Shown here: positions 1-64,000 of the stretch, one piece after another
How positions within the stretch are numbered: position 1 is the stretch's first letter
Layout: each line of letters opens with the position of its first letter
Assembly: GCF_000940805.1 (NCBI RefSeq)
Contig: NZ_CP007142.1
Location: forward strand, 310,001-374,000
DNA: 64,000 nt
Direction: 5' to 3'
Origin: Gynuella sunshinyii YC6258
GTDB lineage: Bacteria > Pseudomonadota > Gammaproteobacteria > Pseudomonadales > Natronospirillaceae
Position numbers and translations under genes: made by a program
The notes under the pieces: generated by a model
What the model saw: only the letters and a program-made list of their open reading frames with translations
Told to the model about the DNA's origin: nothing
Database searches by the model: none

Positions 1-333
1 CTGACCTCGCGCCAGCTGTCGGGAAAAATCCTGCGGGATCAAAATAGCAGCCATGACTTTTTGTTCGTCAATCAGCGGATGCAACGCCTGCAGACTGTTG
101 ACCATTTGAATACGGGTAAACGTGGGAGACGCGGCAAGCCGTTGTACGAGTTCATAACCATGTTTGCCGGCATCCTGGTTATAAATGGCCAGTGAAACAT
201 TTTTGACTTCCAGGGTGGCTGCAAAACTGAACACCAGTAATTGCAGAATCGGCGGTGCAATCAGTACCACCCGCCCGCGGGGATCGCGAAACAACGCCAG
301 CAGCTCTTTGACAATCAGCGCATAGATTCTCAT
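1..333 (-). CDS. ybhR: ABC-2 type transporter permease, YbhR-like (3' end outside window)
   Basis: Reading inward from ATG at 331-333 on minus, 111 codons are open to the window edge, so only the N-terminal part is visible. It begins MRIYALIVKELLALFRDPRG, the usual N-terminus of ABC-2 membrane subunits, followed by a hydrophobic stretch (about residues 22-40) and the start of the large periplasmic domain. The start overlaps the stop of the preceding permease in an ATGA arrangement, which implies translational coupling. Gene order (HlyD-like, double ATPase, permease, permease) matches Escherichia coli ybhGFSR, in which YbhS and YbhR form the inner-membrane channel of an efflux pump reported to export drugs and cations. 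The function here is inferred from homology and order. The partner TetR-type regulator seen in E. coli is not adjacent. Confidence 0.85.
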   Translation of the reverse strand, partial: MRIYALIVKELLALFRDPRGRVVLIAPPILQLLVFSFAATLEVKNVSLAIYNQDAGKHGYELVQRLAASPTFTRIQMVNSLQALHPLIDEQKVMAAILIPQDFSRQLARGQ

Positions 334-1448
334 ACATCCAACCTCTTGACGGTTTTCCGCGCTGTGAGAACGAAAAACACCAGGCCGATGAACACCATAA
401 CGCCCATGCAGGAAAGCAGTAACGGCCAGATATTTCCACTGAGAAACAACGTTTGCAGGCTGGTCACAAAATAGCGGGCCGCAAACACATGGCTGAGTAT
501 ACGCACCGGCAACGGCATGGAGCTGATCTCAAAGATAAATCCAGACAACATAAATGCAGGAAGAAAGGCTGACATTAACGCCATCTGCGAAGCTACAAAC
601 TGATCCTTGGCCACCGATGAAATCAACAACCCCTGACCCAAAGCTCCGAGCAGGAAGACAGAGGTGGCGGCCGTCAGTGCCAGAAACGATCCCCGGAATG
701 GAACTTCATACCAGAATGTCGCCACCACCCAACATACCACCATCGATCCCATGCCAAGCAGATAATAAGGAATAAGCTTACCCAGCAGGATCTGACTGAT
801 TGAAACCGGCGTGGCCATCAACGCCTCCATGGTGCCCCGTTCCCATTCGCGGGCAATCACCAGTGCGGTCAGCAGAGTACCAATCAGTGTCATGATGATG
901 GCAATCGAACCGGGGATCAGAAAATTACGGCTGCGCAGTTCGGGATTAAACCAAAAGCGGTTATCGAGTCTGATCAAAGAAGGCGTCAGATCAATACCAC
1001 GATCCCGTATCTGATGGTCCAGCCAGACCAGATAAACACCGTTGACATAATTCTGAACAAAGGAGGCTATGTTCGGCTCTGATCCATCGGCAATCACCTG
1101 AATGCTGGCACTGCGGCCATCCAGAATGGCATCGGCCACCAGATTCTGTGGTACCACTACAATACCGCGGATCTCTCCAGCCACCAGCTGTGGTTCGAAC
1201 TCCCGTCGGTCATGACCAATTTCAACCTCCAAAAAACGAGAGGAGGTAAAGGTTTCCACGAGACTGGAAATGCTCGGAGACATATCCTCCAGGACCACCC
1301 CGATACGGATACGATTGCTATCGAGGTTAACGCCATAGCCAAATATGAATAACAGCACCAACGGCAACACAAAGGCGATCAGAATAGCGCTCGGATCACG
1401 CATGATCTGTAGCATTTCTTTGCCAATCAATGCCAGTAACCGTCTCAT
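330..1448 (-). CDS. ybhS: ABC-2 type transporter permease, YbhS-like
   Basis: The protein has 372 residues, close to E. coli YbhS (377). It shows the ABC-2 membrane layout: an N-terminal membrane segment (residues about 21-42), a long periplasmic domain to about residue 175, then five closely spaced hydrophobic segments. The conserved REWERGTMEALMATPVS stretch, typical of the family, follows the second membrane segment. It probably forms the transmembrane pathway with the downstream YbhR-like subunit, energised by the upstream double ATPase. ATG at 1446-1448 overlaps the ATPase stop, and its own stop overlaps the next start, so the operon is tightly coupled. Substrate cannot be deduced from sequence. 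Confidence 0.9.
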   Translation of the reverse strand: MRRLLALIGKEMLQIMRDPSAILIAFVLPLVLLFIFGYGVNLDSNRIRIGVVLEDMSPSISSLVETFTSSRFLEVEIGHDRREFEPQLVAGEIRGIVVVPQNLVADAILDGRSASIQVIADGSEPNIASFVQNYVNGVYLVWLDHQIRDRGIDLTPSLIRLDNRFWFNPELRSRNFLIPGSIAIIMTLIGTLLTALVIAREWERGTMEALMATPVSISQILLGKLIPYYLLGMGSMVVCWVVATFWYEVPFRGSFLALTAATSVFLLGALGQGLLISSVAKDQFVASQMALMSAFLPAFMLSGFIFEISSMPLPVRILSHVFAARYFVTSLQTLFLSGNIWPLLLSCMGVMVFIGLVFFVLTARKTVKRLDV

Positions 1449-3178
1449 GCCGCCCCCTCTTCTACGACCGGATTGTTGTCATAATCCCGAACCAGCGTAA
1501 TAAATGCCTCTTCCAGCGTAGAGGATTCGACGCCGGACAAGTTTGAAGCCTTAAGTTTCAAATCATCCGGACTACCGGTAGCAATATTGTGTCCCCGATA
1601 TATCAGCCCGATACGGTCACAATATTCCGCTTCATCCATGAAGTGAGTGGTCACCATGACCGTCACCCCTTTCTCAACCATGGCATTAATGTGCATCCAG
1701 AATTCACGCCGGGTGATCGGGTCCACCCCCGACGTTGGTTCATCGAGAAATAACACGTCAGGTTGATGCATGACTGCACACGCCAGTGCCAATCGTTGTT
1801 TGTACCCTAATGGTAGTGAGCCGGCAGTCATCTTCAGATAGGGGGCAAAATTGAAAATATCCGTCATCAGTTCAATCTGATGCCGGCGGCGTTTACCCGA
1901 GAGCCCATAGAGACCGGCAAAAAACCTTAAATTCTGCAATACACTCAGATTAGTGTAGAGGGAAAAAGACTGGGCCATGTATCCAATGCGTGCACGCGCT
2001 TTGGAGGTCGCGGTTTTCAGATTCAATCCGGTCACAAAAGCTTCTCCGGAACTGGGCTGTAATAGCCCACACATCATTTTGAAAGTCGTTGATTTGCCAG
2101 CTCCGTTTGGACCCAGCAGACCAAATACCTCACCTCTGTGTATTTGGAAGGTATTATCCGCCACGGCAGTGAATTGACCGAACTGTTTAGTCAAGCGACG
2201 GGCATCAATAACCGGTTGATCATTGGCCGGTTTATCTGTCATTTCCGCCGCCAGCGCCGACTGTCCCCCAGGACCACCACCCAGAATATCGATGAAAGCA
2301 TCTTCGAATCCAGGCGTCACAGACTGCCACTGGCCCCTCTCCAGTTTTGGCCGGGCTTGCCCGGCCCCTAATACCACACGGACATGATGTCCCTGAATCA
2401 CACCATCGATGACCTCTGGCTGACGAAGCATGCCCGACAGTACCCGTCGGCGCGTTTCCGCCGGAATTCCCTGAATCTGCCACACCCGGCCACTGACTTG
2501 CTGAAACAGTTGTGCCGGGACGCCGTCATACAGTTTTTTGCCGTCATTTAGAAGAATGACGGTATCGCATTTTTCCGCCTCATCCAGGTAAGCGGTAGAC
2601 CAGACCACGGCCATTCCCGCGGACAACAACTCACGCACCATTGCCCATAATTCCCGGCGGGAAATCGGGTCCACTCCGACGCTTGGTTCATCCAGCAGCA
2701 ACAATTGCGGGTCACCGAGTAACGCACACGCCAGCCCCAGTTTTTGTTTCATTCCCCCGGATAATTTTCCTGCCAATCGTTGCTGAAATGACTCCAGCGC
2801 AGTGAAATGCAGTAGCCGGGCAAATTTATCTGCGCGTGCCTGACCGGTTACCTGACGCAAATCTGCATACAGTTTCAGATTCTCCAACACTGTCAGGTCT
2901 TCATAGAGACCAAATTTCTGTGGCATATAACCGGTCACTTCATGCACTTCTCCAGCCTGCCGGACGGTGTCCAGCCCAGCGACAGTAATACGCCCGGTAT
3001 CCGCCTGCATCAAACCCACCAAATGACGCAGCAGCGTGGTTTTACCGGCACCATCCGGTCCCACCAGACCGGTCATACGACCTGGAAAGATCTCCGTGGA
3101 AATATCTTCCAGAGCAGGTCGATCCATCCCCTTGAAGTGCTTGCAGAGATGATCAATAACAACCACTGGCGTACTCAT
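1445..3178 (-). CDS. ybhF: ABC transporter ATP-binding protein with two nucleotide-binding domains, YbhF-like
   Basis: The 577-residue length matches YbhF (578). Two ABC ATPase domains are fused in tandem. Domain 1 has Walker A GPDGAGKTTL near residue 42, signature LSGGMKQ and Walker B LLLLDEPSVGVDP. Domain 2, starting near residue 325, has Walker A GPNGAGKSTT, an altered signature LPLGYKQRL and Walker B VLFLDEPTSGVDP. The two domains would act as one cytoplasmic ATPase pair for the two downstream permeases. ATG at 3176-3178 overlaps the stop of the HlyD-like gene. RbbA has similar domains but carries a fused permease, which is absent here, so YbhF is the better match. Confidence 0.92.
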   Translation of the reverse strand: MSTPVVVIDHLCKHFKGMDRPALEDISTEIFPGRMTGLVGPDGAGKTTLLRHLVGLMQADTGRITVAGLDTVRQAGEVHEVTGYMPQKFGLYEDLTVLENLKLYADLRQVTGQARADKFARLLHFTALESFQQRLAGKLSGGMKQKLGLACALLGDPQLLLLDEPSVGVDPISRRELWAMVRELLSAGMAVVWSTAYLDEAEKCDTVILLNDGKKLYDGVPAQLFQQVSGRVWQIQGIPAETRRRVLSGMLRQPEVIDGVIQGHHVRVVLGAGQARPKLERGQWQSVTPGFEDAFIDILGGGPGGQSALAAEMTDKPANDQPVIDARRLTKQFGQFTAVADNTFQIHRGEVFGLLGPNGAGKSTTFKMMCGLLQPSSGEAFVTGLNLKTATSKARARIGYMAQSFSLYTNLSVLQNLRFFAGLYGLSGKRRRHQIELMTDIFNFAPYLKMTAGSLPLGYKQRLALACAVMHQPDVLFLDEPTSGVDPITRREFWMHINAMVEKGVTVMVTTHFMDEAEYCDRIGLIYRGHNIATGSPDDLKLKASNLSGVESSTLEEAFITLVRDYDNNPVVEEGAA

Positions 3179-4020
3179 GGCTGTCCTGCCACCGGCTTTG
3201 GTACCGTGACAGTAACCGGCATGCCCTGACGTAAGCCAGCGTCTGGATTAGCGACAATTACCCGCAGGCGATACACCAGATCCGTTCGTAACTGAGTGGT
3301 TTCGACAGTTTTGGGTGTAAATTCAGCCTGCGGAGAAATAAATCCGATCTGTCCCTGATAAGTCCGATGTGAATCAGTTGTGACGGTGACCTGCTGACCC
3401 GGTGAAAGGTAACCAAGATCGGGTTCATTAACGTATGTCCGCACCCATACCGGATCATTAAGAGCCAGGGTATACACCGGCTGACCAGTAGAAACGATGG
3501 ATCCTTCCTCCCTCACTCGGGTCAGAATGATACCGTCATTCGGTGCCAACAAGCGGCTGTCCTGCAAAGACGTCGTCGCAATGTTAACTTGCGCCTGCGC
3601 GGTCTTGACCCGGGCACGGGCCTCATCGCGGGCGGCAAAAGCATCATCGAACGCCCCCTGGGAAATGGCGCCTTTTTTCAGCAGCTCTGCGCTACGTGCA
3701 TACAATTTCTCGGCATTTTTTACAGCAGCCTCCGTTTCCTGTAGAGACGCCTGGCGTAACGCCAGCTCATCCATAAAAGGCTTGGTATCGAGTACGGCCA
3801 GCACATCCCCGCGATGAACCTGATCACCTTCTTCCTGACTCAGGGTCTGAATACGGCCCGCCACCCGAAACGCCAGGGCTACATCACGAATGTCAATGTT
3901 GCCATACAATGTCAGTTCGGTAGTCTCTGTCACCGGTAAGCGCTGTTGTGTCATATAGTAATAGTAGCCACCACCAGCCATAGCCGATAACAACAGTAAC
4001 ACCAATACAACACGTTTCAT
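3175..4020 (-). CDS. ybhG: HlyD/YbhG-like membrane fusion protein
   Basis: The protein has 281 residues from ATG at 4018-4020, chosen because AGGGGTGG lies just upstream; the longer in-frame extension starts with TTG and has no clear ribosome site. An N-terminal membrane anchor or signal (VVLVLLLLSAMAGGGYYYY) precedes a lipoyl/barrel-sandwich region, a helical hairpin (about residues 80-150, rich in Ala, Glu, Lys) and a beta-barrel domain (LNDPVWVRTYVNEPDLGYL). This is the HlyD periplasmic adaptor fold linking the inner-membrane transporter to an outer-membrane channel. It is first in the ybhGFSR-like operon. It is shorter than E. coli YbhG (about 330 residues), mainly in the hairpin. A divergent PilZ gene shares the 209-bp upstream gap. 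Confidence 0.88.
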   Translation of the reverse strand: MKRVVLVLLLLSAMAGGGYYYYMTQQRLPVTETTELTLYGNIDIRDVALAFRVAGRIQTLSQEEGDQVHRGDVLAVLDTKPFMDELALRQASLQETEAAVKNAEKLYARSAELLKKGAISQGAFDDAFAARDEARARVKTAQAQVNIATTSLQDSRLLAPNDGIILTRVREEGSIVSTGQPVYTLALNDPVWVRTYVNEPDLGYLSPGQQVTVTTDSHRTYQGQIGFISPQAEFTPKTVETTQLRTDLVYRLRVIVANPDAGLRQGMPVTVTVPKPVAGQP

Positions 4021-4229
4021 TGCACCACCCCTGAATGTTGCCATCTGATAAGTATTTAAGCAGGTGATCAATCTTGCGCAATTAAGGCCCCATGATAAAC
4101 GTAATTAATTCATCAAAGGCACGCTTATGATTAGCTGAGCTGGATTGTTGTAAAAATTCCATATCTGACTTGCTGAGTCAGATTTTCAGCTACACTGAAC
4201 AAACCAATGTGACACTATGGAGGTCTGTG

Positions 4230-4646
4230 ATGCGTCAATATATCCGCCACCCCATCACTGTACCCTTGCAGTACCAGTTTGCTGATGATTCCGGCGGCCT
4301 GGCCTCCCGCACCAGCAATATCAGTAATGGTGGGCTGTGTATTAATACCGAAGAGCCTTTGCCTCCGGGAAAACATTTAAAAATCTGCATTCATATCGGC
4401 GACCTGCCCTTTGAAGTGGATGCACAAGTAGTATGGTGCAACACATGTCCACTTGGTTTTGAAAGTGGGGTGTGCTTTCAGAATACAGAGGATGCATATG
4501 CTGCGCGAATGGTTGAACAAATCTGCTATATCGAGCAGTATCGTCAGCGAATTCGGGAGCAAGAACAAAGGGAGCTCACCCAGGAACAGGCCGCTGAAGA
4601 ATGGATCGAACGGCATGCAGCGGAATTCCCATCCTGGGATCACTGA
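4230..4646 (+). CDS. PilZ domain protein, probable c-di-GMP receptor
   Basis: The protein has 138 residues from ATG at 4230, which has GGAGGT seven bases upstream; the in-frame ATG at 4170 lacks this. The start of the protein carries the PilZ signature pair: an N-terminal RxxxR (RQYIR) and NISNGG, a form of the (D/N)xSxxG motif, near residues 30-35. A hydrophobic VDAQVVWC strand follows, as in PilZ barrels. The C-terminal third is helical and highly charged (Glu, Gln, Arg). Such single-domain proteins bind c-di-GMP and act as adaptors, for example in motility or polysaccharide control. Two c-di-GMP enzymes lie further along in the window, but no direct partner is adjacent. Confidence 0.85.
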   Translation: MRQYIRHPITVPLQYQFADDSGGLASRTSNISNGGLCINTEEPLPPGKHLKICIHIGDLPFEVDAQVVWCNTCPLGFESGVCFQNTEDAYAARMVEQICYIEQYRQRIREQEQRELTQEQAAEEWIERHAAEFPSWDH

Positions 4647-4896
4647 TCAGCCACAGATTCATCTCTTCGTCGTTACCGAAAACTTTTAAAAAAAGTATAT
4701 TGATACATAGTGTTGTCGTGCATCTTTGTGTTCAATCACGCGTCAAATTGACGGAATACGGCAGAGCCTGATGACACGACAGGCAGGCGCTCACAAAATT
4801 GAATACATTGTGAGTAAATTTCTTTCACAGGACTTGGCTTTTAGCGTCTCTCAGGAGATATTTAGTTCTTTAATATCGGATAACAGGTGTTTAAAC

Positions 4897-6681
4897 ATGT
4901 CAGATATTGCGTCAAAACTCACGCAGGTTCGCGAGCAAATGGAGAAACTAGGGTTGGATGCCCTAATTGTCCCTCGTGCTGATGAGTATCTCGGCGAGTA
5001 TATTCCAGCTTATAACGAACGTCTGCGCTGGATCAGCGATTTCACCGGATCTGCTGGCATGGTTATTGTTCTCAAGGATCGTGCAGCTATTTTTGTGGAC
5101 GGTCGTTATACCGTTCAGGTTCGTCAGCAAGTTAATGAAAACCTGTTTGATATTTTTCATCTTATCAAAGACCCACAGCCTGAGTGGCTAAGCCAACAAC
5201 TGAAGGCTGGTGCAAAAGTAGGGTTTGATTCCAGAACAGTCACACCCGCCTGGTACGAGCAATGCTCCGAAACACTTGCCGATGCTAATATTCAGTTACT
5301 TGACACCGAAGTCAATCTGATTGACCTGTGCTGGCATGATCGCCCCAAACCGATCGTCAACAAGGCCTTGTTGCTGGACAAAGCGTTTACCGGCATGGCC
5401 AGTACTGACAAACGTGACAAAATTGCGCAATTGATCAGAGACAAGCAAGCGGATGCTGCACTGATCTTTGCAGCCGACTCATGTAACTGGCTGCTTAACA
5501 TCCGCGGTCGGGATATTCCGTCACTGCCAATTATTCTGGGCATTGCGGTATTACACAGTAATGGCAATATGGTATTTCACTGCAATATCAACAAACTGCC
5601 CGCAGGTATTGAACAACACGTTGGTATTGGCGTCACTTTTAAAGAAGAAAGTGAACTGAGCGACACCCTGAACCTTCTGGCAGGCAAACAGGTTATTGTC
5701 GATACCGATACAGCCAATGCCTGGTGTATGTTAAAACTCCGGCAGGTGGGAGCGCGAATCATTGAATCCGCTGACCCGGTCATTGAACCCAAAGCCTGTA
5801 AAAATCGTGTTGAAATACAGGGATTCAAACAGGCACACATCCGTGATGCCGCAGCCGAAGTCGAGTTTCTCTGCTGGTTGGATAAAATTGTTGCCGAGGG
5901 CCAGCGGCCGGACGAAGCAAGCCTGTCAAATTACCTGTTCAATTGCAGGGCCCGGCAGAAATTTTTTGTTGAGGTTAGCTTCGATACCATTTCCGCCGCC
6001 GGCAGCAATGCCGCCATGTGTCACTATAACCACGTAGACGGCACACCCGCCAAATTGCCTGATAACGGAATCTATCTGGTCGACAGTGGCGGCCAGTATT
6101 TTGATGGTACAACGGATATCACCCGGACAGTGGCCATCGGCGAAGTGACCGAGACAATGAAACGAAATTTTACCCTGGTACTCAAAGGTCATATTGCACT
6201 GGATCAGGCCCGTTTCCCGGAGGGCACAACCGGTTCTCAACTCGATGTTCTGGCCAGACAGTATTTATGGCAACAGGGATTGGATTTTGATCATGGCACC
6301 GGTCACGGTGTAGGTCATTTCATGAGCGTGCACGAAGGCCCTCAACGTATTAGCCCAAAAGGCAACAATGCCACACTGAAAGAAGGCATGGTAATCAGTA
6401 ACGAACCAGGCTATTACGAAGACGGCAATTATGGCATCCGTTGTGAGAACCTGATGTTTGTCACCCGGGATGAAGCTATCAGCTCTGATCGCAAACCCTT
6501 CTATCGATTTGAAGCACTGACACTGGTCCCTTTTGACTTGCGTCTGGTTAAACGTTCATTGTTGACGGACGTAGAGGCCCTATGGCTGAATAATTATCAT
6601 CAGCGGGTGTATGACACCATTTCACCGTTGCTGACAGATGAACAGCGTACATGGCTTAAGAACGCCTGCCGCAGCATTTGA
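4897..6681 (+). CDS. pepP: Xaa-Pro aminopeptidase (aminopeptidase P, M24B family)
   Basis: The protein has 594 residues from ATG at 4897 (MSDIASKLTQVREQM), which matches the usual N-terminus and has AGGTG upstream. The extra upstream in-frame segment looks unrelated. It has two creatinase-N-like domains followed by the pita-bread M24 metallopeptidase domain and a C-terminal tail, the arrangement of long (about 600-residue) bacterial and eukaryotic cytosolic aminopeptidase P rather than the 440-residue E. coli PepP. All five expected metal ligands are visible: D396 (VDSGG), D407 (TTDIT), H470 (GTGHGVGH), E503 (NEPGYY) and E517. It should release N-terminal residues preceding proline in the cytoplasm. 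It stands alone, with a candidate hairpin terminator downstream. Confidence 0.93.
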   Translation: MSDIASKLTQVREQMEKLGLDALIVPRADEYLGEYIPAYNERLRWISDFTGSAGMVIVLKDRAAIFVDGRYTVQVRQQVNENLFDIFHLIKDPQPEWLSQQLKAGAKVGFDSRTVTPAWYEQCSETLADANIQLLDTEVNLIDLCWHDRPKPIVNKALLLDKAFTGMASTDKRDKIAQLIRDKQADAALIFAADSCNWLLNIRGRDIPSLPIILGIAVLHSNGNMVFHCNINKLPAGIEQHVGIGVTFKEESELSDTLNLLAGKQVIVDTDTANAWCMLKLRQVGARIIESADPVIEPKACKNRVEIQGFKQAHIRDAAAEVEFLCWLDKIVAEGQRPDEASLSNYLFNCRARQKFFVEVSFDTISAAGSNAAMCHYNHVDGTPAKLPDNGIYLVDSGGQYFDGTTDITRTVAIGEVTETMKRNFTLVLKGHIALDQARFPEGTTGSQLDVLARQYLWQQGLDFDHGTGHGVGHFMSVHEGPQRISPKGNNATLKEGMVISNEPGYYEDGNYGIRCENLMFVTRDEAISSDRKPFYRFEALTLVPFDLRLVKRSLLTDVEALWLNNYHQRVYDTISPLLTDEQRTWLKNACRSI

Positions 6682-6733
6682 TACCAGGACACATGGATGT
6701 GTCGGATCATTCCGTTGACAGAAAACCAATAGG

Positions 6734-6755
6734 AACCCTTTGAAAACAAAGGGTT
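6734..6755 (+). terminator. candidate hairpin after aminopeptidase P
   Basis: Arms AACCCTTTG (6734-6742) and CAAAGGGTT (6747-6755) form a perfect 9-bp stem with an AAAA loop. It lies about 50 bases after the pepP stop and 83 bases before the next start. The trailing sequence has only a short T run, so it may be a weak terminator or an mRNA-stabilising hairpin. Confidence 0.45.
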
Positions 6756-6838
6756 TCATGCGACTTCGACCGGCGTTACCGGAAATCAATCTGAAACATC
6801 AGCAACATCCGGCTGATGAGTGGGTTAATAGGATTATT

Positions 6839-7525
6839 ATGCAGTACCAATGGTTTCTTTTTGACATTGACGACACTCTGTACGACCACAGAGGCACTGA
6901 AGCCAATGCACTGATCAAAACGTTTGAAGATTTCGGTCTGGAATTCCAGGAAGAGTTCCGTCCTGTCTACCAGCAGATAAACGCCCGCCTGTTCACCCAG
7001 ATGGAACAAGGGCACATAGATGCAGCCACTGTCCAGGTACAACGATTTAAAGATTTGTTTGCACAGCTGGAACTCGATTTCAAACCTATTTCGCAACTGT
7101 CTTCGCACTACCTGGAACAACTGGCACTATGCAGTACCATTCTTCCTGGAGCTCTTGATACCGTCGAACAACTCGCCAAAAACAGCCGGGTAGCACTACT
7201 GACCAATGGCTTCACGATTGCGAAACATAAGCAAATCTCTATTTCACCTCTCAAACCCTATATCGAACATCTGTTCATTTCTGAAGAAATCGGCTACGCC
7301 AAACCCAGTTGGGAAATATTTGATTATTCATTTGCCAAAATGGGCCGTCCCGAACGATCCAAAGTACTCATGGTAGGTGATTCCCTGCAAACCGATATTC
7401 GAGGAGGGAATCGCTATGGCATTGATACCTGCTGGATTAACCGCAACCACCTTGAACGCTCATCTGACATCACACCCACCATTGAAATCGGTGATATAAG
7501 CCAACTACCGGCTGCGCTCGATTAA
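6839..7525 (+). CDS. yjjG: HAD-family pyrimidine nucleotide phosphatase, YjjG-like
   Basis: The protein has 228 residues from ATG at 6839 (MQYQWFLFDIDDTLYDH), with AGGA nine bases upstream; E. coli YjjG has 225. HAD motif I is DIDDTLYDH (nucleophile and acid/base Asp), motif II LLTNG, motif III the lysine of GYAKP, and motif IV MVGDSLQTDIRGG. The helical cap between motifs I and II is that of subfamily I. YjjG enzymes dephosphorylate dUMP, dTMP and non-canonical pyrimidine nucleotides and so clean the nucleotide pool. An N-terminal extension from 6740 is possible but overlaps a hairpin and lacks a ribosome site. Confidence 0.85.
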   Translation: MQYQWFLFDIDDTLYDHRGTEANALIKTFEDFGLEFQEEFRPVYQQINARLFTQMEQGHIDAATVQVQRFKDLFAQLELDFKPISQLSSHYLEQLALCSTILPGALDTVEQLAKNSRVALLTNGFTIAKHKQISISPLKPYIEHLFISEEIGYAKPSWEIFDYSFAKMGRPERSKVLMVGDSLQTDIRGGNRYGIDTCWINRNHLERSSDITPTIEIGDISQLPAALD

Positions 7526-7557
7526 GATTCACTAACCGATGAATCAGGACAGGATAC

Positions 7558-7585
7558 TTGCATTTATTTTAGATTATTCTAATAT
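7558..7585 (+). promoter_or_regulatory. candidate sigma-70 promoter of the 54-codon gene
   Basis: TTGCAT (7558-7563) and TAATAT (7580-7585) are separated by 16 bp of AT-rich sequence. The pair sits about 33 bp upstream of the small gene's start, leaving room for a short leader with a strong ribosome site. Assigned by eye only. Confidence 0.45.
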
Positions 7586-7617
7586 ATAGAAAGTTTAATG
7601 TTTCCGGAGGCAGATAC

Positions 7618-7782
7618 ATGAGCAAGCATCAAACTCCCCAAAGCACTGCCACCATTCCTGACAGAGACAAGCGTCGGATGATGGTTTCAGCCAATCGCGG
7701 TGCTGCCCGGCATCGCGTCAGATATATTGAAACATCAGGCCCTAAAACCGAATGCACTGTATGTGAGATAAGTCGCTCCTGA
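7618..7782 (+). CDS. small basic protein of 54 residues, unknown function
   Basis: ATG at 7618 is preceded by CCGGAGGCAG, a near-ideal ribosome site, and 54 codons follow to TGA at 7780-7782. The translation starts MSKHQTPQSTATIPDRDKRR, continues with a basic middle section (NRGAARHRVRY) and ends with a CxxC pair (ECTVCEISRS). The dense Arg and Lys content suggests nucleic acid or ribosome contact, and the CxxC pair could bind metal or form a disulfide; both ideas are inference. It is a self-contained unit, with a candidate promoter 33 bp upstream and a strong intrinsic terminator 33 bp downstream. No family was recognised. It is too short for common ORF length cutoffs. Confidence 0.65.
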   Translation: MSKHQTPQSTATIPDRDKRRMMVSANRGAARHRVRYIETSGPKTECTVCEISRS

Positions 7783-7815
7783 AAAAGCTTTCCTGTTTGA
7801 GGTTGTAACCTTATT

Positions 7816-7836
7816 GGAGCCAATGGCTCCTTTTTT
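7816..7836 (+). terminator. intrinsic terminator of the 54-codon gene
   Basis: Perfect 6-bp GC-rich stem GGAGCC / GGCTCC with an AAT loop, followed directly by six T residues (7831-7836). This is a textbook Rho-independent terminator 33 bases after the small gene's stop, and it supports that gene being real. Confidence 0.85.
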
Positions 7837-8480
7837 GACGATGACGCGCTTGCTTTGCTCGTCCGATGCAAGTATTTCAGCGCAATTCCACCCCTTCTGA
7901 ATAGTTCATAGCAGGCAGAACGCCTTCTGATCTACGCAGAATTTCCTGCTTTTCAATGGTTACCATAATATACAAAGAGGCACCTTTGAGCATATTGCCC
8001 GATCATGCGATCGATAAACCAATACATTGATAGCATCATTTTGCAGAACGTATCGTTATTGATTTGCACAATTGACGCCAAATAGCATATTTAGCCCCGA
8101 AATAATTACCAAAATCACAAATATTTAGAACCTTTAACTAATACTCATATTTGGTTAGCCAGTAAATGTAAACTCAGATACTATTTTTTCAGAGTCTAGT
8201 CAACAAACTGAAATGCCATTTTAAAAATTTATTAAATCATCAATAAATTGACGATTTTTTTTCGCTTTATCATGACAACGGTTTTTTTGACTGTATTTAT
8301 AAGACTCTGTTCACGATATTCGGTATCGTTTCGTGTTGGAGGTTGTCTAGATCTGTTTCTATGCTATACCGAAAGGTAGCATGGCATAAACTTGGTTAAG
8401 CTCTGGACAGTTGGTTGTTACTCTCCTGATTTATTGGATAAGAAAACGGAGAAGAAGCATTATATTTCTGAGGTCACTAA
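7837..8480 (+). promoter_or_regulatory. gene-free leader of the minor pilin operon with two hairpins
   Basis: No credible gene is seen in these 644 bases. The region is strongly AT-rich between about 8000 and 8300. Close to the operon are two stem-loops on the plus strand: ACGATA (8313-8318) / TATCGT (8324-8329) with a TTCGG loop, and an imperfect stem at 8359-8384 closed by a GAAA tetraloop (8371-8374) with a two-base bulge. The second hairpin ends 96 bp before the fimT start. A GNRA-capped stem in a pilus leader could be a regulatory RNA element, but the conserved core of known c-di-GMP riboswitches was not recognised by eye. GAGGT lies just before the fimT ATG. Confidence 0.4.
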
Positions 8481-9032
8481 ATGCGTCTTTCAAAAGGTTT
8501 TACGTTAATTGAGTTACTCGTGACCATAGCCATTATGGCAATACTGATGGCGGTTGCTGTTCCCAGTTTTGTGCAGCAGATACGTGACAATCAGGTCGTT
8601 GCAACCACAACCAAGTTGCAAGAGGCCTTGTCTTTTGCGCGCTCGGAAGCGATCAAACGGTCCGCATTTATCACTATCTGCTCATCCACCAATGGCAGCA
8701 CTTGTCTGACCTCGCCCGACTGGACCAAGGGTTGGTTGGTATTTGTCGACAACGTCAGCAGCGAATCATCAGCATCTGTCAGTGAAGGGACAGCCTTATT
8801 ATACTGGGACGATATTAATACCAACATGGCAGTCAGTGCCGTTCGCGGCACTTCCCAGTCACTTGGTTTTTTGCGTTTCAACACCATCGGCCTGCTGGCC
8901 AAGCTAAGCACCAGCGACACCGATACGCGAACCTTCACAATACAGACCGTTGGCTGCACAACGAGTAAAGCCCGGACGATCACCGTCGGATACGCCGGCG
9001 TGATTAACTTCGCCAGCGCCACATGCAGTTAG
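8481..9032 (+). CDS. fimT: type IV pilus minor pilin, FimT/FimU-like (GspH family)
   Basis: The protein has 183 residues. The prepilin peptidase site is near the start (MRLSKG/FTLIELLVTIAIM), with Glu at position 5 of the mature protein and a long hydrophobic helix, as in class III signal sequences. Two Cys pairs are present, in the middle and near the C-terminus (CSSTNGSTC and CTTS...ATCS). This GspH/FimT class initiates the minor pilin complex that primes type IV pilus assembly and is linked to DNA uptake in some bacteria. It is first in a six-gene operon, with a GAGGT ribosome site, and has a long structured leader. Confidence 0.9.
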   Translation: MRLSKGFTLIELLVTIAIMAILMAVAVPSFVQQIRDNQVVATTTKLQEALSFARSEAIKRSAFITICSSTNGSTCLTSPDWTKGWLVFVDNVSSESSASVSEGTALLYWDDINTNMAVSAVRGTSQSLGFLRFNTIGLLAKLSTSDTDTRTFTIQTVGCTTSKARTITVGYAGVINFASATCS

Positions 9033-9040
9033 GTAGTACC

Positions 9041-9496
9041 ATGAGAACAATGCACACCCAAACCGGAACCAGCATGATAGAAGTGTTAGTGACCGTTGTT
9101 ATTTTATCTGTTTCATTGCTGGCCATGGCTGCCATGCAGACCCAATCCGTCAAACTCAATCAAAGTGCACTGCTGCGATCACAAGCCAATATCATGGCTT
9201 ACGAAATCATGGATCGTATCCGTATCAACCGTGGAAAAGACAGCACCAACATCGCCGGTTATACCGCTGATTACGATGCCACACCATCCGGAAATACCCT
9301 CGCTGTCCAGGACGTCAGTAGCTGGCGCAGCAACCTGGCCAGTACGTTGCCGGCCGGTAAAGGCGCTATCGATTGTGTAGCGGCAACCCGGCTGTGCAAA
9401 GTGTCCGTTAAATGGTCTGAAGAGCAGATATTTGGTGCCGCAGCAACCAACAATCCGGATGCAACCACTGAGTTTGTATATCAAACCAATATATAA
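9041..9496 (+). CDS. pilV: type IV pilus minor pilin PilV
   Basis: The protein has 151 residues from ATG at 9041 (MRTMHTQTGTSMIEVLVTVV). An in-frame ATG at 9023 would overlap fimT, but 9041 has AGGT upstream and gives the normal short leader. The cleavage region reads TQTG/TSMIEVLV, with Glu+5, followed by the hydrophobic N-terminal helix. The residues after the helix (MAAMQTQSVKLNQSALLRSQAN) are typical of PilV, and a Cys pair (IDCVAATRLC) sits near the end. With PilW and PilX it forms the tip-associated minor pilin complex that couples to PilY1. Confidence 0.9.
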   Translation: MRTMHTQTGTSMIEVLVTVVILSVSLLAMAAMQTQSVKLNQSALLRSQANIMAYEIMDRIRINRGKDSTNIAGYTADYDATPSGNTLAVQDVSSWRSNLASTLPAGKGAIDCVAATRLCKVSVKWSEEQIFGAAATNNPDATTEFVYQTNI

Positions 9497-9515
9497 AAAG
9501 AGACAGGCACTATAT

Positions 9516-10577
9516 ATGTATGTAGGCATTCGCGACCAACGTGGATTATCCCTGGTAGAACTGATGATAGCTCTGACTCTGGGACTTGTACTCACCGGGG
9601 GTGTCATTATGACTTTTGTCTCCACCAAGGGGATGTACACGACACAACAGGGTTTATCTCAAATTCAGGATACCGGCCGGTTGGCTATTGAGTTCCTTGA
9701 AAAGGATATTCGTATGGCTGGTTATATGGGCTGTGCTACACGCTCCACCACGATGACGATTACCAATACTCTGAACAATCCTGGCGACTATAAATATGCT
9801 TTCCAAACTGCTATTCAGGGTTATACCGCTGCCACACTGCCTACTGGCACATTAACCAAGACACCTGTCGCCAATACCGATATCCTGGTGGTCCGCTCGG
9901 CCGGCAGTTCAGGCGTGCAGGTTTCCAAAAATAACGACTCTGCACAAGTATTTGTCACCAATACAGGAACCGAAACCGGCGGCTGTGGTGGCAACAAAAA
10001 CCGAGTCAGCGGTATTTGTGAAGGAGATATTCTGGTAGTGACGGATTGCTCCAAGGCACGCATTTTCCAAGTCTCGAATATCACTCAAAGCGGTAATGAG
10101 GTCAATCTGGTGCACAGCCAGAGTGGTGGTAATTCTCCGGGCAATGCCATATCCAGCTGGGGTGGGAACTCTATCGACCCGGATGAGTCATTCGATGCCG
10201 GCTCAGAAGTAATGACTGTAACCACTTCAGTCTACTTTATAGCAACCGGAGCGTCCGGGCGCCCAAGCCTGTGGAAAAGCCAGAATGGCGTTGAGTTTGA
10301 ACTGTTACCCGGCGTCGAGGATCTGGCCATTACCTATGGTGTTGATACCGACGCTTCACAGGATTTTATTCCCAATAGTTACCAGACCGCCGGCAGCGTC
10401 GTGGATTGGAACAGGGTTGTGTCGACTCAGATTTCCCTGCTGATTGCCAGTACAGAAAATAACGTTCTGCCAGAAGCGCAGAGCTATACATTTGATGGCG
10501 CTACGGTGAAACCCACAGACAGACGTCTACGCCGGGTATTTTCCAGCACCGTTGGTATTCGCAGTCGACTCAACTAA
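9516..10577 (+). CDS. pilW: type IV pilus minor pilin PilW
   Basis: The protein has 353 residues from ATG at 9516, 20 bases after pilV. The N-terminus MYVGIRDQRGLSLVELMIAL contains the prepilin cleavage site (RG/LSLVE) and the hydrophobic helix, followed by the PilW-type DTGRLAIEFLEKDIRMAGYMGC stretch. This includes the conserved RxAGYxGC seen in PilW proteins. The long C-terminal domain carries several Cys residues (CGGNKNRVSGIC, CSKA). It is the largest pseudopilin-like subunit and belongs to the minor pilin tip complex. The upstream in-frame extension overlaps pilV and is not needed. Confidence 0.9.
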   Translation: MYVGIRDQRGLSLVELMIALTLGLVLTGGVIMTFVSTKGMYTTQQGLSQIQDTGRLAIEFLEKDIRMAGYMGCATRSTTMTITNTLNNPGDYKYAFQTAIQGYTAATLPTGTLTKTPVANTDILVVRSAGSSGVQVSKNNDSAQVFVTNTGTETGGCGGNKNRVSGICEGDILVVTDCSKARIFQVSNITQSGNEVNLVHSQSGGNSPGNAISSWGGNSIDPDESFDAGSEVMTVTTSVYFIATGASGRPSLWKSQNGVEFELLPGVEDLAITYGVDTDASQDFIPNSYQTAGSVVDWNRVVSTQISLLIASTENNVLPEAQSYTFDGATVKPTDRRLRRVFSSTVGIRSRLN

Positions 10578-10589
10578 CCGGAGCTCTTT

Positions 10590-11195
10590 ATGCCTTACAG
10601 AGATAAACCTGTTGCTGATCATCGCCAACAGGGCGTAGCACTGCTTGTTGGCCTCGTCATGCTGCTGCTGCTCACCATTATCGTGCTGGCCGCCGTTCGC
10701 GGTACCGATCTGCAGGAACGCATGGCCGGGAATATGCGCGATAGAAACCTGGCATTTCAGGCCGCCGAAGCCGCGTTGAGAATTGGTGAGGAATCTTTGC
10801 AGAAAGATGTTCTGCCGAGCTTTACTGGCAGCACGGTTGGATACTGGCCGGATCTCAATGACGATGGCAACAAAAACACATTAACCGTGGGCAACTGGCC
10901 ATTTATGTCCGGAGCTTCAGGACCGTATCGTCTACGCCCAGTACTTTGGACAGACGATCAATGGGCCAGTAATAGCGTGCAACTGACGGCCGACACTATT
11001 ACCGGTGTGAGTGAGCAACCCCGGTTCACCATTGAAAAAATTATCGTCTCCGCACTGGAAGCCAGTCAGGGCGGCGGCATCGACATTGAAAGCACTGAAA
11101 AATATGCAGATTACGAGTATTACCGAATTACTGCCCGGGGAGTGGGCATTTCCGGTCAATCGACTGCAGTTGTTCAATCCACTTATATTCCTTAG
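10590..11195 (+). CDS. pilX: type IV pilus assembly protein PilX
   Basis: The protein has 201 residues. The N-terminus MPYRDKPVADHRQQGVALLV has the prepilin site QQG/VALLV but lacks the usual Glu+5, as is normal for PilX/GspK-type minor pilins. The diagnostic block ERMAGNMRDRNLAFQAAEAAL follows the membrane helix. PilX sits at the pilus tip and with PilV, PilW and PilE links PilY1 to the fibre. It lies 12 bp after pilW, preceded by CCGGAG, and 16 bp before pilY1. Confidence 0.93.
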   Translation: MPYRDKPVADHRQQGVALLVGLVMLLLLTIIVLAAVRGTDLQERMAGNMRDRNLAFQAAEAALRIGEESLQKDVLPSFTGSTVGYWPDLNDDGNKNTLTVGNWPFMSGASGPYRLRPVLWTDDQWASNSVQLTADTITGVSEQPRFTIEKIIVSALEASQGGGIDIESTEKYADYEYYRITARGVGISGQSTAVVQSTYIP

Positions 11196-11211
11196 CAGAG
11201 TTTCATAGACC

Positions 11212-14200
11212 ATGAAAGCAACCTCAGCATTTATAAAACTTATGCACCGGGCCATTTCTCCAGCGCTGTGTGGATTGTTTATCTGTATAAACTTCCCATC
11301 CGCTGTTGCCGAAGTACCCAGCCAAAACCCATTATTTCTGAGTTCTCCAGTTCGGCCAATCATGATGCTGAACATGTCCAGGGATCATCAACTGTTCTTT
11401 AAACTCTATGATGATTACTCCGATATCACCGATGGCAATAGCGACACGGACACCTTGGACGGCATTCCTGACACCACATATGTGAATAACTATAGTTATT
11501 ACGGTTATTTCGACAGCAACAAGTGTTATGAATACAACAACAACCGTTTTGAACCGAAGTCTTTCACAACAGATCACTACTGCGGCGGCAAATGGAGCGG
11601 CAACTTTCTGAACTGGGCGACCATGACGCGTATCGATGCAGTACGGAAAATTCTTTATGGTGGTTACCGTGTGATTGATACTGCCACTGAGACTGTACTG
11701 CAACGCTCCTTCCTACCTAATGACGCACACTCATTTGCAAAATACTATGCTGGCAGTGATATTAATCAACTGACGCCATTCCCCAGCAATGCTGACGATT
11801 CTGACCCAATGAAAAGAGGGATTACCATTTGTAATACCTCTGATCCAAGTGACCGTACCAAGCCCTCTCAAGAATTAATTGGCAGTAACGACAAACCATT
11901 AATGCGGGTAGCCAGCGGTAACTTTTCTTTGTGGGCCAGTAATGAACGCTGGCAATGCCGCTGGGGTACAGGGAATAACGGCAACGACAGTTCCGTAAGT
12001 GGAATCAATGCTTATAACTCTGCGCCTAATAAAAACAATAACGGGTTGGGACTTGACGACTATGAGGTTAAGGTAAAAGTCTGCGATGACAGCCTGATCA
12101 ATAGTACCAACGACGAACAATGCAGCGCTTACAACACATCTACAACAACCCACTATAAACCAACCGGTCTATTGCAAACCTATGGTGAAAATGACTCTAT
12201 TCATTTTGGTCTGATGACCGGCTCCTACGGTAAAAACAAGTCCGGTGGGGTATTACGCAAAAAAGTCGGCTCTATCATCGATGAAATTAATAGTGACGGG
12301 ACATTTAAGACACCTTCTGGTGGCGGCATTGTCAACACCATTAACTTGTTGAATATTTACGGCTATAGTTTTCGTGAGAATGGCGAAAATCAACAAGGAG
12401 GTAGTTATTTTGATGGCCGAATTACAAATGACGAGTGTTCCTGGGCCAAAACCAGCTTCACTGATGGTACTTGTTCCAACTGGGGTAACCCTCAAGCTGA
12501 GATATATCTCGAATCACTTCGATATCTGGCCGGAAAAAACAACCCCAAATATGCCACCGATGATTCCGGAAGAATCAGTGGACTCACCAGCGTCAGTACC
12601 TGGGGAGATCCAATTGATACTACGTCCAGTGGTAACTATTGCGCACCATTGAATATCCTGCAGTTCAACACTTCTACCTCTTCGTACGATACTGATGACC
12701 TCAGTGCCGCGAGCGCTGATTTCTCTGCCGCTATAGATAATTACACCAACCGGATTGGTTCCGCAGAGGGTATTCACGGAGGCGACTATTTCGTCGGGGA
12801 AAATGGTACAAACAATAACCAGTTATGTACTGCAAAAACAATATCCTCATTGTCATCTGTCAGGGGTAGCTGTCCTGAAGCACCTCGTCTTGAAGGGGGT
12901 TATGATCTTTCAGGACTAGCGTTTTTTGCCCGTAAAGAAGGGATTGATCGTTATCGTGAAAAAGTCAAAACATTCGGTGTTGCACTGGCACCGGCAGTAC
13001 CTAAAATAGAGGTCAATGTACCAGGCACAGAAGGTAAAAAGACAGTTACCATTGTACCTGCCTGTCGAAATACCAGCTTGAATCCTAACGCTAACTGCGC
13101 CATCGTTGACTTCAAGGTAGTTTCTCAAACCACCTCCGATACCGAGGCCAGTGGTAAGGTATATATTAACTGGGAAGATAGTGAACAGGGCGGTGACTAC
13201 GATCAGGACATGTGGGGTGTTCTGGAGTACAGTATCAGCAGTAGCAAAGCAGAAATCACAACCGATGTCGCTGCCGAATCCACTGGAGATAGAATGGGAT
13301 TTGGTTACATTATCAGCGGCACCACCTCAGATGGTTTTCATGTTCATTCCGGCATTGAAGGGTTCACCTATGACCAATGCACAAACTGCGAGTATGATGA
13401 CGGTCCCTCTACCAAAGAATATGATATCGGTACCTCAAGTGGCGAAATTTTAAAACCAGCCCTATATTACGCGGCCAAATGGGGTGGTTTTGAAGATGAT
13501 GATATGACCGACAGCGAAATTGCATCATCTACGCCAGCTAATTATTTTTATGCCACTGAAGCCCGCAAGCTGAAAGACTCTCTGGAGTCCGCATTTACTC
13601 AAGTTGCATCAACCATAGGTTCAGTAGCAACGGCAGCCACCAACTCATCAAGGCTCACTGGTAGTTCCTACGTTTACCAGGCGCGTTTCAACAGTGATGA
13701 CTGGAGCGGCCAATTACTGGCATATCCAATTGATGAGGATGGTAATGTTGATGTGACCGGTAACGCTGCCTGGGATACCGATACCACCCTGACGAACCTG
13801 TCCAATCGTAAAATCTACACTTATGACGGTACTGCTACTGCCCGCTCGGTACGTCAACTTAACAAGGCCAATTGGGATAATAATAATCTGCCAGACCTTA
13901 AAGCTGCGCTGACAAAAGCCTCGGACACAGATACCAACCTGGCCTTTAAGCGTTTTGAATGGCTACAGGGTACCGATGACCCAACCTTACGGCCACGGGA
14001 CAACGTTCTGGGTGATATTGTCAATTCTGACCCGGCATTTGCCGGCAGTGCGTCTCAACACTATAACACCTTACCAGCAGCCTATGGCTCTGCCAGCTAC
14101 AATGCTTATGTCGATCACAAAGGAGATCGGAATCCCGTCATTTTTGTGGGTGCCAACGACGGTATGTTGCATGCGTTCAATGCCAATACCGGTGCGGAGA

Positions 14201-15558
14201 TATTTGCCTATGTACCCCGGGCGGTATTTCCTAAACTCGCGACGCTGAGCGATACCGATTATAACCACCAGTATCTTGTGGATGGGCCGCTCTATGTAGG
14301 AGATGCTTATCTTAATAACACATGGCGTACGGTACTGATCGGCGGATTCGGCGCCGGAGCGAAAGGCTTTTTTGCACTGGATGTGACCGAAGTTCTGGAT
14401 GATAACACTAAAGTTCCAGAGGTCATTTTTGATGTCAGCGCCAATGATACCGATATTGCCTATAAAGATGGCCTGGGTTTTGTCCAAAACCGGCCAATCA
14501 TAGTTCCCACGGCAGACGGTAACTGGACTGCCATCTTTGCCAATGGCACCAATAGCACCAATGGCACGGCTCGACTGATTACTATCAATCTTGAAGATGA
14601 AACAGATTACCAATCGATTGACACAGAGGCGAGCATCACAGGTGCAGACGATAACGGTTTGACCGGTACATCAATACTACCAAACGGTTATGGTATTGCA
14701 GCTTATGTTTATGGCGGCGACATCATGGGCAATATGTGGAAGTTTGATTTAAGTGCCAGCAGTTCCAATAGCTGGAAAGTTGCCTATAAATCCGGCTCTA
14801 AGCTTGAACCGCTAATCAAAGTCATTGATGAAGATGGCAAAGCTCAACCCATTACGGCAACCCCCACTCTTGGACTTAACAGTCTGCGCAAGAACACCAC
14901 CGGCAGTCAGGACGTAGATTCTATTATGGTCTATTTTGGTACCGGTAAATACTATTCCAATTCCGATGTTAGTGTAGATGACGTGCAAAGCATCTATGCC
15001 ATTGTTGATGACGGTAACAGTATTGACCTGACCAAGGCCAACCGCAGCACGCTGCTACACAAAAAGGAAATTACCTCTGAAACGTCAGGCAAAAGAGTCA
15101 TCAGTGGCGACAGAGACAATGATGACGGAACCACCGCCGTAGATTGGGAGAATCAGTCTGGATGGTTCCTGGACTTAGAATCACCTGCTGCTGATGTCGA
15201 TCCCGAAGGCGAACGTGTTCTGACCAAGCCTGTACTGCTCTATGATCGTGTGATTATAACGACCTTTACCCCATCGGATAATCAATGTGATTATGGTGGT
15301 ACCGGCTGGCTTATGGAACTGGTTGGCGTCGGCGGTTTATACGATAAAGACTATTCCGTCCTGAATGAGGATGCCAATACCAAACTGGAAAATGCTATCC
15401 TGAGCGACCTGGTACCTGTGGTCGATAAAGAAACCATTTATCTGCTCGCCAGTGACCTTGGTGATACGGATGGCAATGGCAAACCATCAATCTCAACGTT
15501 TGTCGGTAGTGGCGTGAGTGGTTCCAAGGGACGTATATCCTGGCGGCAGATTAAGTAG
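11212..15558 (+). CDS. pilY1: type IV pilus tip/assembly protein PilY1
   Basis: The 1448 residues begin with a cleavable signal peptide (about 1-33, ending PSAVAE). The N-terminal half is rich in Asn, Asp, Ser and Tyr and contains Asp-rich loops such as DGNSDTDTLDGIPD that could bind calcium. The C-terminal half (from about residue 815, SSYVYQARFNSDDWSG) is the PilY1/PilC beta-propeller, with motifs NPVIFVGANDGMLHAFN, VLIGGFGAGAKGFFALDV and YGGDIMGNMWKFDL. PilY1 is secreted, sits at the pilus tip, opposes retraction and can act in adhesion and surface sensing. The canonical von Willebrand A metal site (DxSxS after a VLLLLD strand) is not seen; the corresponding N-terminus reads RPIMMLNMSRDHQLFF. 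Confidence 0.93.
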   Translation: MKATSAFIKLMHRAISPALCGLFICINFPSAVAEVPSQNPLFLSSPVRPIMMLNMSRDHQLFFKLYDDYSDITDGNSDTDTLDGIPDTTYVNNYSYYGYFDSNKCYEYNNNRFEPKSFTTDHYCGGKWSGNFLNWATMTRIDAVRKILYGGYRVIDTATETVLQRSFLPNDAHSFAKYYAGSDINQLTPFPSNADDSDPMKRGITICNTSDPSDRTKPSQELIGSNDKPLMRVASGNFSLWASNERWQCRWGTGNNGNDSSVSGINAYNSAPNKNNNGLGLDDYEVKVKVCDDSLINSTNDEQCSAYNTSTTTHYKPTGLLQTYGENDSIHFGLMTGSYGKNKSGGVLRKKVGSIIDEINSDGTFKTPSGGGIVNTINLLNIYGYSFRENGENQQGGSYFDGRITNDECSWAKTSFTDGTCSNWGNPQAEIYLESLRYLAGKNNPKYATDDSGRISGLTSVSTWGDPIDTTSSGNYCAPLNILQFNTSTSSYDTDDLSAASADFSAAIDNYTNRIGSAEGIHGGDYFVGENGTNNNQLCTAKTISSLSSVRGSCPEAPRLEGGYDLSGLAFFARKEGIDRYREKVKTFGVALAPAVPKIEVNVPGTEGKKTVTIVPACRNTSLNPNANCAIVDFKVVSQTTSDTEASGKVYINWEDSEQGGDYDQDMWGVLEYSISSSKAEITTDVAAESTGDRMGFGYIISGTTSDGFHVHSGIEGFTYDQCTNCEYDDGPSTKEYDIGTSSGEILKPALYYAAKWGGFEDDDMTDSEIASSTPANYFYATEARKLKDSLESAFTQVASTIGSVATAATNSSRLTGSSYVYQARFNSDDWSGQLLAYPIDEDGNVDVTGNAAWDTDTTLTNLSNRKIYTYDGTATARSVRQLNKANWDNNNLPDLKAALTKASDTDTNLAFKRFEWLQGTDDPTLRPRDNVLGDIVNSDPAFAGSASQHYNTLPAAYGSASYNAYVDHKGDRNPVIFVGANDGMLHAFNANTGAEIFAYVPRAVFPKLATLSDTDYNHQYLVDGPLYVGDAYLNNTWRTVLIGGFGAGAKGFFALDVTEVLDDNTKVPEVIFDVSANDTDIAYKDGLGFVQNRPIIVPTADGNWTAIFANGTNSTNGTARLITINLEDETDYQSIDTEASITGADDNGLTGTSILPNGYGIAAYVYGGDIMGNMWKFDLSASSSNSWKVAYKSGSKLEPLIKVIDEDGKAQPITATPTLGLNSLRKNTTGSQDVDSIMVYFGTGKYYSNSDVSVDDVQSIYAIVDDGNSIDLTKANRSTLLHKKEITSETSGKRVISGDRDNDDGTTAVDWENQSGWFLDLESPAADVDPEGERVLTKPVLLYDRVIITTFTPSDNQCDYGGTGWLMELVGVGGLYDKDYSVLNEDANTKLENAILSDLVPVVDKETIYLLASDLGDTDGNGKPSISTFVGSGVSGSKGRISWRQIK

Positions 15559-15566
15559 AGAGATTT

Positions 15567-16013
15567 ATGAAACAGAAATTTTCCGGTTTTACGTTAATTG
15601 AAATTATGGTCGTCATTGCCATCATCAGCATTCTGGCAGCGGTTGCTTATCCGAGCTATATGTCCCAGGTTCGAAAGAGCAATCGCAGTGATGCCAAAGT
15701 GGTATTGAGCAATGTCGCCCAACAACTACAACGTTGTTTTACCGCCGTTGGTACTTATAAGCCTGCTGCAGCAGGCACATGCTCTGTGGTGGATAGTATT
15801 ACCGGATCCGGTGTCGTTTCTGGAGAAGGTTATTATGTCGTCAAAGTGGCAAACGCCGATCTGACCGCCACCAGTTACCTGTTAAAAGCAACTCCTGTTG
15901 CCGGAAAAGTGCAGGCAAATGATAAAGAATGCGCGGTATTCAGTCTGACCCAGACCGGAGTCAGAGGTGCCAAAAACGACGGTGGCACAGATACCAGCAG
16001 TACCTGTTGGTAA
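15567..16013 (+). CDS. pilE: type IV pilus minor pilin PilE
   Basis: The protein has 148 residues, starting MKQKFSGFTLIEIMVVIAII, with prepilin cleavage SG/FTLIE, Glu+5 and the hydrophobic helix ILAAVAYPSYMSQVRKSNRSDAK. The SYxxQVRKSxRxDA block is diagnostic of the PilE minor pilin at the end of fimT-pilVWXY1E operons, as opposed to the major pilin PilA. Cys residues near positions 52 and 68 (RCFTAV, GTCSVV) and two near the C-terminus could form disulfides. GAGAG precedes the start. It is the last gene of the operon, followed by a long hairpin. Confidence 0.9.
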   Translation: MKQKFSGFTLIEIMVVIAIISILAAVAYPSYMSQVRKSNRSDAKVVLSNVAQQLQRCFTAVGTYKPAAAGTCSVVDSITGSGVVSGEGYYVVKVANADLTATSYLLKATPVAGKVQANDKECAVFSLTQTGVRGAKNDGGTDTSSTCW

Positions 16014-16060
16014 ATTAACATTTGTGCCGTTTTAGCGGACAAAGAGCTATAAAAGGAAGA

Positions 16061-16091
16061 GTTACCAGAGTGCATTCAGCACTCTGGTAAC
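16061..16091. terminator. bidirectional hairpin between pilE and araD
   Basis: Perfect 13-bp inverted repeat GTTACCAGAGTGC / GCACTCTGGTAAC with an ATTCA loop, placed between the convergent ends of pilE and araD. On the minus strand a T-rich stretch follows. There is no T run on plus, so minus-strand termination is the clearer role. Confidence 0.75.
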
Positions 16092-16107
16092 GATATAACA
16101 GAAAGGA

Positions 16108-16800
16108 TTATTTTTGCCCGTAATAGGCATTTTTGCCGTGTTTACGCAGATAATGCTTGTCCAGCAGAGTCTGATTCACACTGCTCACCTGCGGGTTAAG
16201 CATCATCGTATGTAATGCCATTTTAGCAACCTCCTCCACGACCACCGCATTGTGTACGGCATTGTGAGGGTCTTTTCCCCAGGCAAACGGAGCATGCTCA
16301 CGGACCAGAATGCCGGGCACTTCCATCGGATCACCATCAGCAATGGTTTCTATAATCACATGACCGGTCTCAAGCTCGTAGGCTCCATTGATCTCTTCGT
16401 CTGTCAGCGCCCGGGCGCACGGAATTTCACCGTAGAAATAATCCGCATGCGTGGTTCCCAGTGCCGGAATACCTCGGCCAGCCTGCGCCCACGCAGTGGC
16501 AAATGAAGAGTGGGTATGTACGATGCCCTTAATCTGCGGATACCGCTTATACAGCACCGCATGAGTCGGGGTATCGGAGGAAGGTCGCAAATCCCCTTCA
16601 ACCACGTTGCCTTCAAGATCGACGATGACCATTTTTTCCGGAGTTAACTGGTCATATTCGACCCCACTGGGTTTGATGGCAATCAGTCCTGAAGCCTCAT
16701 CAAAACCACTGACATTGCCCCAGGTAAACGTCACCAGCCCGTGCGTTACCAATTCTTTATTGGCGGCACAGACCTGTTCTCGCAATTCTGCTAACAACAT
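16108..16800 (-). CDS. araD: L-ribulose-5-phosphate 4-epimerase
   Basis: The protein has 230 residues (E. coli AraD 231). It catalyses the last step of arabinose catabolism, L-ribulose 5-phosphate to D-xylulose 5-phosphate, feeding the pentose phosphate pathway. Class II aldolase fold signatures are present: the zinc-ligand pair in [15 protein letters not shown], the [13 protein letters not shown] loop and the third His in [12 protein letters not shown]. The C-terminus [19 protein letters not shown] is typical of AraD. AAGGAG precedes the ATG. It follows araB by 5 bp on the same strand, so the two are co-transcribed. Confidence 0.95.
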
Positions 16801-16805
16801 AATAG

Positions 16806-18452
16806 TTACTCCTTGGCAACACTCGTTTCAATAAAGCCGCCAAGTGCCTGATAACGCTGATAACGCTGACTATATAGCGCTGCTTTGTCGGCCCGTGGTT
16901 CGAACACACTTTCGGTCTTGCTGGCCAGAGTCTGCTGCGCCGTGGCCACATCCGGGAAAACCCCGGCCGCAACCGCGGCAAAAATGCCCGCTCCCAGAGC
17001 ACAACATTGATCAGAGGCTTTGACTTCCAGCGGCTTGTTCATGACATCGGCACACAGCTGCATGATTTCTGCTGATTTTCTGGAAATACCACCAATCGCA
17101 ATCACCCGGTTGATCGGCACATCCTGAGTCTCGAAACATTCATTGATGGCCCGCGCACCAAACGCTGTCGCCTCCACCACTGCGTGGAAAATGTCCACCG
17201 CATCGGACCCCAGATTCAACTGCGAAATGGCTGTGGTCAGCCGCTGGTTGGCGTGTGGCGTACGACGGCCGTTCACCCAGTCAGTGGCCAACGGCTGTTT
17301 CAGATTCAGTGGATAATCCGCCAACTGTTTTCCCAGCTCCGGCAGGATCCTGGCCTCGATACTCTCAATCAGCTGTGAATCCCCCAACAACGCCAGCGGC
17401 CAGGCTAACAGACGTTTGTACCAGGCATAGAAATCTCCGAAGGCAGACTGTCCAGCTTCAAGCCCCATCATACCGGGAATAACCGAACCATCCACCTGGC
17501 CACAGATGCCAGCAATGGCTTTATCACCAATGGCATCATGATCCACCACCATAATGTCGCAGGTGGAAGTGCCTATTACTTTAACCAGATCATTGGCCGT
17601 CACACCGGCTCCAACCGCACCCATATGACAGTCGAACGCTCCCACAGCAACCCGTACCGATTGCGGCAGGCCAAGCTGTTCGGCCCATTCCGCCGTCAGT
17701 TGCCCCACGGAAACATCACTGGTGTAGGAGTCCTGGCCGATACGATCAACAAAGCCACTCAACAACGGATCCACCGCGGTAAAGAACGCATCCTCAGGCA
17801 GTCCGCCCCAACGCTCATGCCATAAAATCTTATGTCCGGATGCACAGCGGGAGCGCTTCAATTGTGCCGGTGAGGTCGTACCGGTCAGCGTGGCGGGAAT
17901 CCAGTCGCACATTTCCACGAAACTGTGAATATTGGCGGCAACTTCAGCATCCTCGCGGAGTACGTGCAGCAACTTGGCCCAATACCATTCAGACGAATAG
18001 GTACCACCCACGTATTGGGTATAGTCGATCGACCAGCTCTTGGCTTTGGAAGTCAACTGCTCAGCTTCTACAATCGCCGTATGATCTTTCCACAATACAA
18101 ACATCGCATTGGGATTAGCTGCAAACTCATCTTTTAGTGCCAGAGCGGTACCATCATGATCAATGGCAATTGGTGTGGAACCGGTGGTATCCACACCGAT
18201 ACCCACTACGGTTTTCATCAGGTCTGCGCCGACAATCGGCTCTAAATCGGTAATACAACGAGTCAGGGCATTAAGGATATCGGCTGGGTGCTGACGGTAC
18301 TGCTGGGCATCCGGCTGACAATATTTGCCCTGCTTCCAGTCTTGATATTCAGCGACACACGATGCGAGTTCAGTACCGGTTTCTGCATCAATCAGCAGAG
18401 AGCGTACCGAATCACTCCCGAAATCCACCCCAATTACTGTTTTTTGAGTCAT
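16806..18452 (-). CDS. araB: ribulokinase
   Basis: The protein has 548 residues of the FGGY carbohydrate kinase family (E. coli AraB 566). N-terminal phosphate-binding motif [15 protein letters not shown], ribulokinase-type [13 protein letters not shown], and the C-terminal FGGY-like block [19 protein letters not shown] are visible. It phosphorylates L-ribulose, made by AraA, to L-ribulose 5-phosphate for AraD. It is the first gene of araBD, divergent from araC across a 285-bp control region. Unlike the classical araBAD operon, araA is not between araB and araD but about 6.4 kb away. Confidence 0.95.
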
Positions 18453-18737
18453 TATTTTTGTTCCAGGATCAGGCTATAAAGGAGGACAACAATTATGCGG
18501 CCTGACATGGACTACATTGTGATAGAAAAAACTGCTGCGTATATTGACAGCAACGCTATTTTTTTTAAAAATCTCAGTTGCCTCATTTTTATATTTTCAC
18601 ATAAATATTTGATTTATAAGCATTTTATAGAAAATATAGAGCTGTGTGAGTATTAAGCGTTGTTTTGGAGTGTATTGAGGTTTAGCATCAATACATGGAT
18701 ATTTCTCCTGCCATAAATCAATAAAAATAAGACGTTT
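18453..18737. promoter_or_regulatory. araB-araC divergent control region with operator candidates
   Basis: Two elements stand out in this AT-rich 285-bp gap. An 8-bp inverted repeat TGTATTGA (18671-18678) / TCAATACA (18688-18695) could be a dimeric operator. Overlapping its right end, the minus strand of 18693-18713 carries a 21-bp site with TGGCAG at one end and TATCCATGT at the other. It matches 18 of 21 bases of a site in front of araA. It resembles the E. coli AraC half-site (TAGCA, spacer, TATCCATA). A further TCCATGT lies nearer araB (minus strand, about 18506-18512). AraC binding is inferred. Confidence 0.6.
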
Positions 18738-19604
18738 ATGCTACATAAGTTTGATACCCGGGAACCGCAACTGGACCCACTGAAACCAGGCTACCCTTTC
18801 AATGCCCATCTGGTGGCCGGCTCTACGCCGATTCACAAAAATGGCGATCTGGACTTCTGGATTAATCGCCCGTCCGGTCTGAAAGGTTTTATTATAAACC
18901 TGACGGTTGCCGGTACCGGTCTGGTATTCCCCCGTACCGAAGATGAACGGCGGGTACATCCGGGCGACATGATGCTGCTGCCAACCGGCGTCAAGCACGA
19001 CTACGGCCGCGCACCTGAAGTCGACCAGTGGTATCACCGCTGGATCTATTTCCGCCCCCGAGCGACCTGGAGTGAGTGGCTCAAGTGGGCCAACCTGATT
19101 GCCGGGGTCGGATTCCTCAGCATCGACTCAGATGTATCCCTGCAACGCATTGAAAGCCTGTTTGAAGATGTTGAAAAAGTCAGCCACTCCGAAACCATGT
19201 TATCGGAAGAGCTATCCTTTAATCTGCTCGAACAGATTCTGATCCGCTGCTGCGAACTCGATACCAACCGCCCTCAGTTTCCCATCGACAAACGTATTCA
19301 TCAGGTCTGCCAATACATCCACGAGCATCTCGGTTCTGAACTCAGTATTACCGAATTATCGAAAATTGCCTGCATGTCTAATTCCCGCTTTTCACATCTG
19401 TTCAAACAACAGCTCGGTGTACCGGTACGACAATGGATCGAGGACCAGCGCGTCAGCCTGGCGCGACAACTGCTGATCACCACCAACCTGGCAGTCAATC
19501 AGGTATCGCGACATTTGGGTTATCAGGATGCTCTGTATTTCTCGCGGGTGTTCAAAAAGAAACTGGGCGTTAGCCCAAGAGAGTACCGGGAAGGGCATTT
19601 GTAA
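18738..19604 (+). CDS. araC: AraC-family transcriptional regulator of arabinose genes
   Basis: The protein has 288 residues (E. coli AraC 292). The N-terminal cupin-like arabinose-binding and dimerisation domain includes GFIINLTVAGTG and HPGDMMLLPTGVKHDYG. The C-terminal domain has two helix-turn-helix motifs (LSITELSKIACMSNSRFSHL and the final NQVSRHLGYQDALYFSRVFK block with KKLGVSPREYR). Position divergent to araB and domain content support a role as the arabinose-responsive activator and repressor. The operator-like repeats just upstream suggest autoregulation. No strong ribosome site was seen before the ATG. Confidence 0.92.
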   Translation: MLHKFDTREPQLDPLKPGYPFNAHLVAGSTPIHKNGDLDFWINRPSGLKGFIINLTVAGTGLVFPRTEDERRVHPGDMMLLPTGVKHDYGRAPEVDQWYHRWIYFRPRATWSEWLKWANLIAGVGFLSIDSDVSLQRIESLFEDVEKVSHSETMLSEELSFNLLEQILIRCCELDTNRPQFPIDKRIHQVCQYIHEHLGSELSITELSKIACMSNSRFSHLFKQQLGVPVRQWIEDQRVSLARQLLITTNLAVNQVSRHLGYQDALYFSRVFKKKLGVSPREYREGHL

Positions 19605-19638
19605 ACTGAAGTACTTAACCCATGATGATAGAAGAGCT

Positions 19639-19659
19639 CCCCGCCAGCTGATGGCGGGG
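19639..19659. terminator. hairpin after araC
   Basis: Perfect 8-bp GC-rich stem CCCCGCCA / TGGCGGGG with a GCTGA loop lies 35 bp after the araC stop, in the gap between convergent araC and the ASCH gene. No T run follows, so termination strength is uncertain. Confidence 0.5.
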
Positions 19660-19789
19660 CAGATCGGTCGTTTCCAATTGATGGGGTATTTTCTTAGCAA
19701 CTCTGTATCTTTTTAGGCTCGTGTGCCAGACAAAAAAGACACCATAAAAATACATTAAAAAAAGTTCACCCTCGCTTAATTCCCGCCGT

Positions 19790-20257
19790 TCACAGTGGAT
19801 AGACTTTCTCAAATCGCTCAAGTACCAGTTCCGACGTTTCGGTAAATTCAGCACCAATCTCTTTGGCATATTGGGTGAAAAAATCAATATGGGCCTCACA
19901 CCACCATTCGTAACTACCATCACCTTCGCCTTCGGCCTCTGCAAACTCCCTCGTCACTTCATTAAAAGGACAGGTGGATACTTCGGTCACCCTGATGATG
20001 CACACTGGTTCCTGAGCCCAGTTCAACACCACGGTAAGCCTGCCGACTTTTGGAAACGGTTCATTGGCTACATCGTATGCAGCTTTTAAACTGCACGATG
20101 CCCGCTTAATGCCCACATTCACCAAACGGGCACATTCATTGGCATTATATTCATCAGCACAAAAGTACTCCGCCAAAACCTGAGGGATACCGGCACGTTC
20201 GGTTTCCGTGAGTATGCTTAGATATTTATCAAGATAATCTTGCTGTTTGGAATTCAT
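19790..20257 (-). CDS. ASCH domain protein
   Basis: The protein has 155 residues. After an N-terminal helical segment it shows the ASCH fold pattern: LTVVLNWAQEPVCIIRVTEV, CPFNEVTREFAEAEGEGDGSYEWWCEAHIDFF, and the end ELVLERFEKVYPL. ASCH proteins have a PUA-like beta-barrel thought to bind RNA; some act as amidohydrolases on modified cytidines. A precise role cannot be assigned. GGAAAG precedes ATG at 20255-20257. It is the first of several unrelated single genes on minus that separate araC from araA. Confidence 0.82.
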   Translation of the reverse strand: MNSKQQDYLDKYLSILTETERAGIPQVLAEYFCADEYNANECARLVNVGIKRASCSLKAAYDVANEPFPKVGRLTVVLNWAQEPVCIIRVTEVSTCPFNEVTREFAEAEGEGDGSYEWWCEAHIDFFTQYAKEIGAEFTETSELVLERFEKVYPL

Positions 20258-20284
20258 ATATCTTTCCGGAACTCTTATCGGCGT

Positions 20285-20352
20285 CGATAATCAAAACAGA
20301 TCGCGCATTGTTTAATGCGCCCTGACGGTTTAGCCCGAAATTTTGATTATCG
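20285..20352. repeat. nested inverted repeat upstream of the ASCH gene
   Basis: Outer arms CGATAATCAAAA (20285-20296) and TTTTGATTATCG (20341-20352) are perfect 12-bp complements. Inside them is a second perfect 7-bp hairpin GCGCATT (20303-20309) / AATGCGC (20314-20320). The element lies 28 bp upstream of the ASCH start. It could be an operator, an RNA structure or a short mobile palindrome. The rest of the 20258-20534 gap shows nothing else. Confidence 0.55.
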
Positions 20353-20534
20353 CAATTATTATTTATATGAGATCAGTGAGGCTAATTTATCATCACAGAA
20401 AAAAATACTTCAGAAATCACATGGTCTTCTGGTTATTTTCTCGTAACTTGGTTTTGGATAGCTGACCGGAATATATCCTGCCTTATGAGTAAAGTTTTAT
20501 TCGGTTCTCAGCAGAACTTTTGTTTGCCATGCTA

Positions 20535-20876
20535 CTACAATAACGCTTTACCATTAAAATATCTCACATCAATACCCGACACCAGCTCTTCCTCGGCCAT
20601 TCGAAAGTTTACCGCAATTCTGGGCTCCGGGTCCTCTTCGAAGGTCTGATAATGAGTAATGCAATCGCAATGGGCGCAACGCACAAACTCTACTTCTTTA
20701 TCTCCCCAAACATACGTATCAACCCCATATTTTCCTATCGTCACTTTAACGACATTGGGATCATAGTAAGCCCATAAAGGACTGTATCTCCGGCATATAG
20801 AACAATTACAGGAAGTGATTTGCTTGGGGGCTTCAAGGGTAAAGTGGATGTTTTTGCAGTGACAGGTCAATTCCAT
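20535..20876 (-). CDS. GFA (CENP-V/Mss4-like) family zinc protein
   Basis: The protein has 113 residues with the GFA domain pattern: CHC near the start (LTCHCKNIHF), CNCSIC (SCNCSICRR) and a late Cys pair (RCAHCDCITHY), which bind zinc. The WGDKEVEFVRC segment is also typical. Founder members were linked to glutathione-dependent formaldehyde handling, but most short homologues have no proven reaction. It is a paralogue of the GFA gene at 32604-32969, sharing SCNCSICRR and a WGD motif. ATG at 20874-20876 has a weak ribosome site. Confidence 0.85.
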   Translation of the reverse strand: MELTCHCKNIHFTLEAPKQITSCNCSICRRYSPLWAYYDPNVVKVTIGKYGVDTYVWGDKEVEFVRCAHCDCITHYQTFEEDPEPRIAVNFRMAEEELVSGIDVRYFNGKALL

Positions 20877-20911
20877 CTTTATGATCCGAGTTTGGTATTG
20901 GTTTTTATATT

Positions 20912-20940
20912 AGCCCGGCGAACATTATTGATACCGGGCT
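20912..20940 (-). terminator. possible hairpin after the lipoprotein gene
   Basis: AGCCCGG (20912-20918) and CCGGGCT (20934-20940) form a perfect 7-bp stem with a 15-base loop in the 107-bp gap between the lipoprotein stop and the GFA start. No T run follows, so it is only a candidate terminator. Confidence 0.3.
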
Positions 20941-20983
20941 GACAAGGACCAGCATACCAGCGATCCCTTTCCTAAGCTCGGAA

Positions 20984-21643
20984 TTACAGCTTTAGGATGT
21001 TGGATTTAAATTCCGAAATGCAATAGTTGGCCGACAGTCGCAGTTCATATTTGAGTCTTGCGGCATGATTGTCCAGCAACTCATCGTAGGAAGGCGCACT
21101 ATCATCTTTTTCCGGCACTCTTGAACAAAACCCTTCAGCGATCAGTTTTTTGGAATGACCATCGATTAATCGTAACTTCGCACTGTATATTACCCGGTAA
21201 TTATCCCAATCTGTCGGAAAGTAAGTAAAACTCCAGTTGACGGTCTGCACATCAAGCAAATAATCCGAGGCAAACTCCGTTTGTGCCACTTTGGCAGAAG
21301 ATAGCCCGGAAACCGTAATATCCTCATCCACGTTCACCTTCACTCCGTAAGTCTCAGACAGGCCTGCTGCCAGTGATTCAGCAATATAAATCGACGGATC
21401 TTCAACTTCGTTGTCTTTAATAATTTCATTCCCTGCGCTAATCACTGTTGCCGCACCGATAACTCCAAACATCGCTTTGTCGGCCGTCATGGCTCCGAAG
21501 TCAGGCAGGTCACGTTTTGCCATCACCAAAGTTTCGCCACTTAGCTTTTGAATGTTTGCTTCTGCAATAGGTACATTTTTTGTACTCACACAACCTGCCG
21601 TTAGAAAAACCAATAAGACCAGAGGCAATATCGTAATTTTCAT
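20984..21643 (-). CDS. hypothetical outer-membrane-type lipoprotein
   Basis: The protein has 219 residues with a clear lipoprotein signal (MKITILPLVLLVFLTAGC, lipobox LTAGC), so it is exported and lipid-anchored. Ser-2 after the Cys is replaced by Val (CVST), consistent with outer-membrane sorting. The mature part has a glycine-rich hydrophobic stretch (AMFGVIGAATVISAGNEII) and a beta-rich C-terminal half (YLLDVQTVNWSFTYFP), and ends with Cys residues (GFCSRVP, NYCISEF). No function was recognised. GTAGGAATT precedes the ATG. It stands alone with about 440 bp of gene-free sequence upstream. Confidence 0.75.
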   Translation of the reverse strand: MKITILPLVLLVFLTAGCVSTKNVPIAEANIQKLSGETLVMAKRDLPDFGAMTADKAMFGVIGAATVISAGNEIIKDNEVEDPSIYIAESLAAGLSETYGVKVNVDEDITVSGLSSAKVAQTEFASDYLLDVQTVNWSFTYFPTDWDNYRVIYSAKLRLIDGHSKKLIAEGFCSRVPEKDDSAPSYDELLDNHAARLKYELRLSANYCISEFKSNILKL

Positions 21644-21935
21644 TGATAAATTCCTACATCTATAATTGCTGAGTAATTTTTCAACAATGTATTGTTATAT
21701 CTTCAAGCTTGTTTTTAATATGATATTTTTTGCCATATCATGGACAAAAACGACTCTTTATTTTTCGCGAACATCATGAAACCGAGCTTCCTGTTTGTCA
21801 ATTGATGAATATCGAATTTTATTTCAATCATGGCGACATAGGTTTTATGAGATCAGGCTATTTCAGGTAGCATGCGAATCATCTGGGCACTACGATCAAT
21901 AGGATTGAAACAGGGAAATTATTTTGATGCTCATA

Positions 21936-21980
21936 TTAAGGAACCTCCTAAAAATGGCCTATTTTTCAGAGGTTCCTTAA
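21936..21980. repeat. 45-bp palindromic repeat, copy 1
   Basis: Perfect 12-bp arms TTAAGGAACCTC (21936-21947) and GAGGTTCCTTAA (21969-21980) flank a second inner pair AAAAAT / ATTTTT around GGCCT. The core, read on minus as CCTCTGAAAAATAGGCCA, recurs at 26397 after araA, so this is a dispersed element and not just a local hairpin. It lies in the gene-free gap 21644-22083, in which nothing else was recognised. Confidence 0.7.
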
Positions 21981-22083
21981 CAGGATTGACCATGTGAACA
22001 GTCTGCCAATGAGAAGAGTGATTTACTTTGTGGTTGATACGGACATAGTCTGACAATTAGCTATCCCGGAATATGCTTCTGCC

Positions 22084-22617
22084 TTAGGAACCATAGTTAT
22101 ATTTTTTGCCACAACTAATAAGATGATTTGCATCATTGCTCATGCACTTGTAAAAACCTTGTACCGAGCCTTTAGAATTTTGACACTCTGAAATAGATAT
22201 TGTGCTTTTTATTCGCTTTAACGCAACGGTCACTTTTTTGTATTCATTTTCAGCCATGTAACCGCTATCAAAGTTCTTTTTTCCAACATTGATCATGGTA
22301 TCTATATAGTCATTGGCATTCATAACCGCTTTTTTGCAGTTTAATTCTTTGGCATCACCGTGGTCTTTTAATATTTCGTCGGTGAGGGCGTCCACAAATT
22401 CTTTGGCCGCACCATTGAGTTTTTTTTGCGCTTCAGGCGACCCTGCTGGTGTACTGGTACTGGGAGGAGCATTTATGTGGATATTTTCTGCTTCAGCGTT
22501 TTTAGGCCTGATTGACCCATAATTCGTCACGCCATTTTCATCCACCCATTTATATACCGCTGCGTGTGAAGACAATGACACAAACAACAAAACCGCCACA
22601 ATCACATTTCCATTCAT
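22084..22617 (-). CDS. DUF4124 domain protein, exported
   Basis: The protein has 177 residues. A signal peptide (MNGNVIVAVLLFVSLSSHAA) is followed at once by the DUF4124 signature VYKWVDENGVTNYGSIRP, a short beta domain common in exported gammaproteobacterial proteins. A Pro/Ser/Thr-rich linker (PPSTSTPAGSP) leads to a helical C-terminal part with four Cys residues (ELNCKKA, ISECQNS, FYKCMSN, ISCGKKY) likely to form disulfides in the periplasm. Function unknown. ATG at 22615-22617; the ribosome site is weak. Confidence 0.78.
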   Translation of the reverse strand: MNGNVIVAVLLFVSLSSHAAVYKWVDENGVTNYGSIRPKNAEAENIHINAPPSTSTPAGSPEAQKKLNGAAKEFVDALTDEILKDHGDAKELNCKKAVMNANDYIDTMINVGKKNFDSGYMAENEYKKVTVALKRIKSTISISECQNSKGSVQGFYKCMSNDANHLISCGKKYNYGS

Positions 22618-23230
22618 ACTAACTATCCAAATAAACTATCAGGTGGCCTTGAGTACAACGCTGTTTATCACAGATTTATTGAGGACCATTATATTGAGTT
22701 ACAGAAACCGGATTCATAACGCTGCAATCATCAGGCTACAACCGGCTTGCGAATTTATACACTCGGATATTCGCTAATGCAATTACATATCTGGAAATTA
22801 TCCGGACAATCAGAGGCATCTTATGACACTCGCGACTTAATGCTCTTTCCTAAACATATATCAATATCGACCAACCATAATAATGAGCGACCGTCTTCAA
22901 ACATTGTTAGATAAGAGACATTTTTTGGTTAAGCTGATTTGGGTCATTATTTGGAGGATGTTTATTGCAGTGCCTGTTGACTGGAAAGGCAGTGAAATTC
23001 ATGACGTATATTTAAAGAATTACCCGATCCTATTCAATAGCCAGCATTCGGAAACAACAACCACTGACAACGGTGTAAATTGCCCAATAAAAAGTGTCCT
23101 GCACAGTTGTCTGCCAACAGACTGGAATTTATTTTGGTAATCATAGCACTTAATATCAAAAATTATTGACTCACAAGTAAATGTTATTCGAGTGAATATA
23201 AACTCCCCATTGACCACCTTATGGCACAAC
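22618..23230. other. gene-poor gap with one doubtful ORF
   Basis: No convincing gene is present in these 613 bases. A plus-strand ORF at 22883-23140 (85 codons, MSDRLQTLLDKRH) lacks a ribosome site and any recognisable domain, and its composition fits chance. The sequence is AT-rich. No terminator, repeat or mobile element was recognised. Confidence 0.4.
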
Positions 23231-24142
23231 TCAGTCATCACTGAAAAAATCCGTATCAATGGTTTTTATCTGATAGCTCTGCTTTACCGTCACCCCCAAA
23301 TTATGCTGAATCATCAGCGTTGCCAATTGTTGGCCGTCGATAAGCACAACACTCAGATTTAATCCGGCCACAGCCTCGAGTGCACCGCGGGAAAATCGGG
23401 ACGTGGTAATGAACACACCTTTGCGAGCGCCTCTCCGAGTTAAGGCACCGATGAACGCATCGATTTCGGGTCGCTGAACACTGGTTGCGGTATAACGTTT
23501 GGCCTGTAAATAGATAGTATCCAAACCAAGCAGGTCTTCATTGATAATGCCGTCAATGCCGCCATCTGCCGAATATTGGGTGGTCTGTCCGGACTCCCGG
23601 CTCCAGCCACCGTAACCCATGGCCTGCATCAGCTCCACCACCAGGCGTTCCAGAAACTGAGGCGATCTGCCGACAACCGTGTTCAACACGTCATCAATGA
23701 GCTCCTGGTTTATCTCCTGATAAGCCTGCTCCAGGCGTTCGGTCGGGTCAGTGTCGGTCTCATTATCAGCACCTCCGGATTGCTCCTGACCAGGTTTGGG
23801 CTTGCCGGAATGAAAATCGACAAATTCTGGAAACTGCTTGAGAAATTTCACGTTGATGCGGTCAGGGGACTGAATCAATGCTGTTTTGCCTCGCTCAGTG
23901 ATCTGTATCTCACTGCGACCAGGAGCCGCGATCAGGCCTGCCTTGACCATATAGGTTCTTGCCCAGTAGACCCGGTTACGAACCACACTTTGTTTGCCTG
24001 AAGGCAGCTTTTCGGCGCGTTCTGCGTCTGTCAGGTGAAAATGACGACATACCTGCTCGAAGGCTTCGTTAAAGGTATACACCCGGCCATCGGTGAGTGT
24101 GTTCAACAACGGTCGCATACAGCTTTGAAAGTCTGGAATCAT
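23231..24142 (-). CDS. mrr: Mrr-type restriction endonuclease
   Basis: The protein has 303 residues from ATG at 24140-24142 (MIPDFQSCMRPLLNTL), which matches the E. coli Mrr N-terminus (about 304 residues). A longer TTG start at 24199 is less likely. The N-terminal part is the Mrr winged-helix domain (SGKQSVVRNRVYWARTYMVKAGL). The C-terminal PD-(D/E)XK nuclease domain has catalytic DGGIDGIINEDLLGLDTIYL and QAKRY, then GVFITTSRFSRGA. Mrr cleaves DNA carrying foreign methylation. No methyltransferase or specificity gene is adjacent, as expected for a type IV enzyme. Its position in the accessory block suggests acquisition by transfer. Confidence 0.92.
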   Translation of the reverse strand: MIPDFQSCMRPLLNTLTDGRVYTFNEAFEQVCRHFHLTDAERAEKLPSGKQSVVRNRVYWARTYMVKAGLIAAPGRSEIQITERGKTALIQSPDRINVKFLKQFPEFVDFHSGKPKPGQEQSGGADNETDTDPTERLEQAYQEINQELIDDVLNTVVGRSPQFLERLVVELMQAMGYGGWSRESGQTTQYSADGGIDGIINEDLLGLDTIYLQAKRYTATSVQRPEIDAFIGALTRRGARKGVFITTSRFSRGALEAVAGLNLSVVLIDGQQLATLMIQHNLGVTVKQSYQIKTIDTDFFSDD

Positions 24143-24858
24143 AGTCGGTCTCGCGGTATCAGGTAACCAGTGAGGTTTTTTGCAGGCATCTGGCAACAAT
24201 AGGGAAATCCATGTTAATGCTCAAGCATAGATGCCGGAAAAACCGCCGGATTAGCAGCGTGAAGGCCAATAATCTGTTATTGGTCAGCGGTGTAGAAGCA
24301 GCATTGGGGTGTCAGAGTTTTGCTCCGTATATCAGATAGCAGACTTCATTATATCCACTTCGTAAGTAAGGCAATTATCCGTTTATTAAGCTGGAAAGCG
24401 ATTAGAATTTTACCGTTTATGCGTTATCCTGACGTGAGGGTTATGTAGCGTGCTATAAAAACGTTAAGCCTGTGATAACGGACTTTATAAGGTAAATGAG
24501 CCTCCATATTCCCTGACTTGGAAGCGGGAACTTTATGGGATGAGCGAGCAATTCTTACGTTATTTTGAGTCAGCTACTTACATATTGTCACGTTTGGACA
24601 TCATTACTTGCCTTGTTTGCAATTTTTTCTATGGTGTTCGCCCGAATTCTCCATTCATTCCAGCACATAATTTAGTCACTATACTGCAAAATAATAAGTA
24701 GCCATGCCGCTCAGGCTGTGTTTTATCACTCAATGAACATGTGCCATTGGCAGGGAAATTATCCATGTCAATCGGGCTTGTGGCCTTAATGACGCATAAT
24801 TGATTTTTTATAAAAACGTCTGTTTTCGACAGACACGTACACACCAGAGGTTTCTTTT
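24143..24858 (+). promoter_or_regulatory. araA upstream region with AraC-type site
   Basis: No gene is recognised in this 716-bp gap. A 21-bp site at 24748-24768, with TGGCAG at the left and ATTATCCATGT at the right, matches 18 of 21 bases of the minus-strand site at 18693-18713 next to araC and resembles the AraC half-site consensus. It lies 90 bp before the araA start, a suitable place for activation. The remainder shows no other clear signals. Confidence 0.55.
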
Positions 24859-26364
24859 ATGAGCACGTCCCGACCTTCAAAAGCGGTATGGTTTGTTACC
24901 GGGTCACAGCATCTCTATGGCCCTAAAGTTCTTGAGCAGGTTGCTGCCAACAGCGCCAGCATTGTTAATGACCTGAATGCGGCCGGGAATATATCCACAC
25001 CCGTAGTTTATAAAGGCACGGTGAAAACCCCTGAAGAAATTCTGGGTGTATGCCTGGAAGCCAATTCTGATCCAAGTTGTCTTGGTCTGGTGTTGTGGAT
25101 GCACACGTTCTCACCAGCCAAAATGTGGATTGCCGGCCTGAAAGCGTTGAACAAACCCTGGATGCACCTGCACACCCAATTCAATGATGCGCTGCCATGG
25201 AATGAAATCGATATGGATTTCATGAACCTGAACCAAAGTGCCCATGGCTGCCGCGAGTTCGGTTTCATCGGCACCCGTCTGCGCGAAGAACGCAAAATTG
25301 TTGTGGGCCACTGGAAAAACGCAGCAGTTCAGGCTCAGATCGACGATTGGGCCCGCGCTGCCAGAGGCTGGAACGAAGGCCAGAATCTGAAAGTTGCCCG
25401 TTTCGGCGATAATATGCGCCAGGTAGCCGTAACTGAAGGCAACAAGGTATCCGCACAAATCCAGTTTGGTTATGAAGTACATGCCTATGGTCTGGGCGAT
25501 CTGTCTGAAGTCGTTAACAGCGTATCCGACAGCGATGTCGCCAATCAGCTGGATCTGTATGGCTCTGAATACGTCATTGCTCCTGAACTGTTGAAAGATG
25601 AGCATTCTCTGACCATGCTCAAAAACGAAGCCCGTCTGGAACTGGGTATGAAGAAGTTCCTCGAAGACGGCAACTTTGGTGCTTATACCAATACATTTGA
25701 AAACCTGACTGGACTGTCCGCTCTGCCTGGTCTGGCCACTCAGCGGCTGATGAGTCAGGGTTACGGATTCGGTGCCGAAGGCGACTGGAAAACAGCTGCT
25801 TTGTTGCGAATCATGAAAGTCATGTCTGAAGGCCGCAGCGGTGGTAACTCCTTTATGGAAGATTACACCTATAACTTCGGTGCCAAAGATCAGGCTCTGG
25901 GCGCACACATGCTGGAAGTCTGCCCATCGATTGCAGCAGAAAAACCACGCATCGAAGTACAGCGCCATACCATTGGTTGTAAAGCGGATATCGCCCGTTT
26001 GATCTTCAGTGCCAAGGCCGGTCCGGCCATTAACGTATCGCCGATCGATCTGGGCAACCGCTTCCGTATTCTGGTGAATGTGGTCGATACCGTTACACCA
26101 CCACAGGAATTGCCAAAACTGCCGGTGGCCCATGCGTTGTGGGAACCAAGACCGAATCTGTCTGTGGCGGCAGCTGCGTGGATTATCGCCGGTGGCGCAC
26201 ACCATACGGTATACAGCCAGAACCTGACGGTTGACAACATCGCGGATTATGCCGAGATGGCCGGTGTTGAGATGGTGGTGATTGATGAAAACACCAACAT
26301 TCGCGAGTTCAAAAACGAACTTCGCCAGAACGCTGCGTATTATCACCTGTCACAAGGCTTGTAA
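24859..26364 (+). CDS. araA: L-arabinose isomerase
   Basis: The protein has 501 residues, equal to E. coli AraA (500). The N-terminus [21 protein letters not shown] and the blocks [42 protein letters not shown] and [12 protein letters not shown] are highly characteristic. It converts L-arabinose to L-ribulose in the cytoplasm, the first step before AraB and AraD. AGAGGT precedes the ATG. It is on plus, about 6.4 kb from araB, and has its own upstream AraC-type site and its own terminator. It is therefore a separate transcription unit of the arabinose regulon. Confidence 0.97.
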
Positions 26365-26392
26365 GTAGTTTCTTACTCCTCCGGGAAACCTG

Positions 26393-26429
26393 GGGGCCTC
26401 TGAAAAATAAGCCATTTTTCTGAGGCTCC
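26393..26429. repeat. palindromic repeat, copy 2, after araA
   Basis: Near-palindrome with outer arms GGGGCCTC / GAGGCTCC and inner arms TGAAAAAT / ATTTTTCT around AAGCC. The core CCTCTGAAAAATAAGCCA differs at one position from the copy at 21936-21980 (minus strand). It sits 28 bp after the araA stop, upstream of the true intrinsic terminator. Confidence 0.65.
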
Positions 26430-26446
26430 TGAACGTTTTCCCTTTC

Positions 26447-26474
26447 AAAGCGGGCACCTTGCTCGCTTTTTTTT
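26447..26474 (+). terminator. intrinsic terminator of araA
   Basis: Stem AAAGCGGGC (26447-26455) / GCTCGCTTT (26461-26469), with one G-T wobble and an ACCTT loop, runs straight into eight T residues (26467-26474). Classic Rho-independent structure. Confidence 0.85.
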
Positions 26475-26603
26475 GTACCCGGAATTATTCTCAGTCGCCA
26501 TGGTTTCGGTCTGGCCGTGTCTTTCCTTTCGCTCTTATCACGCCGGCCCGGTTTCACTGACCATAACACTCATGTTTCAGATGCTCGTGTAAGGAGCTGG
26601 TCG

Positions 26604-27353
26604 TTGGATATTTCGTACTTTCATTTTTTTCTGGTCGCCATTCCGGTGGTGCTGATCGTGGGCATTTCCAAAGCCGGTTTCGGCGGCGGGCTCGGGGTCG
26701 TCGGCGTGCCGGCGATGACCTTGATCATGGGGCCTGTAGAGGCAGCCGCAATTTTACTACCGGTGCTGTGTTTTATGGATCTGTTTGGGGTACAGAAGTT
26801 CTGGCGACAATGGAATGTTCCCGCTGCGAGACTGCTGATTCCTTCCGCCATGGCGGGCATTGCACTGGGTACACTGACCTTCGCTTATATGAATGAACAT
26901 GTTCTGAAACTGATTCTGGGGATTCTGAGCCTGGCATTTGTGGCCAATACCCTGCGCAAACCCACCCAAAGCGGCAGACAAGGCTCTGCCATCGCCGGAC
27001 GTTTCTGGGGAACGGTTACGGGCTATACCAGCTTTGTGGCCCACGCCGGTGGACCGCCGGTGAATATGTATCTGTTACCGCTGAGACTGCCAAAAACCGA
27101 ATATGTGGCAACCACGGTGCTGTTCTTTGCGGTGGTGAATTACGTCAAACTGATTCCCTATTATTTTCTGGATCAGCTCTACACCGAACACTTATTTAAA
27201 TCTCTGATCTTGCTGCCGTTTGCATACCTTGGCGTAATTCTGGGTGTGTTTTTGCATACCAGAGTATCCGACAAAGTCTTTTATCAACTGTGCTATGCCT
27301 TCCTGGCGGTCGTGGGAATAAAGCTGATATATGACGGTGTAACCGGGTTTTAG
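26604..27353 (+). CDS. TauE/SafE-family membrane exporter or permease
   Basis: The protein has 249 residues if started at TTG 26604, which has a perfect AAGGAG seven bases upstream; a GTG start at 26517 would add 29 polar residues not typical of the family. About eight hydrophobic segments are present. The signature GISKAGFGGGLGVVGVPAM and, in the second half, GYTSFVAHAGGPPVNMYLLPL are the duplicated TauE/SafE motifs. Members export sulfite, sulfoacetate or other organic anions. The substrate is unknown, and the neighbours (araA, 5-oxoprolinase) do not settle it. Confidence 0.85.
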   Translation: MDISYFHFFLVAIPVVLIVGISKAGFGGGLGVVGVPAMTLIMGPVEAAAILLPVLCFMDLFGVQKFWRQWNVPAARLLIPSAMAGIALGTLTFAYMNEHVLKLILGILSLAFVANTLRKPTQSGRQGSAIAGRFWGTVTGYTSFVAHAGGPPVNMYLLPLRLPKTEYVATTVLFFAVVNYVKLIPYYFLDQLYTEHLFKSLILLPFAYLGVILGVFLHTRVSDKVFYQLCYAFLAVVGIKLIYDGVTGF

Positions 27354-27545
27354 TCCTGCCTTCGGCTCGTGGTTTCATGGGCCGGCCATCGGTCCTCGAC
27401 TACCGATCTGCCGTTCTTTCAAAGCTGATTCCGTTTTTTCATTGCTTTTTGCATACAAATTGTATTCAAATTGACTTTAAATCATTCAAAGCACCTGCTG
27501 GTCTGCCATGACCCAAACCCAGCTTCTGACAAGCGGATCCGACTG

Positions 27546-30500
27546 ATGACTCATCAACACAAGCACTCTCCCAAATGGTCCTTCTGGGTTGATCGCGGCG
27601 GTACTTTTACTGACATCGTTGCCCGCCAACCGAATGGTGAGTTGGTGACCTGCAAACTGCTGTCAGAAAATCCCCATCAGTACGACGATGCCGTCATTCA
27701 AGGTATTCGTACCCTGATGCAGCTGGAAGCGGATGACGAGATTCCGACCACGCTGATTGAAGAAGTCAAAATGGGCACCACCGTGGCCACCAATGCATTG
27801 CTCGAACACAAAGGCGAAGATACGCTGCTGATTACCACCAAAGGCTTTGCTGATGTACTGCGCATCGGTTACCAGACCCGCCCGGATCTGTTTGCCATCG
27901 ATATCAAACTACCGGAGATGATCTATCGCCAGGTGCTGGAGGTGGATGAACGGGTGTCGGCACAGGGTGAAGTACTCATATCGCCAGACCCGGTTCGCAT
28001 TCAGGCTGATCTGCGACACGCCTGGGATCAGGGCCTCCGCTCATGTGCGATTGTGCTGATGCACAGCTATCAGTTTTCCGATCACGAAGAACTGGTTGCC
28101 AGGCTTGCAGCAGCCGTCGGCTTTGAACAGATTTCCGTCAGCTCACGCCTCAGCCCGCTGATGAAAATTGTCAGCCGCGGAGACACGACCGTAGCGGATG
28201 CTTATTTGTCGCCGATTCTGCGTCGATATGTCGATAAAGTAGCGGCAAAACTCGGGAATTTTGCCGACCAGCCAGGGCGGCTGATGTTCATGCAGTCCAA
28301 TGGCGGACTGACCGATGCCCGCATTTTTAATGGCAAAGACGCGATTTTGTCCGGGCCGGCCGGTGGAGTGGTGGGTATGGTTCAGACTGCGGCAACTGCG
28401 GGTTTTGATCGGCTGATCGGTTTTGATATGGGCGGCACCTCCACCGATGTCTGTCATTATCAGGGCGAATACGAGCGCAGCTTTGAGACCGAAGTAGCGG
28501 GTTTTCGGCTACAAACGCCGATGATGTCCATTCATACTGTCGCCGCTGGTGGCGGTTCCATTTTAACGTTCGATGGCAGTCGTTTACGGGTAGGGCCCGA
28601 TTCTGCGGGAGCCTTTCCCGGTCCGGCCTGCTATCGCAATGGTGGTCCGCTGACCGTAACCGATTGCAACGTAATGCTGGGCAAATTGCAGCCGTCTTAC
28701 TTTCCCAAGGTGTTTGGCCCGCATGGCAATGAATCCATCGACGCTTCCATCGTAATGGAAAAATTCCAGCAGCTCAGCGACGACATCAACCGTCAAACCG
28801 GCAGCCATATGACACCACAACAGGTGGCAGAAGGCTTTCTGACCATCGCGGTGGAAAACATGGCCAATGCCATCAAACATATTTCCACCCAGCGCGGTTA
28901 CGATGTTCAACATTACACCCTGTGCTGCTTTGGTGGTGCCGGAGGTCAACACGCCTGTCTGGTCGCTGACGCACTCGGCATGAAGCGGGTGTTCCTGCAC
29001 CCTTATTCCGGAGTACTGTCGGCCTTTGGCATGGGCCTCGCTGATATTCGGGAGATTAACGAGCAATCGGTTGAACAGCCACTGACACCGGAGACACTGG
29101 AACAGTTACAAAAGGTCGTGGTAACACTGGCCCGACAAGGCCGGGAGAAACTGCACCAACAGCGGGTCGAAGAACCCAATATCACCACCATCACCCGGCT
29201 GCATCTGAAGTACGCCGGTTCAGACACCAGTTTGTTGGTTCCCTACGGGGATCTGCCGACCATTCGCCAGACATTCGAACATGAACACCAGCAGCGCTTT
29301 GGTTTTATCGCCAGAGACAAAGCCCTGATTATCGAGGCGATACAGGTGGAAAGCATTGGCGGTGGAAGCCCGGCGGTGACTCATATCCCCCAGATAACCA
29401 ACGCCCCATCGGCCAATCAGCCACAACCCCAAAACCATACCGTGACGACCGGTGGAAACACCGCTCAGGCACCATTTTATCTGCGCGAACAGTTGTCTGC
29501 CGGTATCGCCATCAAAGGACCGGCGGTGATCATCGAAGCCAATAGCACCATCGTCATCGAACCGGGCTGGCAAGGCTGTCTCAGTGATCACAATGATGTG
29601 ATTCTGGAACGGATGGAAGCCCTGCCGGCGCGAGTATCCATCGGCACTGATGCCGATCCAGTCATGCTGGAAATCTTTAACAATCTGTACATGCACGTTG
29701 CCGAACAGATGGGACTGGTACTGCAAAACACAGCGGTCTCGGTCAATATCAAGGAGCGTCTCGATTTTTCCTGTGCCATCTTTGATCAGGATGGCGAGCT
29801 GGTGGCCAATGCTCCGCATGTGCCGGTGCATCTGGGCTCCATGAGCCACAGCATCAAAACGGTGATCGAGAACAACCGTGGTCAGATTCATCCAGGCGAT
29901 GTGTTCATGCTGAATGACCCCTATCACGGTGGCACCCATCTGCCTGATATCACCGTTATCAAACCTGTCTTCGACGACACACTGACCAACATCTGTTTTT
30001 ATGTCGCGGCGCGGGGTCATCATGCCGATGTCGGTGGTATTACACCCGGATCGATGCCTTCGGATTCCACCCATATCGAACAGGAAGGCATTCTGCTTGA
30101 TAACATCCGCATCGTTGCTGGTGGTGAATTTCAGGAACAGACCGTCAGAGGCTTATTGCTTGGTCACCGATACCCGGTACGCAATATCGACTACAACATC
30201 GCCGACCTGCGTGCTCAGATTGCCGCCTGCGAGTCCGGCACTCATACCTTGCAGGGTATTGTTCGCCAGTACGGCCTTGATGTGGTGCAGGCTTACATGA
30301 AGCATGTGCAGGAAAATGCCGAGGAATGCGTTCGCCGGGTGATTGATGTGCTGGCGGACAGTGAATTCAGCTGCACCATGGATGACGGCAGCGAAATACA
30401 TGTGGCCATCCGGGTTGATCGACAGAACCGGGCAGCGCACATTGACTTCGGCGGGACCAGCCCACAACACCCGCAAAACTATAACGCCCCTTTGGCTGTC

Positions 30501-31181
30501 ACCCATGCTGCGGTGTTATATACGTTTCGCTGCCTGGTAAACGATCAGATTCCACTCAATGGCGGCTGCCTGCGGCCTTTGCACATTAGCGTACCCACCG
30601 GCAGTATGCTGAATCCACAGTTTCCGGCTGCCGTGGTGGCCGGTAATGTGGAAGTCTCGCAGGCGGTGGTGGATGCCCTGTTTGGTGCGCTGGACATTGC
30701 AGCAGCCTCTCAGGGAACGATGAACAATGTCACCTGGGGTAACGAACGTTATCAGTATTACGAAACCCTCTGTGGCGGCAGTGGTGCCAGCCTTCGCCAG
30801 GCTGGTGCCAGTGCTGTACATACCCATATGACCAATTCCCGGCTGACTGATCCGGAGGTGCTCGAATGGCGCTTTCCGGTACGCCTGGAGGAGTTTTGCA
30901 TTCGCCATCATTCCGGTGGCTCCGGTCACCATCGTGGCGGAGATGGCGTGATCCGGAAAACCCGTTTTCTGGAAACCATGGATGTGAGCATCCTGTCCAA
31001 TCGACGTGAAATTCCCCCCTATGGACTGGCCGGAGGCGAACCCGGCCAGGTAGGTCATAACACTGTTGTCAGAACCGACGGTCAGCAGTTGGAGCTTGGC
31101 GCCAAAGCCAGTGCCCGGTTGCAAAGCGGCGACATTCTCATCATAGCCACCCCCGGTGGTGGCGGTTTTGGTCAACCCTGA
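27546..31181 (+). CDS. oplaH: 5-oxoprolinase / hydantoinase, HyuA-HyuB fusion
   Basis: The protein has 1211 residues from ATG at 27546; the longer TTG start adds 25 unconvincing residues. The N-terminal half is HyuA-like, with the ATP-binding motif [16 protein letters not shown], the [10 protein letters not shown] block and [19 protein letters not shown]. The second half from about residue 700 is HyuB-like ([64 protein letters not shown]). Fused proteins of this size are ATP-dependent 5-oxo-L-prolinases, which open pyroglutamate to glutamate, though related enzymes act on hydantoins. The winged-helix gene 13 bp downstream is probably co-transcribed and regulatory. Confidence 0.92.
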
Positions 31182-31194
31182 AGCGAGCATTTCC

Positions 31195-31698
31195 ATGGCA
31201 AAAACCTCTATTGTTTCTTCCAGTCATCTGAGCGAAAACGCCAGCGAACTCAGTGAATTCGAGTATGCGCTGACCATGGCCCAAAACGCATTCTCGCGCT
31301 GGCTGATTCACTGCATGGCCGCAGCCGGCAACAAGGAACTCAGTCCCATCGATATTCTGATTCTGCATAATGTGCATCATCGTCAACGGCCCAAACGGAT
31401 TGCGGATATCTGCTTCGTGTTAAACATCGACGACACCCATACGGTGTCTTACTCCCTGCGTAAACTGGGGAAATTCGGTCTGATTGAAAGCCAGAAGATT
31501 GGCAAGGAAACTTTTTATCACTGCACTGAAACCGGGGCCGGGCTGTGCCTGAACTACCGCGATATCCGCCAGGACTGCCTGCTGGATTCGCTGTCCACTC
31601 TGGGAGTCAACCGGGAGGAGCTTGGCAAGATGGCCCAACTGCTGCGTACCATGTCCGGAGTCTACGACCAGGCCGCCCGGGCGGCGGCATCTTTTTAA
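31195..31698 (+). CDS. winged-helix transcriptional regulator (MarR-like)
   Basis: The protein has 167 residues from ATG at 31195, 13 bp after the 5-oxoprolinase stop. The centre reads LSPIDILILHNVHHRQRPKRIADICFVLNIDDTHTVSYSLRKLGKFGLIES, a MarR-type winged helix-turn-helix, followed by a wing (KIGKETFYHCTETG). The C-terminus is helical, for dimerisation. Such genes are often next to 5-oxoprolinase genes, so it probably controls that operon; the ligand is unknown. AAGCGAG precedes the start. Confidence 0.82.
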   Translation: MAKTSIVSSSHLSENASELSEFEYALTMAQNAFSRWLIHCMAAAGNKELSPIDILILHNVHHRQRPKRIADICFVLNIDDTHTVSYSLRKLGKFGLIESQKIGKETFYHCTETGAGLCLNYRDIRQDCLLDSLSTLGVNREELGKMAQLLRTMSGVYDQAARAAASF

Positions 31699-31712
31699 AC
31701 GGAGGCAGCCCT

Positions 31713-31907
31713 GTGGCGACTCAGAACAGCAGTGAATTTCAGTCCGGCGGAGACTATGACACCCAATATCAACACCCGTTTGATGAGGAAATTCAATTCC
31801 TGACCAGGCTGGCCCGACAGCATCATGTTCGTCATGTACTGGATGTCTGTTGTGGTACTGGCATTACTGAAATAATGCAATTATGCCATCGTCGACTGCT
31901 TTTCTGA
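31713..31907 (+). pseudogene. truncated class I SAM methyltransferase
   Basis: A GTG start with GGAGG eight bases upstream opens a 64-codon frame. Its first 50 residues look like a normal methyltransferase N-terminus, ending in SAM-binding motif I (VLDVCCGTGITEI). The frame then stops after a short unrelated tail (MQLCHRRLLF). Family members run to about 200 residues or more, so most of the catalytic domain is missing. No continuation was found in the other forward frames before the next gene. It is most likely a remnant of a third gene of the 5-oxoprolinase operon that has lost its distal part. Confidence 0.7.
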
Positions 31908-31993
31908 CTGGTGTGGCAGGCCATGACAAACTGGTCATGGTTGCCCAAACCCAGTCACCTTTATGAACTTCATCTCAGACTCGGAGCACTTTT

Positions 31994-32590
31994 ATGTGGA
32001 ATCAACGTTTTGACGCCGACCATTACATCTACGGTACAGAACCCAACGATTTTTTGCGCCATCACTTTCAGACGATACCCAAGGGTAATGTGCTGTGTCT
32101 GGCGGAGGGCGAAGGCCGCAATGCGGTTTTTCTGGCTCAGCAGGGCTATCAGGTGACGGCAGTGGACAGCTCGGATGTCGGTTTGGAAAAAGCCCAACGC
32201 CTGGCCAAAGAGCGCAATGTCAGTATTACCACCATTCATGCGGATCTGGCCGATTTCGATCTGGGCACCGCACAATGGGATGGCATCGTGTCCATTTTCG
32301 GTCATCTGCCGTCACAACTGCGCGCCAAGGTCTATCAACAGGTTGTCAACGCTTTGAAACCTGATGGTGTTTTACTGCTTGAAGGGTATGCAGTGGCACA
32401 ACTGAATTATCAGACCGGCGGTCCAAAAGACGAGGACATGCTGTTATCGATCAACGCACTGCAGCAGGAGCTGCACGGGTTAAACTTCTCTCATCTGGCA
32501 GAAGTGGAACGGGAGGTGCTGGAAGGCACATTGCATACCGGAACCGCAGCGGTTATCCAGGTAATCGCTAACCGGCCAGTCACAAACTGA
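31994..32590 (+). CDS. class I SAM-dependent methyltransferase, TehB-like
   Basis: The protein has 198 residues. It begins MWNQRFDADHYIYGTEPNDF, the usual TehB-like opening, then SAM motif I VLCLAEGEGRNAVFLAQQG, motif II VTAVDSSDVGLEKA and a motif IV-like WDGIVSIFGHLP. Related enzymes methylate small inorganic or organic acceptors (tellurite, thiols), and the acceptor here is unknown. GGAG precedes the start. It is followed by a GFA-family gene 13 bp downstream, so the two probably form an operon, which suggests a shared role with small reactive molecules (inference). Confidence 0.85.
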   Translation: MWNQRFDADHYIYGTEPNDFLRHHFQTIPKGNVLCLAEGEGRNAVFLAQQGYQVTAVDSSDVGLEKAQRLAKERNVSITTIHADLADFDLGTAQWDGIVSIFGHLPSQLRAKVYQQVVNALKPDGVLLLEGYAVAQLNYQTGGPKDEDMLLSINALQQELHGLNFSHLAEVEREVLEGTLHTGTAAVIQVIANRPVTN

Positions 32591-32603
32591 GGAAACAACA
32601 GCA

Positions 32604-32969
32604 ATGACTCTGACCTGTACCTGCCACTGTGGCAATGTGGAAATCACCCTTCCGCAACTTCCTGAAACGGCTGTCAGCTGCAACTGCTCGATATGCCGGC
32701 GACTGGGTACCTGGTGGACCAAGTACGAAAAGGCAGACGTCAGCATTGTTTTCAACCAACAGCCCAGTGTCGGTTATATCTGGGGAGACCGCTGCATTGA
32801 GTTTCAACACTGTCCGATCTGCGCCTGCGTAACGCACTACACCGGTACCAGCAATTATCCCAGCACACAGGTCGCTATCAACGTCCGGTTGCTGTCTCTG
32901 TCTGAACAACAGAACATCCACATCCGGCATTTTGATGGTGCCGACAGCTGGACCTTCCTGGACGAATGA
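32604..32969 (+). CDS. GFA (CENP-V/Mss4-like) family zinc protein
   Basis: The protein has 121 residues with CTCHC near the N-terminus, SCNCSICRR in the middle and CPICACVTHY later, the complete GFA zinc-ligand set. The strand YIWGDRCIEFQHC is shared with the paralogue at 20535-20876. It is 13 bp downstream of the methyltransferase with a GAGG ribosome site, so it is probably co-translated. The biochemical role of short GFA proteins is unproven; formaldehyde or thiol-adduct handling is only a family-based suggestion. Confidence 0.85.
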   Translation: MTLTCTCHCGNVEITLPQLPETAVSCNCSICRRLGTWWTKYEKADVSIVFNQQPSVGYIWGDRCIEFQHCPICACVTHYTGTSNYPSTQVAINVRLLSLSEQQNIHIRHFDGADSWTFLDE

Positions 32970-32980
32970 CCCGACAATTG

Positions 32981-34162
32981 TCAGTCTTCGCCAGGTCCGG
33001 TGTGCCATTGCCATAAACCTAACGCACACAGCAGGCAGGCCACACTCAACAGCAATGACCATTTCAGCAACACCGCGATACCGGAATGGCTGCTGATCAG
33101 CCCGAATAACAGTGGTGCCAGTGCTGCCAGGATGAAACCGGGTGCCAGTAGTCCTCCACTGATACGGCCATAACCGGATACATCAAACAATAACAGCGGC
33201 AGGGTGCCACGAACGATGGTCAGCAACCCGATGGCCATACCGAAGGTAATCACCCAGGCCATCAACGCCCAGGTGCTGATACTGATATAACAAACCAGCA
33301 TAAACCCTGCTGTCAGACCACCAGTTGCCAGCAATGCAGACTGTAGCGGATTAGCCGCTGTTCCGGCAAACTCACTGAGCAGCCGTGCCGCGGTCTGACT
33401 GACTCCTCTGAGCGCCGCCAGCCAGACCGCCAGTTCCGGCGACACCCCCAGTCCGCTCAAAATAATAATCATGTAGATCGACATACCATTACTCAGAAAG
33501 GCACTCAACATCGTCATTACAGCAAACAGCACAGCATTCCATGACAGTTTCATCGCCCTGGTATTTGTCTCGGTCGTTGATTCAGCGTTTCTCTGGTTAT
33601 CAGACATACGGCTGAACAGCGGCAGCAGACAGATCGCCAGCAGGGCATATACAACGACCGTATGACGCCAGCCCAGCCATGACAGCAGAGCATGGCCCAA
33701 CGGCCAGAATACCGTTGAAGCCAGACCGCCAATCAGGGTGATACGGGCAATGGCTGTGGATGTAGCAATACCTGACATGCGAACCACCGTAGCAAACGCA
33801 GCTTCATATAACGTCATCCGCATGGCGAGACCCAACAATGCCCAGCAACCATAATATTGATAGAGATTCCGGCAACCACTCAGACATAACAGTCCAAATG
33901 CCAGCAACAGTACCCCAGACGTCATAATCCTGCGGCCACCGTGCTGATCAATCAGTCTGCCGATCGGCAGAGATACGATGCCCATAACGAGCAGTGCCAC
34001 TGAGGAGCCGGCATAAATTTGGTTACTGCTCACTGCCAGCTCTGCGGCCATAGCCGGTCCCAGCACCGCCGGCAGGTAAAAGGAGATGCCCCAGCAGACC
34101 AGCTGGATCAATCCCAAAGTCAGAACCAGACGATGCGGTGTACTAGGACCTGCCCGGTACAT
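32981..34162 (-). CDS. major facilitator superfamily transporter
   Basis: The protein has 393 residues with about twelve hydrophobic segments. The loop after segment 2 reads LPIGRLIDQHGGRRIMTSG, the MFS motif A region, and a long polar central loop (SDNQRNAESTTETNTRAMK) separates the two six-helix halves. The substrate is unknown; it resembles efflux members. ATG at 34160-34162 overlaps the end of the acetyltransferase gene by 20 bp, so the two form an operon. The divergent LysR gene is a likely regulator. Confidence 0.88.
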   Translation of the reverse strand: MYRAGPSTPHRLVLTLGLIQLVCWGISFYLPAVLGPAMAAELAVSSNQIYAGSSVALLVMGIVSLPIGRLIDQHGGRRIMTSGVLLLAFGLLCLSGCRNLYQYYGCWALLGLAMRMTLYEAAFATVVRMSGIATSTAIARITLIGGLASTVFWPLGHALLSWLGWRHTVVVYALLAICLLPLFSRMSDNQRNAESTTETNTRAMKLSWNAVLFAVMTMLSAFLSNGMSIYMIIILSGLGVSPELAVWLAALRGVSQTAARLLSEFAGTAANPLQSALLATGGLTAGFMLVCYISISTWALMAWVITFGMAIGLLTIVRGTLPLLLFDVSGYGRISGGLLAPGFILAALAPLLFGLISSHSGIAVLLKWSLLLSVACLLCALGLWQWHTGPGED

Positions 34163-34691
34163 CGCTGTCTGCCGATCCGAGCGGCCGCTGCATCAGAATG
34201 GAATCCAGCCAGTGCTCTCCCTTCCAGCCAACACCCGGCAAACGGCCGACATGTGCGAAACCGAGACGAGTATGCAGCTTCAGACTGGCGGTATTGTCAG
34301 GGTCACCAATGATCGCCACCATCTGCCGAAAGCCAAGATGAGTACATTCATCAATTACCGCGCTCAATAACTGATGTCCGATCCCACGACCAGTGTATTC
34401 GGGATGAATGTAAACCGAATCTTCCACCGTATAGCGGTAGCCAGGACGGGTACGATAAGGCCCGGCATAGGCAAATCCGGCGATAGTCGAGGATACCTCA
34501 GCCACCAGATAGGGATAGCCCGGTTGTACAATGGCCTGATAGCGCTGCAACATCGCCTCTGTTGTGGGCGGTACGTATTCGTAATTGGAAAGGCTGTTCA
34601 GCACGCCATGGGAATAGATGGCCGTTATGGCATCAATATCGGAAGCAAGACAGGGTCTTAGAACAGCAGCCGGAGAGGGGTTAATCATCAT
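34143..34691 (-). CDS. GNAT-family N-acetyltransferase
   Basis: The protein has 182 residues from ATG at 34689-34691; a GTG nine bases upstream is also possible. The sequence follows the phosphinothricin/methionine-sulfoximine acetyltransferase subgroup: LRPCLASDIDAITAIYSHGV, then VEDSVYIHPEYTGRGIGHQLLSAVIDEC with the acetyl-CoA loop RGIGHQL, then GFRQMVAIIGDPDNTASLKLHTRLGFAHVG. It probably acetylates an amino-acid-like toxic compound; with the overlapping MFS gene it forms a modify-and-export pair (inference). Confidence 0.88.
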   Translation of the reverse strand: MMINPSPAAVLRPCLASDIDAITAIYSHGVLNSLSNYEYVPPTTEAMLQRYQAIVQPGYPYLVAEVSSTIAGFAYAGPYRTRPGYRYTVEDSVYIHPEYTGRGIGHQLLSAVIDECTHLGFRQMVAIIGDPDNTASLKLHTRLGFAHVGRLPGVGWKGEHWLDSILMQRPLGSADSDVPGRS

Positions 34692-34788
34692 TCTGATCAC
34701 TCACAGTGGAAGGATTCAGATACCCTAACCTATGACCAGGCATTAAAAAATAATATGCTTCTTATACAAAACATAAGAATTTCTTATC

Positions 34789-35685
34789 ATGCATACACTC
34801 AATCTGGCCCAACTCTCAACGTTTATCAAGGTAACCGAGCTCGGCAGTTTTTCTGCTGCCGCAGACTACCTGGACCTCAGCCAACCAGCCGTCAGTCTGC
34901 AGATACGGCAATTGGAACAGCTGCTGGGTGTACGATTGCTGGAACGGGTGGGACGTAAAGTCAGTGCGACAGCTGCCGGAGAAGAGTTGTTGCGTCACGC
35001 CTATCAGATACAGCAGCAGGTGGATATTGCCTGGCAATCGTTGTCTCCTCATCAGCATGGCAGTGTTGGCCGCCTGCGCATCGGCACCGGTGCCACTGCT
35101 TGCATCTATCTGCTTCCGCCACTGCTACAACAGCTCAAACAACATATGCCCGGACTGGATATTACCGTGCAGACCGGTAACAGCTCTGACATTCTCAAAC
35201 GGCTGGAAAACAATGTACTCGATCTGGCTCTGGTGACGATGCCTGTCAACGGTCGGGCTTTCGCTTGGAAGGAGATCTGCTGCGACGAGTTTGTGGCGGT
35301 CTATCCGGAATCACAACACCACCCTGATCAAACGTTCACCGCCGAATCTCTGGCAGAGATGCCATTACTGCTATACGAAGCTGGAGGCAACACCCGCAAT
35401 ATTATCGATCAATGGTTCACTCAGGCCGGACAAGTGGTCAAACCCATAATGGAGCTGGGCAGTGTTGAAGCGATCAAGCGCCTGACCGCCGCTGGGCTGG
35501 GTTGGTCCATCCTGCCGCACCTTGCTGTCCAGGATGCGACACGGTCCGATGGCCTGAAAATACACCCCCTCAATCCAAGACTGGAGCGTACACTGGCACT
35601 GGCCATGCGCCAGGACAAGCCAGTCAGTAAAGGCATGCGCTGTTTGATTGGACTGCTTCGACAGAAAGACAATCAACACTCATAG
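34789..35685 (+). CDS. LysR-family transcriptional regulator
   Basis: The protein has 298 residues. The N-terminal helix-turn-helix is MHTLNLAQLSTFIKVTELGS through FSAAADYLDLSQPAVSLQIRQLEQLLG, followed by a linker helix and a periplasmic-binding-like effector domain (RLRIGTGATACIYLLPPLLQQL onward). It is divergent from the GNAT-MFS operon across a gap of about 97 bp, the usual arrangement for a LysR regulator and its target. The AT-rich gap has several TTATxxxATAA-like stretches that could be the binding site. Effector unknown. Confidence 0.9.
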   Translation: MHTLNLAQLSTFIKVTELGSFSAAADYLDLSQPAVSLQIRQLEQLLGVRLLERVGRKVSATAAGEELLRHAYQIQQQVDIAWQSLSPHQHGSVGRLRIGTGATACIYLLPPLLQQLKQHMPGLDITVQTGNSSDILKRLENNVLDLALVTMPVNGRAFAWKEICCDEFVAVYPESQHHPDQTFTAESLAEMPLLLYEAGGNTRNIIDQWFTQAGQVVKPIMELGSVEAIKRLTAAGLGWSILPHLAVQDATRSDGLKIHPLNPRLERTLALAMRQDKPVSKGMRCLIGLLRQKDNQHS

Positions 35686-35811
35686 GACACTTATTTCGTC
35701 TCCGAATTATCTGCTTGTTCCTTTACTATACAATCATTACTATGACGTAGTATTGGAGCAATCTTTCACCCGATTCTGTGTAAGACAGAGTCATAAAACT
35801 GGAGTTCGAAC

Positions 35812-36366
35812 ATGTCAAATACTGTTGTGATTTATTATTCAGGTTATGGACACACCCGTCGCGTAGCAGAATACGTTGCCGAAGGTGCCAAGGCTGAACT
35901 GATCGAAATAGATGCAAACGGGGATATCACCGATGCAGCCTGGGAAAAACTGAATGCCGCCGATGCCATTATCTTCGGCTCACCCACATACATGGGTTCC
36001 GCTGCATGGCAATTCAAAAAATTCGCCGATGCCACCTCCAAAGTGTGGTTTACCCGCGGCTGGCAGGACAAGGTGTTTGGTGGCTTTACCAACAGCGCCA
36101 GTCTCAATGGCGACAAGCAGGTCACGCTGATTTTCATGCAAACCCTGGCCTCCCAACACGGCGGCATCTGGGTCAGTCTGGGCCTGGCTCCTGCCAATAC
36201 CTTTGATGCCACTCGTAATGATGTGAACAACCTGGGTGGTTCCGTAGGTGCGCTGGTGCAATCTCCTTCTGATCGTGGTGCAGAAGATACTGCTGCCGGT
36301 GATCTTGAAACCGCTCGTCTCTACGGCGCCCGGGTCACTGAGATTGCCGCCCGTCTGAAGGGATGA
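35812..36366 (+). CDS. flavodoxin-family NAD(P)H:quinone oxidoreductase (WrbA-like)
   Basis: The protein has 184 residues. The FMN phosphate loop VIYYSGYGHTRRVAEYVAEG, the second flavin loop IIFGSPTYMGSAAWQFKKF and the third region NDVNNLGGSVGALVQSPSD agree with WrbA/flavodoxin-like quinone reductases. It probably reduces quinones by two electrons in the cytoplasm. GGAG precedes the start. It is convergent with a nitroreductase gene across a strong hairpin, so the two flavoenzymes are neighbours but not one transcript. Confidence 0.87.
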   Translation: MSNTVVIYYSGYGHTRRVAEYVAEGAKAELIEIDANGDITDAAWEKLNAADAIIFGSPTYMGSAAWQFKKFADATSKVWFTRGWQDKVFGGFTNSASLNGDKQVTLIFMQTLASQHGGIWVSLGLAPANTFDATRNDVNNLGGSVGALVQSPSDRGAEDTAAGDLETARLYGARVTEIAARLKG

Positions 36367-36391
36367 TTGTTCTCTGATAGCGTTTAGCACC

Positions 36392-36416
36392 GTCAGTGCC
36401 AGCGAATGGCACTGAC
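36392..36416. terminator. bidirectional hairpin between flavodoxin and nitroreductase genes
   Basis: Perfect 10-bp stem GTCAGTGCCA / TGGCACTGAC with a GCGAA loop in the 68-bp convergent gap. Flanking T runs are short on both sides. Confidence 0.65.
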
Positions 36417-36434
36417 TTCTGCACTCCCGATATT

Positions 36435-37019
36435 TTAAAGACTTCCTTTCAACACAATCTCACTCAAGGCTTTGCGCTGACGTTCCCGTTGATCACGCTG
36501 AGCAAACGTTTCTGCCACATCAGTCGGTGCACCAAGATAGCCGATGGCCATTCCGGTCAGTGGTTCCAAGGATCCGGAGATGCCAAACACTTGCCTGGCT
36601 TTATCGGGATCAATGCCGATCATTTGATGCACATACAGTCCCCGCGCAGTGGCTTCCAGGGTCAGATAAGCCGACGCGGCACCAAGATCGTGCTGAGCGG
36701 CTTTATTGTTCTGACCATTGTGCTCAAACGTATGCTCGGTCAACCCCAATACCAGCACAGGTGCATTACTGGCCCAAGGCTGATTTCCTTCCAGCAACAC
36801 GCTGTAGATCTGTTGCCAGACTTCAGGACTGCGATCTTTGACTCCGACAATATAACGCCAGGGCTGCGCATTGTAGGACGACATCGTCCAGCGGGCTGCC
36901 TCGAACAGAGCAATCAGATCGTCTTTGCTGACTGTTTTATTGGGATCAAATGCATAAGGACTTTTGCGCCGGGATAGCAATTCATGGATAGGAACATCAG
37001 TTGGATTGATTACACTCAT
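36435..37019 (-). CDS. nitroreductase family protein
   Basis: The protein has 194 residues. N-terminal LLSRRKSPYAFDPNKTVSKDDL and FEAARWTMSSYNAQPWRYIVG form the FMN-binding Arg-rich and SxxNxQPW motifs of the nitroreductase fold, and GAASAYLTLEATARGL and GYLGAP close the flavin pocket. It is expected to be a dimeric FMN enzyme using NAD(P)H to reduce nitro compounds, quinones or related acceptors. The physiological substrate is unknown. Confidence 0.9.
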   Translation of the reverse strand: MSVINPTDVPIHELLSRRKSPYAFDPNKTVSKDDLIALFEAARWTMSSYNAQPWRYIVGVKDRSPEVWQQIYSVLLEGNQPWASNAPVLVLGLTEHTFEHNGQNNKAAQHDLGAASAYLTLEATARGLYVHQMIGIDPDKARQVFGISGSLEPLTGMAIGYLGAPTDVAETFAQRDQRERQRKALSEIVLKGSL

Positions 37020-37219
37020 CAGTCACCTCTGCAATGGGCCAAACTTTCAAAATCAGATCATTTGTTGATCAGCCGGTTTTGTTATCCTGAAAACAATTAT
37101 CAATCGACCTGCCACCCAACAAACCCGTTTTTCATCTCACCACTCTGCCCGGTTTGCTTCATCATGCCCAGTCTGATCGTTAAAAATCCGTGTAAAAATT
37201 TGCCGCCGTTTATGATCAC

Positions 37220-37238
37220 GCTTATGATAATCATTATT
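37220..37238 (+). promoter_or_regulatory. Fur box upstream of the iron uptake pair
   Basis: The 19 bases contain ATGATAATCATTAT and match about 16 of 19 positions of the classical Fur consensus. The site lies 23 bp before the cupredoxin-like start, overlapping where a promoter would be. Iron-dependent repression by Fur is inferred and agrees with the FTR1 gene that follows. Confidence 0.8.
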
Positions 37239-37260
37239 GATAAATAACTCGGGGTCCTCC

Positions 37261-37581
37261 ATGCGAATATTTTTGACAGCGATTTTATTCGCTCTCAGTG
37301 CCACAGCGATGGCAGACACTCTGGTCTATAACATTACGATCAAAGACCATGTTTTCTCACCGTCTGTAATTACCATTCCCGTCAATCAGCGGGTCAAGTT
37401 CGTCATCGAAAACCAGGATGTCACACCTGAAGAATTTGAGGGGCTGGACTTCGATGTCGAGAAAATCATTCCAGGAAAAACCAAGTCGACGGTCTTTGTT
37501 GGGCCATTCGCAGCCGGTACCTATAACTTTATGGGTGAGTTCAACGCCGATACGGCGAAAGGCCAGATCATTGTGGAGTAA
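37261..37581 (+). CDS. periplasmic cupredoxin-like protein of FTR1 iron uptake
   Basis: The protein has 106 residues from ATG at 37261; an earlier TTG at 37237 lies inside the Fur box and is rejected. A signal peptide (MRIFLTAILFALSATAMAD) is followed by a single cupredoxin-like domain (HVFSPSVITIPVNQRVKFVI ... GTYNFMGEF). The usual copper ligand set of Cys and two His is missing, so it may bind iron or act as a scaffold, like cupredoxin domains of EfeO-type proteins. It is 3 bp upstream of ftr1 and is the first gene of the Fur-box operon. Confidence 0.85.
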   Translation: MRIFLTAILFALSATAMADTLVYNITIKDHVFSPSVITIPVNQRVKFVIENQDVTPEEFEGLDFDVEKIIPGKTKSTVFVGPFAAGTYNFMGEFNADTAKGQIIVE

Positions 37582-37584
37582 CAA

Positions 37585-38418
37585 ATGATAAGTACGGCAA
37601 TCATCGTTTTCCGTGAAGTACTCGAAGCGGCTCTCATTATAACCATATTAATGGCTGCTACCCGTGGGGTTCTGAACCGGGGACGCTGGATAAGCGGCGG
37701 GGTTGCCGGAGGGGTTATCGGGGCATTTGTGGTTGCGTTGTTTATGGGCGCTATCGCGAATTCATTTGAAGGCATGGGTCAGGAAATCTTTAATGCGGTC
37801 ATTCTGCTAACAGCTGTGTGCATGCTTGCCTGGCACAATATCTGGATGGCCAGCCATGCGAAAGAGCTGACTACCAATCTTAAACATGTCGGTCACCAGA
37901 TTAATGAAGGTACGCTACCTCTGTATTCCCTCGCCATTGCTTCCGGTCTGGCGGTACTGCGAGAGGGTTCTGAGGTAGTACTGTTTCTGTATGGTATTGC
38001 CGCTGGCGGCAGTTCCAACCTGGAGATGCTGTCTGGCGGCATAGCCGGCCTGTTCATTGGTGCGATAACCGGTGCATTGTTGTACTTCGGAATGCTTCGC
38101 ATTCCGCCCCAGTGGCTGTTCAAAACCACCAGCTGGTTAATTCTGCTAATGGCCTGTGGCCTTGCATCTTCGGCAGCAGGATATCTCAGTCAGGCCGGGG
38201 TCCTGCCAAGCCAGATTCCTCTGTGGAATTCTGACGGTTTGTTATCCGAAAAATCCATCCTCGGAGAACTGCTGCATATCCTCATCGGCTATGAGTCACG
38301 TCCTACTGCCCTGCAGTTGTCTTTCTACCTGGCAACATTAGTCGTGATTACCAGCGGAATGATCTGGGCAAACAGATCCGGAACGGTCGCACCTCAGACC
38401 AGATCCAGAGGTATCTGA
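37585..38418 (+). CDS. FTR1-family iron permease
   Basis: The protein has 277 residues with seven hydrophobic segments. Both FTR1 iron-binding motifs are present: REVLE at residues 10-14 in the first helix and REGSE at 126-130 in the fourth. The protein resembles EfeU and yeast Ftr1, which move ferric iron after oxidation. It follows the cupredoxin-like gene by 3 bp. No DyP-type peroxidase (EfeB) or multicopper oxidase is adjacent, so the iron oxidation partner is either dispensable or elsewhere. Confidence 0.92.
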   Translation: MISTAIIVFREVLEAALIITILMAATRGVLNRGRWISGGVAGGVIGAFVVALFMGAIANSFEGMGQEIFNAVILLTAVCMLAWHNIWMASHAKELTTNLKHVGHQINEGTLPLYSLAIASGLAVLREGSEVVLFLYGIAAGGSSNLEMLSGGIAGLFIGAITGALLYFGMLRIPPQWLFKTTSWLILLMACGLASSAAGYLSQAGVLPSQIPLWNSDGLLSEKSILGELLHILIGYESRPTALQLSFYLATLVVITSGMIWANRSGTVAPQTRSRGI

Positions 38419-38433
38419 CCTCAGCAAAAGGAT

Positions 38434-38457
38434 AGCAGGGCAATTACCAGCCCTGCT
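38434..38457 (+). terminator. candidate terminator after ftr1
   Basis: Perfect 8-bp stem AGCAGGGC / GCCCTGCT with an 8-base loop, 15 bp after the ftr1 stop; a loose T-rich stretch follows. The rest of the 38419-38754 gap holds no recognisable gene or signal. Confidence 0.5.
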
Positions 38458-38754
38458 GCGATCAATCTTATCTATACCTTTTCTGGCTCCCGCATGTGTA
38501 ATTGGGCGCTGCAAAACAATAAATAACACCAGTAGTACCAATTTATGGTTCCCTGATGTAGCCTTACTCGCCACGACAATGACTGCTTATCGGGTAATGG
38601 CTCACACTGTTGTACCTAAAAACTCCGTTGTTTGAGGCTTTTTTAGACTACTTAAAAGAAATTCTGTTCAGATAGAGTTATCGTAGTAATATCTGGTGTT
38701 GTTTTTCACGTCAGAACCATAAAGGACTATTATCATCTCTCCCAAGTTACTTGT

Positions 38755-40119
38755 ATGACAATCAGGATAAAAACAAAGCTATTCATCAGTCATTTTCTTG
38801 CGATTATTCTCGTTTCCGGAAGCATCGGTAGTTACTTTTATCAAAGTGCAATCGATAATCTCAAAGAAAGTCTGCGCTCCCGACTGATGTACAGCGCCGC
38901 ATTATTAAGTAATAACTTCAATTCTGAAGAACTGGAATTACTACAAACAGCCTCTGACACTGAGCGCCCTGAGTATCATAAAAATATTCAGTATTTAAGA
39001 CAGCTGACAGCTTCAAATCCTGATATTGCATTTATATATGTCATGCGCCTTGATGATGGGGTGCCTAAGTTTGTCATCGATTCAGACCCGGAAAAGCCCG
39101 CCGCTCCTGGTGAAATCTATAACCAGACAATTCCCGAATTGATGGAAGGCTTTCAAAGTGTCAGCGTTGACAAGCAAATTACCGTGGACAAATGGGGGAG
39201 CTTTCTGTCCGGTTACGCTCCTATCAGAAGCCGAACAAATCCATATCTTATTGGCATTGATATGCGTGCCGATGAGGTCCAGGCAAAACTGGCGGACTTG
39301 AAGCAGAAAGCCGTGTTGTCATTGATTGTTTCTTTTATTTTTGCGTATGTATTCAGCATGTTCTTATCCAAAAATCTGGTTAAGCGTATGGATGTCCTTT
39401 ATCGACGCTGTATCGAGGAAGGCGCACTGAAAGAGAACATCAAAATGGAAAAGGGGGACGAACTCGATCAACTCTCAAATACCTTCGAATATATGATCGA
39501 GCACATGCAACACACCCAGAGTGATCTCGAAACTCTGGTGGAGTCGCGCACCTGGGCGCTACAAAACGCCAATCAGGAACTGGAACTCGAAATTTCCGAA
39601 CGCAAAAAAGCCGAAGCGGCCCTTAAGATCGCGGCCCGTACCGACTATCTGACCGGTTTGATCAATCGTCGGGAAATGGTCGAAATGTTGCATCGGGCTG
39701 TTGATGATTATTCGCGTTTTCAACGGCATTTTTCGGTTGTGCTGGTTGATATGGATAATTTCAAGAACATCAATGACAGCTTCGGTCATGATGTGGGCGA
39801 TGAAGTGCTTAAGGCCATTGCTGAAAAAATGCAAAGCCTGTTACGTACTCAGGACACAATTGCTCGATGGGGGGGCGAAGAACTTTTGATACTCATGCCA
39901 GATTTCAAACGCGAAGAGGCCATGCAGCAAGCTGAACGTATTCGTGTTCATCTTGAACTATCAACTTTTCAGGCTCGACAATTTGCACTTCAGGTGACCG
40001 CCAGTTTCGGCGTTGCTGAGTTCGATGCGGCCCAGGAGATTGATGCTACACTGAAGCGAGCGGACATCGCTCTGTACAAAGGCAAGGAAAAAGGCAGAAA
40101 TTGCGTCGCAAGCGAATAG
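38755..40119 (+). CDS. membrane diguanylate cyclase (GGDEF)
   Basis: The protein has 454 residues. A membrane segment (about 8-29), a periplasmic sensor region (about 30-182), a second membrane segment (about 183-203), a HAMP-like helix pair and a coiled coil (QTLVESR-type, about 255-292) lead to a C-terminal GGDEF domain. The active site reads GGEEL at 373-377, an accepted active variant, and the inhibitory site RxxD is present at 364-367 (RTQD), so product inhibition is expected. It should make c-di-GMP in response to a periplasmic signal. It lies just before the polysaccharide genes. The ATG at 38755 lacks a good ribosome site. Confidence 0.9.
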   Translation: MTIRIKTKLFISHFLAIILVSGSIGSYFYQSAIDNLKESLRSRLMYSAALLSNNFNSEELELLQTASDTERPEYHKNIQYLRQLTASNPDIAFIYVMRLDDGVPKFVIDSDPEKPAAPGEIYNQTIPELMEGFQSVSVDKQITVDKWGSFLSGYAPIRSRTNPYLIGIDMRADEVQAKLADLKQKAVLSLIVSFIFAYVFSMFLSKNLVKRMDVLYRRCIEEGALKENIKMEKGDELDQLSNTFEYMIEHMQHTQSDLETLVESRTWALQNANQELELEISERKKAEAALKIAARTDYLTGLINRREMVEMLHRAVDDYSRFQRHFSVVLVDMDNFKNINDSFGHDVGDEVLKAIAEKMQSLLRTQDTIARWGGEELLILMPDFKREEAMQQAERIRVHLELSTFQARQFALQVTASFGVAEFDAAQEIDATLKRADIALYKGKEKGRNCVASE

Positions 40120-40380
40120 AAGCACCTGACAATGCCAGGGAGAAGATATGGGTATTTGATACCGACAATCAGATCAGTAGATGGTTCAACAGGAAGATAA
40201 CCACCTATGACTAAGCATTTGTCATGAAACAGTATTAGTGTGACTTGATATTCAGATTGACCTGTTAATTAAAGATTTTTGTGTATTAAAATTTGAGATC
40301 GAGATAGCAAATTTCAATAAATCTGCTTGAAATCACCTGTTTTAATTAAATTTGATTCCACCATAGATAGATTTGACTGT
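40120..40380 (+). other. AT-rich gap before the first polysaccharide genes
   Basis: No gene is seen in these 261 bases. The sequence is strongly AT-rich from about 40240 on, suitable for a promoter of the downstream operon, but no pair of hexamers was convincing by eye. Confidence 0.3.
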
Positions 40381-41916
40381 ATGGAAGAGCTGGCTCAACA
40401 ACCTTTAAATATCCAGAACTACATAGCCGCGCTGCGGCGTTATAAATGGTATGTGGCCATTGCTATTATCATTTTCACCACTATTTCCGTCGCTGTTGCC
40501 GTTATCATTCCTCCTATTTACAAATCGGAAGGTCTGGTGCTGGTTGAAACCCAACAGATACCGGATAAATTAATTCAATCAACCGTTGAGGCCAGTGCTG
40601 CTGAGCAAATCGAAATCATCCGTCAGCGGGTTATGACCAGAGAACAGCTGTTGGATGTCGGCCGGCAAATGCCTGCACTGAAAGCTATTGAAGATCAGTA
40701 TGGTAGCAATACGCTGTTAAAACAGATCCGTGATAACCTCTATATCGAACCCATTCGTGAACGCAGTGGTCGTGCTAATGTTACAATTGCCTTTAAGCTT
40801 GGATTTATTTCTGAGAATCCTACATTGGCGCAAAAGGTTGCTGAAAACCTGATCAATCTGTTTCTCAAGGAAAATATCAAAGCTCGCACTGAGCGAGCAT
40901 CTCAGACGACGGCATTTCTTGAACAGGAAGCCTCGAAGCTGAAAAAACGCCTCGATGAAACTGAGCAGGCCATCGCCAAATTCAAACAGGCTAACCAGGA
41001 TGCATTACCAGAACATTTGCAATTGTATAGCTCTTCTCTGGCTCGCGAAGAATCAACCGCCCTCGACCTGAAGCGCCAGATTGAAAGCATCAAGGGTGAA
41101 ATCGAATACCTGACCTTACAGCAAACCGACAGCGGTCAGACTAGCCCGGAGCAGATCCGATTGGCTGAGTTGAAGGATGAATACAAACGTTTGAGTATTA
41201 TTTATCAGCCCGCTCACCCAGATCTGATCGCGATCAAAGACGAAATTGACTATCTTGAGCGTGGTGGAACGCTGTCGGATTCAGGGTCAACGTCTCCTGA
41301 ACAAGCTTCTCAGAAAGCGCTCCAGGAAAAAATCAACGCCAGAAATGAAGAGCTCAAACTGGTTCAGGAACAGCTGAGAACGACCAATATCAGAATTTCC
41401 AGCCTGGAATCCAAGATCATCAAAATTCCTCAGGTGGAAAGAGAGTTGATATCTCTGAATCGCGATTATGACACGATTAACTCCCAGTACTCCAAACTGG
41501 TGTCTGACACGATGCAGGCACAGATGGCGGAAAGTCTGGAACAGGGCTCAAAAGCCGAAAGGTTTACCCTGATTGACGCACCGCGCATACCAACAGAAGC
41601 ATTTGCCCCAAATCGCAAGAAAGTCCTTGCGGCCGGCCTGGCAGGGTCTTTCGGAGTACCACTGGGCATTATTCTGTTGATCGGCTTTCTGGATAAGAGC
41701 ATCCGTGGCACCGAGACTCTGGAAGCAACTCTCGGATTTCCACCGCTCATTGCCATCCCATATATACACACCGACGCAGAACGCCAGCGAACCAAACGGC
41801 ACAACATATTCATGATAGGAGGTTTGGTTGTGATTGCCGCACTCGCGGCAATGACGATACACCTCACTTATATGCCATTGGATTTATTACTGACTAAAGT
41901 AGTACAACGTTTTTAG
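40381..41916 (+). CDS. polysaccharide co-polymerase (Wzz/GNVR chain-length determinant), first copy
   Basis: The protein has 511 residues from ATG at 40381; the longer frame starts with TTG. An N-terminal membrane segment (about 24-45) follows the ALRRYKWYVAIA pattern of Wzz proteins. A long periplasmic domain with coiled-coil helices (about 190-370) leads to a PxxP-like region before the second membrane helix (VLAAGLAGSFGVPLGIILLIGF). An unusual third hydrophobic segment sits near the C-terminus (IFMIGGLVVIAALAAMTIHL). It controls polymer length and export together with the kinase gene next to it. It resembles exosortase-associated chain-length proteins in size and context. It lacks a fused kinase domain. 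Confidence 0.88.
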   Translation: MEELAQQPLNIQNYIAALRRYKWYVAIAIIIFTTISVAVAVIIPPIYKSEGLVLVETQQIPDKLIQSTVEASAAEQIEIIRQRVMTREQLLDVGRQMPALKAIEDQYGSNTLLKQIRDNLYIEPIRERSGRANVTIAFKLGFISENPTLAQKVAENLINLFLKENIKARTERASQTTAFLEQEASKLKKRLDETEQAIAKFKQANQDALPEHLQLYSSSLAREESTALDLKRQIESIKGEIEYLTLQQTDSGQTSPEQIRLAELKDEYKRLSIIYQPAHPDLIAIKDEIDYLERGGTLSDSGSTSPEQASQKALQEKINARNEELKLVQEQLRTTNIRISSLESKIIKIPQVERELISLNRDYDTINSQYSKLVSDTMQAQMAESLEQGSKAERFTLIDAPRIPTEAFAPNRKKVLAAGLAGSFGVPLGIILLIGFLDKSIRGTETLEATLGFPPLIAIPYIHTDAERQRTKRHNIFMIGGLVVIAALAAMTIHLTYMPLDLLLTKVVQRF

Positions 41917-41932
41917 TGGAGCATTGATTGTA

Positions 41933-42670
41933 GTGGCACATTCAGATAAGACAGCCTCATCGATAAAGAACATTGAGTACACGCAAACTAAAATTTTGCC
42001 TGTTTCAGCCGATAAGCTGAGAGCTAACAGAATCGTTGCTCATGACCCAACGGATCCCAACGCCAGTTTGTTTCAGGTACTCAGAACCAAGGTGCTTCAG
42101 GAAATGCGCTTAAACAACTGGAACACTCTGGCAATTACCGCCCCGACACCTGGCGCCGGAAAATCGATGATTTCTGTGAATCTGGCGATCAGTATTGCCA
42201 TGGAAGTCAATCAAACAGTTCTCCTGGTCGACATGGATTTTCGCAAACCCTCTATCCACAAATATTTTTCGGTCAAACCCAAATATGGTTTACAGGATTG
42301 TCTGCAAAGCGGTGTTCCAATAGAGGATGTGCTGTTTAATCCGGGCTTTAATCGTCTGGTGGTATTACCTGGCAGACAGGGAATTATGAGTTCGTCTGAG
42401 CTGATATCATCGCCGGAATCGACTCAGTTAATCAGGGAATTGAAAGAAAAATATGATCAGCGACTGGTCATTTTTGACCTTCCACCCTTGTTTGTTTCAG
42501 ACGATGTTATGGTATTTCTACCAAATGTTGATTGCTCTCTGCTAGTCGTTGAAAGCGGTAGAAACAATAAGGATGAAGTACAGAAATCTGTCGAGCTGCT
42601 AAAGTCCAAACCCCTGTTGGGTACGGTTTTAAACAAGGAAGCGGTATCCCAGAAAATCTATTTTTATTAA
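41933..42670 (+). CDS. BY-type tyrosine kinase / CpsD-like ATPase
   Basis: The protein has 245 residues if started at GTG 41933; TTG 41924 is an alternative, and GGAG lies at 41918-41921. Walker A is TPGAGKSM, Walker A' VLLVDMDFRKPS and Walker B LVIFDLPP, the complete bacterial tyrosine kinase set. The C-terminus ends IYFY, a minimal Tyr cluster for autophosphorylation. It would be activated by the adjacent co-polymerase and control exopolysaccharide assembly by cycling phosphorylation. It follows the Wzz gene by 16 bp. Compare the homologue at 54918-55700, which lost the P-loop lysine. Confidence 0.87.
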   Translation: MAHSDKTASSIKNIEYTQTKILPVSADKLRANRIVAHDPTDPNASLFQVLRTKVLQEMRLNNWNTLAITAPTPGAGKSMISVNLAISIAMEVNQTVLLVDMDFRKPSIHKYFSVKPKYGLQDCLQSGVPIEDVLFNPGFNRLVVLPGRQGIMSSSELISSPESTQLIRELKEKYDQRLVIFDLPPLFVSDDVMVFLPNVDCSLLVVESGRNNKDEVQKSVELLKSKPLLGTVLNKEAVSQKIYFY

Positions 42671-42768
42671 CCGGCAATTCCGTTGACCGATTAATGCTAC
42701 CATTGAATAAGTGTAATATTGGACATGCAGTTTATTCTGCACAGCAGTAAACCGAATTAGGAATCAAG

Positions 42769-43476
42769 ATGATCATATCTGTGTTTTTGCAAGGTATACG
42801 TCCAGGCTGTCGCTTTGTGTCTATGCTGTACATTGCATTATTGTCTGTGATTTTACTCAGTGCCTGCGTATCAAACGAGCCCGTCGTCAATGCTGCGACC
42901 GACTCACAGCCACAACCTCTGCTATCCGGTCCTCAGGTTGCCAGTACGATTTCCGAAACGTACACCATTGGAGTCGGCGACACATTACAAATTGATGTAT
43001 GGAAAAACCCTGAATTATCCCTGTCAGTACCCGTCAGACCGGATGGAAAAATCTCAATGCCGTTAATCGGCGATATCCTGGCAGCCGGGCTCACCACTGA
43101 AGAACTGACCAGCTCCATTACCGACTCATTGAAAACCTATCTAAAACAGCCTCAGGTTTCTATTATTGTCACCAACCCATTCAGTGCAGAATATCAAAGA
43201 AGAGTACGTATCAGTGGAGCAGTGGGAACACCACTTTCCATCCCATTCAGAAATGGAATTACGGTTCTTGATCTGGTACTACTGGCAGGCGGTACGACAG
43301 AATATGCCAATGGCAATGCCGCAAAACTGCACAGAACAATCGATGGTGTTCTGACGGTTTACCCAATACGTCTGGAAGATATTCTGACCAGGGGGGATCT
43401 GAAAACAAATTATGCACTGATCCCATCAGATATTGTTACCGTACCAGAGAAGTCATTTTTCAGCGGTTCCCAATAA
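42769..43476 (+). CDS. polysaccharide export lipoprotein (Wza-like)
   Basis: The protein has 235 residues. A lipoprotein signal with lipobox LLSAC (about residues 28-32) is somewhat long; a start at an internal Met (MLYIALLSV) would give a normal length. The mature part has the Poly_export domain (YTIGVGDTLQIDVWKNPELSLSVPVRPDGKISMPLIGDI) and one SLBB domain (VRISGAVGTPLSIPFRNGITVLDLVLLAGG). It is shorter than Wza (about 380), as are exosortase-associated export proteins. AGGA precedes the start. It would form the periplasmic or outer-membrane portal with the beta-barrel protein encoded downstream. Confidence 0.9.
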   Translation: MIISVFLQGIRPGCRFVSMLYIALLSVILLSACVSNEPVVNAATDSQPQPLLSGPQVASTISETYTIGVGDTLQIDVWKNPELSLSVPVRPDGKISMPLIGDILAAGLTTEELTSSITDSLKTYLKQPQVSIIVTNPFSAEYQRRVRISGAVGTPLSIPFRNGITVLDLVLLAGGTTEYANGNAAKLHRTIDGVLTVYPIRLEDILTRGDLKTNYALIPSDIVTVPEKSFFSGSQ

Positions 43477-43588
43477 TAAAAAATAGGGAGACGTCTGAAT
43501 ATCACAGTGCCAATGGTCATTTTCTTTGCCTGCACAACCATCTTCAGGCAGGATGAAAGCAAACATGCTATGACAGAGTTGTACAACG

Positions 43589-44833
43589 ATGCAGCAGATA
43601 ATTAAAACAATCACTTTGTTGTCCCCATTAGTGCTGATTCTGGCAACACCCAGCCTGCAAGCCAGAACCAGCGTTAACAGCTCAATGAGTATTGGGGGGT
43701 ACTACATTCAGTCCGATCAGGACGACCAGGAAGAGAGCAGTTCAGGAAATGTTGCGGAGCTTTTGATCGGCATTAATTCCGAAGGCAATCGTTATCAGCT
43801 TAACTCGCAATACAGTGGCAATTATGTCGTTGATTATGAAGCTGACCGCTCTAATTTTTTAGCCATCGGCTCAACCAGTCTTACCCTGGGCAATCCCGCC
43901 CGCAACTATGGTCTGCGATTCTTGCACTCCGCCAGACAGGTAAATCAGAATGACACTCTGGACCCTCTGGATCTCGACTTTACCAACACGGTGAGCGTCT
44001 CACCTTTTGCAGGCTTTGAAGTGGGCCGAAGGACCAATCTGGATGTCTATTCCCGTCACAGCTTTTTATGGAATGTAAATGAAAAGCTGAGTGCCCGTGA
44101 CAATCGATTGGGTACTAACCTGGTACACAATATTTCAGACACACAGAGCACCAATCTGCTATACCAACTCAACTATAATGAGAGTTTAGGTGATAACGCA
44201 GACAATACTCTGATCCATTCTGTTCAGGCGGGCTGGCAACGCCAATCCAGGAAGTTGGAGACCTCTGCATATATTGGTTTCGACTTTACTGATTCTGATA
44301 ACAGCGACGATACCAAAATTATCACCTTTGGATTACGTGAACGCTATCAAGATACAGACTATTCCTGGTCACTGGGATTTCGCCGCGGTGTGACTACAGA
44401 ACTACTGGAAACCACCGAAACCAATACCACTGATACCGATACCGAGAACTACCGCAATACGGTTGTGGAAGATCGCCTGACCGCAGAATTCAACTCAACT
44501 ATTTTATGTCGCGCCTGCCAACTCAGCAGCAGCGTCATTGCCATTCGCAGCAATGACTACGATGCCAACGACAAAGACTCCAACCTGCTGTTCAACCTGG
44601 GACTGGAACAACGGCTTCGGTCAGATACCTCTGTTCAATTGAGGTATCAAAGTGCTTTGGATTATGCGGGCAGCTGGTTCTACGACCAGATATCAACACG
44701 AAACACGTTTGGTGCCGGCTTACGCTATGTGTTTACCCGTAAGCTGTCAACCAGCCTGAGTACCGATTATGCGATAGAGGATGGAGATTCTCAGTTGATC
44801 GCAACTTTGAGTCTGGCCTATTTGTTTTATTAA
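43589..44833 (+). CDS. outer-membrane beta-barrel protein of the polysaccharide locus
   Basis: The protein has 414 residues. A signal peptide (cleavage near SLQA/RT) is followed by repeated amphipathic beta strands with alternating aromatic residues (YQLNSQYSGNYVVDYEADRS, YGLRFLHSARQ, NLLYQLNYNES). It ends in LSLAYLFY, the terminal aromatic typical of barrels inserted by BamA. The length and place after the Wza-like gene match the putative outer-membrane proteins of exosortase-type exopolysaccharide loci. Role as an export channel or anchor is inferred. A strand loop carries an odd CRAC pair (LCRACQLSS). Confidence 0.8.
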   Translation: MQQIIKTITLLSPLVLILATPSLQARTSVNSSMSIGGYYIQSDQDDQEESSSGNVAELLIGINSEGNRYQLNSQYSGNYVVDYEADRSNFLAIGSTSLTLGNPARNYGLRFLHSARQVNQNDTLDPLDLDFTNTVSVSPFAGFEVGRRTNLDVYSRHSFLWNVNEKLSARDNRLGTNLVHNISDTQSTNLLYQLNYNESLGDNADNTLIHSVQAGWQRQSRKLETSAYIGFDFTDSDNSDDTKIITFGLRERYQDTDYSWSLGFRRGVTTELLETTETNTTDTDTENYRNTVVEDRLTAEFNSTILCRACQLSSSVIAIRSNDYDANDKDSNLLFNLGLEQRLRSDTSVQLRYQSALDYAGSWFYDQISTRNTFGAGLRYVFTRKLSTSLSTDYAIEDGDSQLIATLSLAYLFY

Positions 44834-44838
44834 CAGAC

Positions 44839-44886
44839 AAACGACCTCCATATTGGAATTATTCACCACCAACATGGAGATCGTTT
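44839..44886. terminator. bidirectional hairpin between the barrel gene and rfbC
   Basis: Arms of 18 bp (44839-44856 and 44869-44886) pair at 16 positions; the left arm begins AAACGACCTCC and the right arm ends GGAGATCGTTT. The structure fills the convergent 63-bp gap, and the terminal AAA/TTT gives a short T tract on both strands. Confidence 0.7.
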
Positions 44887-44896
44887 AAGTGTTATT

Positions 44897-45448
44897 TCAG
44901 GCAAATACTTCTGCACTGGCAAAACTGAGCCCCTGGGCATCTTTGTCAGAAACCTGAATAGTCAAACCGTCTGCAGGCCACTGAATATTCAGTTCCGCAT
45001 CATTCCAGATAATGCTTCTTTCCAGTTCAGGTGCATAAAACTCTGTTGCTTTGTACAGGACAACCGCCGTTTTGGACAGTGTTAAGAAGCCATGGGCGAA
45101 ACCTTCCGGTATCCACAACTGCTTTTTATTTTCTTCAGATAAAACTGCACCGACCCATTGCCCATAGGTCGGCGAGCTTTTGCGAATATCGACAGCAACA
45201 TCAAAAATACTGCCGGACACTACGCGCACGAGCTTGCCCTGAGCTTTATCCGGCAATTGGTAGTGAAGTCCTCGCAACACACCTTTTGAAGAACTGGATT
45301 GATTATCCTGCCCGAATACAACACTTCGGCCAACTGCCTGCTCGAACACCCGCTGATTAAAGCTTTCATAAAAGTAACCGCGACTGTCACCAAACACTTT
45401 GGGCTCGAACAGTTTGACATCGTTAATTTCTAAAGGGGTGACTTGCAT
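44897..45448 (-). CDS. rfbC: dTDP-4-dehydrorhamnose 3,5-epimerase
   Basis: The protein has 183 residues of the RmlC cupin family. Typical blocks: FEPKVFGDSRGYFYESFNQRVF, the catalytic His in VLRGLHYQLPDKAQGKLVRV, and VWIPEGFAHGF-type IPEGFAHGFLTLS. It makes dTDP-4-dehydro-L-rhamnose from the RfbB product. It is last in the rfbBDAC operon, starting directly after the rfbA stop with no gap. Confidence 0.95.
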   Translation of the reverse strand: MQVTPLEINDVKLFEPKVFGDSRGYFYESFNQRVFEQAVGRSVVFGQDNQSSSSKGVLRGLHYQLPDKAQGKLVRVVSGSIFDVAVDIRKSSPTYGQWVGAVLSEENKKQLWIPEGFAHGFLTLSKTAVVLYKATEFYAPELERSIIWNDAELNIQWPADGLTIQVSDKDAQGLSFASAEVFA

Positions 45449-46327
45449 TTAAAATGTCTCTTCTTCAAGAACTTTCAACAAATACTGACCATAGCCATTT
45501 TTTTTCATTGCCAGCGCCTGGCTTTCCAAAGCATCAGCCGTAATCCACTGACTCCGATAGGCCACTTCTTCAGGACACGCAATTTTCAGACCCTGGCGTT
45601 TTTCCAGCGTGGCAATATATTGACCCGCTTCCAATAAGGAATCATGCGTACCGGTATCGAGCCAGGCATATCCGCGCCCCATGATTTCTACCCGCAGTTG
45701 CTGCTGCTTCAAATACAGTAAGTTGAGATCTGTAATTTCCAATTCGCCGCGCGGAGATGGCTTCAGTGATTTTGCCAGCTCAACAACCTGTTCATCATAA
45801 AAATAGAGCCCGGTTACCGCATAACTGGATTTAGGCTTCTCAGGTTTCTCTTCAATGGATAACACCTGCCCCTGTTTGTCGAATTCCGCAACACCATATC
45901 TCTCGGGATCATGAACATGATAAGCAAATACCGATGCTCCTTCTTCCACTGCATCTGCACTTTTCAACAGCTTATAGAAATCATGACCATAAAAAATATT
46001 GTCTCCCAACACCAACGCAGAACTGTGTCCTTTCAGAAACGTCTCACCAATCAGAAAAGCCTGCGCGAGACCATCTGGAGATGGCTGCACTTCGTAGTGA
46101 ATTTCAATACCCCATTGACTGCCATCCCCCAACAACTGTTTGAATCTGGGTGTATCCATAGGCGTCGAAATAATCAGAATCTCTCTGATACCACTTAACA
46201 TGAGCGTAGTCAGAGGATAATAAATCATGGGTTTGTCATAGACGGGTAGCAGTTGCTTCGATACCGCCAGCGTTGCCGGATGCAGACGTGTACCTGCACC
46301 ACCGGCCAGAATAATACCTTTTCTCAT
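45449..46327 (-). CDS. rfbA: glucose-1-phosphate thymidylyltransferase
   Basis: The protein has 292 residues. The nucleotidyltransferase signature [32 protein letters not shown] and the blocks [34 protein letters not shown] and [18 protein letters not shown] are diagnostic of RmlA. It makes dTDP-glucose from dTTP and glucose 1-phosphate, the entry step of dTDP-L-rhamnose synthesis. Operon position third, 3 bp after rfbD. Confidence 0.97.
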
Positions 46328-46330
46328 CTT

Positions 46331-47239
46331 TCACTTACCTCCCTGAAGACAAATTTCACGTATCGCCTTATCAGCATGTACCTGCCAGTCAGGCATAACC
46401 AGATTAAAATTCTTACAAATCCTGGAGGTGTTCAATCGTGAATTTAATGGCCTTTGCGCAGCACTGCCATATTCAGCCGTACTGATTGCCGCAAGACCAC
46501 GATCGTTGATCGTTAACGTCATCCCCAGATCTCTGGCCCGGGAAAAAATATACCGGGCGAAATCCAGCCAGGATATTTCTCCATCAGGGACCAGATGATA
46601 AATACCACTCAACTGCGCCCAACGGTCATGGTTCGTTTGTCTGACATGATACAGGGCCAATGCGGTTACCTGAGCAATAAACTCTGCACTGGTCGGGACA
46701 CCGACCTGATCATTAATAACCGAAAGTTGATCCCGTTGCTGACCAAGACGCAGCATTGTCCGTATAAAATTCGCTCCGCGACTGGCATAAACCCAGCTGA
46801 CGCGAAACAGCAGATGATGACATCCAGACTCTGCTACCGCCTGTTCGCCAGACAACTTTGATTGACCATATACGTTTAACGGTCCGGTATCATCCTCTTC
46901 TTCATAAGAATCTGTTTTGGTGCCGTCAAATACATAATCTGTGGAGTAATGAACAAACCACCCCTTCAGTTCCGCCATCACTCTGGACATGACAGCCACC
47001 GCATCGGCATTGATTTTATGCGCCAACTCCACTTCAGTTTCGGCTTTGTCCACTGCTGTGTAGGCTGCCGCATTCACCAGAACATCCGGCTTCTCGCGAT
47101 ATAGTAAAGCCGCCAGAGCTTCACTGTCAGTAAGATCAATATCCTGACGTCCGCAGGCAATCAACTCTCCCAACGGAGCGAGAGAATGCTGCAACTCCCA
47201 TCCAACCTGGCCGTCTTTTCCCAACAATATAATTTTCAT
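46331..47239 (-). CDS. rfbD: dTDP-4-dehydrorhamnose reductase
   Basis: The protein has 302 residues, a short-chain reductase with the cofactor loop [10 protein letters not shown], the [12 protein letters not shown] block and the catalytic Tyr-Lys pair in [10 protein letters not shown]. It reduces dTDP-4-dehydro-L-rhamnose to dTDP-L-rhamnose, the donor for rhamnose-containing surface polysaccharides. Start overlaps the rfbB stop in an ATGA arrangement. Confidence 0.96.
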
Positions 47240-48285
47240 GAGTACTGTTTATCCACCCAGTTGCGATATTCACCACTGGTTACCTGCGTGACCCAATCCT
47301 GGTTTGCAAGATACCACTGAACGGTTTTACGCAACCCCGTCGATATGGTTTCAGACGGCTCCCAGCCAAGTTCACGCTTAATTTTGCTGGCATCAATAGC
47401 ATAGCGCTGGTCATGTCCGGGACGATCTTTCACAAACGTAATCAATTCGGAGTATGACTGCGCTTGGGGAACCAGTTCGTCCAAGGTCGCACAAATCTGC
47501 CTGACCAGATCGATATTTCGCTGTTCCGCGTTACCACCAATGTTGTAAGACTCACCGACAGTTCCCTTTGTAACAGCTAGATATAGGGCTCGGGCATGAT
47601 CATCCACATACAGCCAGTCCCGTACTTGAGAACCATCGCCATATATCGGTAATGATTTACCATTCAATGCATTCAGAATAACCAGTGGGATCAGCTTTTC
47701 AGGAAAGTGGTAAGGACCATAATTATTTGAGCAATTGGTCAAAATAGTCGGTAACTGATAGGTTTTGTTCCAGGCTCTAACCAGGTGATCTGCAGATGCT
47801 TTACTGGCGGAATAGGGCGAATTTGGCTTGTAACGGGTCGTTTCTGTAAACAGTCCTTCTGCGCCCAGAGAGCCAAAGACCTCATCAGTGGAAATCTGGT
47901 GATAACGGAATTTTGCCGCTTTCTCTTCAGGTAATGATTGCCAGTATTCAAGAGCAACCTGCAGCATGACATAGGTGCCAATGATATTGGTCTGGATAAA
48001 TTCAAGAGGTCCGAGAATAGATCGATCTACGTGTGATTCAGCGGCCAGATTCATAATGTAGTCGGGTTGAAAATCAGTAACGATGGCCCTGATGCCGGTT
48101 TCATCTTTGATATCCGCCTGAACAAACCGATATCGACTGTTACCTTCAACCTCTTTAAGGTTAGCAAGATTACCAGCGTATGTGAGGGCATCCAGACACA
48201 GCACTTCGTGTTCTGTCTCTTTAAGCAGGTACCGAACCAGCGCAGATCCAATAAATCCGGCACCACCCGTTACGATAAACTTCAT
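47236..48285 (-). CDS. rfbB: dTDP-glucose 4,6-dehydratase
   Basis: The protein has 349 residues from ATG at 48283-48285, selected because AAGGA lies eight bases upstream; another ATG nine bases earlier is too close to that site. NAD-binding [14 protein letters not shown], the [10 protein letters not shown] motif and the catalytic [11 protein letters not shown] are present, as in RmlB. It converts dTDP-glucose to the 4-keto-6-deoxy sugar. It is the first gene of rfbBDAC, which reads toward the barrel gene of the polysaccharide locus. Confidence 0.96.
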
Positions 48286-48636
48286 TTTCAGCATCCTTCA
48301 GTCATGTTTGTACGTATTAAATGATACTGACATGCACAGGTCAAAACCTTCCGGTCAGAAATCTGAATAAGAGAATACAACCAAACTTCATGAGCAAAGT
48401 GTTACTTTTTTGCACACGATATAAAAGCTGTTCTTGCCACAATTTGAGAGTGTCGAAAATTTTGACATTTCGAGTTTACAGGATTTTCAAAAATCACATA
48501 AATTATTGATATTGTTGATTTTTATTTTTATGGCCACAATATTGCTTATACGAATCGTGCGTTATCAATGAGGAATGAGAGAAGCCTCGCTTTTTGGACG
48601 CTACATTAATTCAAGACAAGGGAAAGGTGTTACGAA
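48286..48636. promoter_or_regulatory. divergent region between rfbB and the PEP-CTERM-like gene
   Basis: The 351-bp gap is AT-rich around 48470-48550 and should hold the promoters of rfbBDAC (minus) and the small surface protein gene (plus). No operator or gene was recognised. Confidence 0.35.
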
Positions 48637-48951
48637 ATGAAACTCATACCAGCGTTTATCGTAATTGCAATTTTTTACGGCATCATGATCGCAGGTACGT
48701 CACAAGCATCAGTCTCAGGGAAGATGTTTAGTAAAGAACTGCCGGTTTCTGAGCAGACTACTAAGAATAATGCCCCTGTGATGCTGGCCAGTACCAGCTT
48801 AAGCAATGACATTATCGACGCAGATTCTTTTGCTAAGACCAACAATAATCCGGGAGCATTGGCGAATACGCCTGTTTCAGCTTCTACTGCACTGAGCCTG
48901 TTGGGGTTAGGTCTGATAGGTTTTGTTGCAATCAGTCGCCGTCGCAGTTAA
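48637..48951 (+). CDS. small exported protein with PEP-CTERM-like C-terminal sorting signal
   Basis: The protein has 104 residues. An N-terminal signal peptide (ends GTSQAS, AxA-type site) and a short Ser/Asn/Ala-rich mature region are followed by a C-terminal triad. This is a short motif (NTPVSAST), one hydrophobic helix (ALSLLGLGLIGFVAI) and a basic tail SRRRS. This is the architecture of exosortase substrates. The canonical Pro-Glu-Pro is replaced by PVSAS, so it is a variant form. With only about 50 residues between the signals, it may be a minimal surface anchor for sugar. AAAGGTG precedes the start. Neighbours encode polysaccharide synthesis and export, but no exosortase lies in the window. 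Confidence 0.72.
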   Translation: MKLIPAFIVIAIFYGIMIAGTSQASVSGKMFSKELPVSEQTTKNNAPVMLASTSLSNDIIDADSFAKTNNNPGALANTPVSASTALSLLGLGLIGFVAISRRRS

Positions 48952-49005
48952 CGGCTGGTTTTGACTGATATATTCTTTTAATAACAAACGTAGATAGTGA
49001 TTTTA

Positions 49006-49040
49006 AAAGCGCCTGGCAGGGTTAACCTGCCGGGCGCTTT
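49006..49040 (+). terminator. terminator after the PEP-CTERM-like gene
   Basis: A 15-bp stem AAAGCGCCTGGCAGG / CCTGCCGGGCGCTTT, with one T-G wobble and a GTTAA loop, lies 55 bp after the stop. It ends in a short T run and is GC-rich. Confidence 0.75.
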
Positions 49041-49315
49041 GCTATGCCCGACTCTAACAACGCCAAATTCATGGCAATTCAACAATCTTACACTGTCGAT
49101 ATATTTGACTTCTCTTGATAGCACCCACCCCATACCAGGCTCTTCCGGATTTCGGTACTGTCGTTCAAACCATCGGTCAATGGCCTGCTCCAACGCTAAT
49201 CCAGCCCAAATCAATGAATAGTTTTTATTTGTCATTTTTAAATTGACAAATAACTTCGTACCAGAATTTTCCTTTTTATATAGAATGTTACCAATATTCA
49301 TCAGGACAAGAATTC

Positions 49316-50692
49316 ATGACAATTGAAACCGTGATCCTCGCTGCCGGCCAGGGCACCAGAATGCGCTCCAGACTGCCCAAAGTACTACAGCCAATTGCGG
49401 GTAAAGCGATGGTGGAATATGTAATCGACACAGCCAATACCATCAGCCAATACGTCTATCTGGTGGTGGGTCATCAGGCCGATGCGGTCAAATCACACCT
49501 GAGCGATACTTCAGTCCGCTTTGTGCTACAAGAACAACAACTGGGAACCGGACATGCTTTAGCTCAGGCGTTGCCGGAACTGAAAGAAGAATCTGTGGCG
49601 CTTGTTTTGTATGGTGATGTACCGTTCGTTCAGCCCGAAACGGTGCAGCAACTGACCACTTTGGCAATACAACAGGATACGCTATGCCTGTTAACAACCT
49701 ATCCTGAAGATCCCAACGGTTATGGCAGAATTATTCGTAATGACCAGCATCAGGTCATTGCTATTGTGGAGCATAAAGATGCGACCACTGAACAGCTCCA
49801 GATTCGTGAAGTTAACTCCGGTATTCTTGCAGTTCCCGTCAAATACCTTAAAACGTGGCTGCCAGCGCTCAGCAACCAAAACAGTCAGCAGGAATATTAT
49901 CTGACAGACATTGTTGCCATGGCCGTTGCAGCCAACTTGGAAATTGCAACCGTACATCCCCAATATCTCGAAGAGACACTGGGAGTTAATGACCGTTTGC
50001 AACAGGCAACACTGGAGCGCTGGTATCAAAAACAACTGGCAAAACAACTGATGAGTGCCGGTGTGAGCTGCGCTGACCCCGACAGAGTGGATATCCGTGG
50101 TCAGGTCATTGCCGGACAGGATGTATTCATCGATGTAAACAATGTCTTTGAAGGCGATGTCAACATGGGCGATGGTGTTCGCATAGGCCCCAACTGCCAT
50201 ATCCGCAATGCCATCATTGGAGACAATGTTGAAATCAAAGCCAACAGTGTCATAGAAGATGCGGAAATCGGCGCTGACTCTACTATCGGCCCGTTTGCAC
50301 GTATACGGCCCGACACCAGACTGGCGCCAGGGGTACATATCGGAAATTTTGTTGAGATCAAAAAGTCCAACGTCAGCAGTGGCAGCAAAATCAATCATCT
50401 CACCTATATCGGTGATGCTGATATTGGCAGTGGTGTGAATATCGGTGCCGGCACCATTACCTGTAATTACGACGGTGTGAACAAATTCCGGACCACAATC
50501 GCTGACGGAGTATTTGTGGGATCGAATTCAACCCTGGTGGCACCGGTCCAGCTCAATGACAAGTCATTTATCGCCGCCGGCTCAGTCATCACGCAAGCCA
50601 CAGAAGCAGGAAAACTGACCATCGCCCGTAGTCGTCAACAGACCATCGACAACTGGAAAAGACCCACAAAAAACACAGGTAAGCGCAAATGA
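49316..50692 (+). CDS. glmU: bifunctional UDP-GlcNAc pyrophosphorylase / GlcN-1-P acetyltransferase
   Basis: The protein has 458 residues (E. coli GlmU 456). N-terminal uridylyltransferase motif LAAGQGTRMRSRLPKVLQPIAGK and the C-terminal left-handed beta-helix hexapeptide repeats (IGPNCHIRNAIIGDNVEIKA and on), with the GAGTITCNYDG active-site loop, are present. It catalyses the last two steps to UDP-N-acetylglucosamine for peptidoglycan, LPS and exopolysaccharide. AGGA precedes the ATG. Its stop overlaps the next start. In many gammaproteobacteria glmU lies next to the atp operon; here it is inside a polysaccharide region. Confidence 0.97.
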   Translation: MTIETVILAAGQGTRMRSRLPKVLQPIAGKAMVEYVIDTANTISQYVYLVVGHQADAVKSHLSDTSVRFVLQEQQLGTGHALAQALPELKEESVALVLYGDVPFVQPETVQQLTTLAIQQDTLCLLTTYPEDPNGYGRIIRNDQHQVIAIVEHKDATTEQLQIREVNSGILAVPVKYLKTWLPALSNQNSQQEYYLTDIVAMAVAANLEIATVHPQYLEETLGVNDRLQQATLERWYQKQLAKQLMSAGVSCADPDRVDIRGQVIAGQDVFIDVNNVFEGDVNMGDGVRIGPNCHIRNAIIGDNVEIKANSVIEDAEIGADSTIGPFARIRPDTRLAPGVHIGNFVEIKKSNVSSGSKINHLTYIGDADIGSGVNIGAGTITCNYDGVNKFRTTIADGVFVGSNSTLVAPVQLNDKSFIAAGSVITQATEAGKLTIARSRQQTIDNWKRPTKNTGKRK

Positions 50693-51342
50693 GCAAAGCA
50701 GTACTGTTTGACTGTGATGGCGTACTCGTCGATACCGAGCGCCTGGCCAACGACATTAATGTGGATCTGCTAAGGGAAGCCGGAATCAACATCACTCACC
50801 AGGAATGCAGGACACATTTTCTGGGCAAGACCGGAGACCAGATCAGAGAGTGGGTGGCAAATACATATGGTTATCTGCCTGACAATCTACTTGAAAGTAG
50901 CGGCGAATGGCGTAAGCGATTTTATCAGAAGCTGCATGAGGAAGATCTTATCATTGCCGGTATCGAAGAGCTGCTTGGCAGTCTGAAGGTTGATATTGCC
51001 GTGGTCACCAATTCTTCCATGCAGGAACTGATCTATAAACTCGAACAGACAGGCTTGAATCGATACTTTCCCACACATAGATGTTTCAGTGGGGTTGATC
51101 TGAACATGCCCAAACCGCATCCAGGCGCCTATCTGGCTGCTGCCAATGCTCTGGAAACTCCTCCTGAGCATTGTATTGTCATTGAAGACAGCCCTACCGG
51201 CGTGACAGCCGGCGTATCTGCAGGAATGACTGTTTTCGGCTTCAGCTACGAGCAGGAATTCGAACCCTTACTGAATGCCGGCGCTCATCATTGTTTCAGC
51301 GATATACCAACCCTCAGCGCCCAACTTTATCAATATTTATAA
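50689..51342 (+). CDS. HAD-family phosphatase (beta-phosphoglucomutase/YieH-like)
   Basis: The protein has 217 residues. Motif I is LFDCDGVLVDTE, motif II VVTNSS, motif III the lysine of MPKPHPGAY, motif IV VIEDSPTGVTAG. The helical cap and the CDGVLVDTE opening place it with sugar-phosphate phosphatases and beta-phosphoglucomutases; no mutase-specific feature was verified. It is translationally coupled to glmU (ATGA overlap) and 15 bp before glmS, so it may act on an aminosugar phosphate of that pathway (inference). The interposition of a HAD gene between glmU and glmS is uncommon. Confidence 0.85.
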   Translation: MSKAVLFDCDGVLVDTERLANDINVDLLREAGINITHQECRTHFLGKTGDQIREWVANTYGYLPDNLLESSGEWRKRFYQKLHEEDLIIAGIEELLGSLKVDIAVVTNSSMQELIYKLEQTGLNRYFPTHRCFSGVDLNMPKPHPGAYLAAANALETPPEHCIVIEDSPTGVTAGVSAGMTVFGFSYEQEFEPLLNAGAHHCFSDIPTLSAQLYQYL

Positions 51343-51357
51343 TTTCAGGAGATCACC

Positions 51358-53187
51358 ATGTGTGGAATTGTTGCAGCCGTTGCCCAGCGAGATGTCGCTG
51401 ATATCTTGGTGGAAGGCTTAAAAAGACTGGAATATCGCGGATATGATTCGGCCGGTATTGCCGTTATTGAAAATAACGCGTTTAAACGCATCAGACGGGT
51501 AGGCAAGGTTCAACAGCTTAGCAATAGTCTGGCAGAACAACCACTGTCCGGCTCAACGGGAATTGCACATACCCGATGGGCTACCCACGGAGAGCCGAAC
51601 GAAGCCAATGCACATCCTCATCTTTCCGAGGATCACATTGCCGTTGTCCACAATGGCATCATTGAAAATCATCAGGAACTGAAACAGCAGTTGAAGGAGA
51701 AAGGATATCATTTTTCTTCAGATACAGATTCGGAAGTCATCGCCCATTTGGTTGAGGATGAGCTGAAAACAACATCCAGTCTGTTGGCCGCAGTACAGGC
51801 TGTGTGTAAAAAACTGACTGGCGCATATGGCGCCGTCATTCTGGATCGCAGGGACAATCAGCGCATGGTCGCAGCCCGGTCCGGCTCACCTCTGATCATC
51901 GGTTCCGGAATTGGAGAAAACTTTGTTGCCTCTGACCAGATGGCTTTGCTGCCAGTGACTCATCGCTTCACGTTTCTTGAAGAGGGTGATGTCGCGGAAA
52001 TAACCCGTAGCACCATCACTATCTATAATGCTGATGGTGAGCAGGTTGAGCGGGAATGCAAAGACTCCGACATCAGCCACGATATTGCCGAAAAAGGCGA
52101 GTATCGTCATTTCATGCTCAAGGAAATTTACGAACAACCAGCAGCTATTCAGGCAACACTGGCTGATCGTTTAAGCGGAGAGTTACCTGCAGCAGAAATA
52201 TTCGGCCCTAAGGCTGCAGATATTCTGTCAGAAATTGAAGCAGTGCAAATTATTGCCTGTGGAACCTCTTACAATGCTGGAATGGTGGCACGCTACTGGT
52301 TTGAAGAAATCGCTGGAATTCCCTGTCAGGTTGAGGTGGCGTCGGAATTTCGTTACCGCAAAGCCGCTATCCTGCCAAACTCGCTACTGGTCACATTATC
52401 CCAATCAGGGGAAACAGCAGACACTCTGGCGGCCCTGCGACTGGCAAAGCAACTTGGATTCCGTAGCACGATATCTATCTGTAATGTACCAGGCTCTTCG
52501 CTGGTCAGAGAAAGCGATCTGGTTTATATGATGAATGCTGGTCCGGAGATCGGAGTTGCTTCGACCAAAGCATTTACCGTGCAACTCGTGGCCCTTATGT
52601 TACTGGTTTGCGTGATTGCTGAATTCAGAGGTGCAGATAAAGCCGGACTTAAAGAATTAATCCGGGAGCTGCGCAGAATTCCTGAAAAAATTCAAAACAC
52701 TCTGAAGCTGGCCCAGCAAATCGAAACACTGGCGGAAGATTTTGCCGAAAAACACCACTCATTGTTTCTGGGCCGAGGCAGCCACTATCCCATCGCGCTG
52801 GAGGGAGCACTGAAACTCAAGGAAATCTCCTATATTCATGCAGAAGCTTACGCAGCTGGAGAACTAAAACATGGTCCGCTGGCGCTGATTGACAGTGAAA
52901 TGCCAGTCATTGTTGTGGCTCCAAACAACCTGTTGCTGGAGAAACTGAAGTCGAATATGGAAGAAGTACGTGCCCGTGGCGGCAAACTCTATGTTTTTGC
53001 GGATCATGGTGCAGAGATTTCAAGTGTCGACGGCATTACAATGATTCCCATAGGTGATATTAATGAATTACTATCGCCTATTCTGTATGTTGTACCGCTG
53101 CAACTACTCAGTTACTTTGTAGCGGTGATTAAAGGTACAGATGTGGATCAGCCTCGTAATCTGGCCAAATCGGTCACTGTGGAATAG
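51358..53187 (+). CDS. glmS: glutamine-fructose-6-phosphate aminotransferase
   Basis: The protein has 609 residues, equal to E. coli GlmS. The N-terminal glutaminase has the nucleophile Cys2 ([12 protein letters not shown]), [11 protein letters not shown] and HNGIIENH. The C-terminal part has two SIS isomerase domains ([40 protein letters not shown]) and ends [13 protein letters not shown]. It makes glucosamine 6-phosphate, the first committed step to UDP-GlcNAc. AGGAG precedes the ATG. No glmS ribozyme is expected or seen in this group. Confidence 0.97.
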
Positions 53188-53205
53188 TATCAAAGGGGAA
53201 TGATA

Positions 53206-53320
53206 GGGGAATTCTGAAAATGACCCTAAAATCGTTGCCCCTGATGTATATCTTGCCAACAGAGTCTCGCACCAGGGGTTACTGTCCAGATAAGTAACCC
53301 GGTCATTTTCAGAGGTTTCC
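53206..53320. repeat. 115-bp element with imperfect terminal inverted repeats, MITE-like
   Basis: Terminal 20-bp arms (53206-53225 and 53301-53320) are complementary at 16 positions, with a perfect 13-bp core TCTGAAAATGACC / GGTCATTTTCAGA. Inside are nested repeats CCCCTG (53238-53243) / CAGGGG (53273-53278) and GGGTTACT (53276-53283) / AGTAACCC (53293-53300). The outer end reads GGAAACCTCTGAAAA on minus, similar to the palindromes near 21936 and 26393. No clear target duplication was seen. It fills most of the gap between glmS and the second co-polymerase gene and could also act as a terminator. Confidence 0.55.
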
Positions 53321-53385
53321 AAATGACTGCAGTCAGCTCCTGTGGTCGTGTTGTATCAACAAAAGGAATTTCTGGAAATGACGCT

Positions 53386-54900
53386 ATGACTTCTACACTC
53401 CTCTTACTCCCAAGATTTTTATGGCAGGAAAGCGTGCGTCTGCGATGGTGGATTTTCCTGTGGATCCTGCTGGCATCCTTAACCACACTGCTGGCTTCTC
53501 AATTCTGGCCCTATCAGTTTCAGGCATCTTCTGGATTACGTCTTGAGCAGCGTAACCTGGATATTCTCTTTGGTGATATTAATGCAGAGAATGGCAGTAG
53601 CGAGCCATGGGATTTCACCCTTGATGCTCGTAAAGATTTATCTGCCCCTCCTGGTGATATTGACACTCAATTGATGGACAGAGAAGAAGACCGTCAGTGG
53701 CTCGACAATATCACTCCTGAGCAATGGAATCATATTCTGGACCTGACCAGCATAAACCAATTGGACGAAAATACTCTGCAGCTACTGGTCAGAACCAACA
53801 CCAGAGATGCAGCCAGACATACTTCCCGCATTTTGGTGCAATTGCTATCTCACCGTTTCAATGCCGAAATCAACCAGAGAGTTGCCAGCCACATCAATTA
53901 CATTGACTCTCAGGTCAAAGCCTATGAAGCCAAACTCTCAACTGCCGAAAACGAAATGAAGGACTTCAAGGTCAGTAATACTGGCTATTCTGATCAAAGC
54001 AATACGCTTACGAACCAACATATTTTGCAGCTGGAGCAGAATATCGAGAAGGCCCTCAGCGATTTGTCTGATCAATCGGTACGAATGCGTCTGCTGGACG
54101 AACAGCTAACCGAAGGCAGTGTGGCCTATCAAAATCTGATTGGCTCAGAAGAGTACAAAACACCCAAAGCCCAACAACTCGAACAGCAGATTACAGACCT
54201 GAACCGGCGCATACAGTCACTGGCCAGTGTTTATAAAGAAACCTATCCTGAGCTGATAAAAGCCAGAGAAGAGCTATCTCTGGCACGACAATCACTGGCA
54301 ACAGAACTGAAAACCGGCAACAGTTTTAACGCCAATCCATATGTCATTGACTTACGCCGGGAACGAGCCCGTCATGCTGCGGAAATCGAGAGCCTGAAAA
54401 ACCGCATTGCCCAAATGCGTCGTCAGTTGAACGAAGAAACGAAACGCGTGGCCACGTTATCTGAAGCCGGACTGAAACTGCAGGAACTGCAAAGAGATTA
54501 TGATGTTAACAGGCAACTTTATGAAAAATTTTTGGCCCAACGCGAAAATATCCGGATTACTTATGGAGCATTGCAGATTATCGGTGCCGCTACAGTGCTG
54601 CCACCTGATCCATCGCTAAACCGTACGGTAGGCGTGAACAGCGCTATGATCCTGCTAACCGGCACTCTAGTCACTCTGCTACTGCCAGTATGCATGCTAA
54701 TTATTAAAATTTTGTTTGATGCACGCCTCAGAACAATTGATCAGGTATGGCAATTGGGTTTTCGGGTACTGGCGTCCGCTCCGGTGTATAAAACATCGGC
54801 ATTAAGGTTAAAAAATGTTATGTTTTTAGTATTCCTGGCACTCGCATTGGCCGGAATAATCTATGGATACTGGTTCCAATATCTGCATCTGAGCAGATAA
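53386..54900 (+). CDS. polysaccharide co-polymerase (Wzz/GNVR-like), second copy
   Basis: The protein has 504 residues from ATG at 53386; the longer in-frame start at 53323 would abut the repeat element. An N-terminal membrane segment (about 21-40, WWIFLWILLASLTTLLASQF) is followed by a periplasmic domain with a long coiled-coil part (about 180-380) and the GNVR-type LQRDYDVNRQLYEKFLAQRENIRI. A membrane helix near residue 430 comes next, with another hydrophobic helix at the C-terminus (NVMFLVFLALALAGIIYGYWF). The layout parallels the first copy at 40381-41916, but the sequences differ widely. It is the first gene of a three-gene set with a kinase-like protein and an ATPase. Confidence 0.82.
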   Translation: MTSTLLLLPRFLWQESVRLRWWIFLWILLASLTTLLASQFWPYQFQASSGLRLEQRNLDILFGDINAENGSSEPWDFTLDARKDLSAPPGDIDTQLMDREEDRQWLDNITPEQWNHILDLTSINQLDENTLQLLVRTNTRDAARHTSRILVQLLSHRFNAEINQRVASHINYIDSQVKAYEAKLSTAENEMKDFKVSNTGYSDQSNTLTNQHILQLEQNIEKALSDLSDQSVRMRLLDEQLTEGSVAYQNLIGSEEYKTPKAQQLEQQITDLNRRIQSLASVYKETYPELIKAREELSLARQSLATELKTGNSFNANPYVIDLRRERARHAAEIESLKNRIAQMRRQLNEETKRVATLSEAGLKLQELQRDYDVNRQLYEKFLAQRENIRITYGALQIIGAATVLPPDPSLNRTVGVNSAMILLTGTLVTLLLPVCMLIIKILFDARLRTIDQVWQLGFRVLASAPVYKTSALRLKNVMFLVFLALALAGIIYGYWFQYLHLSR

Positions 54901-54917
54901 CAAGAGAGTATGGAGCA

Positions 54918-55700
54918 ATGGTCAGCAAACTCGAAAAAGCCATATTGAAAGTTCAGGATGAGCACAACCAGATTGTGACCGAGGCCGAACAGATATACCT
55001 GGCTAACGAAACTGAATTGCAGGAGATGTTTGAACCGTTTCTGTTGTCTGAGCGTCAACTCGACAAGATGAAGTTGATTTATGGCGATATGTATGACCAG
55101 TCACAACTGAAACCTTATGTGGATGCAGCCTATCAGATCAGACAACAGGCCAAAGCCCGTTTTTCCCAATCTGTGCTGGTGACCTCGTTGGGTGGTCGGG
55201 CAGGCACTTCACACGTTGCCAGAAATCTTGCCATAGCATTACGAATGGACAAAGCACACTCGTCATTGCTGGTTGATATGAATATGGACCGACCTTCATT
55301 ACAGCCGTTCTTTGGACTGGAGGGAAAACTGGGGCTGGCGGAATTTCTGGCCGATGAAAGCATTATTGCCAGCGATCTTATTTTTCCAGTGGGCATCAAA
55401 CGCCTCAGGTGCATTACTGCCGGAAACTCAAGAGCAGTTGATACTGCCCACTTCCAACATCCGCGAATTCATGTTTTATTGAATCATATCCGCGGGCGCT
55501 ATCGGAACCGTGATATCGTCATAGATGCTCCACCGATTACAGAAGATGCAGGAACCAAAATACTATTAGAGCTCTGTGATAAAATCATCATCGTGGTCCC
55601 TAAAGGGAAATTCACCGGCGATCAACTGGCCAACGCCACAGCCATGATCCCACCGGACCAGCTGGCAGGCGTATTCTTTAATGAATTTCCGGCCTCTTAA
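54918..55700 (+). CDS. tyrosine-kinase-like ATPase homologue with degenerate P-loop
   Basis: The protein has 260 residues. The fold is that of CpsD/BY-kinases: Walker A' SLLVDMNMDRPS and Walker B DIVIDAPPI are intact. The Walker A region, however, reads SLGGRAGTSHVARNLA, where the catalytic Lys of GKS is replaced by Thr; the preceding signature Lys of MinD-type loops is also absent. No C-terminal Tyr cluster is present (ends FFNEFPAS). It may therefore bind nucleotide weakly or not at all and act as a regulatory partner of the second co-polymerase. It has an N-terminal helical extension of about 85 residues. It follows the co-polymerase gene by 17 bp. Confidence 0.78.
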   Translation: MVSKLEKAILKVQDEHNQIVTEAEQIYLANETELQEMFEPFLLSERQLDKMKLIYGDMYDQSQLKPYVDAAYQIRQQAKARFSQSVLVTSLGGRAGTSHVARNLAIALRMDKAHSSLLVDMNMDRPSLQPFFGLEGKLGLAEFLADESIIASDLIFPVGIKRLRCITAGNSRAVDTAHFQHPRIHVLLNHIRGRYRNRDIVIDAPPITEDAGTKILLELCDKIIIVVPKGKFTGDQLANATAMIPPDQLAGVFFNEFPAS

Positions 55701-55718
55701 CACAATCAGGCGAAGCAT

Positions 55719-56711
55719 ATGTATTTAAAACATTTCAAACTGAAACGTCATCCCTTCCAGATGAAACCGGATGATGACTTTTTATACATGAGCAGCCAGC
55801 ACTCACGCGCCCTCGTTTTCATGGACTATGCCGCCTGGAATCCGGAAGGCTTTGTGATTATCAGTGGAGAAATCGGATCTGGAAAAACCACACTGGTGAA
55901 GCGCCTGTTACGCAACTACCAGGGCAAGGTGAATAATTTTCACATCGCCTATACCAATCTGGAAAGTGCAGAACTGTTTTATTACATGACCAAACAGGCC
56001 GGCATTCAGATTACAGATCAAAACAAAGTCACCATGCTGTACGCACTGAACGACTTTCTGAAAGAAAAAACCAAGAACGGAACACCATTTGTTCTGGTCA
56101 TTGATGAGGCTCAGAACCTGACTCAGGCCAACCTCGAAGATATCCGGTTGCTGGCCGGACTGGAAGGCCTGAACGGGCCAATGTTAAAAGTCGTTTTACT
56201 GGGCCAGCCGGAATTACAACTCAACGTTAATCGGGTCCCCCAATTACGACAGCGGGTAAAACTGCACTATCACCTTAACGGGCTCGGTGAAGAAGAAACC
56301 AAGGGATATATTGAGTACCGACTCAAAATTGCCGGCCTGACACGTAATCTGTTGTTTGATGACGCAATGATCAAGGTGATTTTTCAATATTCGAGAGGCA
56401 TCCCAAGGCTGATCAATAAAATATGTGATGCTTTATTGATGTGCGCCTTTGCCGACGAGCGAAAAAAACCCATGATCAGTGACCTGGATGACGTTCTGGA
56501 CGAACTGATGCTGGATGAACCCGTCAGCGACCCGGAACAGGAACCGGCAGCGTCTGTTGAAGAAGTCAACAATGCGGGCACGCAACCCATAGCGGCTGTA
56601 CCGGCCACTATCGATATGGAACAGATAAGCGGTTATCTTGAAAGAATTGCCAAAGCGCTTGAAGGCATAGAACGCAAAATAGATGTATTGGCTAAAGAAC
56701 GACATTACTGA
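55719..56711 (+). CDS. AAA ATPase of exopolysaccharide/PEP-CTERM type (ExeA/GspA-like)
   Basis: The protein has 330 residues, opening MYLKHFKLKRHPFQMKPDDD, the normal start of ExeA/GspA-like and exosortase-system ATPases. Walker A is GEIGSGKTTLVKRLL, Walker B FVLVIDEAQNL, and sensor and lid regions (QLRQRVKLHYHLNGL, YSRGIPRLINKICD) follow. An acidic linker (about 265-295) leads to a short C-terminal coiled coil (YLERIAKALEGIERKIDVLA) in place of a peptidoglycan-binding domain. Such proteins accompany chain-length and kinase genes in exosortase-type exopolysaccharide loci; their exact role is unknown. It lies 18 bp after the kinase-like gene. Confidence 0.85.
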   Translation: MYLKHFKLKRHPFQMKPDDDFLYMSSQHSRALVFMDYAAWNPEGFVIISGEIGSGKTTLVKRLLRNYQGKVNNFHIAYTNLESAELFYYMTKQAGIQITDQNKVTMLYALNDFLKEKTKNGTPFVLVIDEAQNLTQANLEDIRLLAGLEGLNGPMLKVVLLGQPELQLNVNRVPQLRQRVKLHYHLNGLGEEETKGYIEYRLKIAGLTRNLLFDDAMIKVIFQYSRGIPRLINKICDALLMCAFADERKKPMISDLDDVLDELMLDEPVSDPEQEPAASVEEVNNAGTQPIAAVPATIDMEQISGYLERIAKALEGIERKIDVLAKERHY

Positions 56712-56921
56712 CTTTTTTCATCTCAAGGTATCGCATTTGCCCTTACAGTTTATTGAATAACGTCGACACATTTCCCAATCATATAGGTTGAGAATTGATA
56801 CACCTGACATATTTTTTAGCACCACATCCGAATACCCTAAAAACGATATATCATTACCTGTATTCACAGAGTCAGGGCGTAGCTTGAGAAAGATACGTTC
56901 ATTCAGTTCAGGAGAGTTTTT

Positions 56922-57935
56922 ATGACCATACTTGTTACCGGCGGAGCTGGATACATCGGCAGCCATACCTGCATAGAACTGGTTCAGGCCGGACACGAAG
57001 TCATTGTGCTGGATAATTTCTGCAACTCCAGCGAAGAGGCACTTAAACGCGCACAAACAATCACCGGTAAAACCATCAACTTTGTCAGCGGTGATATACG
57101 TGACAGAGCGCTGTTGGATCGAATTTTCCAAGAGTTCGATATTTCCTCTGTCATACACTTTGCCGGCCTGAAAGCAGTGGGTGAGAGTACCCGGATCCCG
57201 TTGTCTTATTATGATAATAACGTTGGTGGCACTATCACACTATGCGAAGCGATGGCTGCGGCACATTGTAAAAACCTGGTGTTCAGCTCCTCTGCGACCG
57301 TTTATGGCGATCCTCATACCGTACCCATTACCGAAGAGTTTCCTTTAAGTGCCACCAACCCTTATGGCCGTTCCAAGCTGATTATTGAAGATATTCTTCG
57401 TGATTTATATCAGTCAGACAAAGACTGGAACATCGCCATACTGCGTTATTTCAACCCGGTAGGTGCTCACGAAAGCGGCCAAATTGGTGAGGATCCCAGC
57501 GGTATTCCCAACAATCTTATGCCATTTCTCTTACAGGTGGCCGTGGGGCGCAGAGACAAACTGAGCGTATTCGGTGATGATTACGATACTCCGGATGGCA
57601 CCGGGGTACGCGACTACATTCATGTAGTCGATCTGGCCAGAGGACATCTACGCGCCATTGAGAAGCTGTCTTCAAAGCCTGGTTGTGTAGCCTATAACCT
57701 GGGTACTGGCAGAGGTTATTCTGTGTTGGAAATGATCCAAGCATTAGAAAAAACCTGCGGTAAAGAAATTGCGTATGAAATAGTAGCGCGTCGCCCTGGT
57801 GATATCGCCTGCTGTTATGCCGATCCGGCTTTTGCTGAACAGGAACTTGGCTGGAAAGCCGAGCGGGGGCTGGAGGATATGATGGCAGATTCCTGGAAGT
57901 GGCAAAGCCAGAATCCAAAAGGTTATTTGGCATAG
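56922..57935 (+). CDS. galE: UDP-glucose 4-epimerase
   Basis: The protein has 337 residues (E. coli GalE 338). NAD-binding GGAGYIGSHTCIEL, FAGLKAVGESTRIPLSYYDNNV and the catalytic NPYGRSKLIIE Tyr-Lys pair are present, ending with the typical WQSQNPKGYL. It interconverts UDP-glucose and UDP-galactose, supplying galactose for surface polymers. AGGAGAG precedes the ATG. It is separated from the ATPase gene by 210 bp with no recognised signal, so it may have its own promoter. Confidence 0.96.
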   Translation: MTILVTGGAGYIGSHTCIELVQAGHEVIVLDNFCNSSEEALKRAQTITGKTINFVSGDIRDRALLDRIFQEFDISSVIHFAGLKAVGESTRIPLSYYDNNVGGTITLCEAMAAAHCKNLVFSSSATVYGDPHTVPITEEFPLSATNPYGRSKLIIEDILRDLYQSDKDWNIAILRYFNPVGAHESGQIGEDPSGIPNNLMPFLLQVAVGRRDKLSVFGDDYDTPDGTGVRDYIHVVDLARGHLRAIEKLSSKPGCVAYNLGTGRGYSVLEMIQALEKTCGKEIAYEIVARRPGDIACCYADPAFAEQELGWKAERGLEDMMADSWKWQSQNPKGYLA

Positions 57936-57946
57936 CTTCCAGTAAT

Positions 57947-57981
57947 CAGACAAACGCAGGCATTCTGCCTGCGTTTGTCTG
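57947..57981. terminator. bidirectional hairpin between galE and the small PA3496-like gene
   Basis: Perfect 15-bp stem CAGACAAACGCAGGC / GCCTGCGTTTGTCTG with an ATTCT loop, between two convergent genes. It lies 12 bp after the galE stop and 13 bp after the other gene's stop. Confidence 0.8.
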
Positions 57982-57993
57982 GTCTGAATTTAC

Positions 57994-58185
57994 TTAATAT
58001 AAATCCAGATCTATCTCGCCGGTCTCTGATCTAAGCCTTCGTTGTTCAAGATGGTCTTCTATTGCTCTCCTGGCAGCTAGTTTTCGTTGATTATTAACTC
58101 GCTTGGTTGAAGATGATTCAGTCGGTCGATGTAAAGCATCATCTTCTAAATTGGCTAATTCAAATTCGAAAAGATTAACTGACAT
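57994..58185 (-). CDS. small PA3496-like protein of 63 residues
   Basis: ATG at 58183-58185 has AAGGAG at good distance; a longer in-frame start at 58248 lacks one. The sequence starts MSVNLFEFELANLEDDA and ends with a basic-acidic helix (NQRKLAARRAIEDHLEQRRL, then a GEIDLDLY end). The RRxIEDxxExRRLR pattern resembles the PA3496 family of small gammaproteobacterial proteins proposed to affect envelope integrity. The match is by eye and moderate. Highly charged, cytoplasmic, no membrane segment. Confidence 0.65.
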   Translation of the reverse strand: MSVNLFEFELANLEDDALHRPTESSSTKRVNNQRKLAARRAIEDHLEQRRLRSETGEIDLDLY

Positions 58186-58416
58186 TCTCTTAACTCCTTG
58201 CTTGCCCAAGTGCAGGAACCAGTCAGAATTCATTACTACAACCGTCAATCAATGTTCATGCAAAAGAACATTCACGGTTATCTGAAAGGACTTTGCACCA
58301 TTTTTATTTTTGTTGTCGTGTCATGGTCCAACGAGACCGCTATATGTTAATGCACATGACGCAACGACTCAAATGGTAAACAAGGTCTATGCAATTTCTG
58401 TGACAACTACGGGCCG

Positions 58417-61089
58417 TCAGTGAACCCGTTCGATGGTGGAGGCAGGTTGATAATTATAGTGTCTGAGCAAATTTAGAATTTCTGAAGCCGGCAGCGGCTG
58501 ACTGACCAGATATCCCTGTGCATAATGACATCCCTGATCTTTAAGAAACTGTAGCTGTTCATTATTCTCGACGCCTTCAGCCACAACCTCCATCGACATA
58601 CTGTTTGCCATGGCAATAATCGCTTTAATGATGGCCGTGTCACCAGCACCTGATGCCTGGCTATGCAAAAAAGACTTATCAATTTTAAGGACATCGATTG
58701 GCAACTTCTGCAGATAACTGAGAGACGAATAGCCAGTTCCAAAATCATCGAGAGCTATTTTGGTGCCAAGTGCATGCAGACGGTTCAAAGTGTTAACACT
58801 GTGATCCATGTTTTCAATCAGTACACTTTCTGTCAGCTCCAGTTCGAGATACTCCGCCGGCAGTTCAGAAGTCTGTAATATATTGTAAATCGAGTCATAC
58901 AAACCCTCCTGCCGCAACTGATGACTGGAGAGGTTGACCGAGACCCGGATGTTACCAAAACCCCGTTGCTGCCAGACACTGGCTTCATCGCAGGCCTTAT
59001 ACAACACCTGTTCACCCATGGCATTGATCAGACCAATTTCTTCAGCAATAGGAATAAAATGCTCCGGCTCAATCAAACCCAGAGACTGGTGATGCCAGCG
59101 GACTAATGCTTCCACCGAATCAATACGCCCGGTCATCAGATTCAGTTTGGGCTGATAATTGACCGACAATTCATTTTCAGCAATGGCTCGGCGCAAAGAT
59201 TTTTCCAGCTGTAACCGGTCAACGGATGTCTGTTTAAAGGTTTTTTGATAATACTCGTAGGTATTGCCACCCTTGTGACGTGCACGGTTCAAGGCAATAC
59301 TGGCCTGATTCAATAACTGATGCCGGTTTTGTCCGTCCAGAATCGAAACACCGATACTGGCGGTAACAATCAGTTCGTGTTCATCCGCCAGCACCGGGCG
59401 ACTGATTTCCACCAAAATGTTGTCCAACAGGCGATTCAGCTTATCGCGGGAGCCAAAAAACTCAGCAATCACCACAAACTCATCACCACCCACTCTGGCG
59501 CAAAACGCCGACGGACTTGGCAGATTGGTAATACGGGAGGCGATATCTTTCAACAACAAATCACCGGTTTCATAACCAAGACTGTCATTGATCGCCTGAA
59601 AGCGGTCGAGGTTGACCACCACAATCGCAAGTGAATCCGATGCAGCCTGCGGATTCTGCAGATGACGATTCAGTACCTGGTGAAAATGACTTCGGTTAGC
59701 CAGCCCGGTTAACTTGTCATAGTTGGACAGATAATCAATCTCCACCTGCGAGCGTCGCATCTCTGTCATATCGGTACCGATGGCAATATAGTGGCTCAGC
59801 TGACCATTGCTGTCGAAGATACCATCAATGCGACATTTGAATGGAAATGACTCTCCGTTATAGCGTTTTTCCAGAATCTCACCCTGCCAATAACCCTTAT
59901 GATTTAAGCTCGACATCACCAGATAAGCCTGCGGCGAGGCACTGATACTGGTAAAGGGTTTATTGACCAGTTCGGCACGATTGGCATTCATGATCCGGCA
60001 ATAAGCGGGATTGACGGACTGGACAATAAAGTCATAACTCATGACGAAAATAGCATCATCAGAGTGATTAAATAAACTTGCCGCCAGGCTTAGATCCTGT
60101 TCGTGGTTGACTTCGCTGGTCACTTCACGACGGGTGCCGATCATGCGGGTTACACGCCCATGTCGATCACGCTCAACCGCACGCCCCGTATCCTCAACCC
60201 AGATCCATCCCTGTCCGGAATTGTTCTTGACCCGATAACGGACCCGATAACTAGTCGTTTTTCCTTTCAGGTGTCGAAATAACTCTGCTTTAGCCTTCTG
60301 ATAATCTTCAGGATGCACCCAGTCCACATAGTCATACTCACCCGTAACATCTCTTGGCGGTACCAGCCGGCTCCCCTCAGTCAGATACGTTTCCCGGCTT
60401 TGCACATTCCAGTCCCAGATCCCCATATCACTGGCGCTGATGGCCATTTGCAGCCGTAACTGACTGCTTTCGAGATCCCGGGTTTTGAGCACATCTCGTT
60501 CTTCCAGTTTGTGATTCAGATAATGCACCAGCTCACGATCCATGATCAGGCGGGATGAAAGCTGACTGGCGCGATAAACTGCCGCGATCGTTATCAAGTA
60601 AACAATGGCCAGCACCGCGACAATCAGTGAGTCTGCGGTACCGGTTGTGGCACGGATATAAACACTGGCAAAGGGGATTACAAAGGCAATGAACAGACGA
60701 AAACGTACAAACAGCATGACACCGGAAAGCATCACCAGAACATTGATCATCAGCAAGGTAACCAGTTCTGGATTGCCAACCCACAGGGGCGGTAATGTAA
60801 AAACGACTCCCTGGAGAAAAAATATCAGCGCCAGCTGGCGCTCGATATATTGATAACTGACTTCAGAAGGGGATTGCTTCATCCATTGCCGGGCAGCTGC
60901 CATCAGATAAGCACTCAACCCTGCAATCGTTAACCACCAGACAGACAGCCACAACAGGCTCAACTCGGGCAGATAAACATAACCCGCGCACAATCCCACA
61001 AATAACATGCCGCCTGCGTGCCGGGGTAATTCCTTGAAAATCATCCGATAAAACTCTGTAAACGCCTTGGAAGAACTGGTCGCTGTCAT
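58417..61089 (-). CDS. membrane PAS-GGDEF-EAL c-di-GMP signalling protein
   Basis: The protein has 890 residues from ATG at 61087-61089; a TTG start at 61134 cannot be excluded, and no good ribosome site is seen for either. About six or seven hydrophobic segments fill residues 20-190, followed by two PAS/PAC modules (about 200-440). A GGDEF domain with intact GGDEF (near residue 533) and an EAL domain with EALVRWHH (near 659), DDFGTGYSS, DVLKIDKSF and VVAEGVEN complete it. Both synthesis and degradation motifs are intact, so it may be bifunctional or biased by its PAS input. It is monocistronic, opposite uvrD. Confidence 0.9.
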   Translation of the reverse strand: MTATSSSKAFTEFYRMIFKELPRHAGGMLFVGLCAGYVYLPELSLLWLSVWWLTIAGLSAYLMAAARQWMKQSPSEVSYQYIERQLALIFFLQGVVFTLPPLWVGNPELVTLLMINVLVMLSGVMLFVRFRLFIAFVIPFASVYIRATTGTADSLIVAVLAIVYLITIAAVYRASQLSSRLIMDRELVHYLNHKLEERDVLKTRDLESSQLRLQMAISASDMGIWDWNVQSRETYLTEGSRLVPPRDVTGEYDYVDWVHPEDYQKAKAELFRHLKGKTTSYRVRYRVKNNSGQGWIWVEDTGRAVERDRHGRVTRMIGTRREVTSEVNHEQDLSLAASLFNHSDDAIFVMSYDFIVQSVNPAYCRIMNANRAELVNKPFTSISASPQAYLVMSSLNHKGYWQGEILEKRYNGESFPFKCRIDGIFDSNGQLSHYIAIGTDMTEMRRSQVEIDYLSNYDKLTGLANRSHFHQVLNRHLQNPQAASDSLAIVVVNLDRFQAINDSLGYETGDLLLKDIASRITNLPSPSAFCARVGGDEFVVIAEFFGSRDKLNRLLDNILVEISRPVLADEHELIVTASIGVSILDGQNRHQLLNQASIALNRARHKGGNTYEYYQKTFKQTSVDRLQLEKSLRRAIAENELSVNYQPKLNLMTGRIDSVEALVRWHHQSLGLIEPEHFIPIAEEIGLINAMGEQVLYKACDEASVWQQRGFGNIRVSVNLSSHQLRQEGLYDSIYNILQTSELPAEYLELELTESVLIENMDHSVNTLNRLHALGTKIALDDFGTGYSSLSYLQKLPIDVLKIDKSFLHSQASGAGDTAIIKAIIAMANSMSMEVVAEGVENNEQLQFLKDQGCHYAQGYLVSQPLPASEILNLLRHYNYQPASTIERVH

Positions 61090-61209
61090 ATTCTGATGCT
61101 GATCATAATTCGCGAATTCGGTTAGCAGGTGCAACCTGATAAAAGATGTCTGGTACTATTAGCAGATTAAACCAATTCTGAAATCCAGCAAGGAACCTAA
61201 GCCAACTTT

Positions 61210-63378
61210 ATGCAAATTCTTGAGCAGCTCGTACAGCTAAACTCACCCCAGCAGCAGGCGGTTAAGTCAGATCGCCAGCATTTACTGGTGCTGGCAGGGG
61301 CCGGCAGTGGTAAAACCAGAGTACTGACCCACAGGATCGCCTGGCTGGTAGAAACCGGACTCGCCTCCCCCAACGGCATACTGGCAGTGACGTTTACCAA
61401 CAAGGCTGCCCGGGAAATGCGCCAGCGGGTAGAGGAATTGCTTCCTTTTAATCCAAGAGGCATGTGGATCGGTACCTTTCACGGTCTGGCCCATCGATTG
61501 CTCAAAGCTCACTGGAAAGCGCTCAAGCTACCCGAAGGTTTTCAGGTGCTGGATTCTGATGATCAACTGCGTCTGGTCAAGCGCGTCATGACCGACATTG
61601 GCATCAATGACGAGACTCTACAGCCTAAAACCGCTCAGTGGTACATCAACGAACAAAAAGATGAAGGTCGCCGTGCCGCTCATGTGATGGAATCCAGTGA
61701 CCCGTTTGACACGACCTTACGAAAAATCTATCTGGCTTATGAACAGGCTTGTGAACGCAGCGGCGTGGTGGACTTTGGCGAACTGCTGCTGCGGGCGCAT
61801 GAGCTCTGGCTCAATCACCCGCCGATACTGGAACACTACCAGCAGCGTTTTCGTTATGTCCTGGTGGATGAGTTTCAGGACATCAACACCATCCAATATG
61901 CCTGGCTGAGAGTATTGTGCGGCCAGCAAAGTCACCTCACGGTGGTCGGGGATGACGACCAATCCATTTATGGCTGGCGAGGCGCCAAAGTCGAAAATAT
62001 CCAACAGTTCAGTAAGGATTATCCAGACACCGAGATTATCCGGCTGGAGCAGAACTACCGCTCCACGGCCACCATTCTTAAGGCTGCCAATGCGGTGATC
62101 GACAACAACAGTGGACGCCTGGGCAAAGAGCTCTGGACCACTGGAGAGGAAGGTGACCCTATTGATGTCTATGCGGCATTTAACGAAATCGATGAAGCCC
62201 GCTATCTGGCCGAACAGATCGAACAATTGTTGGAACAGGGTGAAAACGCTCTGGATATGGCCATTCTGTATCGCTCAAATGCCCAGTCACGGGTCCTGGA
62301 AGAAGCATTGATTCAGGCCCGCATTCCCTATCGTATTTACGGCGGACTGCGGTTTTATGAGCGCCAGGAAGTCAAAAATGTACTCGCCTATATGCGACTG
62401 ATTGCCAACCGCTTCGATGATGCTGCCATGGAACGGATTATCAACGTGCCAACCCGAGCTATAGGTGGCAAAACGGTGGAAACCCTTCGCGCCATAGCCC
62501 GTGAGCAGGGATGTGCTTTGTGGCAGGCTGCCGGTCTGGCTGTTCACAACAAACTGCTGCCCGGTCGTGCCAGTAATGCCGTTCAGGCCTTCATTGAGCT
62601 GATTGACGAACTCAATCAGGAGACTGCCGAAATGGAACTGCATGAGCTGACTCAACATGTCATCGATGCCAGCGGCCTGAAAGAACATCATCAAAAGGAA
62701 AAAGGCGAGAAGGCCAGAGCCCGGCTTGAAAACATGCAGGAACTGGTCTCTGCAACCCGGAATTTCAATACCGAGCAGGAAGATGTGGTCAGTCCATTGG
62801 ATGCATTTTTGGCCGAGGTCTCTCTGGATGCCGGTGAGCGTCAGGCCGATGACAGCAAGGACAGCGTCAGCCTGATGACCCTGCATTCGGCCAAAGGTCT
62901 TGAGTTCCCCTATGTCTTCATCGCTGGTATGGAAGAGAGCCTGTTTCCGCATAAAATGAGCATGGACGAGCCGACCGGACTCGAAGAGGAGCGGCGGCTT
63001 TGTTACGTCGGCATCACCCGCGCCATGCGCAAGCTGACGCTCAGCTATGCTGAATCGCGTCGCATGTTTGGCAACGAAACGTTTAATCGGCCGTCCCGTT
63101 TTATCAGAGAAATTCCTGCTCCGCTGCTGAAGGAAATCCGCCTTAAATCAACCCTGGGATCGGGATTCAGCTCCGGGGGCTCAGGTTTCAAAGAAGAGGT
63201 TGCCTCAGGCTACGGTATTCAACTTGGACAACGGGTCATGCACCCCTTTTTCGGCGAAGGTATTGTTTTGGCGGCATCCGGCAATGGTGCCAATGCCTCT
63301 GTAACAGTGGAATTTGAAAGCGAAGGCACCAAAGAACTCATGTTACAGTACGCCAAACTGTCGGCACTGGAATCCTGA
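61210..63378 (+). CDS. uvrD: DNA helicase II
   Basis: The protein has 722 residues (E. coli UvrD 720). Superfamily 1A motifs are in order: VLAGAGSGKTRVLTHRIAWL, VTFTNKAAREM, LVDEFQDINTIQ, GDDDQSIYGWRGA, RLEQNYRST, LMTLHSAKGLEFPYVFIAG and CYVGITRAM. The C-terminal Tudor-like RNA polymerase-binding domain (GQRVMHPFFGEGIVLAASGNG) confirms UvrD over Rep. It unwinds DNA 3' to 5' in mismatch and nucleotide excision repair. The start is 76 bp after a short intergenic region divergent from the GGDEF-EAL gene. Confidence 0.97.
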   Translation: MQILEQLVQLNSPQQQAVKSDRQHLLVLAGAGSGKTRVLTHRIAWLVETGLASPNGILAVTFTNKAAREMRQRVEELLPFNPRGMWIGTFHGLAHRLLKAHWKALKLPEGFQVLDSDDQLRLVKRVMTDIGINDETLQPKTAQWYINEQKDEGRRAAHVMESSDPFDTTLRKIYLAYEQACERSGVVDFGELLLRAHELWLNHPPILEHYQQRFRYVLVDEFQDINTIQYAWLRVLCGQQSHLTVVGDDDQSIYGWRGAKVENIQQFSKDYPDTEIIRLEQNYRSTATILKAANAVIDNNSGRLGKELWTTGEEGDPIDVYAAFNEIDEARYLAEQIEQLLEQGENALDMAILYRSNAQSRVLEEALIQARIPYRIYGGLRFYERQEVKNVLAYMRLIANRFDDAAMERIINVPTRAIGGKTVETLRAIAREQGCALWQAAGLAVHNKLLPGRASNAVQAFIELIDELNQETAEMELHELTQHVIDASGLKEHHQKEKGEKARARLENMQELVSATRNFNTEQEDVVSPLDAFLAEVSLDAGERQADDSKDSVSLMTLHSAKGLEFPYVFIAGMEESLFPHKMSMDEPTGLEEERRLCYVGITRAMRKLTLSYAESRRMFGNETFNRPSRFIREIPAPLLKEIRLKSTLGSGFSSGGSGFKEEVASGYGIQLGQRVMHPFFGEGIVLAASGNGANASVTVEFESEGTKELMLQYAKLSALES

Positions 63379-63404
63379 TGTCATCTGATAAATGCAGTTC
63401 TTCC

Positions 63405-63465
63405 TTAACAGACTTTCGATAATATGCCCGCAACGCCCAGCAGAAGTTGTTCTAAAGTCTGTTAA
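63405..63465. repeat. 12-bp perfect inverted repeat between uvrD and trkH
   Basis: TTAACAGACTTT (63405-63416) and AAAGTCTGTTAA (63454-63465) are exact complements separated by 37 bp, 26 bp downstream of uvrD and 30 bp upstream of trkH. It may form a long-range hairpin (terminator or leader) or bind a regulator. Confidence 0.5.
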
Positions 63466-63495
63466 TTAACCAAGTTGTAAGCACAGGGTTCATGA

Positions 63496-64000
63496 ATGAA
63501 TCTCCCGGCGTTATTTAAATTAAGCCTGTTTCCCGTCATGGCATTTGGTCTGGTGGATCTGGTGTTTTCATTCCTATCCATGCTGGTCTTCCGGGATGAC
63601 GTCTATCGTTACTTTTATGAAACCGGCGTGGCATTTTTTGCCGTTTCTGTGTTCCTGGCCATTCTGCTGAAATTTGAAATCACCCGTATTCGGTTACAGG
63701 AAGCCATTCTGTTTGTCACCCTGGCCTGGATTTCTGCCGGATTTCTGGCCAGCGTCCCGTTTATTCTGATTTCCGGCCTTACCCTGACGGATGCGGTATT
63801 CGAGTCACTGTCTGCATTGACCACTACCGGCGCAACGGTGATGTCCGGGCTCGACGCCATGCCGAAAACATTGTTGCTATACCGTCAGACTCTGCAATGG
63901 TTCGGCGGACTCGGCATTATCATTCTCATGGTAGCCATCATGCCCATGCTGAACATCGGTGGCATGAAAATGTATAAGGCTGAGACGCCCGGACCAATGA
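63496..64000 (+). CDS. trkH: Trk potassium uptake membrane protein TrkH (3' end outside window)
   Basis: An open frame from ATG at 63496 runs 168 codons off the right edge. It begins MNLPALFKLSLFPVMAFGLV; four or five hydrophobic segments follow. The first selectivity-filter loop is visible (ESLSALTTTGATVMSGLD), followed by QTLQWFGGLGIIILMVAIMP and NIGGMKMYKAETPGPM, which are nearly invariant in TrkH. It forms the potassium-conducting dimer of the Trk system with cytoplasmic TrkA, not in view. AGGG lies eight bases before the ATG. An ATG four bases earlier opens only an 8-codon frame. Confidence 0.93.
   Translation, partial: MNLPALFKLSLFPVMAFGLVDLVFSFLSMLVFRDDVYRYFYETGVAFFAVSVFLAILLKFEITRIRLQEAILFVTLAWISAGFLASVPFILISGLTLTDAVFESLSALTTTGATVMSGLDAMPKTLLLYRQTLQWFGGLGIIILMVAIMPMLNIGGMKMYKAETPGPM

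Follow-up and report, generated by a model that had tools for sequence, protein, structure and literature searches.

The three-gene set and its surroundings

The gene studied here lies in a stretch of 64,000 nucleotides, hereafter the window, which corresponds to bases 310001-374000 of a 6.48 Mb genome assembled as one contig. It runs on the forward strand from an ATG at 54918 to a stop codon at 55700 and encodes 260 aa without internal stops, in keeping with the intact frame reported in a preliminary description of this DNA. Reading frame, family match, alignments, trees and structural model identify the product as a homologue of bacterial tyrosine (BY) kinases, most likely a pseudokinase. 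Among named families it scores best with TIGR03018 (XrtA-associated tyrosine autokinase): 125.2 bits, which is below the cut-off of 230.65.

The tight three-gene set with a second co-polymerase (PCP) that had been described before was recovered, with gaps of 17 nt to the PCP gene upstream and 18 nt to an ATPase gene downstream, all on the forward strand. The PCP (53323-54900, 525 aa) scores 137.5 bits with its best family, the chain-length determinant model TIGR03007 (cut-off 278.85), and 20.1 bits with GNVR, also below cut-off, and no kinase domain was matched within it in Pfam or NCBIfam. The AAA ATPase (55719-56711, 330 aa) has an intact P-loop, GSGKTT, and scores 277.1 bits with TIGR03015, below the cut-off of 324.5. 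Near the set are glmU (identified by reading), a HAD hydrolase gene, glmS and galE.

The first co-polymerase of the region (40327-41916, forward strand; TIGR03007 244.3 bits, below cut-off) is followed on the same strand by a Lys-bearing paralogue of the pseudokinase (41924-42670) with the motifs GAGKS and DMD and the tail YFY, which scores 170.2 bits with TIGR03018, again below 230.65; by their adjacency the two are presumably partners. A polysaccharide export (OPX) protein is encoded at 42769-43476, forward strand, identified by TIGR03027 (194.2 bits, over cut-off) and by PF02563 in a genome scan. It is the only one found in the region, and a further export-type match occurs at 5.74 Mb in the genome. 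The gene after it (43589-44833) encodes a protein of 414 aa that looks outer-membrane-like by eye and matches none of the NCBIfam models at E 1e-10. A GGDEF protein (38755-40119) and a GGDEF-EAL protein (58417-61134) flank the polysaccharide genes, which hints at c-di-GMP control.

The closest copy of the 54918-55700 product, at 49% protein identity, comes from a metagenome-assembled genome (MAG) labelled Gynuella sp., which like the window's genome has two PCPs and one export protein in the region. The ATPases of the two genomes are 67% identical and the PCPs only 27%. The same MAG holds a second Lys-less kinase-like gene (L086:619-1338), which belongs to an EXP-PCP set and lies roughly 9 kb away from the other. 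Between the two copies of the pseudokinase gene, differences at codon positions 1, 2 and 3 amount to 0.44, 0.24 and 0.62, which in sequence comparison is the pattern of a constrained protein, and a pattern of this type was found in all three genes of the set. Four-fold sites within identical residues differ at 0.60; as silent sites are close to saturation, no dN/dS is given.

Degenerate active site in a BY-kinase fold

The P-loop of the product reads GGRAGTSH (residues 92-99; 55191-55214, forward strand). As had been proposed, Thr97 stands on the Lys position: it aligns with the Lys of GAGKS in the paralogue and with that of Lys-bearing relatives. The preliminary description had also raised the question of a lysine elsewhere in the loop; the alignment contains no displaced Lys there, Arg94 being the sole basic loop residue. 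A sequencing slip behind Thr97 is unlikely, since the closest relative carries Val at this site. The earlier statement that Walker A' and B remain holds for the first A' Asp (D120) and for the Walker B Asp203 (55524-55526, forward strand), while the second A' Asp is replaced by Asn122 in the remnant D120-M-N122 (55275-55283, forward strand); among relatives that bear the Lys, 44 of 45 have Asp at this position. The reported lack of a C-terminal Tyr cluster was borne out, the product ending in NEFPAS without Tyr, compared with KIYFY in the paralogue.

According to the accessible parts of PMC3795738, the octamer interface of CapB is formed on one half by an EX2RX2R motif and on the other by the Tyr cluster. 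The three motif positions are Lys65, Val68 and Ala71 in the product, with the site of the Arg pair at Val68 to Ala71 (55119-55130, forward strand), where Arg is kept in 104/112 and 109/112 Lys-less members. On the aligned sequences, both halves of the CapB-type ring interface are absent from the window protein. The Gynuella MAG copy has Ala and Ser at the two Arg positions. In the Lys-bearing paralogue, too, Gln replaces the first of the two RxxR arginines, so RxxR loss alone is no pseudokinase marker. Compared with an active BY-kinase (CapB/Wzc), the product thus has the fold and the Walker B Asp, and is without the Walker A Lys, the second A' Asp, the Tyr cluster and EX2RX2R.

An AlphaFold2 model built from a four-row alignment reached a mean pLDDT of 76.4 and a pTM of 0.77, with residues 1-40 mostly unreliable. 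Its best structural matches were CapA1B1 (Z 23.2 over 201 residues) and the Wzc kinase domain (Z 23.0 over 206), followed by MinD/FlhG types at Z of about 16; the modelled product has a BY-kinase fold. CpaE/TadZ proteins carry an N-terminal receiver-like domain. Such a domain is absent from the model, in which the first alpha/beta strand starts at residue 85 and is preceded by helices and low-confidence stretches.

A Lys-less clade of kinase homologues

A search with the 54918-55700 protein gave matches at E 0.001 in 58/96 related genomes, and within the same taxonomic family matches at E 1e-30 or better in 2/22. Genomes sampled at the level of order, class and phylum were then searched with a clade profile made from 22 Lys-less proteins, which reached at least 200 bits in 80/390, 23/369 and 9/398 genomes, respectively; the window's genome is present in all three samples and other genomes recur between them. 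Every genome above 200 bits in the phylum sample belongs to the same class as the window. The next matches scored 185 bits or less. Five divergent Lys-less proteins (L140 and L142-L145), in which the Lys site is taken by Ser, Pro or Val, lie at 178-185 bits; as they fall under 200 bits and the A1 model was itself made from Lys-less proteins, the gap in bit scores is no clean test of membership. L140 and L144 were included in the trees and fall within the Lys-less clade.

Before residues were counted, ORFs were dropped if they were 450 aa or longer, scored no more than 80 bits with the A1 model or duplicated another in their last 180 residues, and an 812-aa frame (G1102/L149) stands outside the counts. 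This left 157 distinct kinase-like proteins from the collected loci, 112 in a Lys-less and 45 in a Lys-bearing group. Lys is absent from the aligned site in 111/112 members of the former, the exception being L053 (9969-10844), which lies inside the Lys-less clade and has displaced Lys residues (GKKST) in an enlarged loop, KAKGKKST. The site is occupied by Ser (38), Ala (26), Gly (24), Thr (14), Asn (3), Val (3), Pro (2) or Cys (1) in the other 111 proteins of this group, and by Lys (43/45) or Arg (2/45) in the Lys-bearing group. Conservation of the Thr, which the preliminary description had proposed to look at, was therefore not found: it is one of eight residues, in 14/112. Both Arg-carrying proteins (L078:3449-4432 and L081:9757-10632) are of the Lys-bearing type, and in each case the ATPase gene comes next downstream.

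The other active-site positions differ between the groups as well. The second A' residue is Asn in 92/112 Lys-less proteins versus Asp in 44/45 Lys-bearing ones; the first A' Asp is kept in 106/112 Lys-less proteins, with Glu in the remaining six. Asp of Walker B is found in 91/112 (Asn, His or Ile in the other 21) versus 45/45, and a tail without Tyr in 106/112 versus 8/45 (Tyr being present in 37/45). Among the proteins in which the Walker B Asp is also missing are L050, L052, L054, L056-L062 and L064, which read VINAPP, VIHAPP and similar.

Trees were built from kinase alignments without the P-loop columns. Thinning of rows at 62% identity or more left 98, and in the tree of these the 61 Lys-less rows form a single clade together with L053 (SH-aLRT 99). 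For a careful tree 42 of these rows were drawn, the Lys-bearing ones at random and the Lys-less ones partly by hand; the draw is without L206, L207 and L208, two of which form long or very long branches in the larger tree. The Lys-less split received 100/99 and was recovered in 200/200 bootstrap trees. The window protein, the MAG copy and L205 group at 96/94 in this tree, and all three have a downstream ATPase gene, which in L205 is separated by one gene and in the other two is directly adjacent. A fast tree of 95 of the PCPs that belong to the 98 rows is split along one branch by the Lys state of the kinase, with a local support of 93; in this tree the PCPs of the window and the MAG are flagged as long branches, which may have been joined artificially. 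Lys is presumably ancestral, as it is general among P-loop NTPases; the trees carry no outgroup.

A private Lys loss in 54918-55700, as the preliminary description had implied, is therefore rejected: the state belongs to a clade spread across the class, and being common to a clade it excludes chance as the source of the Thr97 state. Three marks set the lineage of the window protein apart in sequence comparison: RxxR is lost, the ATPase gene is kept, which is rare in the clade, and a Lys-bearing paralogue lies 12 kb off. At loci with at least 4 kb of downstream sequence, an ATPase gene occurs within 4 kb in 4/63 Lys-less cases versus 17/21 Lys-bearing ones; L205, a fifth Lys-less case, has a short flank and was excluded from this count. 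That an ATPase gene next to a Lys-less gene is confined to Gynuella was considered and rejected, as it lies directly 3' in L204 and one gene further in L205 and L211.

Exosortases are found near Lys-less relatives of 54918-55700. The Lys-less loci L041 and L031 both contain a TIGR03013 glycosyltransferase and a TIGR03006 deacetylase over their cut-offs, and L041 also TIGR03019 over cut-off. A tie of the clade to exosortase W was dropped, since XrtA was the better-fitting model than XrtW for the exosortases scanned; the XrtA-model scan covered 11 of 27 exosortase-like ORFs and gave 141 to 209 bits at eight Lys-less loci (cut-off 208, one just over) and 333 to 343 at three Lys-bearing ones. No exosortase or phosphoglycosyltransferase gene was found beside the three-gene set in the window. 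The genome has only one distant exosortase match (49 bits), at 5.53 Mb, and encodes its two phosphoglycosyltransferases outside the window, at 0.73 and 3.35 Mb, so the set seems detached from the rest of a typical XrtA-type locus.

Function and comparison with known systems

We consider the 54918-55700 product likely to be a BY pseudokinase, the separate cytoplasmic subunit of a two-part PCP-2, which would scaffold the PCP with no phosphorylation step, in the manner published for EcpK and HfsB. The gene is probably a retained structural partner, neither an enzyme nor decaying. The preliminary reading is upheld in so far as it saw a retained non-catalytic homologue, and set aside as to a local Lys loss and a full Walker A'. 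The pseudokinase would bind its putative partner by adjacency, the PCP whose gene lies 17 nt upstream, on the cytoplasmic side, and may aid PCP assembly or function in exopolysaccharide production through protein contacts, with no Tyr phosphorylation. The Wzc octamer is driven to disassemble when the Tyr tail is phosphorylated, according to the accessible parts of PMC11986026 and PMC8285477; without such a tail, the window protein would be unable to use a switch of this type. As both known ring contacts are gone, it would not build the usual kinase octamer by itself, and it would fall to the PCP or the downstream ATPase to determine stoichiometry and turnover.

The kept D120 and D203 (106/112 and 91/112 in the group) would be dispensable in a pure scaffold, and these acids lend some weight to a nucleotide-sensing switch, in which ATP or ADP is bound through the remaining A' and B acids without phosphotransfer and the bound state alters the grip on the PCP. 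In the accessible parts of the published work, Wzc and CapB retain ADP after mutation of the Lys to Met, so Lys loss alone is compatible with nucleotide binding. However, the second A' Asp is gone in the window protein and in most of the group, and replacement of the Walker B Asp in 21/112 means that binding is no clade-wide need; we regard a switch of this kind as unlikely. Somewhat more doubtful is an elaboration for the Gynuella lineage, in which the pseudokinase is an adaptor that links the PCP to the AAA ATPase, whose ATP cycle would drive PCP assembly and disassembly in place of the phosphorylation cycle; an ATPase-driven co-polymerase would then operate beside a kinase-driven one, the two sharing one export protein. 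That some residual kinase activity uses another residue for the Lys, such as Arg94, is very improbable. The Arg at the Lys position of L078 and L081 gives it a precedent of sorts, but Arg94 is three residues off and not conserved in the group, and the Tyr tail and the second A' Asp are lost.

The presence of both sets in one window of one genome raises the question whether the product instead regulates the Lys-bearing paralogue 12 kb away, with mixed complexes tuning that kinase. A role of this sort has been proposed for inactive CapB1 beside active CapB2 in the accessible parts of PMC3795738. A protein search of the Gynuella MAG genome, however, found no Lys-bearing family member, both members found being Lys-less, and 17/34 genomes with a Lys-less member are without a second match at E 0.001. 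The latter is a weak point, as a follow-up with TIGR01007 gave further matches in 18/18 single-match Lys-less genomes; the 14 such loci inspected comprised seven MinD-like, three FlhG-like and four unclear cases, among the last G041 and G051 as possible BY-kinases. On balance we hold such regulation to be improbable. Decay of the gene after its locus lost function in this genome would agree with the missing exosortase and phosphoglycosyltransferase genes beside the set and with the mere 27% identity of the window and MAG PCPs, yet the frame is intact, the codon pattern of all three genes is of the constraint type, and identities to the MAG reach 49% for the protein and 67% for the ATPase. Decay is thus hardly credible, and the earlier preference for a kept non-catalytic role is endorsed by the open frame, the 0.44/0.24/0.62 pattern and the Lys missing in 111/112.

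So far, demonstrated or argued cases of co-polymerases that work without Tyr phosphorylation come from few organisms; a pseudokinase clade in 80/390 genomes of one order would make them common, and the model name "autokinase" would then mislead for many database entries. Lys-bearing and Lys-less sets 12 kb apart in one genome would also permit a comparison of both modes within a single cell. Pairs of a BY pseudokinase and a PCP-2 are already known. The new part appears to be the Gammaproteobacterial Lys-less clade of XrtA-type loci, of which no report was found in the open-access literature. No title or abstract there concerned Lys-less XrtA-type kinases; a 2009 PCP survey cited in PMC12004946 may list members. 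The accessible parts of the Haft 2006 PEP-CTERM paper (PMC1569441) have no mention of "ATPase" or "Walker", and their kinase passages concern a histidine kinase.

By its family match the product resembles the TIGR03018 XrtA-associated autokinases, which are its best-scoring named family and have neighbours of the TIGR03007 and TIGR03015 types, but it scores under the cut-off and has neither the Lys nor the Tyr tail. Staphylococcus aureus has a comparable pair within one genome, CapB1/CapB2, of which one BY-kinase-type protein is inactive and the other active; in the accessible parts of PMC3795738, however, CapB1 crystals were obtained with ADP-Mg, and impaired oligomer formation, not loss of the P-loop Lys, is the tentative explanation for the inactivity of this protein. 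The remaining two comparisons draw on the accessible parts of PMC12004946 and concern likeness of features. HfsB of Caulobacter crescentus is a stand-alone BY pseudokinase with a PCP-2, HfsA, for whose stability it matters; unlike the window's set, the pair belongs to the holdfast pathway. EcpK of Myxococcus xanthus, with the PCP-2 EpsV, is a published BY pseudokinase scaffold that acts without phosphorylation, and the window protein shares with it the stand-alone BY-kinase fold, the lack of the catalytic Lys and of the Tyr tail, and a PCP-2 without a kinase domain of its own. EcpK has no Walker motifs and a charged C-terminal helix, whereas the window protein keeps D120 and D203 and adjoins an ATPase gene.
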